From NCBI GenBank assembly GCA_921293015.1, contig OV121081.1, positions 69,643,022 through 69,707,021 on the forward strand: a stretch of 64,000 nt of DNA, read 5' to 3'. The position numbers and the translations under genes were made by a program. Positions 1-64,000 of this stretch are shown one piece after another; position 1 is the stretch's first letter; each line of letters starts with the position of its first letter. Under the pieces are notes generated by a model. The model was not told the origin of the DNA. It worked only from the letters and a program-made list of their open reading frames with translations, and did not search any database. The stretch comes from Phorcus lineatus. Lineage: Eukaryota; Mollusca; Gastropoda; Trochida; Trochidae.

Positions 1-947
1 TCAGACGGCCTTGACCGCCAGACTGTGCCAGCCAATAAGAATCGAGTCTGGAAAGACTTCGGCAACTGTTGAATTGACATTCAAAACATCATATGTAACC
101 TTTGTATCTCGGGATTCGAGCTTTTCCTGAATGGACCCGAGAAAAGTCGAGCTGGGATGAACGTAAAATGATCGTGGGTGTGTTGACTATCATGATGAAT
201 ACGCTCATGTTTGGTCGGAAATTTAGCTATGTCTGCGACCCGAGGAAGATAGTGATTATGATGTATTATCGTAACGATATTTGCGTTTGATTTGGCATTT
301 TCTTCGTCGAAAAGACATTTTCATAAACTTTAAAAGTTATAGTAAAGAAATTTACCAAAACAAAACTACGACACATTATTGATCAAAATTAGGTCGACAA
401 TCATTTTGTCAAAGGGTTTCGAGGAATTCACTTCAATTTTTAAATTTCAAATTAAGTATTTTCTGAACGGAGGCAGGTAAATAAATCAACTGTAGAAACA
501 GGAACATTTGCATTTGTATTTGATAAATGAGATACGGCTATATATTTAAAACTCAGAAGTGTGCAATGGTTGACGATTCACCGGACCCCCGACCCTCTAC
601 CCCCGCGGATTATCGACAGTAAAATGGATGACCCAAAGGGTGCCCCCTCTCGCTCCTTTGTTTTCACTCAAAATTCCTGGATCCGCCACTGGTGTGTATC
701 TCAGAAGTGACAATTATGTTTTATTAAGAAAGCTGATCATACAGTTCGAAATGATAGATATCAGATGCAACAACAATGACGTTTATTTCTTATGCTATCT
801 ATTCAAAACTGTTGCAAAACATTTTTCAGAGCGTCCCTTATTTTCAATTTTCCGAAATCTTTGTTGATCAAACACAATCGATATGTACGCGGACCCGTGA
901 TTTGTTAGAATAATTGGAGGTGAAAGGTCACGGTCAAGGCCGTCTGA
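1..947. mobile_element. Element or segment bounded by 17-bp inverted repeats
   Basis: The first 17 bases (TCAGACGGCCTTGACCG) return as an exact reverse complement at 931-947. The repeat may extend left of the window, so the true outer end and any target-site duplication cannot be seen. The interior is AT-rich, apart from a GC-richer patch around 575-690, and shows no transposase motif. A non-autonomous DNA element is the simplest reading. Just beyond the right end, 943-954 and 962-974 form a second hairpin (TCTGACACGGCT against AGCCGTGGTCAGA, one bulge) that reuses the same TCTGAC/CGGC words. Confidence 0.45.
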
Positions 948-3571
948 CACGGCTTTTATGGAGCCGTGGTCAGATCAAGAAACGCAGCGAGGTAGGAGCG
1001 ATTAGTTTCGGACTGATTTCAATGAGATTGATAGATTCTGCAGTATGTTTGTGATATTTTAAGAAAAATAATTTTTTCATCACTCATGTACAGATAAGGT
1101 TTTGTACTGGTGACAGCGAATTTAATTTCTATTACTGCCTTATTCTTGAACCTGGATGTATACAATGTTAAATGAAATGTCCGGAATCATTGATCAATTC
1201 ATTATTCTGTTCATATGATCTTCGAAATTTTGGGCATAAAGCCTTTTACAAAACCAGTAGACGTAAACGTTACCATCAGTCGTATGCAAAGTGAAAACGT
1301 TTTATTCATGAACTAAATTCTCAATAAGTTGCTAGGATATGTTCAATTGGCATTATGCTACTAGTAGAACATGATTGTTTACTTGATAACAAATTCCCAA
1401 CATAAAGTCGTTTTGAACAATCCTTATGTCCTCATAACCAAATTCAAAACTGTTGTGTAGAGTGTGCCTATAGCTCTCAGATATATTCTACAATAGCATA
1501 TGCTAACAGCTCCCAATGCATTGATAGAAAAATATGCTTTTACAAATTTGAAGGTGTAATATGACCTTGACCCTCTCCTTTTATACAAGTCGTTTCCTCA
1601 CAATGAAAGCAATTTGCAATAGACAATGTAACTTTTAGATTTGTAAATGTTTCTTGGCGGTATTTGTACACAATATTGAAATAGCATTTTACCGTTTCTG
1701 ATCATACGTAAAATGCAGAATACATATGCAACGATACAAAGTTGTTGCATTGTTTAGTTTGGATAAAAACTTCACTGAATTACAAGTCAAGTCATATCAT
1801 GTCATGATCTGTTTATAAATTTTGATGCTTTATTGGGTGAGTATACCATTTTCTCCAAACAAAAGTTTTCCAACGAACCTAGCAATATTTCAGGGTACAT
1901 TAAATGTTCCTCACGATTGCAATTCGAGTACCCATTGTGCTACAACGAGTGAGATATAATAATAAACATGTGCATTCATTCAACTTTAGCTCACAACATG
2001 AGAACTACACAACGAAAATGTATTTCAATTTAAATGCAATTGTCCAACTATTGGATTATCCAAATAATGGAGTATGCATCAGTATTTAAGATCAACCACC
2101 CTGCAGAGAGACCTATTTAGTTTTCAAAGTGTTACCATGTGAATTAAGCAAAATAAACGATTTTAAACGTTTAGTATTGTGAACATGAATTCATTAAAGG
2201 TATTCATTAACATTTAATCTTTTAACCAATTAGCCACAACAAAAAGAATAAAACTTCCTAGCTGAGTGAAAGGACATTTACTGGAACCCTTTATTTTTTA
2301 TAAGTACACCTCATATTTTTCTGCATACCAAGTATGTGTGATAAAACCATTGGTGCATTGTTTTTTATCTTGGTTATTTAAGGCGAACCTTGGTTATAAA
2401 TGATTTGTTTACAACTATCAGATGATGGAAAATAGTTTCGTGATTGAACAGGTTTTCACTCTAAGGTGCAATATTGCCGCAAAATAGCAGTATTGTAGCT
2501 ACGTAGATTTATTGTAAAGTTTAATCTAAAAGGAAAGATCCTGTAATGAAATGAAATATTACAGATACACGTGACCATAGTACAGGAAATATAAAAAAAT
2601 TGAATTCAAAATGGATTCCAGTAGGAAACTAAGTAACTCAGCTTCAGTGAATGAATATCAAGTGGATGCAAGACTACCCATTTATATATGTCCATAATGA
2701 AATTAAAAAATCTGTCAATCTGATTATTTAGTTCACAACAACATTATAAATCAACATGAAACTATTCAAATTTATTCAATGAATCCATCAATTGCATTTC
2801 TAAAAATGGAGAAAATTGGAAATGATTTATTTTTTTAATACAAAATTGGAATAATTGCATATTTTTGTAATGGTTTCAGGCTGCTACTAAGTGACAGGCA
2901 GGAACTATACAGGAGCAATTTTATTTGACTGTAGACAGTGGACAGACCTCTAAAGGTTTACGGTACCCACGCATAAAAAAGTCAACCTTGGATATGTTTT
3001 GAGGCCAAAAGGAGAAATATTGAAACATAATATTCGATTGCAAAAAGCCATTTTCTTTTCATTCGAATTCATTTCAATTTCAAGCTTCATCTTCAAGGGC
3101 TAATCACATCGAATTTCAGTACATTCAATACAGTGAAAGTGATTGACAGCTTCACCGGAATTGTCCTCTTTGAAATGGATTTCATGCAAAAGAAGGGTGA
3201 TAATCATTTTACTTCACTTACTTGTCAACCACTCAACGGGTTAATTCACCAATAATCTTTAAATATGAAAATCATGCTGTACAAAATCAAATTGTTTCTG
3301 TGAAAATAATTTTCAATTCAGTCAAGTATTTCTGTATAGCGATCCCCAGAATATGAAACCATGGTAATGACCTGTTTTAGTTTGAACAGGTCAAAGAGAC
3401 AGGTATTAAATTTTAACTCAGTTAGCGACCCTGTTACTGAATAGTTACATACGTTTTTGTCTTTATTGAATTGTTGCTATAATGATGATGGGGTGACAAT
3501 GATGATCTTATTTTTATGTTTAATGGTATCATCTGGTAAAACTGTATCACCTCTCTGTCGATCTGTCTCAG
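948..3571. other. No gene seen; AT-rich intergenic sequence
   Basis: Apart from the hairpin at 943-974 I see only short chance reading frames (for example 1904-2089, 61 codons) and no recognisable repeat or RNA gene. Confidence 0.5.
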
Positions 3572-3725
3572 CTCCTTCCAAATACCCTGATATATTTCGG
3601 CCAAATGCCTCGTATGGCTGGCGCCGCTTGTTGTTTCTATCCGGGTTTAGCCGCTGTTGCTGTATGCGAGTCGTCTTATTGGCTAATTTAGATAGCCAGC
3701 GATACGAGGCATAAGCTTGAAGGAG
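3572..3725. repeat. Small MITE-like inverted-repeat element, family G copy 1
   Basis: The segment 3607-3622 (GCCTCGTATGGCTGGC) pairs with 3695-3710 (GCCAGCGATACGAGGC) with one mismatch, and CTCCTTC at 3572 pairs with GAAGGAG at 3719-3725. This makes a foldback of about 150 bp. The left half resembles 38380-38450 (shared CTCCTTCC, AATACCCTGAT and CTCGTATGG), so it is a dispersed family. It has no coding capacity. Confidence 0.5.
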
Positions 3726-4179
3726 ATCTATCGATGGTTTCCTTTTTTACACTCAACATAAAATCTTCAGCAGCATTTTTTAATTGCAGTGTGTAATAAT
3801 CATTATCTAGTGACATAAATATATAGTAAGGAATGTCCCTTGATTTTTTATCCATGTAAAATACCCGGATAGAACTTTTTATTGAAAAATATATATGCAA
3901 TGAAATGAAACATATATGAAAATAAGATCAGCTGAGCAATTATTGCTTCCACATTGTCTTAAAACATCCGATCATGATTATGTTTATATTAAGATGGCAG
4001 CTTTTATTACTAAGACTAATTCCAAATAATGAACTATCGATATTGGCATCTGCACTTAAATCGTAGATTTCTCTTGAAATGCCAGTAATTTCCTTGCTCA
4101 TACAGCTGAAGCGTCGTGCTCTCATTTGCCCCTCTGGTTACACATCTGAGATGATGAAAGTGGGGGATGAGGTCAAGGG

Positions 4180-4400
4180 ATTTGCCTTCAACCTAAACTA
4201 ATCGCCTCCATGATAATTTATTGCTGAGTCCATGTAAGAAGCTAATGAATGGTAATGGGTCAACATGCCTCAGTAGATTCACTTTGGGAAATACACATCA
4301 CAGCGTGATCTCATTGAGACACATCTTCTGTAGTGAAATGTTACTCTGGTTTATTGGTTAAAAGTTTTCAGTAGTAAATCTCTCTTCAACATCACCACCT
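4180..4400. repeat. Dispersed repeat family D, copy 1
   Basis: About 200 bp that aligns by eye with 5830-6060 and 42335-42570. The best shared block is AGAAGCTAATGAA, with an ordered set of smaller matches (AAATCACC-like, CATGCCTCA, TTTATTGGT, CAGTAAAT). The copies are old and diverged. Family identity is unknown. Confidence 0.5.
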
Positions 4401-5629
4401 TTCAACTTTACATCTTGAGACTAATGTTGTTATTTGCTTCGCTAAACAGGGTCAAAACTGCCAGTAAGTTGACACACTAGTACTAATGTATAGTGAATCT
4501 TTTAAAGGTTAGACATAAACCAAGATATACTTGCCTATAAACAGCAAACTCAAAACGTATTCAAGACAGGACTTAAATATTATTAGAAACATATTATCAG
4601 ATATGAATATCACTAGTGAAATTTTACATAACATCGGAAACTTGTTATACTAATACTGTTGTATGTTTTCATTATTTTCATTGTCTTTTATCGGAAGCAT
4701 AAAGTCTCTAAGGTGTAACGTTATACTTTATACTATATATAAACACAATATGTACGCAGGCTATACATCCTACTGGAAATATATGTCTGTATTCAGAATA
4801 CCACCGTCATATCTGTGTAAGTCAGAATGTGTCTCTTACTTATGGGATATTCATTTAGTTTAATTAGGAAACTAAAGACAGGCATTTCTGAGTATTTCAA
4901 GAAGTCATGCTGTAATACAATTAGTCATATATCGCAATTAACTACAACTTAAAACCCTCTCGTTGCATTGTAGAACAAATTCCAGGGGAACTCCTCAAGT
5001 AATAATTTTTCTATCTATAGTTTAATGATGAAAGTTTAAAAGTTTATACCAAGGAAGAGGCGTTAGTTTAACTATCGTGCAGAAATACAACTCGTTGTTG
5101 TCCGATTAACTGACAATTTTCAATCAAGCTAAACCGTCAAGTTGATAAAAAAATTTATTCAGTTGAGTTGAGTCGAGTATTAGGTAGGATTATATATGTA
5201 ATTGAAATGAATTTCAATGAAATGCTTGATTGAGTGGCCTATTTATCTATACGGATAATTTGAATGAGTATATAATTGTATGTAAAAGTATGACAGTCTA
5301 ACCCTCATTCATTATCATATTTAGTTGCACCTAAAACATTCATTTAAATATTGAATTTGGTACTGCTTCTCGGATGACAATGGGGTCTTCTATATTACTT
5401 TAAAAAGAGCATATTGATTCATGGTACATCTAAAATGTATCTAAAATTTAAAGAGGTGAACCAAGACTCATAAAATACAAAGAGATATCACGAAACTGTA
5501 TCACTCTCTTTTATCTTTAAACAGCATGTCACCTAAACGAATGAATGGCTTCCATCAGAATACTTACAGGAGAGAACTTGACTGAAAAGTTAAGCAGTTG
5601 TAAGTCAGTGTGAAAAATGGTTCACTTGT
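4401..5629. other. No gene seen; AT-rich intergenic sequence
   Basis: Only short chance reading frames (for example 4663-4863, 66 codons) and simple AT-rich sequence. Confidence 0.5.
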
Positions 5630-5760
5630 CATTGATGGATAAAAATGACAATTGTGTGATGTCATAGATTACATAGACACATGCCCTGCTGAGTTCATGG
5701 TGATAGGATAATCAGAAGACTTTATACAACGAAATGTTTCTTCAACCTGAAGCCTCTCCC
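5630..5760. repeat. Dispersed repeat family E, copy 1
   Basis: Shares CATGCCCTGCTGAGTTCATGG and several flanking words with 33690-33800 on the same strand. Both copies sit in non-coding DNA, and here family D begins about 70 bp downstream. Identity unknown. Confidence 0.4.
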
Positions 5761-5829
5761 TTTCTTCGTAAAGGAAAAGATAAAACTGAAGGTGAGAAGA
5801 CTAGTTCACATCACGTTTTCTGATTTCTC

Positions 5830-6060
5830 TGTTTCCTGAACTAAATCACCAACTGGAAATTTATCACTGGGCCCATTATAGAAGCTAATGAATAGTGATG
5901 GGTCAGCATGCCTCATTAGATTCCCAATTTAGAGGCTTCAAAGCCTGATATTGCTAAGACACTTCCCCTTTGTATTGAAACGTTACTCGAATTCGTTAGT
6001 CAGCAGTTTCAGCTGTAAATTCTTGAAAATGAGCACATTGAAACTCTAATGTATTTTCAT
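5830..6060. repeat. Dispersed repeat family D, copy 2
   Basis: Starts with CCTGAACTAAATCACC, which recurs at the start of copy 3 (about 42349), followed by AGAAGCTAATGAA and GGGTCAGCATGCCTCA. It lies directly after family E copy 1. The order E then D may mean both are pieces of one longer element. Confidence 0.5.
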
Positions 6061-7924
6061 CATTTCTATTTAGTACATTTATCTGAGGCAAAACTTCCAA
6101 TGCCTACAAAATATGCCAATATAAGTTCCAAATCTATCATATATGTATCCTTTATAGCCAGATATACGGTAATTTATAAAACGTTTCAGGTTTTAAAAAA
6201 CCCAGCTGCCTTATAAAGGTGCAGATACAAAACCCTTACCTCCCATTTACACTGATATAAGTAATAGAACACATAAAATACTATCAACTAGATTTTGTCA
6301 TACTGTGCCAACAAGATTGTCAGATTGTACCAACAAGGTCTTATGGCCAACTTTGCATTGAAAACCTGTAAGAATATCGTTTTACCATAAGGTGGCACAA
6401 TTTAAGTATTGCTTGAAGAGATTTATTTTTGAATATTTTGGTAAAGTATCTGTCTTGCAGACAACCTTTTTTTTGGAGAAGATGTATTATTGCTTAGCTT
6501 CAATAGAAAATTTTTCTGAGTTTCAGACTAAATTTCAAAGTTATTATTTGGGTTCGCATTTTATTCCGCTAGATATATTCTAAATATTGTAATATGAATC
6601 GGTAGAACTACTTGATTAACAATATTTCACACTTAAAATCCACACAGCTTTTCCACTTCCATGTCAACAGTTCCGCTAAGATTTAGTACAAACATAATGA
6701 CATATTTAAATCAATATCGAATCACTAATTTAGATAACACAATTATTTCATGACGTAGGGAAGTCTAAAGATCTGTCCTCACATTGTGACAGTGTATTGT
6801 GATGGATATATTGCGCCATATAAAATGACCACATAACTGGATCAATAAGAATGTTTTGCCTTAAAAGTGTTTACATTATCTTTTGTAATGTCTTTTATGC
6901 TTCCAATGCATCGTCGAAACAGTATGCTGTAACAAACTTGTACATGTAGGTGACTTGATCTACTATTTCTATGGTAGATTTGAAAAGTATTTAAGTTCTG
7001 GTTTCGATAATCTAAGTTGTAACAGGGTTGTTACATTATTAATCGTTTCTGTTCAGGTGTCAAAGGCATACTAGAGCTGTAGATAAGGTTCTTAGTATAC
7101 AGAAACGTATCTGATCCAAGGTTTCTTCAGGTTAATAATCTGAAAAGAAAAGGCACTGGTTACATCCTTGCCTTCTTTCAAATCGTAGAAGTCACTTAAA
7201 TTGTCGTACCTGAAGCTTATCTTGTTGTTTGATTGTCTGTTAAAGATAACAAAATCTTTCAACAATTCCATGGAACTAGTTTTCCTTAATTTTAACTTTT
7301 TTTAAAATAACTTTTAAGACAATTGTTTTCTTCCACATCAGCAAGTTTGTCTTCAAGAAATTAGGTCTTATCAATTGCTTCTCAAACGAAAAGCGTTGTT
7401 ATTCAAACTATTGTAAAAAGGGCATAGCACGTTTTGGTACCTTTATATTTATAATATGATTTGAATGTAAACCTTGTCAATTGGTGTTGATTTGTATTTT
7501 GTACGGTTTTCACGGGGTAAATAGCCAAAGAAAGGGTGACAGTTAGTGCATTCAACAAATACATCAACAATCAATAGTCCCACTCATTTCCCAATCATCT
7601 CTGTTGATTTAAAGACTATAAGAAGTTTAAGATATGAGGTGTTGTTGACAGGAGATACTCATTTAATGTTACCGCGATGCTCTATGGACAGTACCCATTG
7701 TATATTGACAAACAGTGCGAGAAAGTGGTAATTGTTGTCTCCCAATATCTAGAGAAATCAAGTATAGTGAAGACATACGACTGAAGAAATGAAAAATAGC
7801 CTCACAGGGAACTGGTCGTAATAACGGAAATTGGCAAATGGGAGTGTGTGTTATAGCTGTCAATACTTTCACGAGCGTACCCGTCATACGTTAGTAAGGA
7901 AAACTAGGAAAATGAATTAACGTG
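6061..7924. other. No gene seen; AT-rich intergenic sequence
   Basis: Contains only short frames (6392-6583, 7546-7731, 7669-7887) without recognisable domains. No RNA gene or clear repeat noticed. Confidence 0.5.
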
Positions 7925-8190
7925 AATGTGTTCTTATTTTGGGGTTAACGCCGCTTTCAAGAGTCTTCAACTGCTATCACGGCTGCTACTCTACTTGCCG
8001 GGGGTAAGGCCACAACATTATTGTTGCTATGCATTGGGGTGAAACTTGCGAGCATTACCTGAATCAAACAAAACATGGGTACTACTGCAAGTAAAACGTT
8101 CTCTCTTGCAAACAAAGTTGTCGGCGAGATGCAAATGTTAATGAAATACTACAACAATGGTCAACTAAAACCTATATGAAAGATGTTTTT
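7925..8190. repeat. Dispersed repeat family F, copy 1
   Basis: Aligns by eye with 56420-56670 on the same strand: GGGGTTAACGCCGCTTTCAA against GGGGTTCAACGCAGCTTTCA, then TATCACGGCTG/TATCACAGCTG, GCTATGCATTG, and later CTTGCAAACAAAG/CTGCAGACAAAG and TATATGAAAGA. From memory, repeats starting with a 'TTTAACGCCGCTTTCAA'-like phrase are common in mollusc genomes. I cannot verify that here. Confidence 0.5.
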
Positions 8191-9045
8191 CAGTGAGTCC
8201 ATAGTGGATAATACAAATCTGATAGCTGCACACATAATAGTATTACTTCTTAACTTGATGTCTTGGCTATGTCAAGTCAACATTTACCACTCACAGTCAT
8301 ACACCATTCAAAAGATTGAAAGACTAATGCGATGTGACTGTGTTTGAAGAGTTGATGTGAGGACTACACACACCTCCAGGAGAACACAAAGAGGTTTTGA
8401 ACGAACTAATGTAACCATACAAGTAATATCGAGAATAGAGAGTATAAGTAACATCATTCCAGGGTATTTTCGGATGAAGATGTATATACTGTATTCAAAT
8501 CAGCAACGATATCTAAATTGTGCATCGTTGTTCAGTATTTAAAAAAAGCACAATTTGCCGTAAAAAATGTCAACGCCTTTAATGATAACAAATTTTCAAA
8601 AGTGATCTTAATGACTTCAAATTACTGCGATGTGAAATATTTCAAATCAGATCAATACTTTATTCAGTACATTAGCAAGCTTGTTGATGATTGGTTTGAT
8701 CGTTTAGATAATTCATTGCAAGTTTTACTTTGATTGGTTCCAATTTAGACTTTAATCAAACTTTCAACGTGTTTCTTTTTCAATAATGGCAAATAATCGA
8801 CACTTACCAAAAGGATTAAAATATTCAAGCAACTACGGTATTAAAGAGATGAAGTTTTTTTATTATGTAAATCTATCGCCATCTCTTCAAATTTCCAGAC
8901 GATAACAATCAATGGAACATGTGATGAATGTTGATGAAAAGGTGAATGGTGCAGACTACATGCCCGTGCACGATAATGAGTGATAAAAATAACTTAATTT
9001 AGGAAGTAGCCAAAATAGCTTTGATGGACCATTTGTCGTATCTGT

Positions 9046-9055
9046 ATGGATGTTC
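9046..9055 (+). repeat. Left 10-bp direct repeat (target-site duplication) of the large foldback element
   Basis: ATGGATGTTC sits immediately outside the left arm and recurs exactly at 14585-14594, immediately outside the right arm. The match continues for six more bases with two transitions (CGTGCA against TGTACA), so the exact junction could be shifted by a few bases. Confidence 0.75.
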
Positions 9056-9230
9056 CGTGCAATCTGGGAATGATCACAATCTGCAGATTGTTCGCTCACA
9101 ATCTGCAGATTGTTCGAACAATCTAGGAATTTTTTTCATTCCTAGATTGTTTAAACAATCTGCAGATTGTGAGACCTGAACAATCTGGGAATGATCACAA
9201 TCTGGGAATATGCTTGAGAATTGTCTAGTT
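9056..9230. repeat. Left terminal palindromic module of the foldback element
   Basis: Three copies of the perfect 16-bp palindrome ACAATCTGCAGATTGT lie at 9076-9091, 9098-9113 and 9155-9170. They are joined by further palindromic junctions (GATTGTTCGAACAATC, GATTGTTTAAACAATC) and by ATTCCTAGATTGT and AATCTGGGAA variants. The module is the mirror image of 14430-14584. The repeated AGATTGT half-site also opens every 63-bp unit, as expected if it is a transposase-binding site (inference). Confidence 0.75.
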
Positions 9231-9261
9231 TATTTAGGTTTTTCTTTGTGTATGCATCCAA

Positions 9262-10437
9262 ATGATGGAGAATAGTTGTCAAGTCATAGATTGTGACAGG
9301 TTCATAGCTCGCCTATATATCAAACTGACTGAGTGTAGGGATCGATTCCTAGATTGTGAAGGGCTTACAGATCGACATTATATCATACTGAGAGGGATTA
9401 AGGGTCAATTCTCGGATTGTGAAGGGCTCACAGCTCGCCTATAGGTCAAGCTGAGGGACTATAGGGGTCTATTCTCAGATTGTGAAGGTTCATAGCTCAC
9501 CTTTATTTTAACTGACAGGGTATAGCAGTCTATTCTCAGATTGTGATGGGCTCATAGCTCGCCTATAAATCAAACTGAGGGAGTGTACGGCTCGATTCCT
9601 AGATTGTGAAGGGCTCACACCCCCCTTTATGTCAAACTGACGGAGTATAGGGGCCGATTCCTAGATTGTGAAAGGCTCACAGTGCGTCTATATGTCAAAC
9701 TGAGGGATTATGGCGATCTATTCTCAGATTGTGAAGGCTTATAGCTCACCTTTATTTAAACTGCGAGGGTATAGCAGTCTATTCTCAGATTGTGATGGGG
9801 TTACAGCTCGCTTTTATGTCAAACTGAGGGAGTATAGGGGCCGATTCCAAGATTGTGAAGGGCTCACAGCGCGTCTATATGTCAAACTAAGGGAGTATAG
9901 GGATCTATTCTCAGATAGTGAAGGGCTCACAGCTTGCTTTTATGTCAAACTAAGGGAGTATAGGGATCTATTCTCAGATAGTGAAGGGCTCACAGCTTGC
10001 TTTTATGTCAAACTGAGGGAGTTTAGGGATCTATTCTCAGATTGTGAAGGGCTCACAGCTCGCTTTTATGTCAAACTGAGATGATATAGCAGTCTATTCT
10101 CAGATTGTGATGGGCTCATAGCTCGCCTATATATCAAACTGAGGGAGTATAGGGGCCGATTCCAATATTGTGAAGGGCTCACAGCGCGCCTATAAATCAA
10201 ACTGACGGAGTATAGGGATCGATTCTCAGATTGTGAAGGGCTCACAGCTCGCTTTTATGTCAAACTGAGGGAGTATAGGGGTCGATTCCAAGATTGTGAA
10301 GGGCTCACAGCGCGCCTATAAATCAAACATACGGAGTATAGGGATCGATTCCAAGATTGTGCAGGGCTCATAGCTCGCCTTTATGTCAAACTGAGGGAGT
10401 ATAGGGGTCGATTCCTAGATTGTGAAAGGCATTGCGC
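9262..10437 (+). repeat. Left arm: 63-bp minisatellite, about 18 units
   Basis: AGATTGTG recurs every 63 bases (9288, 9351, 9414 and onwards to 10417). A unit reads roughly AGATTGTGAAGGGCTCACAG, then CTCGCCTATATGTCAAACTG, then AGGGAGTATAGGGGTCGATT. Units differ by a few substitutions. The period is a multiple of three, so one frame stays open (9710-10084) and would encode a 21-residue repeat. I regard that frame as a by-product of the period, not a gene. Confidence 0.85.
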
Positions 10438-10577
10438 TTGTATTTGTGTTTTATTTTGCTATGGAAGGGCTCAGTTCACATATTGTGAATATGTTGAGGT
10501 AGAAAACTAGTTTTTATATCGATTCTGCGATATTAGATTTTCATTAATCATAGTTTGCGGTAACCCGTATAACACTG

Positions 10578-11880
10578 TTTGATTTAAACATATTTATTCA
10601 TGAAAATGTACAAATCATGAATGGATTGGCCAACAAGCTCCTAGGTGCTTATTTTAAGGCCGCTCCGAAGCAATTACATATGAGAAAATATATATATACA
10701 ACTTTATGGTAGTGACACATATCTGATTGCAATCATAGCTTCATAGATAGTGGTTATGCATGAATAACATTTCGCTTGTTTGGCAGTCATTATGAAATAT
10801 CAAATCGATCAGATTTCATTATGTATTGATGAATAGAGTTCAATAACATGATGGAATCATTTAATGAGAGCGATGTGCATCCCCGTAGAACCGTTTTAAT
10901 ACCAAATCCTTTCAGATAAAAGAATGATTTCTGTCTTAATTCTATGTACTTATGGCATGTGAAGAAATAGTGGACAGCGTATTCGACTGGGTGACCACAG
11001 GAGCAGGCCGGGCTTTCGATGATATGTCTGTTAAACTTATCAGCGTTCAAGTCACTACAGTAGAGCCTGAGGCGAGAGTGGATGATCTGGCAAATTCTTG
11101 GACCATAGTTAAGATCGAAAGTAGTAGTTTTATTGCCAGGTCCTTGAACTGAATTTCTGAAACCGGATAATGTATCAATAATTTGAACGTCAGGAGTTAA
11201 GGAATTCCACAGTTTTATTGTTTCAGGTAAAAACGATCTTGCATATAACGCTGTCCTACATTTGACAGTTCGGACGGATGAATTTTCTCTGAGGTTGTAG
11301 TTATTGTTAGGTGTTGTAGGTAGAAGATTACATAGATATTGAGGCGCAATATTATTCTTCATTTTGTAGAACGTTGTCAATTTAGATATATTTCTACGCT
11401 CCGATAGGGTTTTTTGATTAGTTTCTTCATAAATACTGTTATGGCTTGTCCCGCGGACTGCTCCACAAATTGATCTCAATGCGTCTAGATTCAAGTTTTC
11501 GAGTAAAATGCACTGTTGTTTGGTGCAATTATCCCAAATGTGGCCGCAATAGTCAAAAGTTGGCAAGATGAAAGATTTATAAATAATATCCAAACTTTTG
11601 CGTGATAAACGATATTTTAGACTTCTTAAGCAGTTTATCAAAGGGCTAATTTTATTGATAATCGAGTTTATGTGAATATCCCAGTGACAATTATTTTGAA
11701 GAGTCAGACCTAAATGCTTATAGTGTTCTACTTCCTGAATTTTTTCTCCGTCCATTGTGAGATTCGGTTGAATGTTTCGGTTTATCTTTCTACTAAACTG
11801 AATTGATTTCGTTGTTTTAGGATTAAATGACACTTTCCATTTTTTTTTTTTTTTTTTCTTTTTTTTTTTTTTGGAGTTAC
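10578..11880 (-). pseudogene. LINE-A: 5'-truncated non-LTR retrotransposon, 3' part of ORF2
   Basis: A minus-strand frame (10790-11956) encodes the end of a reverse transcriptase. About residue 40 carries a W-V-FNP-KT-S pattern, typical just after the catalytic Asp-Asp motif. Then come an HYKHLG motif and a 'thumb/connection' region with P.FDYC..IWD. The C-terminus has a CCHC zinc motif (CSC...H-x4-C, about residues 315-335) and a short tail. The endonuclease and the catalytic part of the polymerase are missing. Residues before about 38 are poly-lysine and chance sequence. The 3' untranslated end reaches about 10578 and closely matches 31146-31260. Clade uncertain (CR1/jockey/I-like). It lies in the loop of the foldback element. 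Confidence 0.85.
11840..11872 (-). repeat. Interrupted poly(A) tract (poly-T on the plus strand) at the LINE-A 5' break
   Basis: T18-C-T14 on the plus strand is a 32-A tract on the strand of the LINE. It sits exactly where homology to reverse transcriptase begins, and it translates as the poly-lysine run at the start of the frame. It may be the poly(A) tail of another transcript joined by template switching, or a later A-tract expansion. Confidence 0.7.
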
Positions 11881-13380
11881 TATTTATGTAGAAGTAAGAA
11901 TTATTTCTTATATGTGTAAAATGTTTGCATATGGAAATCAATAAATAACAATTCACTATGAAAAGTATACTTAATATCTGAAAAGTTAATTACATTGAAA
12001 TTTAATTCTTCATTTTCGCTTATTTGACTCAAGTTAGGTTAATTGAGCATAATTACTATCTGTATCAACACAAAACAATAATCTCTTTTGGTTTGAATTA
12101 CTAACACTTACAAGGTACAATGAAGGAAATAGTCTCGTGATGCTAAAAGAAAGTTTCAAAAATCAAAGACAACAAACTCTGATCCTTATAATTATTGTTC
12201 ATTATGGAAACTTGATAAGTGTTACCTTTTTCCCTCATTTTCTTCCTGGACCGTGACATTGAAAGTTTTTATACGAACGATGCATAAATCGGAAAGTTAC
12301 TTAATCTTTTGAGTTTGTATATGAAAAGTTTTTAAATATATGAATTTAATTTTTTTTTATAATACTCGAACAGTTAACATTTTGTGTTGTCGTGAATAAT
12401 TAGACCAGATGTCTAGCTGGGTCTGCTTATCAAAGCAACGTGTCACTGTGTCGCGTCTCTACTCGGACTTGCGCGTAAATTCGCGTACAATCACATTAAC
12501 TTCCTCTCTGTAATTTTATGTATATATATCGCACGATATCATTATATACTTATGCAATAATGAATTGACTGGAGTAAAATGTTTTATTGCTCTTCGGTCA
12601 CACTATATGGTCAACATTTTGACACATTTTTTTTCTGTACCGTTTTTAATAGTTTCCGTTATAGCGGTTTGTGAAATTAACAAAGAAATATTTTATTTGA
12701 TTTATTTATTATCTGTTCATGATTCCATATTTTAAGAATATTTTGATGTGGATGGATTATTTACTACGCTGCAAGAAGAGTCATATAATGGCATCGTCTC
12801 TACTCCGTGCTGCGACGTTAGTGACGGGAGTGGCAAACAACTAATTTAACTGATTTAAACAATATTTAATTTCCATGAAACATATATTACACATCATTCA
12901 GAATATATATATTCAAAAAGGAAAAAGGATTAGCAAACAGGCAGCAAATGCATATATAAACGCTTCTCCTGAAACAAACATGAAACGATTAAGATATCAA
13001 GTACATTGGTGGAAATATATATTTGCAATTATTCTTACTAAAATCAAATTCATATTAAGCATTGTCAACCTCTGCATTTGGTACAGATTTAATAAAAGAG
13101 CTATAAAAATCGGTTGGTATCATTTATGAAATGATATACAGATATTATTAGGAATTCGTTAGCACTCTGTGACAAGGATTTGTCGCCGCTCAAGGTAGAT
13201 TTTAATTTTATATCGTTTTTAAAAAAGTATTGATTTGATCGGAATCCATCATAAAGTGGCAACAGGCAGGATTTGCTGACAACAATAAGTGGATTTTCAA
13301 TATGATGCTGTCATTTTCGATTTTCATTTTCCAATTTCATCTGTGTAAATATGCTTCTATACTTAATTTGACGTAAAGAC
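11881..13380. other. Loop of the foldback element, no gene recognised
   Basis: AT-rich sequence between the LINE relic and the right arm. The frame 12875-13129 (84 codons) is basic and shows no known domain. No transposase motif was found. Loop sequence of foldback elements is often captured genomic DNA. Confidence 0.5.
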
Positions 13381-14365
13381 GACCTATGAGCCCTTCACAA
13401 TCTGAGAATCGACCTCTATACCCCTCAGTTTGATATATAATTGAGCTATGAGCCCTTCACAATCTAGAAATCGATCCCTATACACCCTCAGTTTGACATT
13501 AAGGCGAGTTGTGAGCCCTTCACAAACTGGGAATCGACCCCTATACCCCTTCAGTTTGACTAATAGGCGAGCGGTGAGCCCTTCACAATCTAGGAATCGG
13601 CCCCTGTACTCCCTCAGTTCGACATATAGGCGAGTTGTGAACTCTTCACAATCTGAGAATAGACCTCTATACTCAGTCAGTTTGATTTATAGGCGAGCTA
13701 TGAGCCCTTCACAATCTAGGAATCGATCCTTATACTCCCTCAGTTTGATATATAGGCGAGTTGTGAGGCCTTCACAATCTAGGAATCGGCCCCTATAATC
13801 CCTCAGTTTGACATAAAGACGATCTATGAGCCCTTCACAATCTGAGAATCGATCCCTATACTCCGTCAGTTTGACATAAAGCCGATATGTGAGCCCTTCA
13901 CAATCTGGGAATCGACTCCTATACCCCCCAGTTTGACTTATAGGCGAGCGGTGAGCCCTTTACAATCTAAGAATCGGCCCCTGTACTCCCTCAGTTTGAC
14001 ATATAGGCGAGTTGTGAGCCCTTTACAACCTGAGAATTGACCCCTATATTCTGTCAGTTTAAATAAAGGTGAGCTATGAGCCCTTAACAATCTAGGAATC
14101 GGCCCCTATACTGCGTCAGTTTGGTTTATAGGTGAGCTGTGAGCCTTTCACAATCTAAGAATCGACTGCTATACCCTCTCAGTTTAAATAAAGGTGAGCT
14201 ATGAGCCCTTCACAATCTAGGAATCAACTCTTACACCCCCTAAGTTTGACATAAAGACGAGCTGAGAGTCCATTACAATCTGGGAATCGGCCCCCATACA
14301 CCCTCATTTTGAGAAAGAGACAAGCTGATTGCTCATCACAACCTAGGAATCGATCCCTATACTTG
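13381..14365 (-). repeat. Right arm: 63-bp minisatellite in opposite orientation, about 15-16 units
   Basis: CACAATCT recurs about every 63 bases from 13396 to 14335. Units read roughly GAGCCCTTCACAATCTAGGA, then ATCGACCCCTATACTCCCTC, then AGTTTGACATATAGGCGAGC: the reverse complement of the left-arm unit. An open frame across 13448-13798 encodes 21-residue repeats for the same arithmetic reason as on the left. Confidence 0.85.
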
Positions 14366-14429
14366 CTTAATAGAGAAACCTTAATAAGCTAGATAATTCC
14401 TACTTTATAATGATGAAAATACTACTAAA

Positions 14430-14584
14430 ACACAAATTCCTAGATTGTGATCATTCCCAGATTGTTCAGGTCGCACAATCTGCAGATTGTTTAAACAATC
14501 TAGGAATTCCTAGATTGTGAGCAAACAATCTGCAGATTGTTCGAACAATCTGCAGATTGTGATATACCCCAGATTGTTCGTAAC
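14430..14584. repeat. Right terminal palindromic module of the foldback element
   Basis: Mirror image of the left module. ACAATCTGCAGATTGT occurs at 14475-14490, 14525-14540 and 14545-14560, with the same TTTAAA and TTCGAA junctions and flanking CCTAGATTGTGATCATTCCC. The order and spacing of the three palindromes are reversed relative to the left end. Confidence 0.75.
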
Positions 14585-14594
14585 ATGGATGTTC
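14585..14594 (+). repeat. Right 10-bp direct repeat of the large foldback element
   Basis: ATGGATGTTC, identical to 9046-9055; see the left copy. Confidence 0.75.
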
Positions 14595-17409
14595 TGTACA
14601 ACACGTGGTAACATTCTCAGTTATTCTTGTCAGACACAATCATCGCGCGAGGTCCAAAATAAATTGATACATAAAATTTGGAACGAGACAACCATTGACA
14701 CCTACTCATAAAATTCCCAGACAAAACTGACCTGATACACTTCAATGAATGTGTCTCATTGTTACCAAAAATATCCAATCGAATTCATAAATCATTTCCT
14801 CGGGTAACATTTTATTTTAGAGCGAATATATCATATAAAAGTAGTGATTTTATGTATGTCATAATTTTGAGTTTAGCTATTGCGAATTTTAATTTCATCT
14901 CATGATAATTTAGTTAGGTCCCTGCAAAAATATCTAAACCTCTAGTTAGTATCATAACAATGATATGCAAATTGATGGAATTTCTAACAATCTATAGCAT
15001 ATAAGGGTCGCATGGCTTTAGTTTGTACATTAATATCTATGTATACCAAAATCAGATTGTTAAGTTTTTATGAATCCCAAGGAAACTACATAATTCACCC
15101 ACACGTTGCGCTTGTATATACAGTAAAAGCTGAAATACGTCAGCTGTTAATTTTGGCCAGTGTATTGAAATGATAATTTACAAAATTATAATGTATTGTT
15201 ATAAAACAATAATATAAAAAAGTATAATGTATTGTTGTGATGATTAAACAACCATTTTTGTCACATTTCGTGCTTGATTTGCATCTCAATAGCTTGTAAA
15301 TGTAAAAACGTTTCTCTTGTTTTCACCTGAAGTAATCAACTTCAGTTATTTTCTTATGTCAGTCATAGTTGCTCTGAAATCGTCAAACACATGTAAAACG
15401 TTAGCTTCACATTTTGAACGTCAATGAAGAGTGAGGCCTTTCACATCACTTTATACAAATTACTACTAGAGGATAAAAAATGTCTACTCTCAGAGAAAAT
15501 GATTAGGAATGGGAGACTGCAAACTTCGAGCGTTCGGGATTGGAGGGAAAATCAATTTAACAGCTCCAGAAAACTGGCCGAGTGGCAACATTTTAGAACC
15601 GTATTAGATAACGGTGATGTTTATATCACGTATAAGTGTCTACGTTCAATCACTCTGAGTAATCGACTACACAAAGAATTATTCCGAGACACCATCACAT
15701 TGTTATTAATTGAGACAGAAGTTACTAAGTATTATGTTTGATAAATATTTGAATGAAGCAACAGTTTATTTTCAAAAATGTTCAAGGTCAAATGTAAACT
15801 ATTTCGATTTCAAGAGTATGTTTTGGATAAATACTAACAAATAGTAACACCTTTTTAACCAATTTTTTGTTTCTTATGTTTGACCCATTGAATAGTCAAT
15901 ACCTTGCATTGTTATCTATATTGTTTAACTTTGAAAACAAATTTCCAGCGAAAATATTTTGTCTACGATTTATCTGAATAACGTTAATTACTTGTCTGTT
16001 CATAACCGAAGTCTTTTCTTCTGGCGCTGTTGTTACCAATTTCACTCAAGTTGATACACATATCCATTGTTATTTTGCGTCAAATATTTAGTTTTTCTTA
16101 GGCGTGGTGGAGCAGGTATTGAATTGGTATCAGTTGAAGCATATTTGCATTTGAAGCATATAAAATCAATATTTAATAGACTGTCGTCTCTTCAGAATGA
16201 TAAGTCTTTATTATTATTTAAACACAGCCAGCTATAGAGATCCCTATATTTCTACATTTGAAGAGAATGATGTCTTGGAGTTTGGAAATTTCTGTCCTTA
16301 TAATGTATCGGAATAATTTAGATAAATAAGATAGATATGAATATAAGAAATATTGAGTACATATTTTAGTCGGGAATTTGAGGGATATTTTGTATTCTTA
16401 ATATTCCCTCTGTACAAATGCACTCAAACTTAGCAGTAATTGTTGCAAAGATGAACTACTGCATTGAGACTTTCCACCAAAATTCCAGTGAACCAATTAA
16501 ACAAACTTGGCCTTGAGTTTCACCATGTCGGGGAAACAAGCATTTTGGAACATCTCACAGGGAAGTATGACACTAAATGAAGAGACAGGGATTGAGAAAA
16601 GAGGAAAAAGAAAAGTAACTTGTAATATGCAAAAACAGAAACAGGTTTGGAAATAAGATGTTTCTATCATATATTTCCGTATTGCAAATTATCATGATGT
16701 TTCCCAGAAATGCTTGAGATCATTCATGACTGATAATGCAACTGTTAATCGTTAAAATAGTTTACTTTGCATCACTGATAGATTTTGGATCACACTATCT
16801 GCAACTGAAAAATTGATGTATTTGTTTGGTGAAATGAATTGTAGGATTCGACCGTACACACTTAGTCAGGCAACGAATGAATACACAGTTTACCGACACG
16901 ACAACCAGATTTCTTTTAAAAATCGACAAGTTTTTAATTTCAAAAAAACATTCAGTACTCCATTGTTCACTCGATTACAATTACAATATTGAAAACAAAA
17001 TGATACGTTTTGTGATGGATCAAATCAGTGGTACGTGTCTTGTCTCTACGGTATGTCTAATAACTGTCACTTGTATTTTTCATCCTTGTAAAAGTAAAAG
17101 TGAAATTGAATTAATACAAAATTAAATCCCAAACTATTTTCAGAAGCCAGACAGAAATATTTGATTTCCTTGATTATGCCAGTACGTGGTAATTGCTTTT
17201 TTTTTAAAAATTGAATAACAGCCAAAGTTTTATGTTTTACTTAGAGGACACGCCATTTGGTACATCCCTTGTTGATGATGAAAATGAATCTATAAATATA
17301 GTTGTCTACTAGCTCTAAAAATAAATAAAAGGCAAAAGCCAACAACAAAATCAAAAATAGGATTCGGGCCTTCAATTTGAGTTATCTAAGAATTAAAATC
17401 ATTCAAACG

Positions 17410-17411
<2 letters not shown>
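14595..17411. other. Mostly empty intergenic stretch with one 105-codon frame
   Basis: The frame 15424-15741 (plus) is the longest here and has a fairly ordinary amino-acid mix (Trp, Arg and Leu present, no long homopolymers). I recognise no domain, no matching splice sites and no homology, and a frame of this size is expected by chance in 64 kb. I list it only so that a homology search can rule it in or out. The rest is AT-rich and unremarkable. Confidence 0.3.

Positions 17412-17478
<67 letters not shown>
17412..17478. repeat. (AT)n microsatellite
   Basis: About 33 uninterrupted AT dinucleotides, ending in a short (CA)n run (17486-17495). Confidence 0.95.
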
Positions 17479-17484
<6 letters not shown>

Positions 17485-18430
17485 CACACACACACTGCTA
17501 AGTAATACAGGAATAAGGAGTGTATAGTCAAATCGATATTAGATAGGACGAAGTTAATGTATCGTTTTGAGATTTAATACGCGAGCTTCCTTTTGCAGCA
17601 GTATATACATTTGATAAGGTATCTTCTTATTCATACAGGAAGTAGGTCAATATTTATTCGGTTGACTTGTTTGTACCAACATTGATCCTACTAGATTACT
17701 ACTATAGATTAAAATGTCAGGATCTTAGCCCAAATAAAATAATAAGCGATGGAAATCGCTGTGCCTAATACCTCCTCACACATGCAACTATCCGGTATTG
17801 ACTTCTTAACAATCAGGTCAAGTTTTAGTAACCATATACTGACACGATCATTGAAACTGTTCATTCATCCGTTTCACTAGAATAGATGAAACTATGTCCA
17901 ATAAATCACTGACATTTTGATTAAGCACATCAACTAGTCCCATATACTAATAAGCTGTAACATTTCATACATAGCACAACAGTTTCAAGGCATGTATACA
18001 TTTAACAGCAGAATTTTATTGTCGCTTTCTATCATTGGATTATTATTTTAGAAAATAAAATGCATACCAATGTCAACATTATTCTGTTTATGATAATATC
18101 ATATCCTATTAATTACCAAACCTCCGCCTTTCCAGTATATTTTGCGATTAGGTGTATAAATGGAATCCGAATATGAATTGATTGGTTTGAAAATTGGATC
18201 TTGTACAGCCACATAATGTATTGACTTCTGCTTTAATTAGTAACGCACTCTGTCCATCTGGCGTCCTCTATGTAATGTGCACTGTAACAATGACCAATGT
18301 CAATGTACATAAACGTAATCAACTTTATTAACTGTATCAATGTATTTATCTTTCTGTACTTCAACCTACTCAATTGTACAAACCTATTCCCATTTATGTA
18401 ACAATTCCCTCTCAGATCATATCCAACATC

Positions 18431-18475
18431 ACTTGATAACGGTGTTAGTATCTACACCGAAACGTCGCAGTCCTC
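18431..18475 (+). other. Degenerate hammerhead-ribozyme-like motif (possible retroelement end)
   Basis: TTGATAAC is followed by a perfect 5-bp stem (GGTGT/ACACC, 8-base loop) and then GAAACGTC. The order resembles the conserved core of a hammerhead ribozyme (CUGAUGA, stem II, GAAA). Here core positions 3 and 8 (C and G in active ribozymes) are changed, so it would be inactive. Stems I and III are not evident. From memory, similar '...ACACCGAAACGTCG' sequences recur in invertebrate repeats. Confidence 0.3.
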
Positions 18476-18917
18476 TGTTGATCTCACCAACTTCTTATTG
18501 CCTCTCAATGCTTTAATAGATCAAATTCCTTTGCAACGAATGATGGTATTGTTATCTTAATGAACTTCCAATATCTAAGGCTAATGCAAAGCGTTGCTAA
18601 ACAAAACAATTAAATCACTTTAGAAAGTAATTTTTATAACAATTTGTTACTACATATCTCGAAGAAATGAGTGAATAATATGAACTTAAACACAGTCGGC
18701 TCGAAAGAGATGCTCTGCATACCAAGTCTCGCCATTTTACTTATTACAAGTGTACTCTGCTAATTTCAAGAGCAACTTTGTATTTCAAGTCTAAGATTAT
18801 CTTTCAACATCTATCAAAACGTACTGTCAATTATCATGCAAGGTGTGCAAGCACTCCGATTAGTCGTGAGCCCCCGAGTCCGACCAAAAGGCATCTTGAC
18901 TTGAGTTATTATTATCG

Positions 18918-19008
18918 ACATTTTTACGTACGTCATGAACAGTAATTTGGATCGAGTGGGACGGGAAAATGACCTTACGATAACAATAACGGTTTGACGT
19001 AAAAATGT
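18918..19008. repeat. Short inverted repeat
   Basis: ACATTTTTACGTACGTCA (18918-18935) faces TGACGTAAAAATGT (18995-19008). The arms are complementary except for a 4-base ACGT insertion. Possibly a worn MITE; no duplication of flanks seen. Confidence 0.35.
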
Positions 19009-21049
19009 TTTGGGTTTTTAACTCGAAAGATAATAAAACACTTATCGACTGGTTAATTCCGTCAATACTTGTTTTATATACCGGTGGAAAATAATTGTTA
19101 CCTCCGACTGAAATTCGTCGTCGGTCAATATTGTTTTTCCTTGGTTTTTGAAGTCTATATTTGTATAATTTATTAGTTAGCCACTGTCAGTACGTATTCG
19201 ATTTATATGAATTATTGTTATTTGGAAAACTCACTCTTTTTTACAGCAGCAAATACATTCATGAGATTAATCAGAGTAGAGGTATTAAGTAATTCCAAAA
19301 CCATACATATGCCACTGTAAGTCACATAGTTATCACAAATCACAAATAAAATATCACAATAAAAACGATAATAATAATCCATCAAAAAGGTATAAATTTT
19401 TCCCTTTATCAAGTGTTGCATCATTGCATCAAATCGACTTTTTCAACTTTCATGCATGTCCCCTATTAGGCAATCTCATGCAAACATTTGCTTGGTAAAC
19501 AACTTATTCCAATTAACCTGTCAACATGCAATTCAAAGCCATTATGATGGCCTACTTTTGCACTCTGTTCGGATTACTAAGGTTTTGAAAATAGCAGAGT
19601 TGAACGTAAACCACTTAAAGGTTTAAGGAATGGAATGTATTCTCATAATATCAATACAGCCTGATTATGTGAGACACTGTTGCAACTTAGATTTTTATTG
19701 TCTGTGCTGTGTGGCATCTCTCAAAAACACTTATGTCGTTTTGATTTGCAGTTTACACCATTAATGGCTCCAACGTTGACATATGAGGCTATTCACCTTT
19801 ATTCGTAAAAGAAATTCACTGTAAGTGGATTCAAAACGTGTTACTGATGACAGTGTTATGTAGTGAGATTAAAGACAAGCTAGAATATGAAGTTTATTGT
19901 AAAATATATTAAGTTATTTAAGTATGTTCAAATCGGATATGAAATGAAATAGGGTATTATTTGCAGTTATCAGACATATTGTCTATAAATACTTATACGA
20001 TATGTCCACAGTTCAAAAGTGAATGATATCATTACTTATCATGGATTAGTCTTGAGGTGATAAGACATCACTAGTATAAATTTTATCATGATTCGTATAT
20101 TTTGGTATTTATTAAAATGTAATCCAGATTTGATATACTCTATTAATATATTTAGTTGTAAATACCATTAACTAAAATACGATCCGATATAGATAAAGTT
20201 TAAGCTTCATTTAATCTTGCAATAGTATTGTCCACATGAAAAGGGAAAACAATAATATGTGACACATTGATATCATATTTGAAACATAATGTATAATTAT
20301 AGGTAAAGCGATATAAAAAAAAGACTTTACAACTAATAGGTAACTTAACTGTGTAATCATAGTATGTCACTTTAATAAGGTAAGTGATGTCAACAACAAT
20401 AAGTCTTAGTATATTCAAAGGATATATAACGAGAAAAATTAACACATCAATGTTGCATTTAACTCACGGGTTACAATTATTGCTGAATTTTTGCAGTTGT
20501 CCATTAAACGTTTGATACTTGACAACTAGTTATTTTCAGCACAGTAATCCAAAGACAGCCAACAGTGAACACATTTAAACAAAAGGGAGAGGTTTAACCC
20601 TGTCTATCATTCAACAATTACTTCTCCTCACTGTCACATGTAACTGACGTTTTCAATCCAGCAGTGCTCTTAACTTGATAGAAATTTGTAATCCCAATTT
20701 TTCTTGAATTGAAATAAATTACACAGAAAATGATCAATGACCAATAAACACTTAACTCATGCCCTCAAATTCGACCATTTTTTCATTACTTTTAAAATGT
20801 TGAGTCTCATATAATATAATGATGAAAGACACTGTGCATTGGACATCAAGACAGTTTTCAAACTGTTTTTATAAGGTTGAATACAGTACCATTTGCCAAA
20901 TATACATGTATCAATTAATTTGTCATAGCTCACCTTAAAGCTGACCAGCTGATAATTTGGACATGAAAAAAATAAAAAGTATCTATTTTTAAAATCGAAA
21001 GTTGACCGAAGCACAGATGAATGCTTACACTATTTTCAAACTTCTGGTC
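19009..21049. other. No gene seen; AT-rich intergenic sequence
   Basis: Only short chance frames on the minus strand (19218-19424, 20200-20445, 20757-21014), with no motif. Confidence 0.5.
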
Positions 21050-21117
21050 TGTGTGTGTCTCTGTCTCTGTCTCTCTGTCTCTGTCTCTCTGTCTCTGTCT
21101 CTCTGTCTGTCTCTCTG

Positions 21118-21195
<78 letters not shown>
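21050..21195. repeat. Compound (TCTG/TCTC)n and (CT)n microsatellite
   Basis: Begins with mixed TCTGTC/TCTCTG words (21057-21138) and ends in a pure (CT)n run of about 55 bases. All long reading frames here (Ser/Leu/Cys or Arg/Glu repeats) are artefacts of the repeat. Confidence 0.95.
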
Positions 21196-21197
<2 letters not shown>

Positions 21198-21447
21198 ATT
21201 CATATTTGATCGTCTTGTCGCTCGATGAAGACGCGAGTTTTTCTGTTCGGGGGTAATACTTCCAAAATTTCATAAATTATCATCGCTGTCGTTTAACAAA
21301 CTTTTGTAATTAGAAGTCATATACATTAATCATAATGTATAGTTATCACACATCATCTACAATATGAGTGGGTATATTGTTTTATTTTATTGTAATGGTA
21401 CTTTCTGATTGTTTTATTTTAGCACAATCAACATACTATCGACATAC

Positions 21448-21675
21448 ACAGGGTGGATATACCCTGAATCCGTTTGCCGGAACCCTTGCCGGATTCCCCG
21501 GATCCTATCAAAAATGGTATACTGGGATCCGGCGACTGATACCTCAACGGATCCGGGATCCGGACGGACAACGCCGGATCCCTTGCCGGATCCCCAGTAG
21601 ATAAGAATACGGGGATCCGGAGCCGGATCCCTCACCGGATCCTAGATACGGACGGACACCACCTGATTCTCTAGC
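21448..21675 (+). repeat. GGATCC-dense dispersed repeat, copy 1
   Basis: About 228 bp with nine GGATCC (BamHI) sites, mostly as GGATCCGG or CCGGATCC. It begins with the hairpin AGGGTGGATATACCCT. Its reverse complement is present at 33283-33482 with the same order of landmarks: hairpin end, TGGTATACTGGGATCCGG, CCGGATCCCTCACCGGATCC, CGGACGGACACCACC. It is GC-rich in an AT-rich setting. Class unknown. Confidence 0.7.
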
Positions 21676-22090
21676 GGTAACAGGACGGATCATCTTCAAA
21701 TACATCATATATTATTGGCAATCCTTACCTTTTTTCCATGATAGTGAACTGCGCATAACTTGAAAAGAGATACCCATCAAGTAATGAAAAAGAGTTGCTT
21801 TGGAAATCACTTCGAATGTTTCTAAAAATGGTAAACAGTTAACAAGGTAACAGTATGGAAAATTAGTAACAGTATGGAAAATACCATAGTGGTAACAGGA
21901 AGGAATATCTTTGAAGACATCATAACTCATTGATAATATTTTTCTTTTGTTCACTCGAAACTGCATATAACATAAGATGTGTTAAGCTTTAAATGAAGAA
22001 AACGTCGTTCTGAGAAACACTTGAAACATTGTTTTAAATGCTGTAAACAGTAAACAAGGTAACAGTATGGAACACAGATAACAGTATGGA
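21676..22090 (+). repeat. Two diverged tandem units (about 210 bp) marked by GTAACAG
   Basis: Unit 1 (21677-21890) and unit 2 (21892-22090) share an ordered layout: GTAACAGGA at the start, CATCATA, AACT-CATAAC, then AAACAGTTAACAAGGTAACA or its variant at the end. GTAACAG occurs at 21677, 21847, 21866, 21892 and 22059. Confidence 0.6.
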
Positions 22091-22161
22091 TTTGAATTCT
22101 ATCAATGATGTTAAAGGAATGCTTGCACAATAACATTGATATTGGATGAATTGAAATTGAG

Positions 22162-22574
22162 TCATGTACAGCAGTGGGCCAGTATCTCCTCGTATAGAGA
22201 TGAATCTATGGCATAATGAGAGCCATTGATAGGTACTGGAGGTGGAATAACAGCAAAGATGTTTCAAGCAAATACCAACATCTATCCTTGAATTTTCTTG
22301 GCCAGAAATAAGTGTTGCTATTACGCCCAACTCGGTGCATGCATTCAACCTTTACATCATTAATATCAATAACAAAGCCAGGATATGGCATCCCTTCATA
22401 TATGACAACATATCGGTCAAGAAGATCATCCTTGTCTATGTCAGCCTTAAGATTCTCCACCAAACCAAATAAATCACTTGGCTCACAATCTCCAAACTGA
22501 CATTTTTCTCCATCCTTGCCCTTTTCAACAACACCAACCGTCTCTTCAGGACCTAACTTCTCTCCCCCACCAAC
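22162..22574 (-). pseudogene. Broken fragment of a 'YPG'-type domain protein of transposon-associated style
   Basis: A minus-strand frame open from 22574 encodes an acidic, Cys-containing lead (about 40 residues). Next comes a compact domain with DRYVVIYEG, PYPGFVI, VECMHRVG and FWPRKFKDRCWY. The spacing of aromatic-PG, V.CM.R.G and the WP..DRCWY end recalls an uncharacterised small beta-barrel-like domain seen in many invertebrate transposon-derived proteins (family recalled, not searched). Near 22266 the frame shifts; the next frame continues with FAVIPPPVPINGSHYAID and ends at a TGA at 22162. The frameshift marks it as a relic. Gly/Glu/Lys-rich low-complexity coding-like sequence lies upstream. 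Confidence 0.5.
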
Positions 22575-22880
22575 TTAACACTTCTCTCCCTCTCCAAAAT
22601 CCACCTCACACTTATCTAACCCAGTATCCTTCTCTCTCCCAACAACCTCACCCATCTCTCTCTCCAAACCCAAGCCCACCCTTCTCTCCCTCTCCGAAAC
22701 CAACCTCACCCTTCTCTCCCTCTCTAAAAATCAACCTCACACTTATCTCCCCCAGTATCCTAACCCTTCTCTCTCCTAACAACCTCATCCATCTCTCCCT
22801 CTCCAAAACCAAGCTCACACTTCTCTGCAACACAAAGCTTTTCTCCAACACAAAACTCACCCTTCTTTCCGACATCTAGC
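22555..22880 (-). repeat. Degenerate purine-rich tandem repeat (pyrimidine-rich on plus strand)
   Basis: The minus strand repeats GGAGAGGGAGAGAAG-like words separated by TTGGTTTTGG and GGTGAGGTTG blocks. It would encode GEGEK.EVGFGE-type repeats, but stops break every frame. The plus-strand Pro/Ser/Leu-rich frame (22478-22879) is an artefact of this composition. Confidence 0.6.
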
Positions 22881-22904
22881 TCACACACATCAAAATGATT
22901 GGGC

Positions 22905-23320
22905 ACCCAAACTTTCTCTCCTGTTACCTTTTTTGTAGAAATATGAGGGCAGTGTTGTTAACAGTTTTTGTAAATAATGATAAATTAAACACTGTATAAA
23001 AAAACAAACCCGATGGAAATTTTCATTACTTGTGTTGCCATATATACTGGTTTAATAAATACTTGTTAAATCATATTAAATCCATAGTCTATCCTGTTAC
23101 CAAAACTTTCTTTCCTGTTACCTTCTTTGTAGAAAGATGAGGTCAGTGTTATTCACAGTTTTTGCAAATAATAATAAATTAAACACTGTATAAAAAACAA
23201 ACAATATGGATATTTCCATTACTTGTGTTGCCATATATACTGGTTTAAGAAGTACTTGTTAAATCATTTATGATCCATATTCTATTCTGTTACAAAAACT
23301 TTTTTCCTGTTACCAAATAT
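22905..23320 (-). repeat. Two tandem units (about 185-195 bp) with CTGTTAC, inverted relative to the left units
   Basis: Unit 1 (22905-23090) and unit 2 (23100-23300) are close copies: CTTTGTAGAAAGATGAG, CAGTGTT, AAATTAAACACTGTATAAAA, then ACTTGTGTTGCCATATATAC and TACTTGTTAAATCAT. Unit boundaries carry CTGTTACC (22921, 23094, 23115, 23307; a variant at 23287), the reverse complement of the GTAACAG mark at 21677-22059. Confidence 0.75.
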
Positions 23321-24282
23321 AAGATAACAAGAAAGAAAGTAACAGGAGAGAAAATTAATCACTTTAATTTTTTTGGATACAATTAATGACCCCCAATTTT
23401 TTGGAAAAAGGGGCTGACTGAGAGATACAATAGGGCACATGATTTCTGCAAAATTACACATTTTCCATTGGCACCGAAACTAATTTCTTGACCAGTAACA
23501 GGAGAGAAAAATAAAAAAGTACTCCTCGCCAACTGCACAATGTAGATCAGAAAATAAACCATAAAAACAGTTGAGCTTGAGCACATGTCCACCATGTTGA
23601 AGAACAGGAAGCGCCTTGATAATGGCACCAGCCTCACTTTCAAATCAGGGAGCAGCTGTTATTTTATTAGGGTTATTGATAAAAAGTAACAGGAAGGAAT
23701 CAAACCTTGTGACACACATTTCTCATACTTTTTTCAATCAAACCATGCAATGATATGTTTTAATGTTTATCCAAGAGAAAGACATAAAAAGGTAGATTCA
23801 TAATATGTAGAACTTTAAAAAATATAATAATTTTATCCTTGTTGGAATCATTGTCAAAGTTCACTTTTTCAGCTTGTGACGGCCATTTTTTAGACATACT
23901 CAAAGTGATAAATTGTCAATATTTAAAATATATCATTATGTTTATCAAGTTTAAAGTATTTTTCAAAAAAACATATCTATAACCTATCAGGAAAAAACAT
24001 GAAAATTTTCTTCAAATTAATTGATAATGTCAAGTACAACATGTTGGACAGAAATTCGCACGATTTTTGAAAATGACCCATATAAACAATCATATATACA
24101 TATATACAAATATGTATGCACCTGAGGGCAGTGTTCGTAGATATTTCATGTCTGATTTTATATAAACATATATATACAAAGTCAAGTATACACCTGCACA
24201 AAGGAAATTGCAAAATTTCAGATTTCAGAAAATTCATGAAACCCATTCTGTGAGTGGAATCATATACTTTCTTTAACTCATT
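23321..24282. other. AT-rich stretch with three more GTAACAG motifs
   Basis: GTAACAGGA(G/A)(A/G)GAA occurs in plus orientation at 23339, 23495 and 23686. Otherwise no gene. Minus-strand frames at 23383-23643 and 23977-24246 show no domain. Confidence 0.45.
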
Positions 24283-24427
24283 AACACCGAGACAGCTTCA
24301 CGGTTCAACGTCTGGGCTGCTGACCACAGACGCTGCTCGATGTAGCGAAACCAATTAGGTCAAAGCATATCGGCGAGTGTTGAACGGAAACTGTCTAGGC
24401 TTGTACCATAAAGTCTTGATTGTTTTA
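24283..24427 (-). other. Possible coding remnant, unidentified
   Basis: A locally GC-richer block. Its minus-strand translation is open for about 45 codons except for one TGA, and includes NWFRYIEQRLWSAAQTLNRE. It looks more protein-like than the surrounding DNA, but I recognise no family. Low confidence. Confidence 0.2.
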
Positions 24428-25136
24428 TTGTTTCATGAAGATCAAATGCAGGTGCTGAATATGGATACTTTACAGGAATATAACAGGTGAAATTTCACCA
24501 TTGAGTTTTTATCTTGCGGTCCGATTTCATTTCATAAACATATTCAAAGATGATCATAAGAATGAAAGAGAATGAAATTGTTTTCATTGTCTCACCAAAT
24601 TCTATTGACAAGTAAACTGCATAAGATATCGCACCTTCTATATTGGTCTTATATGCGTTTGTCAATCTTCATGTTAGAATGTCTTTCTCAATCTACCACT
24701 ACAGTGATTTGATGGCGGCATATTGTTTACACGTAACATTCCTCATATTTTCACATATGTTGATTTACATGCATTTTTATTTGTAGATACAAATACTGCA
24801 TGTTTACACACCATGTTAAGTATATACAGTATGTCAATATTTAAACTATATGAATCATAATTAAGAATAATGGAAATGATATCATAATTTAAGAGATAGA
24901 ACATAAGTAACATTAACGAATGTAAAAGTAGTCGAATTATTAGATAGAAATATATTCATATGAAGAATTGACTTGTTGTTGACATACCTATTAAAAGTGC
25001 ATGTTACATCACTTCACAGGTTAGCTATATTTTTAAGTGTTTCATTCTGTTGGGACGACATCGACTCCAAGTATAATTTAACATGTGCAAAATATATGTA
25101 CCGCGAATTAAATCAAATATTTGAACTCAAAAGAAT

Positions 25137-25991
25137 AGGTAGGTAGGTAGGTGGATTTAAGGGCGACGTTGGGCCTTTAACGCTAGGCATTTAAAGTAGT
25201 GGTTAAAATGAAATTAAAATATAAACATTTAAAATTTATATGCTATCATATTTACCTGTATTCTTGACAAAATCTAAAAGTGATCTCTGAACAATGCCAA
25301 ACATTAGATTTTCTCCAAGAATAGATCTCAATGAGAAGACGTTGGATTTAGAGATAACAACCTCTCTCATGACTTCACGTTGATTTTTATGACCTTCACA
25401 TTCTATCAGAAAATGGAAGACTGTTTCTGGGCTATTGGTAAAACAGTTGATACATAATGGCGATACACCTTTGTCTAATATATGCCTGTAAGCATTTAAA
25501 CCACAATGGCTCAAACGAGTGAGGATGATTTCTTCTCTTCGATTTTGTCGTCGGATTTTGATATGATTCTTAACCATTGGGCATGAACTCTACATATGCC
25601 TTGCAGTGCTGCCACAATCCCAGTCATTCTGCCACTGTTTATCAATTGCCTTATTTATGATTGGATAGATGTCTTTTGGAATTGGACAGATATCATCAAT
25701 ATCAATTTGAAATTTAGTTAGTGATGACTTAGCAAGATGATCAACCTTCTCGTTTCCAACCAGTCCAACATGAGCAGGAACCCGTACTATATCGCAGCTT
25801 ATATAAGTTTCATTCAACATTGTGTCAAGATGTAAAATGTCATATAAAATGTCACTGCGTTGCCCATATACACCTGATTGTATAGCTTGGACTGCCGCCT
25901 CAAAAGAATACAAATAGGATTGAATTGTCATCTTTACAAAGTAACTATTTTTCATATGGAAGATTTCATCAAAAGTCGAATGCATTAATTA
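25137..25991 (-). pseudogene. LINE-B: 3' part of a non-LTR retrotransposon with RNase H domain
   Basis: Two minus-strand frames (25590-25985 and 25236-25577) are in the same phase, separated by a single TAG at 25590-25592. The first holds the end of an RNase H domain (VPAHVGLVGNEKVDHLAK). The position where a TDS-type catalytic Asp is expected reads YSFEAA, so the Asp appears lost. The second starts with the usual post-RNase H region (ILTRLSHCGLNAYRH) and ends in a CCHC zinc motif (C-x2-C...H-x4-C). A 3' untranslated region runs to about 25153, followed by the tail (ACCT)n (TAGG on plus, 25139-25152). The element is 5'-truncated. Looks like the I/Nimb or jockey superfamily. Confidence 0.85.
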
Positions 25992-27335
25992 CAGGTGATA
26001 ATTGTGAATATGTATAGAATGATGGGCGTAGCTCCATGAAGAAAATTGTCCAATGAGGTAACCTAAACTTTATTCTACAATTGTTACGTGACAAAGATTA
26101 GCGGAGCGTATACAGGTGAATCCTACATGATTCTTACTGTATCGGTTTTTCGTCAAAAGAGACTGACTTTATTGCATCGAATAAACAGGTTATTGCCGTT
26201 TAGTGACTTGAATAACCCAGCGCTCTGATAAATAAATAATGCAAGCTATGTGCAGGTGCGTATGTATCCATTCAATGGCAGACAGGGGCGTGGATCTATT
26301 AAGCATATTGTCGAATAAAAAACATGTATATGCTAAATCTATAATTGTTACAGGACCGTTATTGACCGTGCTTGATATACAATGCGCTCAGCATGTTTAG
26401 TAATTAAAATGTTATATTAATAATAGTATTCAAAGTAGAATAGCACTTGCGATCAAAATATCAATTACATGCAATAATCAAATTGATAGGTCATGACATA
26501 AGACTAAAGTGATGCATTCAAGAAGTAGTTAAAAGTTAAAATCAAAGTGTAACTTTCAATAGCCTCAAATTCTTCACAAAGGATTTATGAATAGATGTAC
26601 ATAAATGTATATTATTACGCTTTCTTTCGTTTCGTCTTAGATATATGAATTCAATGCGTTTTACAGAGCAGATGTATCTAACACTGTTCCAAAATTGGTA
26701 ACTTCACAAAGACTCCAATCGTTTCATCTGATTTAATAAACCTTATTTTTTAAGTATTTATTTTTCCCTTTCAAGACCCACATATGCAGAATGTTTTCAT
26801 TTACCAAACGTATTATATTTTTGCACAAAGAGCAACGATTTTCAATTCTTCTTGCTTTACTGAGGATAGCATCATACTTAAGAAACTAGTTTTCTTCATT
26901 TACTATATTGAAATCTATATGCCTACACCCTGAGAAAAACATTTATGAGATGACTATAACTATGGTTCTTAATAATTGTTATGGCAACTAGATTTGACAA
27001 CATTTTCTACATTAATAAAGATATTATATTCCAGTTTTGTATCCGACTTCAATCCCCATTTTCATAAAGACAATACATTCAAGTAAATAAAACACCAAAC
27101 AGAGGTACGATGCGTCCTTTAATTAAAAAGATATAACAGTTCAAAGCGCGTAGAAATTGGCCAACTCAAAAGCCTGCAGTATAAATTCATATCTCTTTAG
27201 ATTAGTCGCAGAATTTAATAATTCAAACCCCATTAACTGTTTGAATTTTTAGTATTTGATTGCATATGGGGTTGAAAAATTCATCGGGTTGAACTAAATA
27301 GTTATTTCAACATGTTGGAGACTATAATGAAATAA

Positions 27336-27340
<5 letters not shown>
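25992..27340. other. No gene seen; AT-rich intergenic sequence
   Basis: No frame over 60 codons, no repeat noticed. Confidence 0.5.

Positions 27341-27372
<32 letters not shown>
27341..27372. repeat. (AT)n microsatellite left of the MITE
   Basis: About 16 AT dinucleotides running directly into the TA that flanks the MITE at 27374. Confidence 0.9.
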
Positions 27373-27373
<1 letters not shown>

Positions 27374-27375
<2 letters not shown>

Positions 27376-27611
27376 TAAAAAACAAAAGTCTGGAAATGAT
27401 TTAAATCCCTGACCGGTTTCACACTATTCAGTGATCATCATGGGGTCTTTATGACGTTGCCATGCTATGACGTCACAGAACAAGGGGCGCATAACTCTTG
27501 ACAATCGATGCGTACCCACAGATTGGTGACGTCATTACTTTACATGATGATCACTGAATAGTGTGAAACCGGTCGGGGATTTAAATCATTTCCAGACTTT
27601 TGTTTTTTATC
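27374..27611. mobile_element. 238-bp MITE with 69-bp near-perfect terminal inverted repeats
   Basis: The left arm 27374-27442 (starting GATAAAAAACAAAAGTCTGG) and right arm 27543-27611 are reverse complements with one mismatch. TA flanks both ends (27372-27373 and 27612-27613), as expected for Tc1/mariner-type insertion (known for that superfamily; assignment inferred). The 100-bp centre carries two CRE-type TGACGTCA sites (in TATGACGTCACAG and GGTGACGTCATTA). No coding sequence. The near-identity of the arms suggests recent origin or homogenisation. Confidence 0.85.
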
Positions 27612-27647
27612 TATTTATTACTTGAACTATGAAGAAGTTTTTTTGTG

Positions 27648-27650
<3 letters not shown>

Positions 27651-27679
<29 letters not shown>
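27651..27679. repeat. (AT)n microsatellite right of the MITE
   Basis: About 14 AT dinucleotides, 38 bp downstream of the MITE. Confidence 0.9.
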
Positions 27680-27682
<3 letters not shown>

Positions 27683-29556
27683 TGACAGGTTTGTAGTTTG
27701 TTACATTACTAGTTTTGGGGTATATATATCATTTGTTTTGGTGCTGATTACTCTAAGGATACATACAAAAATGTGGGCAAGTCACTTATGTCTGTATGTT
27801 GACACTACAGTTTGGGTTATAACATTTATGAAAAATTAAAATTTCTTGCTACAGCGTCATTTTAGAAGCAACAAAAAGTAAAAGAGCTGCCCCGGAGAAA
27901 CATTTACCATTTTATGTAGCCTTACAATGGATAACTTATAACCTATTATATATCGATAAACATTGCAGAATGAAATAAGATATTTAGTAATACAGATTTG
28001 TTAATATATTGTCATGTGTCACGTGTATTGACAAACCTAATTACCTTCATCAAGTTTCAATAAAGGCTGTTGATCATGGGTGAGGATAAAGTTTAGACAG
28101 GATAACTAATCAGTGCCTTGTGTATTACCTATTGGAAATGTGCCAGGTGCTGAGGTCATTAAGTTTATTGCTTAATTGCCATAATGTACAGGTGTGTGGC
28201 ATTTCATGTAGACTTTTAGGTAATAACTTTATGACTATATTGTCTGGTGTGAAAAAGTAGTGTTAGGTAACTAAAAACCTCTCTCTGATAAAATACCGGT
28301 ACTAAAGTACTGAAGGAAATGGAAATAATATGCTTTTCAGCGTAAATATTTTTATTTGGTTGAAATAGTTAAAACTGAAAAAGAATTTCATATTTACGAT
28401 ACATTTCCAAGCAGGCTTTAACTTACATCACAATCAACAAGAAATGTTGTGTTGTTATTGACAATATTGGCCTACGTCACTCTAGATTAGTACCAGACTC
28501 TTTATCTCAAACACTGACCGTTACTCACAATAATCTGTATCCTTACTATGAAAAATACATTAGTACGTAACTCTAAGTTTTTATGAAGGTGGCAAATTGC
28601 GAATCAAGAGGTACATTTACTAAACACATCAAAGATTTGATCTTCATTATCACTAATAACTGAATAATAAGGCGAAAAACAGCTGCTCGGAACATCGTAT
28701 CCCGAGAGATAGACCATCGAAAGCGGGATCTCATCGTTACATTCATGCAAAGCAGAACAAGTAGTAACAAGTATTCTACATATACAATGGTCAATCAACT
28801 ACACAGGGGGATAGTTGATTTGTCGAGGTGTTCAAACAAAAAACAGTCACAATAGCGGCAGATATCAGTTTGGGTTCACTCGATCGGCATGATCGGAGAT
28901 TAACAACCCAAACAAACAGCAACAACAACAGATAATTAATGTCAAACAGAATATGTCGATGTATTGATATTAATAGCTTTGGTGACATAGGGCCTTTTTT
29001 ATAAGTACAATCAGTGAAAATATATACGTTCACGACCGCTGGAATCTATAATGTAAACAATGACACAGATCAGCCAGTCGTTAACGAGTCCTGTCTATGT
29101 CGTCACAACCCCCCTAGCACCTGATTGGCTAATAAAACGTTTCGCGTCTGTTTTCCGGAAGTGTTTATAAAACACTTTTTTTCTGCTATTTTCAGGTGGA
29201 TGTGAACCTAAATAGTTGTTGATATTTTTTCTTAACTGTGTTATGAAGTATTTCCGCTAATCGCACCCCCTATGTGGATATATTATCTTTAAAGAAGGCT
29301 TCTTTATTTTTTTCCTTTTTCCTGGATGACAGGTTTTTTAAAGGTAGCCTGTATGCATATCCACAACATCATTTTGAAATTGGTAGGTCTACAAAACTTT
29401 ATTATAGATTTTGTCACTGATCTGCATTATTATTTTAAAGAAAGAACAGTAACAGTATGTTTCACGTGTATGGGCTACATTTACTACTATTACAATATTA
29501 ATTGATGAATGGAAATTTTACATTCATTTGGATATTAAACGAAATTAGTTAACCCA
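27680..29556. other. No gene seen; possible promoter-like block near 29100
   Basis: Short minus-strand frames only. At about 29121-29180 an inverted CCAAT box (GATTGGCTAATAAAACG), an ETS-like CCGGAAGTG and a TATA-like TTATAAAA lie within 60 bp. No downstream coding sequence supports a transcription unit. Confidence 0.3.
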
Positions 29557-29570
29557 CCCCCCCCCCCCCC
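29557..29570. repeat. Poly(C) tract
   Basis: Fourteen C in a row (G on minus), preceded by AACCCA. Confidence 0.9.
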
Positions 29571-30966
29571 TCTTGCCACGCTCCGCTCTATTTGAAGAAA
29601 AGAGGCTTGACTGTCTGATTGCTTGTGATTGTATAAAGGTGTTTTATGACCGCAAAATGCTTATTGGCGGGGAACTAACAAAAGGAGTATAATTGCGCGG
29701 GACTACTTGAAGTCATCGGATTAAATTGACGACACATACACACGTAAAATATTTACTGGTATAGGTATTCCTTATATACATGGCACTCTGTATTGACTAA
29801 CCACCGGAGGTATCTAACCCTTTGGTGGGGTTGGAATACACATCAAAAAAGGACTAAGGTACGAGAGGGTTTAGTGCAAGTAGGACCCTACATATTAATT
29901 TTATCTCTTGCGCAAAAGGTGTAATAATCCTTGTAAGTCCTTTTTCTAATTGAAGGCGATAAGTTTCATTGTATTTATGGTGACGGAAAATAAATTTGAC
30001 AAATTGCACGAACAAACTTTTCAGTCAAAAGCAGCACTATCTTTGCATGTGAAGTTTAACTATGCGAATCCATTACCTTCCCTGAACGATTAGAACGTGA
30101 TAAAAGAAAAATTGTTGCTAGTGGTTTTTGCTTGATTCTTGATAATTTCTTCGACTAGACTACTACAGAGGATCGGGTTGAGTAACGAGATGTTTGACCT
30201 CTTAAGATAGTACATTTGGCATAAGTAAATGTTTATTTGTGAAATTTTGGTTAATAATGACATTAAAATAATTTGCTTCTGCCCCGTTGAAGACGGCTTC
30301 AGTATAAAAGTATTTGGCCGTTCTGCCTATAAATTGTTACTTATTCTGTATATATCGTATCCCCTAAACTTTTGTACACCTTTTCTGTTCCTTAATCCTG
30401 TATATATATTCCTGTTATCGTCAAAACAAAGTGCTTTATTTGGCTTCAGGTGAAAATGATTGTTTTATTTAGTTTAAGTCGACTTTACATACCATATTGA
30501 AAATAAAATATAAATGCATATTATCCTACTTCAATCGTTAAAATTTTCAATTTCCGGCCTTATCAAAAGGGTAACTTTGATAATTCTATTAATTCAGAAA
30601 CTGTTTGGTAACATAACATATTTCAAGTTTCACGTTATTCATTATTATTGTCCTATTATTTTATATTCAAACACTTGTAACCATACTGAAACTGTATTAT
30701 AAGAAAAGAATAGAAGTATTAAACAGCTTTAACTTTATACTTACTGCCTTTACATGTAGAGATATAAGATGCATGTTAAGTTACAGTTCTACATCCTGTT
30801 ATTGCCGCTTGTCACTTTATTTAAGTTTCTCTATTTTGTTTTGAAAAATCAGTGAAAGAAAGTTACTGAACGGTAATGGAACACATGCTTCGAATACATG
30901 TATATTCTTATTTCATCTGTTGCAGCAATAAGACACAAATGAGTCTAGGCGAAATGTGAATACGCT
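29571..30966. other. No gene seen; AT-rich intergenic sequence
   Basis: Frames 30229-30453 and 30514-30702 are hydrophobic AT-driven frames without motifs. Confidence 0.5.
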
Positions 30967-31145
30967 GACAGGGCAAATGCCACCCGGACAAATGCCACCC
31001 GGACATAATCCACCCGGACAATTGCCACCAGGACAAATGCCACCTAGGACAAATGCCACCTAGGACAAATGCCACCTAGTTTTTTTTAATATTACAAGAC
31101 AAAAATAAAGTTATGTTTTTAATATTACATGAAGCAATATATACC

Positions 31146-31700
31146 TTTGATTTAAACATATTTTATTCATGAAATAATACATGAACGAATTGGTCAACAA
31201 GCTCCGAAGAGCTTATATTAAGGCCGCTCCAATGCAATTTCATATATACAGATATACAAACAGATGTAAGATATACGTCAAATCATAATTCAAATTCAAA
31301 GATATATACAGAGATAATGCATTTCTACCAATTTCTACCAATTTGGCAGTCATTATTTTAAAGTGTTATTGGGGAATTTTAAATCGATCGGATTTAGTGA
31401 TATAATTATGAATAGACTTTAATAATAAAGTTTGTTCATTGATTGTGAGCAATGCACATCCCCGTAGTTCCGTATTGATAGAAAATCCTTTCGAAAAGAA
31501 GAATGATTGATTTCTTAAGTGTATATACTTTTGGCATATGGAAAAATAGTGTACTGCATTTTCGGTCGGGTGACCGCATGAGCATGCAGGGCTGTCAATG
31601 ATATATCTGTTAAATTTTGGCATTCAAATCACTACAATGAAGCCTGAGGCGAGAATGAATAATCTGACAAATTCTTGACCCAAAATTAAGAAAGGAAACA
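31146..31700 (-). pseudogene. LINE-A-like 3' fragment, second copy
   Basis: The minus-strand frame 31366-31623 encodes the same C-terminus as LINE-A (FNRYIIDSPACSCGHP, then H-x4-C). The preceding residues (RICQIIHSRLRL in LINE-A) are found in another frame just upstream, so there is a frameshift near 31618-31625. Homology fades at about 31700. The 3' untranslated sequence matches LINE-A closely down to the terminal GTTTAAATCAAA (minus strand, about 31146). The copy is severely 5'-truncated. It sits 67 bp from the left arm of the second foldback element. Confidence 0.8.
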
Positions 31701-32783
31701 TATCAATGTAGATACTTACAAATACCGTAAAAAATGTGTTCCTTATAACGTCACGATTGCCAGGTATATCAAGTATTAGTAAATCTAGTAAACTTATATC
31801 TTGCGTGTTCGCTATCATCCTAATTGTATGATGATACAGCACTATCTTCAATGAATAAGAGAATAAACAATAATAAGAATGATGTTCGTTATAAATGCCC
31901 TCATCCATACATCTCATGTATGTATTTTTAAGATTATTGAAAAATAATAAATTTATATTCTTTGAATACACAGAAATGAACGTAACTAAAATAACTTTCA
32001 ATGAGTGTCCAAATAGAAGCAAAGTTGCAAATCCGTCTGCTTGGCAACAGCAGTTGTTTTTAAGGATCAAACCAAAAGTCACCATGACCTTAAAAATCAA
32101 CCTCCAATCACAATTAACCAATTATGATTTTGTATATTAGGAGTAACAATCTACACAATATACCCTCATCTTGCAATATACGAGTCTGCAAATCGACAAA
32201 ACTGTCATATCGATGCAAATATTGACATATGTAAACCACATCATTGTTTTATGGCTTTCATTTGTGTTTCATAATGATCCTTATTTTCAAATTTCCAAAA
32301 TTTAGTTATGTGGTAAATATAATATTGAATACAATAGCCAAACCAAATATTGTTTCTATCCATTAGTGAAGAATAGAAAAAAGTATTAGCAAATTGAACT
32401 ATTTTAAAAATAGATCAAACCAGAACAGAGGAGCCAAGTCCACAGAACTATCAACAACATTGTTAACAAAAGTAGGAGGTGTTTTATACCAGCCAAACCA
32501 AGTGTATGGCGTCACTACATCTAAAGATTACTAGTATATCTCTGAATGTTATGTCATTTAGTTTGATTATAAGGGGTTAGCACTTCCTTAAAAGAACTAT
32601 TAGATATATATATATATTGAACATGGAATCAACCGAAGTTGTAGATTAATTTTAGTTATTGAGATAAACTCAGTTTTAATTTTTAGTGAGATTGAGAAAA
32701 AGAACAGTTCTGTGTTTCATATATTATGTTCAACTAGTAATTTCATGAATATTATCTTTTTTTCTTCTTTTTTTAAGATATTG
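31701..32783. other. Loop of the second foldback element, no gene recognised
   Basis: A long hydrophobic minus-strand frame (31624-32121, 165 codons) crosses into the LINE in the wrong frame, so it is at least partly accidental. No transposase motif. Confidence 0.45.
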
Positions 32784-33282
32784 GGTGGCATTTGTCCTAG
32801 GTGGCTTTTGTCTGGGTGGCATTTGTCCTAGGTGGCATTTGTCCTAGGTGGCATTTGTCCTGGTGGCAATTGTCCGGGTGGGTTATGTCCGGGTGGCATT
32901 TGTCCGGGTGGCATTTGTCCTAGACCCGTAATGATCAAGTGTGTGCGTTCAAGCGTTACAGTGTATAATATTGAACCTTACTTCAATAAAATTAAAACAG
33001 CCTGTTTAGAAAATTCCCTTCTGATTCTAATTAAAACAAATATTTTAAAAGCTACAGGTTAAAACAAACACTTGATATTGATAAATATAATAATGTTAAT
33101 AGTAAAGTGACAATGTAATTTCAGGAATATGATAGTAGAAGGTATCAAAGATACTAGTATGATGTATTACTTTTTTTTAAGGAAAATCTTCATGCTTGTC
33201 TATTCTTGAAGGTTCTGAGAAGAATTACCATAAGATGATTAACCTTGCATTCTTCCACTCTTGCCTACTCTTGCCACCAGGA

Positions 33283-33482
33283 GGGGATCCGGTATGGTAT
33301 CCGTCTCCGGATCCTAGTATTCTTATCTTCTTATTCTTATCCGGTAGAGAATCCGGTGGTGTCCGTCCGGATCTAGGATCCGGTGAGGGATCCGGCTCCG
33401 GATCCCAGTATACCATGTTTGCGAGGATCCGGGGGATCCGGCAAGCGATCCGGCTAACGGATTCAGGGTATATCCACCCTGT
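33283..33482 (-). repeat. GGATCC-dense dispersed repeat, copy 2 (inverted relative to copy 1)
   Basis: Seven GGATCC sites in 200 bp, ending in the hairpin AGGGTATATCCACCCT. It is the reverse complement of 21448-21675 with internal rearrangements: copy 1 has an extra block of GGATCCGG words, and copy 2 has an extra ATAAGAATAAGAAGATAAGA stretch. Lies 357 bp right of the second foldback element. Confidence 0.7.
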
Positions 33483-33689
33483 AATAGTCTTAACATGATA
33501 CATGTTTTTTCTGACGAATGAACTAAAGGAATCAGGAAGAAGTTAATACTCTACAACATTCAGCCTACTCATATGCTTCAGGCGCAACATTATTCATTTA
33601 CACTGACCTATCGCCATAGATCAGCTTCCAGCATGACAGCAAAGTGATGGGGTTCGGGTGATAATTTATAGCTCTGTGAGTCGGTATAA

Positions 33690-33800
33690 GAAATATGCTC
33701 GCCTTGTCATCAATGAATAAAACATCTATTGAATGGGTATCACAGATTCATATGCCCTGTTGAGTTCGTGGCGTTGGGTTAATCTGTTTCCAGGTCAATG
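33690..33800. repeat. Dispersed repeat family E, copy 2
   Basis: Contains CATATGCCCTGTTGAGTTCG and flanking words matching 5630-5760. Confidence 0.4.
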
Positions 33801-36800
33801 GTAATTGGGTTCCGTGCAGTTCAAATATAATGTCACGTAGTAGCAAAATACCTTCAACAGAGTGTTTTGGGTCCTTTCAACACTGAATACTCTTACACAA
33901 TCTTTGATAACTTCATTATGAATACGTGTATGCAAGTTTACAATTGAGGTCTTGTGAACATTTTACATTCGCTACAAGCTGAAGGCGATGTTTCCTTACA
34001 GTGTTGACGGTAGAGCAGACTTATCATTACAGCTTCTGTACAAAGGTTTGTTTCCTTGTGTAAGAATTCCTTTGAAAATCATTGTTTTAGGAAAATAAAA
34101 AAATGATACATTATACAGTCCAAATTTTTAGATCGAATTGTGAAGTAATCGTTTTTATAATTACAATGGAAAAGTATGTTGAATGCCAGGAAAAAGTTTG
34201 GCATCCCCCCAAAAAGGCCTTGGGCCAAAAATAAGAATAATGTTATTCTATCATTTTTTAATATTTTATAGAAATATGCTTCTTTTGGATTGACTATGCT
34301 TCAGTAAGTCGATGTTTCGTGAACATAATTTTACATGAGAATTGCACTAACTTTGAAAGGATTGAAACGAACTTTCATTAAGCAACTGTACAGCAGTTTT
34401 TGGGAAGAAATTTTCCTCAAAATCACAAATCATATCCATCTGATTAATTACTATAAGTGCTCAGGGTATGAGTTTATGATGCACTTCCAGCTAAGGCTGT
34501 GCTCTGCATCTAAATCGCTTTGGCTGTTTTAATACCAAACAAATCACTTGTTTCATGAAAACGTTATTAAACAAGAGTTCGTTTAGTATTCTCTATATAT
34601 TAAAGCCATTTTAACCGCAACAAAGGAAAGATGTCACAACAACGGAGTGTACCAAAAATCACAAATATTTTTCAAAGACTCTGTTGATAATTTGCAATAA
34701 TTATCAGGTTTATGTCTTACCTAAGAATGTTTTTCCGTGGATTATAAACGGCATTTGAATGTTGCATTATTTTTTGGGTTAAGTATATGAAGTTTTCTTT
34801 AACAATGAAACGAATTTACTTTCCTTCGCTAATATATTTACATCTATACACATTATTCATGTAACTTGCAATACCTTCTTATTGCAGGCTGCCGGATACT
34901 GAACCATTCGCACTTCTTTTCTTGCTAGTAACTATAGACATTATAACAAAACACACAATATAGTTAGATAATTAATATGAAAAACTATAACATAGAATGA
35001 TATGAAATTGGGAGGAAGGTTCTAGATATGTCGTTATGTATACTAAACTATATTAGTTTGTAAAATATTTCAAAAGATGTCAGGCGCCTGTATTGGACTA
35101 ATATCGGTAGAGTTATAATCACAGTGATGAAGAATACTACTGCAGGATGTCAGTCCAAAATAGAGGATTTAAGATGAACGTCTTTTCCGGTAGATACATC
35201 TTACACTTGAATTCGATATTGACTCAATAACACATGGATCCGGTATTGGTGACCATATCCTATATCTATGGAAATCTTCGATCAATTGTTGTATTAGGAT
35301 GCAGTGGATTGGGAACCTAATGTTCAATGTACCAATGGTTATCACGCCACCGATTCCCATTAATTATCAGAAAACGCAATGACTACCTTTAAATAAGGTG
35401 CCCCTTCAATTAGTATTTAAGAATCACATAATATAGTCGCCATGAAAGAAAATGCTGTTCTCCCTTAGTAAATGTAGTTCCTTGGAAAAGAATTATTTTG
35501 ATTGATATTACATGAATATACAATAAAGATTAACAAGCCGATTTAACAAACTACACTAGAAACTCATTTCATATCATTTCGTTACACTTATGTATGGATG
35601 CTCAAAAAATGTATTGTCATTAACATGCTTTTGAACATTCATGTATTAAAAATGCAACACAATTCACATAAAAACTTTTTAGCATCTTCTGCAAAGCAAC
35701 ATTTCTAAAACTGGAATTCTAGCGTCCATGTACTTTTGGAGAAATTGCAAACCTTATTCTAGTTTTGTTGGCCTCGGGTAACATTGTAACATTCTGGGGC
35801 ATCGATTCGACGTTAATGTACAGATATCTTGAGCATTGAACCTCTGGACTATATTCCCTGACGCATGAAAGTAAAATTGTCATTCCAGTAACTGATGCTA
35901 TTGGCCGCCACAACTGATTGAAAAGTGTCCTTGACTGATGTTCATTTTCCCTTGATCCACTCAGCAAGATATTATCAGATGTTTTCCTCGGAGACGTTCT
36001 CGATAGAGCAGATTCTGATCTTACCATTAATCATCCTCGTGTCTTCGTCTACTACACACCGATGTCAAGTCAGTTATTGTTATATCTTGGAAGGTATTTT
36101 TACAGTTGGTCATACCCCTACTGTTAATTAGAATATATAATAATGTTATAAATTACGTATTTCCGTATGGGCCCACTTATAAAAGTATCGGCCAATACAA
36201 CGGACCTGGGACCTGTAAATCGGCCTATATTGATACTAGCATTATTAATGATATTGGTGGACTGATTTAAGTCATGAAAGTTTTGAACGATGACTCAGCT
36301 CCTTCTCAATTCGTGTGTTCGCATGCTCAGAACGGTTATGGTCTATTTCGGCCCTGTTTTTCCTTTATAGGTCCAGTTTTCCCGTAAAAAAGCAAACAGT
36401 TTGAACAATATTTAAATGATAAGACTTATTGTTTTTGATAAAATGATGTTGACCTGTTCATAACGTCAACCTTAGCGAACCAATGCCACTCTACGTTTAA
36501 CGGGATCTATTTTCAGAACGACCCCCTCAGGATGATTAACAGACATTCTGTGGAATGGTATCCTTACTCCTAGGGACTTCCCTGTCATTAAGGTCAGTTC
36601 AGTTGCCTCCCAGTCTTAGTAGGGCTGTGAAATGAAAGACTAAGTGATCGAAAACTTATTAGACCAAATGTCCTTCAGGTCAAACATATGGAAGATGAAA
36701 TAAATGGTTAAGTCCTAACAGTACTTCAAATCAAATAATCATTTCCGATACCAAAGGTTTGCAATATATAATTCATGAAGGATCATAAAAGCGTTCAGTA

Positions 36801-37072
36801 TTTTCAGCGAAGCGTGTGATAATAGATTATCTATTTTACTGCCAAAACCTGCTTTTATATATTATATTTTATAAAAAAGGAAGCATATTTGTATGGATAG
36901 TTTTACATATGTTTACATATCTTACATATTCTGTATTTAAAGTATAAACCTTCGATATTTTTATTTCTCTTAATCTAGTCCCTCATAACCCGTATAGGGT
37001 GGCTCACTTTTAAACCGTTTAACATTGTACATTTATATGTATTTAATGTGAGGTGAAACATAAAGAAACCAT
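33801..37072. other. No supported gene; one 102-codon minus-strand frame
   Basis: The frame 35719-36027 (minus) is GC-richer than its surroundings and has a balanced composition, but no domain, partner exon or homology that I recognise. The rest is AT-rich and empty. Confidence 0.35.
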
Positions 37073-37090
37073 CTGTCTGTCTGTCTGTCT
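37073..37090 (+). repeat. (CTGT)n microsatellite, possible LINE tail
   Basis: Four to five CTGT units directly after AACATAAAGAAACCAT. The layout (short 3' sequence, A-rich patch, CTGT tail) resembles the 3' end of LINE-C at 62805-62840, so this may be the tip of another severely truncated LINE on the plus strand. Confidence 0.5.
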
Positions 37091-38379
37091 AGATAAATTG
37101 TTGTCTACTAGTAGGATAAGAGTGGTATGTTTATATAGATTTCTTTGCAACATATGGATCTCCATTTGTTAGGGTAATTTGTTTTTATTTGTTGGTTAAT
37201 CTCAAAATGATTTTACTTCCATATAGGACAGAGTTAGGATTAGAAAAAGCATCCATTTAGATTGCGCGAATTGGTCCTTAAAAGCAAGACTTTGAAGGAA
37301 ACTGTTCTCATGCTTGTATTGTTTGGTCGAAATTTAGATCAATGACAACATTCTGCAATTTGGTTGAGTGGTAAAAATCATTGAAGTTTATTGTATTTAG
37401 CTTCGGTGTCATGTTACAGTCTTGTTTGTTTTAGATTTGTTAGTCACGACACTCTATAGCCTGGCTCTGTAATTCGAGCCCTCCTGACACTTTATATATT
37501 GCAATTGTTCACTACAAAGACCATCAATTATACGATCTATGTCTATTCTATTGAATATATAAGTGCCTACATTCCAGGCAGTTTACGTAAAAAGGAATTC
37601 GAAATATCAATCAATATAAAACTTTTAGGAGTATGTGGTTAAAGGTTATTCTTTTTGTCATATAATTGCTTATAAATACAGAGAGTTTGCACATTCGATA
37701 GATCCTCACCAAACATAGGATCAGGCAGTATCAGTGATGCGACTGTTACGAACTTAAATTTGCCAATGTTTCATTTTTGTGTGTCGTTCTATACGTATGA
37801 TAGCAATAGTATGAAATATCTGTTTTCAGGATGTGATACGAAAACACACATACGATACTATCTCTATAATTTCTAAAATTTATTCTGTCTCATATGTCAT
37901 GTATTTGGACACCTTAAAGTTACTTACCTATACGTATTTTAGTAACACAACAGCATTTTATCGCATACCAAACGAAAAAAAACTGTGAGCTGTGAGTCTG
38001 TGATCTTACCACATCAGTATCGAACCCCGATTGCCATTGTCTGACCACCATGGAATCCAAAAACCAGTTACGTGTTGATTATATATAGTTAACATGAATG
38101 CTTAGAATTGTTTTCTCCACTGTCGTTACAACAAGAATAAAAATGCCCTTCACCAGCATGCAGCAGTCTCTAACAAGTGAAAGAAAAACACATTCAAAAC
38201 CTCTGATATAAAATTTTGAATGTGGTCACTGTGAACATTCGACAGTGACTTCACGGTTAAATGACCATTACTTGTAATGAATTGTATACACCCCACAATA
38301 TTAAAAGATCAATCTATTTTAGAAAAGCATCACAGAAAACTTTACTCATCCTGCTAAATCAGCGTATATGAATCCGCTC

Positions 38380-38460
38380 TCACTCCTTCCTAATACCCTG
38401 ATCTCGTTCGGGCTGAATCTCTCGTATGGTTGGTGCGTGTTTTTGCTTAAAAGAGATCAG
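38380..38460 (+). repeat. Family G, copy 2 (partial)
   Basis: CTCCTTCCTAATACCCTGAT and CTCTCGTATGGTTGGTGCG match the left half of 3572-3725. The right arm is not recognisable here. Confidence 0.45.
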
Positions 38461-40263
38461 CTTATTAGGAAAGCTCTTTTGATAAATAAAGATAGAGATA
38501 GATAGGAAAAGTTGTGGTTCAGTGTCCAGTTGGTTATCATTCTGGATTCTTTGATATTGTGTATTTCCTTAATTGGAAAAAAACAAAGGAACTAGTATCA
38601 AATTCACCAAAATGATTTCCACTTCTTGAACCTGTAATAACATTTTAATTGAATGGTGACCAACATAAACCCGCAATATCTAGTTTCCTGTATCACTGCA
38701 AATTATTGAGTTGAACTGAGAACGATATAGTGATTAGTGGCGTCAAGAGCATATTCTTGGCTAGTCTGGTGCCAACTCAGTTTCAGTCTCCATTCGCGGA
38801 AAATTAGTAACTGGTAAGAAAAAGGAGACACTTACATCACTACATGTTTACTAACACTAATGGGCATAGACTATTGCGGTCCATGAGTATAGTTCAGCAA
38901 CCACATCCTAAAAAAATTTAAAATAGATTTGACTTTTTAAGTGATTTTTAATTCACCCTTTATGGTCATCAGTGTGTTTGGTTATGTCCTCCGTTGGTTA
39001 TAATTTCTGATCTTATATTTTAAAAATCCGTAAAATGTTTCTGGATTTTTATCATCTTAATAAGAAGATTCGTCCGTGGGGTCATGCTGACATACTTATT
39101 AATTTCTCTGAAGTGTATATAAAAGTAAAATCCCTCAGTGCAAGGACAGGAAAACTTGTTTTGTGCACCTTGAATAATGTTATTTCATAGCAGTTGCCAA
39201 TCCTTAAAGTAAGGTTCAGATAACGATTACTGTTTAAACTCCACGGTCTGATATATGTTAAATTTGGCGTTACAAGAATAAAAACCTATATAAAATATAA
39301 ACCTCCCACCCCTAAATATATGTTGGAAATTTTCATTAGTTATGGGAGTCATCGTGGCATCGTAGAACAATTCTCTGTTGCAAATAAAATAGCCGAGCCC
39401 CTGTTGGCATTCGAATCCAAATCCAAAGGCGCTAATCCCCCTCCCCCCTGAAATTTATCTATTCTGTGGAGTGATTCACATGGTAACCAAGCATGTTTTC
39501 CTTTGTACTGTTCAGGCACTGTTCTAACAGCTGGCATTAATCGAATTAGAAGCTGTAACTATATATTATATATATAGTTTGAAAGTTCTACATTTCCTCT
39601 CTTATTCTTCTAAATATGTTGAACTGTCACAACCATAATTAGAAAGTGTTATTGAATTATTGTTTTGAAATCACCTTAAGCCTAAATTTAACATTTAATA
39701 CATCTGTAGTTAGACCAACATTATGCGTATTTGTCCGTCTTCTTTTTCGCCCACAGAAGCTGTAGACCACGAGGCAGCATTAGCAAATCAATGGAAATCT
39801 TGTTGCAGATCAGAGTCAGCAGACTATGAGCTCTGCGGAATGGGACTGTATAACAAGTAATGAAGAGCTTAAAAAAACCTGTCAGAGTGGCAGAAGTTTT
39901 GTACTTAACTTGATCTGCTTGGTATGTCTATGAGCTTCAAGTGTCTTTCTTGTGTCTTAGGACTTTTTTAACTAGTGTGCCCAAAAGCTAACATGAGACT
40001 GGCAGAAGTTTTGAGTAAAGTGCACATTAATATCTTACTGGTTATTCATGTCAAATCCTCTTCTCTACTTTGGACTAAAGAGTAAGAGCACTTTACATTA
40101 AACATGTATGTTCATGCCATGGATTCAGTTGATCAAATAGAGGATACTAATTTTCCTAAATTTTGATACTATTTTGATTAAACGAGTTTAAGATTAAGTA
40201 TAATACGAGCGACCGAAACATTTCCGCGACTTGGCTGCCATTGTTACGGTAGTACTAACATTT
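38461..40263. other. No gene seen; AT-rich intergenic sequence
   Basis: Only a 62-codon minus-strand frame (39349-39537) without motifs. Confidence 0.5.
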
Positions 40264-40295
40264 TGACGTCACAACCACCCGATAATGTGACGTCA
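40264..40295. promoter_or_regulatory. Pair of full-consensus CRE palindromes
   Basis: TGACGTCA at 40264-40271 and 40288-40295, 24 bp apart, in a GC-richer patch. This is the consensus site for CREB/ATF proteins. No transcription unit is visible next to it, so a role is unproven. Confidence 0.4.
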
Positions 40296-41671
40296 TACGT
40301 GCAGCGGTATTACACTTTTTAATATCTCCGTATAAATATTACACTTCAGTATCTTACACGGGCGAGTAATAATATTTGTTATGATATGGTACAACTGTTA
40401 TTCTATGTACCAGTAACAATAAAACAAAGGAATGTTATTTATGAAGTGAATTGGATAAAAAAAAATATTTTGCTTGTATTATTTGGTAGTTAATTAGATA
40501 AATGACAAGACAATTGCAATTGGTGGTTCGTGGAATGTTATTTCTTTTATTTACAGTGGCAGCTTCGCGACTGATCAATTTGCAAGTATCGGTCACAACA
40601 TTTGCTTATAGAGCTCTCCAAGTCGACTAACCATGACACAAAACTAGAGTCAACACTGTTTGAGGTTTTAATGAGAGACTTGGCAATTGTCAACAATGCG
40701 ACAATTAGAAAATAATTGGACTTCATTACAATTATCGCCGATTGTTTAAGATAAACATCTCATTGAATACAAAAAGCATGCTCTAAAAGCATATAACGAA
40801 AGTGAATGGGATGTTCAAATAACAATTTTCTAAATTATTAACCACACTGGCTAAGAAGTAAAGATTGTAATTGGTTTATTTACTTTAAAGAGAGGATTAG
40901 AAAACTAGACTGATCTTATTGATGTGTTCAAATTGTTAGATGAATTATCAGTGTAGATAATATTTCGATTTATACTTCCTTTAAAACAACTTTTCACCTT
41001 GATCGATTGCCAATTTTGGATATATGTAAAGGAAATAGCCATATGGAGGCGGCTCGCTTTGCTGCTCTGAATGTTTTCTTTATTTGTGTCTGATGTTACG
41101 CTCTTTGCATTTAATTCATATCAACTAGCTTATACAAAATGTATGGCAATTGTCACAAATTGGACAGCCGATGATTCATTTACTCACGCATGTGTAACAG
41201 ATTATTCCATGCAATGCATAGGGATTTATCGAAAAAGGCTGATTTGCAATTTATCTGATCATGCAACCAGGATTCTACTTAGCGCTTCATGCTTGACCCG
41301 TTGCAGGGTCATTAGAGACTTTCTGTTATTTGACTACTAGTTTCTACAGCTTGGACATTTTACTCACGTCAATTAAAATACAGCAGTGACGTCATTGTAT
41401 TGTTTCAATCATACATTATCCTACAAGAATCTACTGCTTCTATGTGGACAATTGAGCACTAATAATTTTGAGATGGAACTGGTTTCATTATTTGATAACA
41501 CAACACCATCCTCTGAAGAAATGTCTTCGAAGTGTGGATACTCGGCCATGTCTTCCCACTCAACAACAAAATTGCCATACATGATGTCTAAGTTGAATTA
41601 AGACCACCTTCCTTTTATACCAAATCCCAAGCTGATTGCGGTTTCAAACGTCTTGCACGTGATTTAAGCTG

Positions 41672-41820
41672 GTAACGTTGCACGTGCATTAAGAATGTAC
41701 TAGCTAGATGGTTACATTGCACGTGCATTAAGAATGTACTGGCGAAATGGTAACGTTGCACGTGCATTAAGAATGTACCGGCAAGATGGTTACGTTGCAC
41801 TTGCATTAAGAATGACCGGT
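41672..41820 (+). repeat. 39-bp minisatellite with a CACGTG in each unit
   Basis: Four units at a strict 39-bp spacing (CACGTGCATT starts at 41681, 41720, 41759; CACTTGCATT at 41798). Consensus GGTAACGTTGCACGTGCATT then AAGAATGTACTGGCAAGAT. A related TTGCACGTGATTTAAG precedes the array. The minus-strand 13-residue repeat frame (41615-41842) follows from the period. Confidence 0.85.
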
Positions 41821-41977
41821 GAACCAGTTGGGACCATCTCAAATTTTGTTTAAATATTTTGTTTTATTGAAAAACGGTTTTTGTGTTATAACTATGCAAT
41901 GAAATACGAATGTTATTATCATAAACCAAAGCAGGTCATACAAAAAACACTTTAAACTAGGCTGTATTTTAAGTCAG

Positions 41978-42075
41978 ATAACATACTCGTAACCGTACAT
42001 TCGTAAAAACAATGTCCTCGCCGCTTCGCGGCTCGTACATTCTTTTTCACGAATGTACGGTTACTTGTATGTTAT
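41978..42075. repeat. 98-bp imperfect palindrome (MITE-like hairpin)
   Basis: ATAACATAC..GTAACCGTACATTCGT (41978-42004) pairs with 42049-42075 with two mismatches. Pairing continues through an A-rich segment to a central GCCGC-TTC-GCGGC stem-loop. It lies 160 bp after the CACGTG array. No flanking duplication identified. Confidence 0.8.
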
Positions 42076-42334
42076 CCTTAACTGAATCGTTTGATATCAA
42101 AATTATCAACACATCACTTATAAAGATAATTAACTTTACCAGACCTGAAATGAGTATAAAACTGAAGAGTACAAGAATGGTAAGCTTTGAAGAATGTGCA
42201 CTGGCAAACCATAAACAGAAGTTTAACCTGTCATTTAGTGTTCACTCAGCTTCACTGCTGTGTCCTCCCGTGTTTGGTCAATGACAAGATGAAAGGTAAG
42301 GAAAGAAAACTCGAGCCTATTTACTGTTTACTTA

Positions 42335-42570
42335 AAACGTCTGCATCCTGAACTAAATCACCCTCTGTCTCTTTATTACCGGGACCATGTAAGAAGCTAA
42401 TGAAGGGTTCATTCTTCATCACGCTTCATTAGCTCTTCTTTTGCATCAATTGCACCGTGTCCCATAGTCTAACATTATTCTCTATAGTGCATGTTCCACG
42501 GGTTTATTGGTGAACACTTTGAAGCAGTAAATTCCTCTTCATATCCATAGCCTTTCACCTCTGCTTATTC
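42335..42570. repeat. Dispersed repeat family D, copy 3
   Basis: CCTGAACTAAATCACC, AGAAGCTAATGAA, GGTTTATTGGTGA and GCAGTAAATTC match the other two copies in order. Inside it, GAAGGGTTCATTCTTCATCA and a second CTTCATTAGCTC make a small local inverted repeat. Confidence 0.5.
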
Positions 42571-43789
42571 GGACTGATATTCCTATATGGTTCACCATTC
42601 AGAATGAAAGATACTTGTGACAAGACGAATTATTATCAAGAGAAAGTGGTAAAGTTTATACATTGATCTGATTTGAGTAGTTTGTTAAAGCCATTTTCGC
42701 TACTGAATCATATCGATACAATGGATTAAAAAATAAAGTATTCCAATTTCTTAAATAATATTCTAATTGTATGAGCTGTCCATGAAAAGTTAATTTTGTT
42801 CATCAAACAACATTTATGATAATGTATATTATTCACTTCCCTTCACAGGTTTTAATTATGGACAAATAAGCATAGTTTTCCGATTCCCTTTTGCAAAATG
42901 ATGTCATAACTAAGTATAATCTATGATAAATAAATTATCTTAAGAATGCATCCAAGCCATATTGTTTTATTTATGTATCAATAAATGACCTCTGAAAGTT
43001 ATCTATGTATTTTATTGCATTGCTATGAATTAGTTGGACATTGATAATTATTATTGAACTAAGCTTGTATTATTTACAGGTATGGACATACAGAAGACTT
43101 ACGGACAATGATAACATCCTGAAAGTCAGAAACTTCAATCTCTGATAACTAATCTAGTGTTGACAAGATCTTCACCTATACGGATACCGGGGTCTTTAAT
43201 GACCTAGTTTGCTTATTTCTTGGACTAACGGATTAAACATGACTGTCAAAATACCAATCATCATATTTTCTCATCCTGGCATTTTTTCACAAACAAGAGC
43301 CTTTAAGAACTAAGTTTTATATTTCATATTTACTTATTCCCTGAAATCAAATAGATTGTATGCGTTTCATGAAATTGCTGAATAGTTTCCCATTCACCCA
43401 GTTGAATGAACAAGATATGCGTTTAAGCAGCATCTATAGGCGATCTTTACAAGAGATAAAATTTAAACATATCTCCCATTTTCATGTGTCGGGATGCTCC
43501 AGCTTAAAAGTCGTGAAGGTAGTTCGATTCTCCAAAACATATTTAGATCAAAAGTGACACGTGAGTGTTCTTAACAGTTCAGACATTTTATGTGGAATTA
43601 AGGGAAATAAATAACAGCATTGTAGAGAGTGAAGAACATTTCTTAAATGAACGATAAACTTCATTTCATGGACTTCAAGAACCATTCGAAGGATCGATGT
43701 GAATTTCCAAAATAATCAGGACTTTGTGTCACGAAACTAGCTTAGCTCAGAGGAAAAACAAGATTTTGAATCCCATGAATACATTTATT
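42571..43789. other. No gene seen; AT-rich intergenic sequence
   Basis: Only a 65-codon frame (43360-43557). Confidence 0.5.
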
Positions 43790-44620
43790 ACATAAAACAT
43801 TAACACACAAATGATATTGCACACATTTCATGCACCCACAGAACACACATTTCACTCACCTGAAACCGCGCTTACCACATCAACCACCTGCAAGCATTCC
43901 TCCCCAACACACACATGCTCAACCTCAGTTCAAATACACGTCCCGGTTACACAGAACATTCACCTATGCGCAACCTTTTTCACAGTTCAACTACCGACCC
44001 AAATTCTTACTTGCATCATCATATGCACCCGTCCACATTCTAGCCATCATTTACATAAATCGTTTACAACACATTTAACACATGATTTCACTTAAACAAT
44101 ACACAGTGTACACAAATGATACCGGTCCATCATACATGGCAATGGGTACAAGTCAGATACTTGTATGAAAGTTCATGGCCCTACGACACATGATAATATA
44201 TATTTTAGACTCCGAAATGAGCCCGACAGTTCACCTCGTCACAGTGTTCAACACCGCTTCGCCAGGTACGAAGGAGGAACGTTCAAGTCATACACTTGAA
44301 TGATCACATGTAAGTGCCAGCGCACCAACACAACTAACTACGACCTGATGTTCAGTAGTTCATCCTCTCCACGTTGCAACATCCAATTACCAGGATTACC
44401 GAACTCATCAGTCCGTCGTACATCTCCACACACCGTGGATACACGATGACGTCATACCGTGCTACCGATGACGTCATCACAGAACAGGGGCGTCACGCGT
44501 AGTCTCAGGTTACCGTCCATAAGCACGTGTCAGCCATGCACTCCCTGGTCTACCTCGTCCCACGTTCTCCACTACAATGTAATTGTCAACTTAATAAAAT
44601 GAGTCATACAAGAGCTGACA
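43790..44620. other. C/A-skewed, GC-richer block of unknown nature
   Basis: For about 800 bases the plus strand is rich in CAC, CCA and ACA words and poor in G runs, unlike its neighbours. Overlapping His/Thr/Pro-rich frames (43811-44095, 43830-44078) reflect this. It contains two CRE palindromes and ends near AATAAAATGAG (about 44592). It could be an inserted element, an untranslated region or a solo terminal repeat. I found no matching second copy and no duplication at the edges. Confidence 0.35.
44447..44476. promoter_or_regulatory. Second pair of CRE palindromes
   Basis: TGACGTCA at 44447-44454 and 44469-44476, 22 bp apart, with ATCACAGAACAGGGGCG following. Similar words (ACGTCACAGAACAAGGGGCG) occur in the centre of the MITE at 27374-27611. 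Confidence 0.4.
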
Positions 44621-46000
44621 ATTCAAAACACTAGTGTGAAATCTTTATAAACACTATATACAATAATTTCCGGCAACATTGGTTAAACAACATTATGCTC
44701 ACTTTGAAATGTAATATTTCACAACATTTGTTTACAATACACATGACACATCATGAATTACATTCAACCAAACATGCTGTTGTCAAACATTTAAACATCA
44801 ATAATTTCATTAAACAACCATTAAATTTTTAAAACCATACTCACGGCTCATAACAGCCCTTATAACCTTGGTCACTCCTTCATTCGTCTGACACTCGGTT
44901 ACATTTTCTGAACCATTTCATACTTTCAGTGCACGACCCTGTCATGCCTCACATGCACTTTAGAAACCACTGGTTGCGTTCGTACGACGCATTCTCCCCA
45001 CAATGTTCAGAGCTATTGTGACACTTTGGAATCCCATGAGATTGCATCATTATGTATAATACAGTGGGTTGTGTTCCCGGCAGAATAAAGCCATTGTTAC
45101 ATTGGTATCTTTTGGAGCCAAAAATGTATAAATAATAATATTTAAATATATAATAACGATTACGAGACTAAACATTCAGTTTTTTAAGACTCGCGAATTA
45201 CAATGGTTAGTCCTAATGCAGGATATATACCATCCCAAATTATGATAAGAGGATAACCTCTATGTAATTGTTTTAATGAAACCGTTGTTTGGCCGGTCAC
45301 TTAATACCAATATTCTCTCCACTGTAGCTGTTTTAATTTGCCTAATTACATTACATTTTCCTGAAAAAATGTACACGAAAGATTATTGCATGAACAACAA
45401 CCAATTATTTTTCTCTTAGAATTGACAGGACCAACAACAAAGGCATATAAACTTTCAACCCCTGTAACAAGTCACAAGAGTAGTTTTATGTTTTTACAAA
45501 ATAAAAGATAAAACAGCAACATGTATCAGTTGTTTCAAGTTATTGTTGATTAAGTAAGATAGCACAGTGCAATTTTGGGTATCAGTATCAACTAAAATAT
45601 TGTGAATTTTGCAATAATGAGGACACTTATAACGTATTCACTGTAACCGTTCATTATTTGGGAAATTATATTAACATTTAATGTTTAACAGTTTATTTTT
45701 AAGTTCGTATCTTTGCAGGAAAAACAACTAATTATTTGTTCTAAGGTTAGACATGTATAATATCAATAATATATCTATAATATCAAAAGATTGAGATATA
45801 ATATGTTCAAATGAGTGTTTTTGAAGATTATATTTAGATGATATGTTTGTATTCTTTAACTTCAAAGTATTTAATGTACCAGACATTATGCTCCTTTTAG
45901 TTCATCAAGAGCAATCAGGTGCAATACATTTAGTTTTCATTTAGTCAGTTTACAAATATTAAAAAAGTATCTGCATATGTCAATATGTACATTTCAACAT
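44621..46000. other. No gene seen; AT-rich intergenic sequence
   Basis: No frame over 60 codons and no clear repeat. Confidence 0.5.
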
Positions 46001-46360
46001 TTATATAGCCGATATCCAGTTACGTTGATCATAGGTTCTCCAATACATACCTTTAACATCAACTCCATTCTGAGCGTGGAACTGTTCCAGCCATTTGGCG
46101 CACTAAGTCTGCCCATCATGCTCATCTTTACGAGGTACCCATTCACAGCTGGGTGAAGTGGGACATATAGTCGCACTATTTTGTTCAGGTTTTTTGCACT
46201 TTGCTGTACCTTCAATATGGTGCATGCGCGTTTTCATGTGGCCATCATCTGGTCCTTTACCAACGGATTCTTGGGCTCTTTTAAATGCACAGGGTTGTGT
46301 ACTCTTTATCAGGGGTTTTGATATCACTGAGAGTCTGCACTCAAAGTGTACTCCAAGGTT
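46001..46360 (-). pseudogene. Unidentified broken coding fragment
   Basis: One minus-strand frame runs for about 118 codons with a single in-frame TAG at 46103-46105. It includes KPLIKSTQPCAFKRAQESVG, HIEGTAKCKKPEQ, an SCEWVP Cys/Trp cluster and, after the stop, AKWLEQFHAQNGVDVKGMYW. The composition is protein-like and Cys-rich, and continuity across the stop suggests a former gene. Splice-like signals exist (TGAGTGCAG near the start, AAAG-GTATGT near 46045), so the remnant could be one exon. I do not recognise the family. A transposon or a host gene relic are both possible. Confidence 0.35.
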
Positions 46361-46551
46361 TTACAACCGGATCAATGAGGTGCTCGAACCTGCCACTTCA
46401 AGCTCCCTTATCAAAGCTTGGTAACTTAGTTATCCTGTACGATGCTTCATATTTACCCTTTTCTGAGTACTTTCTTTTATTTTAACCAGTTGATATTGTC
46501 TTACTATAAATAATATTTTAGTTTTTGGTTAGGATCAAATACGTTAAAAAA

Positions 46552-47215
46552 ACCTGTGTACAGAATAATAGTGACATGGACGTCAGTGAAAACATTTACG
46601 CAAGAGTAGTATAGCCTTTAAGGTTCCCTTGATTTCGCCTTAGCAAACAACGTTTGATAACCTTCCAATTATCTGAGGGTATCAACCTGTCACAACGTCA
46701 TGTACTTTTTGTGCTTTATCAACCTTGCATAACGTATTCCTCTAATCAGACAAAGGTAATGAGAATTTTTAGTGTGAAAACTACACTCTCCAAAAGTAAT
46801 TTGGTGAATAAATGAACGTAATCAAAGAACTGTTCAGATTGAACAGAGAGGAGCGATATACATGTAGCTCTTCATTTGGATGTGTACATAACTTGACGTG
46901 CTAATGACTTCCTTCATTCTGGACGGACAATATCACCAAACGAGGCATGATTGCCTTATTCACGTTTGAAAAAGTCAAGAAGGGGGATATGTGAGTTTTT
47001 TCGTTCAAGTTGCACATTTGATTGAATCCAACTGATTCTGAGACGCCTATATTGTTACTTTTTGTACATAATCACGTACATATAACGTCAAATATGCCTA
47101 GTAGAAAAGAGGGAATCGTTGAGAATGAGACTGAACTGTGACTTTGTATAAACAGTTAACTCCCTGCGTCATAATAATTGAAGATGTGTGATTCATTCCC
47201 ATAAGTATACACTGC
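46552..47215 (+). repeat. Duplicated block A, copy 1
   Basis: About 660 bp that aligns end to end with 61191-61881 on the same strand, starting at ACCTGTGTACAGAATA in both. The best conserved core is GGATGTGTACATAACTTGAC followed by GTGCTAAT and CTGGACGGACAATATCA. Divergence is substantial, with many indels. No open frame is shared, so it is a non-coding duplication or an old repeat. Confidence 0.75.
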
Positions 47216-48400
47216 ATTCTAACCAGTTGTTAAGAATACAATTTATGAATATCTTTGGTTAAAATGAGCATGTTGTCATCAGTAATGTTACATCACATCG
47301 ATAAAGGTTTGGCATGCGATGGTACAGTGAAATAATTAATAAATGATCAATACTGTTTAACATCTTGAATATGTTAAACTTTCTGCACGGACTATCTGTC
47401 ATTCAGTTATTAGATTAATGTGTGAAAAGTTTGTTATTATTGAAAAAATAAGTTTTCACTGGTAAGTATATATGAAGTTAACGTTTTTGAGGTTATACAT
47501 AGCTCATAAGCAAATCTTGAACTCGCTGAGTTATATGTGATAAGTATTTTTAACACTAAAATATATTCTGAATTTCGTTGGAAACATGATGAACTTCCTC
47601 CCATTGACATCAAGCTTGATTTCATCCGGTTGACGTGACTATTAGTGTTTGATTAATCTTTTGATAAGAATAGTAGAAATGTACAAAACACTGAACATTT
47701 ATCTGCAGTTAAAGGTCTTCAGACTTACACTTGTAGGTCAAGTATAGTAATAAATTTCGACAACTTATGTATGGACATTTTTCACCATTATTTTGAAGAC
47801 TTTAGATTTTTTTCTGTAATGAAATTTAAAGTGCACTATAAATTGTCAAAATAAAGATCAAGAGGTAATAGTTGAACACAGGGTTTATTGCCCCTAGACA
47901 ATGTGGAATTCAACTGATATAACATCTGATAGAAATGTTAGGAGTCTTTAAAGACATGGGTATGCTCATTGATCACAAGAAATTTAAGACTCCAAAGAGA
48001 TTTAATCCATTGTTGAAAATCCTTGAAATACGATGAGTTCAATACTTTCCATTTGCGGTAAGTATTCATGTGTGTTCAACACGACATCTTATATCTTTAC
48101 TTTGTACCTATTACCTAGAATATGGTAATTGGCATTTAAGCTTTTTTTAAAGTTAGTTAACGTTCAACTTCTGTTGTGATAAATATATAACGTGCACATT
48201 AAAGTGGAGAATGAACTCTTTGTATGTTCGGACAATTTCTTTTGAACAGACTGCCTTTATTGCCGTCTTAAAAAAATTAACCTTATTGTGAATTCACATA
48301 ATCTGATTGACGTTAACTCAGTAAATATGGAGTTCTTACATGTATTATAGCCAAATTATACGTTATGCCACTTTCATTGTGGCTGTTAATGTTATGTATT
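47216..48400. other. No gene seen; contains repeat C copy 1
   Basis: Positions 47960-48010 (AAAGACATG..CTCATTGATCACA..GACTCCAAAG) match 52463-52515. Otherwise AT-rich with a 62-codon minus frame only. Confidence 0.45.
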
Positions 48401-48512
48401 GGAGAATGTCCGAAAACTGGAGATTATTTTCGCACGAGGAGCGGGTTGCAGGCCATTAGGCCGACAACCTGCTCCGCGTGCGAAAATAATCTCCAGTTTG
48501 AGGACTTTCTCC
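48401..48512. repeat. 112-bp near-perfect hairpin
   Basis: ACTGGAGATTATTTTCGCAC (48416-48435) is the exact reverse complement of 48478-48497. Pairing extends inward through GGAGC.GGTTG/CAACC.GCTCC to a GGCC-ATTA-GGCC tip, and outward to 48401/48512. About 49 of 56 positions pair. The tip is GC-rich. It could be a small MITE or, if transcribed, a long RNA hairpin. It ends about 110 bp before the recombinase relic and is read through by the frame that contains it. Confidence 0.8.
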
Positions 48513-48619
48513 TACTTAAAACAAAGTTCGACCTCGACGTACACCGAGCACGTGCATTAATAATGCTGAGTTGTTTCAATAAACGCGAACGCTGGACGCT
48601 GTGCTCAAACGCAACTTTA

Positions 48620-49611
48620 CCCCTGCACGTGCCCAACTATGGGAGAGTTTTTGGTATAAAAGGCAGTGACGGAGCAGATTTCGTATATTTCGACTGTCCA
48701 CTGCATCGGCACCCATCACTGAGGGGTACTATCGGACGTCTGTGTTAACAAGCAAGCTTCCCCGGCTTCTTCAGCAACCACTCACTCCGCGCTACTACAG
48801 CTACCCGGCTCTACGACAGTGGAATAGATGAACAGCTCATCGCAGAGAGGACGGGATATAAGTCTGTAGCAATCCGAGGCTACAAGGTGAGTTTGAAGAG
48901 ACTGTTTAGTGTTTATATCTACTAATTGCATAAATTCGCAAACAACTTCATAAATGAGCAGATGAATATCACTGCACATAGTCTTTCTAGACTTATTTTT
49001 GATTTTGCGGGAATGACAAAAACCCTTAGAGACAACCCCTCAAGCTTTCAAAATTCTCAAAATTGGATCCTCACTTCGTCTAGATAATATCCAATTTAAA
49101 ATATAGTAAAGTAAATTACGTTCTTCGTTATATTTGCATAATAATTGTACCTACAATAGTGTTCTGGAATCCGAGATCTATATCTTAAATCTTATCTCGA
49201 CCTATTACGTACTCTGTGTAATTTTAGATGTGTCATAAACTTTAAAGTGACACATCGGATCTTTTTTATTTTTACTGGAGTACTATTTGAATTGATTGAA
49301 GTCGACTCTACTATCATTTTCATCCCCATGTTTCTTTCAAATTCGAAAGTTTGATTGATATCCAACACATCGCCTAGATTAGCCTATGAGCTCTAAGTAA
49401 CAAAACGTAGTCACTCTATTCCCTAAAACTTTCTACAGGTTTTGTCACGGTATTGTTGCTTATTGTCTCATAATTTCTGTATTCATTACAGGGAACATCA
49501 GCTGAAATGGAAGCTACAGTTGATACGACTATCAAAAGAAAGGCGCCATCCGCATCGACCTTTGCGGTATCGACGTCTACGTCATCGACAGAATGTACAT
49601 CGACAAAATAA
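48620..49611 (+). pseudogene. Tyrosine-recombinase (Crypton/DUF3504-like) C-terminal relic, two exons
   Basis: Exon 1 ends at 48886 before a GTGAGT donor. It encodes a linker with CPLHRHP and GTIGRLC, an in-frame TAA (48746-48748), then FFSNHSLRATTATRLYDSG, IDEQLIAERTGYKS and AIRGYK. NHSLR is the H-x-x-R box of tyrosine recombinases. TG-H-(R/K)S is the usual next box, here with Tyr in place of His. The Tyr eight residues on fits the nucleophile position. A 605-bp intron (48887-49491) ends in TTCATTACAG. Exon 2 (49492-49611) continues in frame as GTSAEMEA..., a Ser/Thr-rich tail, and stops at TAA. The N-terminal part and the first catalytic Arg are absent. The stop and the His change mark it as a dead copy of a Crypton-type transposon or of a gene derived from one. 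Confidence 0.7.
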
Positions 49612-49693
49612 CAACTGCCTCCTGCTGATCCCCGAGATTTGAAACCCGTCTTGAAAGATGGCGTGACGCTGTCTATTAAATTCTGAACTAAAC

Positions 49694-49699
49694 AATAAA
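49694..49699 (+). terminator. Polyadenylation signal AATAAA after the recombinase relic
   Basis: AATAAA 83 bases past the exon 2 stop; a second AATAAA lies about 75 bases further on (near 49769). Placement fits a 3' untranslated region of the recombinase transcript. Confidence 0.45.
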
Positions 49700-49719
49700 G
49701 TGTGAATTTGCATTTGTTG

Positions 49720-52454
49720 TGTTCTTTTTCTTGCCACAGTATAATGAAATCATGGCTTTTATTTTCAATAAAAGTTGTTTTTCCTTTTTCGTTTGATTAA
49801 AATCATTTGTTTCGCTTTCTTAGCTAGATCTATTCAAATAGTTTGACCTTAGGTACAATGTTAAAATTTAGTCTCAGGGAACGAATCAAATATATTATTT
49901 AATGAGATTCATTTACGACACATGGTTGCGTTTTGTTGACATCCCTGGAGATTTTAGCTAATCATGAGTCATACCCAAAAGATCATAACTATGGGAGGAT
50001 ACCATGAACATTGGGAGGATGAACATTAGTTGAAAACTATGGGACACCTAATTAGTCTTTGTAAAAATATGGGTCATTTCATCATAATTTGAAGACTACA
50101 ACTAATGTTCACAAAACTTTGTTTTAACAAAGGAGACATGTTCCTTTCCTAATTTTTATTTTAGGAAACTGTTTGCAGTAATAACTTTATCAAATCTCTT
50201 ATTAAGAACATGCCCAATTTCTCATCAAGTAAAGTTGTCTTTTCAAATCTTGTTTTTAATAAACCCCATACAAAAGAGAGTACGACTATCGTGTTAAAGT
50301 TGTTGACAACTTTGAACATTGATTCCGATAAAATAACCTTTCTTCAAATATCTATGCTCCGATGCAGACGAGTGCAGAACTGTATTTGTAGTCGATGGAA
50401 TGTTATATTCATATATGAATATCATCTGTAGGTTTCTTTTAAGAACAATAAAAGTTGTGTGATTGTATTCGTCATAATCCGAAAATGATATTTCAATTAA
50501 CTTCATACTCTTTCAAATACAGTTATTGATCCTTGTCAGCTAGGCATTTATAAATGTGTGTTGTAATGTGCACATTGCCGATACAATCTACGGTAATTGA
50601 TTAGTGACTTTCACAGCTAGTGCCACAATCATATATGGTCGTACATATATTTGTACAGTTAATGTAAACGAGGCAATGTGATATTTGTAATTTATGTTTG
50701 TTTCATAATGTGCCGTAGCGATCACGAAGTATGGACATTTTAGATAGATATCTTTGGATATATAAATGGATATTGCTCCAGACACATTTCAGTGAGTCAC
50801 ATGACTATCCATCCTGATAATATTGTTTCCAGACAATAGTTTCAGACTAGATTACCCACTTTCCTCTGAAGATTTTATTATTATTGTTTGTGTCTTCAAG
50901 AAATTTATGTACCCATCAATGTTATGTTGTTACATACGTTGATCCTTGTTAAATCTTTGTCAACACTTTTTAAAAAGTGTGTATTTTATGAGACACATGT
51001 TATATCGTTCAGTTCTTCGCCCTGGCGTTGCTAAATCAAAATCAATCACTTTGAACTATACATTAATAAACCAACTTTTGCCACTGAAAATGTTGAGACC
51101 TCTGCTGTATCATTTTGGTTTATCTGTTTGTGTGTGAAAAAGTATAAAAGACTTACCTCAGACACGTTTTAAAATGAGATTGTTTTCAGTAAAAACAACT
51201 TCAGTCTTCCAACAATGGTTTTGAAATAAAAAGCAATGCCAAAATGTTGAACGTGAATTAAATGTATGGATCCGATCACATGTCTGCTTTTAACAGCAAC
51301 ACATTTCCAACAGACCAAGTAAGCACACATGTTTGTTGATATCTATGAAGGAGTTATTGAAATACGATATGTAGCTTCGTCATTTATAAATCTTTATCAG
51401 GATTTTTTAATTCAAGATCTCCTATCGTCATTGCATTGTCTTGTTTTTCTTTATAGTACTATGGATCAGTCAATGATTAATACAAATAAAACACACGATG
51501 CAGTGTCCCAAGATACATGGGATAAAATGAAACGTTTTGTTTGTGTCATTGAAATCTAAATACAGTGGATTCGGTTGTGGTTACCAATAATGAAAATAAT
51601 GGTTAACTGAAAGTTTTTCAAAATATCTAAACGAATATAATTATATGTGATTATACATGTAGTTCTACTGAATTGTGAAACTAAGAAAGAAACGTTTGAT
51701 ACACTTTTGTAAAATTAAGATATTGGAATTAAGATTATATGAACTTAAAAAAGGAGACTTCAGTTTTTGCAAATCACTCGGAACTACTATTAAAATAATA
51801 ATTTGGAAATGTCAATTTAGTACCTCTCAGCTTATATATATGAGAAATACAAATTCAATATCATTTGTTAAACATGTAATCTCTATTCTAAAGGTCCATA
51901 TTTTGAAAATAAGAAAGTATGTCACAAGTGAATAGATGTACAAAAATTCTACTGGGAACAAGATCCTAGATTGGCTAGATGGCTAAGCTAGGAGTGAGTC
52001 AAATATAGATATCTTATAAGCAACTAAATAATCTATCTATCTATTTGAAACGGTTAATAAGACCATTGGTGAGTTCAAGTTGCCTCATCATTTGTAAACA
52101 TCTCATCAACAGCCGGCTTACAGGACACTGATTTCCGTATGGTGTCAAATTCATTATCATTTTTTATTGGTTTTTTTTTATCAAGACAATAAATATGTAC
52201 ATTTCTATGTATTTAGTAAAACTAAAGGTTGACAATTCTTGAAAATGCTATTTAGTTTTCTTTTGATAAATAGAGGTGAATTCTGCCCACACTTCAAGAT
52301 CTGAAACTATATATGAGCAATGTTATTCCAGATTTTGTTCACTGAGTGTCCCCGTTGGCTCATGTCAAGAAGGGGATTCATAAGTTACGTGGTAGAAGGC
52401 GCTAGTCTAAAATGAAACACTCAACTGTGCGCTGTGAAGAAACAAGCATGATTG
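49720..52454. other. No gene seen; AT-rich intergenic sequence
   Basis: Several short frames of 60-86 codons on both strands, without motifs. Confidence 0.5.
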
Positions 52455-52530
52455 TCTTCTAAAGACATGAAAATCCTCATTGATCACAGGAAACACATGA
52501 CTCCAAAGTTGTTAATCATTATCATCAACT
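52455..52530 (+). repeat. Repeat C, copy 2
   Basis: TAAAGACATG, CTCATTGATCACAGGAAA and TGACTCCAAAG align with 47955-48010 in the same order and strand. Short, old, unidentified. Confidence 0.45.
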
Positions 52531-53369
52531 CGATAAGCTTACTTCAACGTCAATACTAAACACTGTTAAGGGGACTTTACGATTTTAACTTGAAACGGTG
52601 GTTGAACCTAAGTTGATGATAAATCAATGTGCGAATATAAAAGGGTATTCAAACCCTGATCGAAAATATTTACCTCGAAACTATTGCATGGGACAAGGCT
52701 TTCATATCGAAGTTTAAGTATGAAATAACACACGACCTCAACCCATTAATGCTAAAAAAAAACTCCACATAACACATATTTAGACAAGTACCAATGAAGT
52801 ACTAAGCCATACGTTTTAAACCAGAGTATGAAATGTTTGATACGTTTTCAACGGTTTGGGTTTAATCAGAGTGAGTAGTCAACGAATTGGTTACATGCTC
52901 TTTGATTCTTTATCACGAATCCTCTCCTCCTCACACACGTCCATGTCTATAAGCTTGATTTAGAGTGGATTTGAGTGATATTTTACAGTTATATGTATTT
53001 TACAATATATCAGACAAGTTAATTTAACTATATGAATTGCAATTTTGGCGATATGATAAACCTACCTCATACCTACCTAATCATAAAGAAAGAAGTGCGA
53101 CCTATTTTTGTTAGTTTTAGTGACATAAATGACAATTTGGACATTTTCTTCTACCTAAAACGTCTTTTGCTGGCATCTTAGATGTTTTAACGATGACGGA
53201 TGATGAGGGCACTTATGATGAAAGCCAACATTTTTATTGTAAGGACGTCATTTGCTTGAAAACGACATAAGAATATGCACTCCAGTATTGCCTTCACAGA
53301 AAAGAAGAAGTGTTTTCCCTATTAACTTACTTCATCGTCTATAATAACTATTGTTTCAAACAATATTTA

Positions 53370-53640
53370 TGTTTTCAAAATATCTGATCATATTTATTGC
53401 ATCAACGACTATGATATTTGCAAGAAAAAGCTGTAAGTGCCCCTTGACACTGGCATTATTAAGCGTCTTCAGATATAAACACACAGTCGAATTGTCATCG
53501 ATTTGCACAGAGTGATCGCGAATAATCATGAACAAAACCAACTAAATGAACAGGCCTGATTGAAACTAGTGACCTGGCCCACACTGTAAGTTAACTCAAA
53601 TACTTGGAGTCGATATTTACTTCAGCATATGACGTTTGCA
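53370..53640 (+). repeat. Duplicated block B, copy 1
   Basis: Shares ordered words with 56985-57270 and 60845-61040: GCATCAACGACT, (A)AGTGCC(C)CTTG/CTGGACAC, ACACAGTCGA, GCGAAT.ATC.TGAACAAAACC, and TATTTACT at the end. The three copies are about 3.6-3.9 kb apart in the same orientation. Confidence 0.5.
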
Positions 53641-56419
53641 AGGGGGCGGTTCAAGACGAAAAAATATAGGTTCTAGCCTGTTAAACTTTTTATGCAACTC
53701 ATTACAACTAATCAGGAATCTTTCAGTTATGTTTTTAAATGATAATTTGAAAGTTTTTTGCTAAAAATAATAATTTATAAATATTTAAAATAGCCTTTCC
53801 GAATGATTGAATTGTTGACAGTAATAGTCCGGAAATCGTACTTTAAGAATTAAATAATCTCTTTGAATCACCTATGTCAACATAATATGCTCTACAATCC
53901 CTGGTCGTTTTCTGAGGAAATATGTCTTCGTCATTTTTTAGTTTATATCCAAAGTGATTGTATTGTATAGTTATCTCTTTTGATATTCTAATATTGATTA
54001 ATGATAACCATATTCCTGAGTTGTTTTTTTAAAAATGTATACCAAGAGCTCACTTTATTCAATATTGTATGGTTACTTACCAACATAATTTATATCATTA
54101 TATTCCAAAAATAAGTTGATATACTAAAAATGTTAACAATGAACGATTGAAAAAAAATTCAAGTTAAAAGTTAACGCTCTTAGATATCTGTTCCGTATTG
54201 TTTTGGATATGGTCTCTTGTAATGACTAGTAACATGTAACACCGGTTTTATATAATTGAAGATTGGAATGAACGATTTAAAAAATAAGATATTCTTGAAG
54301 CCGTTTACTGTTTCTGCTAGGTCGAACCATCTGCCTGACCCTGAGACTCTTGTGTTTCCTTAATTAAAAAACATCGTGCTTTTTTCTAATTAAACCTTCG
54401 AAAAACTCTTATGTTCATCCTGACATTTATAAATATCGATTACACATAGAAAAATGTTAAATTGAAAAATTCTTTAACGTTACTGAACTCAGACGAGCAG
54501 ATGTGTGTGTGTGTGTTATCCCATTTATGACTACTGAAGGGAATTAAGATTATTGCAAATTTCTGTAAAGATCCGTAGTAACATTTTGTATTAGGCTTTG
54601 CATTAACTTTACATTATTCTCAGAATTATTGCAATAGTAATGTTTGATAAAGCAATCATCAAAAAATAGAGGAAAGTTGTATTGTAAAGCGTATAAATAT
54701 CCAACTACTTGTAATGTTTTACTCATTATAATTCATAAGATGACACAGTTAAATCTATTCTTTTATTAATCCATTTGTTTTCTCAATGCTGTTAACGTTT
54801 TTATGGGTCTTTTATGGGCTACACCTAGGTTTCAATTGCTAAGTTGGTTCAGGTCCCGTTAGATATATTCAAGATGTTGGAAGAACTTTATTTTGTTTTT
54901 CTTCCAGTTTTGATCTAAGATATTGAATGTTCTGATTGTGATGTGAAACTTGATCACTTGAATGATTAATATGAACAGCATTATCGATAGAAGTAATATG
55001 AACTTTCGGACATGGTCAGCACGACGTACTTTGATTAAGAAGCATCCATGCAAGACATGAAGAGATTTTAAAACATTGAGGTGATATGCAGTTATTCAAT
55101 TCTTAGCTCCAAAGGAAACATGAAATGAAGGTTGGGCGTCCACCAGATACAAATTCAACCAATTTTGTATGACATCACCATTAGCAGTTTAATCTCCAGT
55201 TCACAGGTTAGAATAATCAAAGTAAGCACATTGTTGACCAGTTTCATGATTATAGAAGTGCAATACATTGTTCAAACTGTTCAATCGAACTAAAGTTTTT
55301 AATTCTTTTTCAATGCAATGCAATGTAAGGTAAGATCTAATCATAACCTTCATGTACAAAACGTGGTTCATAAATTTAATTTTCAGTAAAATATAATCAC
55401 ATCGAGTCTGACCCAGATGAAATGAAACTAAGGATAAAAGGTATTCCTATGAACAATCTAAACACTCCTCCACATATAAATGATTTAAGTGATATATTTT
55501 TATGTACCTCTGTATGATAGCAGGGCAGTTTTTTCTGTCTGAATGAGTAAAAGTAGATATTCATTTAATAGGTTGCATAAACACTGCCGTACCCAATATT
55601 TGTTAAAAATAAACGGTAACTTTTAATTCTAATTCTATTCGTTTTGGAGTTAAAGCTAACTCTTTCAAACATATGGGATTTGGGAAACAACAAAGTGGGA
55701 GAAATATACTTTAAATGTGTAGGAAAAAATATGTAAACAACAGTGCAGAAATTCATTCATAGAAATTCAATGCAAGAATACTACAACAACGGGGATTGAG
55801 GGAGAGAAATAGAGAATGAAAGTCTCACACACGTTTGTGAAGTTTTAAAATATGGTAAGCATACATAGTATTAGACGAGTTGTGCTTCAGTCCGCTTTAG
55901 TTTGGCTCATGCACCAGGATGTATAATGTATAGTGTAAAGAATAAACAGAACGTTAAGAGAAGGAGAAATGAATTTTCTTTTCTCATCCCATATAGGAAA
56001 AACGATATTTACAGGATATTGATCCCATGGCGATCAGTCCTAAAACAGTTTATGTCAGATCAGATGTAAGAGGCAAGATATATGTCAAGTAAAAGCATAC
56101 AATGAATATCAAATGCTACCTTCAGATGAATCAAATGTCAAAGTAACTGTTTATCAAAAACAACGGAACTATAAAACCCATTCCCATTTATCATGAAGCG
56201 AGGATTTAGCATAAATGAATCATTAGATAGTAAAATAAGCCTGTTTCAATGTGTATGAGAACACCATAAGAAGATATATCATCCTTGCTGTGCAATTGCA
56301 AACTTATTAGGGTTTTTATACATGAATATGTTTTCATATAGGGGGTTATTTTATTCAATAATATCCTTTCAGTTATGTTATAGCCTGATTTTCCTGTAGG
56401 AGGACAAATGTTTTATCTA
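53641..56419. other. No gene seen; AT-rich intergenic sequence
   Basis: A short (GT)n run at 54505-54516 and two 63-64 codon minus frames. Nothing else recognised. Confidence 0.5.
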
Positions 56420-56670
56420 AGAAGGGTGAGGTGAAGTGATTAGGGGTTCAACGCAGCTTTCAAGAGTTTTTCGCTTATATCACAGCTGTTCATATCAGTG
56501 ACGGATTATAGCTATGCATTGCGGTGAAACCTGCAACCTATGGCTTGAACTATCGATCCCAGGGTGATGTTGGCCTGAAATTCTGTTTAGCATTGCAGCA
56601 AAAACCTTGCTGCTTGAAGAAAAGTTCTTCACTGCAGACAAAGCTGATGAACTCCTGGCGGTAAAGTATA
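56420..56670 (+). repeat. Dispersed repeat family F, copy 2
   Basis: See copy 1 at 7925-8190; same strand, same order of matching words. Confidence 0.5.
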
Positions 56671-56984
56671 TATGAAAGAGCACATTTGTGAGCAGTTCAT
56701 CAGAATGTCTATACGAAGTAGCTGAAAAGCTATTGACTCATAGACACAGACAGTTCTTATCATTGGTCTGTTGTATCACCGTCCTCACCAATTGGACAAT
56801 GCATAATAATTGAAACTTTTTTCAAACTTTGATGTTCTGTTAGTTAAGCTTTAGAGTGAGCTATAACAAATTAATATATATATTTTTATCATATGTACTA
56901 CAATTTACTATACAAAACCTTTTTACACCATCTTAATATTCGAAGTAATATGCCTTTGATCATTATGAGCTGCCATTCTGTCTA

Positions 56985-57270
56985 CATCAGTGATTTTGAT
57001 CATTACAAGATTATTGACTGCGACGGGAGCAGTTTATCAAAAGACAACCGACCCACAAGAGATGAAAGGCGAGTGCCCTCTGGACACAGACATTATAAGA
57101 AGTGGACACACAGTCGACTTATTATAAATTTGGGCTGACTTATTGCGAATGATCGTGAACAAAACCACCAAAATGAGCACGTACATGATTCAGACTAGTG
57201 CTTGGTCTGAACTAGTAGGCATACTGGACTCAATATTTACTCCTGCAAACAACGGTTGTACAAAGGATTG
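56985..57270 (+). repeat. Duplicated block B, copy 2
   Basis: GTGCCCTCTGGACACAGACA, ACACAGTCGACTTATT and GCGAATGATCGTGAACAAAA match copy 1 or copy 3. The 81-codon frame 56893-57138 that crosses it is not conserved in the other copies. Confidence 0.5.
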
Positions 57271-60200
57271 CCTTGAATTAACAAGAACTGTTCTTGAACA
57301 TTTCCTGTTTGAGTTGTTATGAATGAATGATGTAATATTTTTAATTTACTGTTTTGTTAAAATGGGTTTAGTATATTTTCTTGAATGATGGACATTTTTA
57401 GTTATTAGTCATAAAAATTATCAAGGCGTTCAAACTAGAGGTTGTGTATTGATTGCCAATGTATTCTATTTGAAATTTTTTTCTATTTCAGCACATCATC
57501 ACATAATTAAACTAAATAAAACTGTTATGTAACTCTAACTATAATTCAGGAACAAAATAAGTGAACTATATTGACACCTATCTGTCACAGATAATCAAAT
57601 AATCAAGTTTTGGGAGAATACCAATAACTAAGTTCATTACCAGATGTATATCATGTTCACAGAGGCATTTGCAGTTTCATTTAAGAGGGGAAATCAAAAT
57701 GTGACAATGTCCTGACATTTCTGTATATGTTATTTGCTTTCAGTCACTTTCTTACAGAGTTGACCTTCTTTTTCATGCAATCATAGTTATTTTTGGGTTT
57801 CATTGCCTTCTTGATGGCAATGATCGCCATCCTAAGTTTAGCAAAACAAATTAATAAAGGTATTCTATATTTAAAATTGCATGTCAAGTAACTATTGATC
57901 ATGACTGATCCATCGTTTAAAAGAAGTAAATGTACACAATTGTACATTCATTCAGTTCTTGATCATGATAAAATTCTTTGTTTGAACTGTTCTTTATATT
58001 ACATGGAACTGAATCAAGACATTGCATTAAACAATCTGACTTGTCACATAACACAATATCGTTAATCAGTGTACTTTAAATTAAGAAATAATGGTTCCCA
58101 TTGATAGCATCAACTCGTAGATTGACGCAAATAGACAAAGATGCTATATATCTACAATGCCATTAGTTTATGGGTCTCTAACTACTTTTTAGATCTCCTT
58201 TCTAAAAGCACACGTCTGTGAACTGTGATCTTTCTTAGCGTCTTAAGTGTTCATTGATTTTGTCTGAGGGAAAATGACAGTGGTATTTATAAAAAGAGAT
58301 CTCGAAATGGTCGATTCCTGAAACAAGTAGCTTTGTTAGAGTTTGTTTATCAAATCACCGGGGAGAAAACTGATCAACTGCTTTTACAAAAGATAGTACA
58401 GTTCAGTGTTGAAAACAATATATTTTCAAACAAGCAATAAACCATAGTGCAATGGTTTTATCACAAATTTTTTAAAAATATGTCTCAATATATATTGTGG
58501 CAAATACCCATTTCAATCACATGTAACACTGAGACGCCAACATTGCATAAGTTTACAGACTTTTTTAATCAGTAATCAGACCGAGGTTGTAACAGTTACC
58601 TTGAACCCTTTTTATGTGTTATTACATATACATTATATGCTGTGATAATGAAACACGCCATCCATGTAAATAATTAGAACGAACGTCAATAGTTGCTAAA
58701 AATGTATAATTTAATAGAATATTGACTGCTATTTATAGTAAGATACAAGCAAATAATAATTAACATTTTTCTTTTAATACGTTTTGGATTAAATAAAGAG
58801 TGTCTTGTTAACACTGGAAAACTAAAGAAAAGCTGTTAGTGTATACAAAACTTAACATGATAACACAATTTAAAACATTTCATCCAAATTAAACTAACTG
58901 AATCGTCAAAATAAGTCAATTGTTTTTACAAAATACCAATATTAATATAATGAAATACCTTTCACAGTTTAACCCATAAAATGTATCTTATGAGGATTAT
59001 AGTTTGCCGGATTCCGGTTTACATCCAAACGTCGTATGAACACACGAAACTGAACTGTCAGATATCTTAAAGAATATTTGTCAGGACGATGCTCTTTGAT
59101 AAGGAGTCAGTCAAGTAATCAAACTGTCCTCGTTCACAGACAAGGATACTCTAAACGTCAACATAAATTATTAAGAAAAGCTTGAGTTTCCTTCGAGACG
59201 ACAATAGTAGTAGCCCGAGTTTTTTTCATGATAGTAGTGTTAAAGCTAATATTCAGCCTAGGAACCTCAAACAAAATAAATGCGTGAGATGACAACCATC
59301 ATGTTTGCCATTGTCCATTTTAAAATTTATGAAATAAGTTGCTTTAGTCACTAAATATTTGAACAATATTTGGAAAGGCACTTTATAATTAAATATAAAA
59401 CATTGCACAAAAAAAGATACCAGATCGCAAAACTGCTACATCTACTGACTGTATCAGTTGAATTTATTTCATACTTTAAATGCATTATAAGACTCTCAGA
59501 AAGCAGAAAGCCTTTTTAAACTCAAACGAAAGTTCTTTCAAACTTTATTTCTATGAACCAAACCTAGATGAATCATAATTATAAGACAATATATGATTAA
59601 GTTTTTAGACGTCTTCTTGTACAATGTTGGATTGAAGTCCGATTTTGTGTCTGGTTGGGTAAAAGGCGATATTCCGTCGATAGGTTAAATAGACACTACC
59701 ATGTTAACGTCAATTTCATCTATCTAGGCTATGAACATTAGCATGAACTGATAAACCGACCTGCTGCAACTGACTACAAACTGAATGCATCGCATAAATG
59801 TTGTCATGGGTAAAATAAAATTGTATTTTTTTTTTGTTATAAACATAAAATGCTATCACAAGAAGCTGTAACACTGGTAAAAGTACAAATTCTTCCATCT
59901 TCTTATAACGTTTTATTACAATCTCTACTATTCAGACTCTCTTTGATTTAAGATAAGCTTTAAGATATGATTACCTTCCTGGTCGGCCCTGGTATGTTCA
60001 TTGAGAGATAATATAATTTAGGCTAAATGATACAATCATCAATTTGGGCACAATCCTAATCATGGAAAGATCAGTGCTCCAAACCCATGGCTTTTATTTA
60101 CAGCTATGAGCTAAGAATGACTTAATGTTACTGAATCACTTGATTGAACTTTAAAGTAATGTTATGTATCAAGGATTGTACCCCGAGAGCTATGCCAGCC

Positions 60201-60844
60201 AGAGATAGCATGCTCCTGGTAGGGGCACACAAGCTTGACATGTCGCTGTATACAAGCCACACCAAATTAAAATCATCCTTAAACCTGCTGACTCCCTCTC
60301 TCACTATGCGTTTCTTCCCGTCGTTGTAGAAGTTGAATTGATATATGGTGGTCTAAATAATATCTTCCTAGTTTGCATTCCTAAATCTACAAATGCTTCA
60401 ACCATAAACAAATTAAATATTTTACAGTATGAAGCATTATTGTACCATGCTTCAATAACCTGTATTATGATTAGATCAGACATGTGTTGTATGTAGTTTG
60501 GAGATATCAATGATGATTGCTCTATTCCTTTTCTTTGTTTTGGACGATTCCTCCTTTTGTAAGTCCTTTATTTAAGTGTTTTATCATCTTTAACAAACGA
60601 TTTAGTGTCGCTTTTTAAAATTAGACCAAAAATTAGTTATATTTACTTCATAGTATTATATTTCATAGTTATTATTTACTTCTCCTTATCAATTTAGTTT
60701 TTGACGTGTATAATTGAGCTTGCTAGATACCTTATGTTCAATAACTATTCCAATCATTTTGTTTCTAGAATACTAGTTATACATCGACATTATGCTGACT
60801 GTTCTTACTTCCCATCTTCATTGAACAATTTATTTGATCATTGG
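57271..60844. other. No gene seen; AT-rich intergenic sequence
   Basis: Frames 57744-57947, 59716-59898, 60144-60329 and 60304-60510 are short and without motifs. Confidence 0.5.
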
Positions 60845-61040
60845 TCTATGCATCAACGACTTTGAACTTCATATGTTTATCAACCAGAGCAGTTCATAAG
60901 GACGTGTATAGACCATCCGACCGGCAAGTGCCTCTGGACACAGACAGTCTTTCCTACACATCTTCATTACTGGACACGCAGAATACTTATCAAAGATTTT
61001 GACTAGCCGATTGCAAAGTATAATGAATAATTGTGTCAAA
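60845..61040 (+). repeat. Duplicated block B, copy 3
   Basis: GCATCAACGACTTTGA, AAGTGCCTCTGGACACAGAC and CTGGACACGCAG align with copies 1 and 2. It lies 150 bp before block A copy 2. Confidence 0.5.
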
Positions 61041-61190
61041 CTTTGACGTGGCTTTTAGTAAAGATGTTATCGGTGAATGTTTATTATAAGAATAATGATT
61101 AGTTTCACATGGGAGCATCAACCACATCACATAATTGACACTTTGTATTGTCTTAACACTTTTTAACTTCCTGCACTTTGCACTTCTTAC

Positions 61191-61881
61191 ACCTGTGTAC
61201 AGAATATTAGTGGCATTGAAGTCGATGACAACATTGACAAATAAGCAAGACAAGTACTGTACTACCTTTAAAGATTCATCTGATTTTGCAACAGCAAACA
61301 CCGTCTGAAATCATTGTCAACCATTTCAAGATAATCAACCTTCAACTGTCAAGTTATCTGAGGGGTGAAACCGTTAACAACGTCAAGTTTATTTGTGTTA
61401 ATCAACATTGCATACTATATTTTTCTAATCAGAGAAAGGTAAAGGAGAATTTTGAGTGTGAAGTATGCACTCTCCAATAGTAATAGGTTAGTTAATGAAC
61501 GATATGAAAACTGTCCAGATTGAACTGACAGAAGGGATTAACATAATAGCTCATAATATGGATGTGTACATAACTTGACGTGCTAATAACTTCCTGCATT
61601 CTGGACGGACAATATCATCAAACGAGGCATCATTACCTGATTCATGTTTGAAAAAGAAAGGGAGGGAGAGACTTTTTTGAGTTTTTTGTTTAGGAAGCAA
61701 ATTTGATAACATCGCGTTTATAGTTACATTTTGTACATAATCACATCTACAAAACGCAAATGTGCACAGTAGAAACCGGTGAATCGTCGAGGAAGAGATT
61801 TAAATCCCTAATCATTTCTTTGTAGATGCATTCAACTATCTGCGTGATCATGTGTGATTCATTCAAAGATGTAAACACTGT
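61191..61881 (+). repeat. Duplicated block A, copy 2
   Basis: Matches 46552-47215 along its length; offset about 14.64 kb. The core GGATGTGTACATAACTTGAC plus GTGCTAATAACTTCCTGCAT and CTGGACGGACAATATCATCA is the best preserved part. Confidence 0.75.
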
Positions 61882-62804
61882 GCAAAATTTTCTTAGTAAT
61901 AATATTTGTGAGCGTCCTTAAAAAAAGTTCCTAAACCGAAAAATGTAAAATAACCATTGAATGTCGACACTCTTCTTCTTTCGAAAGTCTGTCTAATAGT
62001 TTAATACAGACAGACTCTCATTCTACCGTTATACCATTGAAAGAGGTAAGTTAAGTGTATTTGACATAGAAAAACGGTTATAAAACAGTCCAAAAATGTT
62101 AATTGTACATATTTTTAACTCCAAAGGAAATTAACAAAGTTCATCATTTGATGAACACTTTTGTGCAACATACATATATGCTTACTACATTCTGAAACTT
62201 ACCAATAATCCTTCTGAGTTTCCTGAGTCACTGCAGTTATTTTGAAATGCTTATATGCTATATTTCAACTTCTAATTATGAAGCAAACATACACTCTTAT
62301 TACATATGCTGATACATATTACATACACATTCTGTCCAACATAACTTGATTTATATCACTGGCTAAATTAGTAATTATGATTGTATATTTGACGAAAAAC
62401 ATAGTAAATTCCCCATTTTAAGCAAATGACAATATTTAAGATTTCTAATGATAATAGTTATTTGTTGAATGTTTGAACTTTTATTAACAAAATGCATTCG
62501 TGCAAAGTATTTTCACATTGGTATACAAGCATGAACTCACGAGGAATGTTTCATCAAAGTATTGGTCAAATTCTCATTTGCAACAAGGAATCGTTACATA
62601 TACCTTTAAAACAGATTACTTATATACAACAAAATCCAACATAAATAGATGGAATAAGCAATCCATAATTAATACTGTCAACTATCTTAAAATGTGTTAA
62701 ACTTAAATTTAATAAAACGCACTGCACAGTTTTTTTTGCCATAGCAGTTGCAAATAATCATTTGATGTATTTATCAAGAAGATTGCATCCTTGTTGTGTC
62801 TTTT
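61882..62804. other. No gene seen; AT-rich intergenic sequence
   Basis: A 66-codon frame (62500-62700) only. Around 61980-62030 AAAGTCTGTCTAATAG faces ACAGACAGACTCTCA, a short local inverted repeat. Confidence 0.5.
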
Positions 62805-62829
62805 ACAGACAGACACACAGACAGACAGT
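62805..62829 (-). repeat. (CTGT)n tail of LINE-C
   Basis: ACAGACAGACACACAGACAG on the plus strand, directly after the element's AATAAA. Some LINEs end in microsatellites instead of poly(A); this one appears to be of that kind. Confidence 0.8.
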
Positions 62830-64000
62830 ATTTATTCAGTATTCAAAGCCATGGCCCAAATTACAATAACTATTACAAATCCATGTGCGGCTGGTAAACT
62901 TGTAACAAGATACAAGTTACAGGAATTGGACAAGCGTTCGTAAAATACCTAAAAGATTTCAACAATTTTCATAAATACTATACAATCAAATTTCTGTATT
63001 TAAATCTATACAAGCTATTGAATGAAAGAATACATATTTCGAATTTTACGAACGTGCAAAAGGAATTTAGTAATATTCACTATAACATTTTCATTATTAC
63101 AAGACATAAGTCTTACAAACTCTTCCTTACTAGGTTTGATAAAATCATAATCTTTTCTTGCATCCTTGTAGAGTTCACAAACCATTAACAGGTGATATTC
63201 ATCTTCAACTAGTGATATTCCTTTGCTATGACAATATAAGCAGACTCTATTACAATATTCTGTATCATTATGTCTTCCTGTTTCAACAGCAAGTTTGAAA
63301 TTATTACATCTAAATTGACTCAAAATATGTTTATAGTACAATGGAATATCTAAGGAAAGATATCTTTCAACTTGCAACATGGTCTTAAATTGACAGTAAG
63401 TCTGACATTTACTCATTTCAGAAACAGTGCTAAGCCAATCCTGGCTCAGGCAATCAAACAATCTTTGTTTAAAAAGTGAAATTAACATTTTAATGTTTCC
63501 TATATCCTGGCTTAACCAAAGGACACCAAAGCCAAACTGAAATAAAATGTTTCTAATATGTGATACCCATGTTGTTCTACCTGCATCATCAAGTGTCTTT
63601 AACATACAATAAGTTTGATAAGGCAATCTATTTGTTTCCATAGTAATCAATTTACACCAAAATTTTAATGGTTTTAACATATAATTATACTGAAGGGGAA
63701 TTCTGCCACATTCCCCTACGGCCATAACATTACATGTATATCTATTTAATTTCAAAATCCTCTTGCATAGCGACGTTTGTACCTTTTCAATAACTCGTGA
63801 ATAGTGAACCCCCCATATCTCTGCTCCATAGGTAACTATAGGTATAACAACTGTATCAAAAACCTTAAAAGCAAACCTGTACAAGAAACAATTCCATACC
63901 TGCGCTGGTAGCCATAAAATGACAATAGAGCCTTGTTAGCCTGGGATGATAAACAACTCTGTGCCCTAGTCCATGATAAGGTGGGAGTAAACACAAGACC
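62805..64000 (-). pseudogene. LINE-C: 3' part of a non-LTR retrotransposon, runs off the right edge
   Basis: The minus-strand frame 63015-63884 encodes a post-polymerase region: FDTVVIPIVTYGAEIWG, KRILKL, VGECGRIPL, a long helical stretch, and a CCHC zinc motif (VCLYC...EDEYHLLMVC) near the C-terminus. The sequence further upstream (63900-64000) continues the same protein in another frame (GLVFTPTLSW, SSQANKALLSFYGYQ), so a frameshift lies at about 63880-63900. The 3' untranslated region ends with AATAAA (62831-62836 on minus) and a (CTGT)n tail at 62805-62829. The style fits CR1/L2-like elements with microsatellite tails; clade not certain. The catalytic polymerase lies outside the window, if it exists. 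Confidence 0.88.

Follow-up and report, generated by a model that had tools for sequence, protein, structure and literature searches.

The element at positions 9051-14585 of the window (the whole 64,000-nucleotide stretch of Phorcus lineatus DNA analysed here) is a real mobile DNA transposon, of foldback type, that has moved recently. With a probability of roughly 0.64, we regard it as a non-autonomous foldback transposon driven by a Ginger2-like integrase transposase, for which its AGATTGT half-sites would be docking sites. The insertion sites suggest that the element borrows such a retrovirus-integrase-like transposase.

In the mechanism that we propose, a transposase encoded elsewhere would recognise both palindrome-rich ends (TGTTMCG...CAATCTGGG), cut at TG..CA and join the ends with a 4-bp stagger into RTR[TATA-like]YAY sites, which would be cut-and-paste chemistry. 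The likeliest enzyme would be of the integrase fold (Ginger2-like), kin of the autonomous-looking elements present in this genome. Most of the 63-bp units have one AGATTGT half-site, and the units would probably serve as additional docking sites, thereby concentrating the transposase locally.

Structure of the element

Two arms of 63-bp units lie in opposite orientation, as the sequence-only reading had described (18.2 and 15.9 copies by TRF over the spans in Table 1), and form inverted-repeat pairings as long as 536 nt, with 80% complementarity. The recognition of a foldback-type transposon also stands: long inverted arms of tandem repeats surround a loop, and dispersed copies have fixed ends and target site duplications (TSDs). 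The outer bounds, previously placed at 9046-14594, are corrected to those in Table 1.

Table 1. Positions of the element and its parts in the window
Feature	Position	Strand	Remark
Left target site duplication TGGA	9047..9050	.	4 bp
Whole element, 5535 bp, TGTTCC...GTAACA	9051..14585	+	ends common to other copies
End module A, comprising TGTTCCGTGCAATCTGGG and palindromes (ACAATCTGCAGATTGT starting at 9076, 9098, 9155)	9051..9215	+	
Left arm: ~18 tandem 63-bp units, conservation peak round AGATTGTGA	9288..10430	+	
Loop, 2936 bp	10431..13366	+	own core = 10431-10581 plus 11873-13366
Truncated non-LTR retrotransposon insert, 1291 bp, within loop	10582..11872	-	
Right arm: ~16 tandem 63-bp units, inverted	13367..14363	-	
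End module B, comprising TGTTACGAACAATCTGGGG and palindromes (ACAATCTGCAGATTGT starting at 14475, 14525, 14545)	14421..14585	-	
Right target site duplication TGGA	14586..14589	.	4 bp

Both ends carry three exact ACAATCTGCAGATTGT palindromes as claimed, whereas their mirrored spacing is only approximate (starts at 26, 48 and 105 versus 26, 46 and 96 from the outer ends). The element has 49 sites of the motif AGATTGT/ACAATCT, all of them outside the loop; 300 first-order Markov shuffles gave 1.4 on average and at most 6. AGATTGT does recur in the array units, though not in every unit as had been stated: it is exact in 28 of the 36 full or partial units, and it is the top-conserved 7-mer of the 63-bp unit (0.97 versus a mean of 0.87). 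The retrotransposon insert, which we take to be CR1-like, makes up about 44% of the loop and travelled with the element, being present in copies L022, L023, L024 and L046 and absent from L005, L006, L010 and L011.

Copies, recent movement and arm length

The element belongs to a large family, end B having 326 exact copies in the genome. The suppositions that copies share an end point and that arms exist beyond this locus are both borne out: the loci compared resemble the window element as far as the TGTT terminus and no further; TRF arrays are present in L005, L006 and L008-L013; and of 40 additional copies of end B, picked in their listed order among 100 of the 326 and sampled 250-450 bp inside, 38 have element sequence at the place of the arm. 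The remaining two are a 135-bp mini copy without arms (L105) and an otherwise normal copy that carries an insertion (L106). A sister copy on another contig (L046) differs from the window element by 19 mismatches per 5150 aligned bases and eight gaps; it has its own TATA TSD and the same retrotransposon insert, and its right arm is 377 bp, or about 6 units, shorter. Arm length varies among copies in steps of whole units, a 10-kb copy (L052) has expanded arms, and the 135-bp, 5.5-kb and 10-kb copies each have an exact 4-bp TSD.

It is possible, and compatible with the preferred explanation, that the arms are decoys or neutral passengers rather than a docking aid. The armless 135-bp copy with its perfect TSD speaks for this and indicates that arms may be dispensable, unless they were lost after insertion. 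On the other hand, arms that merely ride along fit less well with AGATTGT being the best-conserved part of the unit and with the high share of sampled copies (the 38 of 40 in list order) in which element sequence occupies the place of the arm. The wider proposal, that this is a foldback family of the integrase (Ginger2-like) lineage whose dozens of minisatellite-arm half-sites would act as antenna for a transposase of the retroviral-integrase kind, is tentative, and we would give it slightly less than an even chance.

Target site duplication and insertion preference

The 10-bp direct repeat, previously taken for the TSD, proved on comparison of 22 paired copies to be one chance base, the 4-bp TSD TGGA and TGTTC, of which the last is the element's own start on the left and flanking DNA on the right. 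A 4-bp TSD was exact in 20 of these 22 copies versus 36 of 462 mismatched pairings, and in 22 of 24 once L105 and L106 were added; no flank match of 5-10 bp was found among the 22 paired copies. The insertion sites have the form RTR[4 bp]YAY. Among 51 distinct foldback end flanks, which include both ends of some insertions, position -6 is T in 48, position -5 is R in 50 and position -7 is G/A in 50. The commonest base at each place of the TSD spells TATA, and 18 of 73 end flanks have TATA itself. The right flank of the window element, TGT, departs from YAY.

Search for a coding copy

Read in six frames, the loop core of copy L010 matched no Pfam family with an E of 1 or less, and the window loop frame had no Pfam match; a core without a recognisable gene is what a non-autonomous element should show. 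Among long copies, L052 has no frame of at least 100 aa among those listed, and other sequence, including RT-type frames, interrupts L009 and, judging by its core fragments, L008. End A is joined to unexpected inner sequence at 6 places genome-wide; in the 5 examined no transposase was seen by eye (frames of at least 90 aa), L047 and L048 matching arrays and L049-L051 being judged from the start of their sequence. By way of rve (PF00665), 150 of 1313 candidates were scored and 20 examined, with no transposase-bearing foldback copy; the frame was Gypsy-like by eye in 15 of the 20, and no frame was listed in the other 5. No transposase gene was found between the foldback's own ends by these routes, nor through the 40 end-B copies or the ends of the integrase loci, so that the drive by an integrase is an inference.

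Integrase-type transposons in the same genome

Small integrase-type transposons (rve core, H2C2 finger) are numerous here. We collected 25 loci by likeness to an integrase-type query, which has genome matches of up to 79% identity, a choice that may miss the right subfamily. In L131, TIRs of 219 bp that are 98.6% alike flank a 533-aa frame. The rve domain is found in all four frames of L127 and L129-L131 (E 2e-7 to 5e-6, each just under the curated cut-off) and H2C2 in three of them, above the cut-off in one; the nearest solved chain is PFV integrase (E 1.1e-15).

The ends of these elements start TGTTACAG. Like the foldback, L127 and L129-L131 have a TGTTAC start, a 4-bp TSD, inverted modules that recur within their TIRs, and TR[TATA] as their target. 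Among 20 distinct integrase-type ends, the TSD is TATA in 19, T is at -6 and R at -5 in all 20, and the full RTR is present at 14. Moreover, the L129 group shares with the foldback the half-site CAATCT/AGATTG, the core of the foldback's repeated site: a 165-bp end has 6 of them in L129, L140 and L143 and 11 in each foldback end, compared with 0, 0, 0 and 1 in four other integrase ends. Palindrome-built TIRs in most integrase ends are not supported by the count of strict palindromes (arms of at least 6), which occur in 2 of 7 ends (5 in L127 and 2 in L131, neither above its shuffled maximum of 5 and 2), compared with 5 and 6 for the two ends of the foldback; in the other five the inverted modules are imperfect. 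Unlike the foldback, the integrase-type elements measure some 2.2-2.9 kb in the cases with both ends visible, encode a frame of 520-544 aa and lack 63-bp arms. Beyond TGTTAC and the half-sites the two kinds of ends do not align significantly, the best BLAST match of the foldback end modules to the 25 loci, picked by likeness to the query, having E 0.71.

A transposase without the integrase fold that also makes a 4-bp TSD (Sola1/2, AcademX, PHIS or the unclassified 'DNA4') might drive the foldback instead, its likeness to the integrase elements being convergent. In favour of this, the searches described above turned up no copy that pairs these ends with a transposase, and a 4-bp TSD is not unique to Ginger2. 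Sola also has one. Harbinger/ISL2EU relatives are described with TSDs of up to 4 bp and AcademX with 3-4 bp (PMC10045372), and 'DNA4' families are described in an oyster (PMC8268682). We nevertheless judge convergence less likely, as the foldback and integrase elements have in common TGT...ACA termini, inverted modules in repeated copies and the TR[TATA] target, and the half-site is common to the foldback and the L129 group.

Comparison with known systems

Ginger2 is described as having a 4-bp TSD, TGTNR ends, the target RTATAY, TIRs of 45-297 bp (Table 2 of that paper) and a 252-bp non-autonomous derivative, Ginger2-1N1_NV (PMC2836005). The foldback resembles Ginger2/TDD in its 4-bp TSD, TGT...ACA ends and R[TATA]Y preference, and differs by its tandem arms, which the passages on Ginger2/TDD do not mention (PMC2836005), by having no gene and by a relaxed TSD sequence. 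Its end B (TGTTA) fits the TGTNR rule and its end A (TGTTC) falls outside. The RTATAY preference is present in relaxed form, R being nearly constant at -5 (50/51) and TATA far less so (18/73), and the core of copy L010 encodes no H2C2 plus DDE integrase. With no recognisable gene of its own and no partner found that shares its ends, the foldback is not filed as a member of Ginger2.

Published accounts link foldback arms for the most part with transposases of the Mutator-like and P-like kinds (PMC4079207, PMC3688188). The element's own sequence strings gave no match in the open-access literature searched. Badal et al. 2013, cited in PMC4079207, is said to be one exception to the link with these two transposase groups; leaving it out, no foldback of integrase lineage is reported in the open-access literature searched (Ginger/IS3EU with foldback). 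If an integrase-type enzyme moves the element, the foldback architecture arose in a further transposase class, and arrays of binding sites would arguably have been selected for rather than being one enzyme's quirk. The 135-bp armless, 5.5-kb and 10-kb copies, alongside small elements with long open integrase-type frames, form a natural test series.

Galileo makes a TSD of 7 bp. It is described as a foldback of the P superfamily with a THAP transposase, and has long repeated arms, as here, with extra transposase-binding sites proposed to give binding specificity; its P-type transposase sets it apart (PMC3688188). Tetris, FB and TU are similar to our element in having an end, a tandem-repeat arm and a loop, FB and TU being compared by description and not by sequence, and the Tetris copies found had no transposase, as in our foldback; the Tetris TSD is 8-10 bp versus 4 bp here and was the ground for assigning it to Mutator (PMC4079207).

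The sequence-only reading had likened the element to FB/TU, and its tandem-unit arms and loop are indeed as in FB, TU and Tetris. As a class assignment this likeness fails: the 10-bp TSD behind it was wrong, and the 4-bp TSD in RTR[N4]YAY, the TGTT termini and the integrase transposons of the same genome point elsewhere. Mutator/FB (MULE) elements make TSDs of about 8-11 bp. Because 22 of 24 copies here have a TSD of 4 bp, and none of 8-10 bp was seen, we do not place the foldback with the Mutator/FB type, an origin that we consider very improbable. Even less probable is an inverted minisatellite that arose through local duplication or satellite seeding and not from a transposon, for although the arms are diverged tandem repeats that differ by whole units between copies, the fixed ends, the TSDs and the near-identical copy at another site with the same nested insert stand against it. 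A satellite carrier of Helitron type was ruled out by the TSD and the defined ends, Helitrons having neither TSD nor TIR.

Anatomy of the foldback element

The structure in the window is a non-autonomous foldback element, most likely driven by a Ginger2-like integrase transposase, a reading drawn from its anatomy, its target site duplication (TSD), its target and the integrase elements in the same genome. As a sequence-only reading had proposed, two opposed arrays of 63-bp units pair as long inverted repeats around a loop, and three ACAATCTGCAGATTGT palindromes were indeed found in each of the end modules, which are about 165 bp long and lie outside the arrays. Palindromes with arms of at least 6 bases number five in module A and six in module B (shuffled means 0.2 and 0.1, maxima 3 and 2).

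Features of the foldback element in the window
Feature	Position	Arrangement	Unit copies
End module A	9051-9215		
Left array of 63-bp unit	9288-10430	faces right array	18.2
Loop insert	10582-11872	window copy	
Right array of 63-bp unit	13367-14363	inverted relative to left	15.9
End module B	14421-14585		

The element contains the half-site AGATTGT/ACAATCT 49 times versus a shuffled mean of 1.4 (28 in the arms, 21 endward of them, none in the loop), and the remaining 58,456 bases of the window contain it 15 times. AGATTGT is the best-conserved 7-mer of the unit (0.97 vs mean 0.87). It recurs widely, though its supposed presence in every array unit was too strong: counting full and partial units, the exact motif stands in 15 of 19 in the left arm and 13 of 17 in the right. 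The arms draw on one common pool of units, because the unit distance between them (0.21) equals those within them (0.20 and 0.22).

Ends, target site duplication and target

Fixed ends, which the sequence-only reading implied, were seen in the other genome copies: in those of the loci L001-L045 that have the TGTT terminus, likeness to the window element goes no further than it. An exact 4-bp TSD flanks 20 of the 22 copies with both ends paired, versus 36 of 462 mismatched pairings; it is off by one base in L011 and L012, and no match over 5-10 bp was found at the two flanks among these 22. Two further complete copies, L105 (TGTA) and L106 (TACA), bring the total to 22/24. The 10-bp direct repeat ATGGATGTTC, formerly taken to bracket the whole, is thus not the duplication: it is composed of A, the true TSD TGGA, and TGTTC, which is the element's first five bases on the left and plain flanking DNA on the right.

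The flanks of the family are non-random, and the insertion target reads RTR[TATA-like]YAY. Among 51 distinct end flanks, which include both ends of some insertions, T is at -6 in 48, A/G at -5 in 50, G/A at -7 in 50 and A at -1 in 41; RTR occupies -7 to -5 in 66 of 73 distinct end flanks (window background 8%). The window site, GTA[TGGA]TGT, fits this motif on its left side and not on its right. The right flank at 14590-14613, TGTTCTGTACAACACGTGGTAACA, resembles end A at its start, where 10 of 12 bases agree by eye, and end B at its finish; it is perhaps an old footprint or a remnant of another copy.

Family and recent movement

In the 958 Mb (74 contigs) searched for copies, the ACAATCTGCAGATTGT palindrome occurs 2149 times against 3 for its reversed control, and the 19-bp end B has 326 sites (170 + 156) against none for its reversed control. 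Complete copies span 135 bp (L105), 581 bp (L014), 5.5 kb (window) and about 10 kb (L052 with L017). The smallest, L105:114-248, consists of nothing but end-module sequence flanked by TGTA on either side and represents a naturally minimal form of the element. Sampling 250-450 bp inward of end B in another 40 copies, chosen by their order in the list, gave element sequence in 38, the exceptions being L105 and L106.

L048 is an older, strongly diverged copy (array stretches 63-80% alike). The 5205-bp copy L046, on contig C25, differs from the window copy by 19 mismatches in 5150 aligned bases and eight gaps, its right arm being 377 bp (about six units) shorter. Since L046 is nearly identical to the window copy and carries its own TSD, TATA, the youngest movement of the family was recent.

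The loop insert is absent from L005, L006, L010 and L011 and present in L022, L023, L024 and L046; L022 is the end of L046, L023 is probably a tandem duplicate of that end, and L025 includes no more than roughly 20 bases of the insert. One end of the insert matches sequence adjoining a 601-aa reverse-transcriptase frame in L009. Copies at separate sites have this insert in common, so it was already in place when the element moved as DNA. At G000:C25:687606-693839 (L022, L023), two element ends with the same flank lie about 6 kb apart, which probably reflects a segment duplicated in tandem, either genuinely or through the assembly. No Pfam family matched the core of L010 (six frames, X at stops, E up to 1) or the window's loop frame, which is mostly insert (E up to 0.001).

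Integrase elements of the same genome

Of the top rve matches fetched, 15 of 20 looked Gypsy-like by eye, and the other five gave no frame. A KRBA2-like integrase segment of 162 aa found matches in the genome with identities up to 79%, dozens of them above 60% (150 of 1066 candidates scored). L131 looks complete, with a 533-aa frame between 219-bp terminal inverted repeats (TIRs) that are 98.6% alike; the closest solved chain to this frame is PFV integrase. Four integrase-element frames score 27.2-31.6 bits for rve, under the curated cut-off of 32.6, and three of them carry H2C2, above its own cut-off in one.

The TGTTACAGT end was found in 17 of 25 integrase loci, 20 ends altogether, with TATA as TSD at 19, T at -6 and A/G at -5 at all 20, and the full RTR at 14. 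Both ends were found by this search in L127, L128 and L130, where the TSDs are TATA/TATA. The TIRs contain inverted modules that differ among subfamilies and are mostly imperfect, since perfect palindromes with arms of at least 6 appear in just two of seven ends tested, L127 with 5 and L131 with 2, counts that equal the shuffled maxima (5 and 2). At G000:C9:13846869-13868870, integrase elements form a tandem array in which the integrase-type frame is present ten times, with a constant step of 2393 bp.

Relation to Ginger2 and Galileo

The Ginger2 description (PMC2836005) gives a 4-bp TSD, TGTNR ends, the target RTATAY, an H2C2 finger and a DDE core. Our 4-bp TSD was read in the first copies before this description was known to us, and the target motif was counted after it. 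The foldback element is kept out of Ginger2 membership because no integrase gene was seen in it and one of its ends breaks TGTNR. Its TSD is laxer (TATA at 18 of 73 flanks vs 19 of 20 in the integrase elements), so its partner enzyme probably belongs to a distinct subfamily outside the loci examined.

CAATCT/AGATTG occurs 11 times in each foldback end; among the integrase elements it occurs six times in 165 bp in the ends of L129, L140 and L143, once in that of L130 and not at all in those of L127, L131 and L146. Homology between the two kinds of ends is suggestive at most, because repeats inside one TIR are non-independent events and BLAST of the foldback end modules against the 25 integrase loci gave nothing better than E 0.71. 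The arms may act as docking sites for the transposase, by analogy with what the Galileo account (PMC3688188) proposes; L105 is an armless copy at a perfect TSD, unless its arms were lost after insertion.

In the open-access literature searched, we found neither a report of an integrase-type foldback nor the element's own sequence strings. A second foldback-like structure lies at 30969-32923 of the window: its 15-bp units at 30969-31076 face an inverted set at 32784-32923, and a stretch in its loop looks by eye like the main element's retrotransposon insert. Sea urchin TU elements have 15-bp units. Within a further copy, L020:1-571 holds other sequence, in which short repeats resemble GTGACTTTTTTTCC and a short frame may resemble the C-terminus of Mutator-type transposases.
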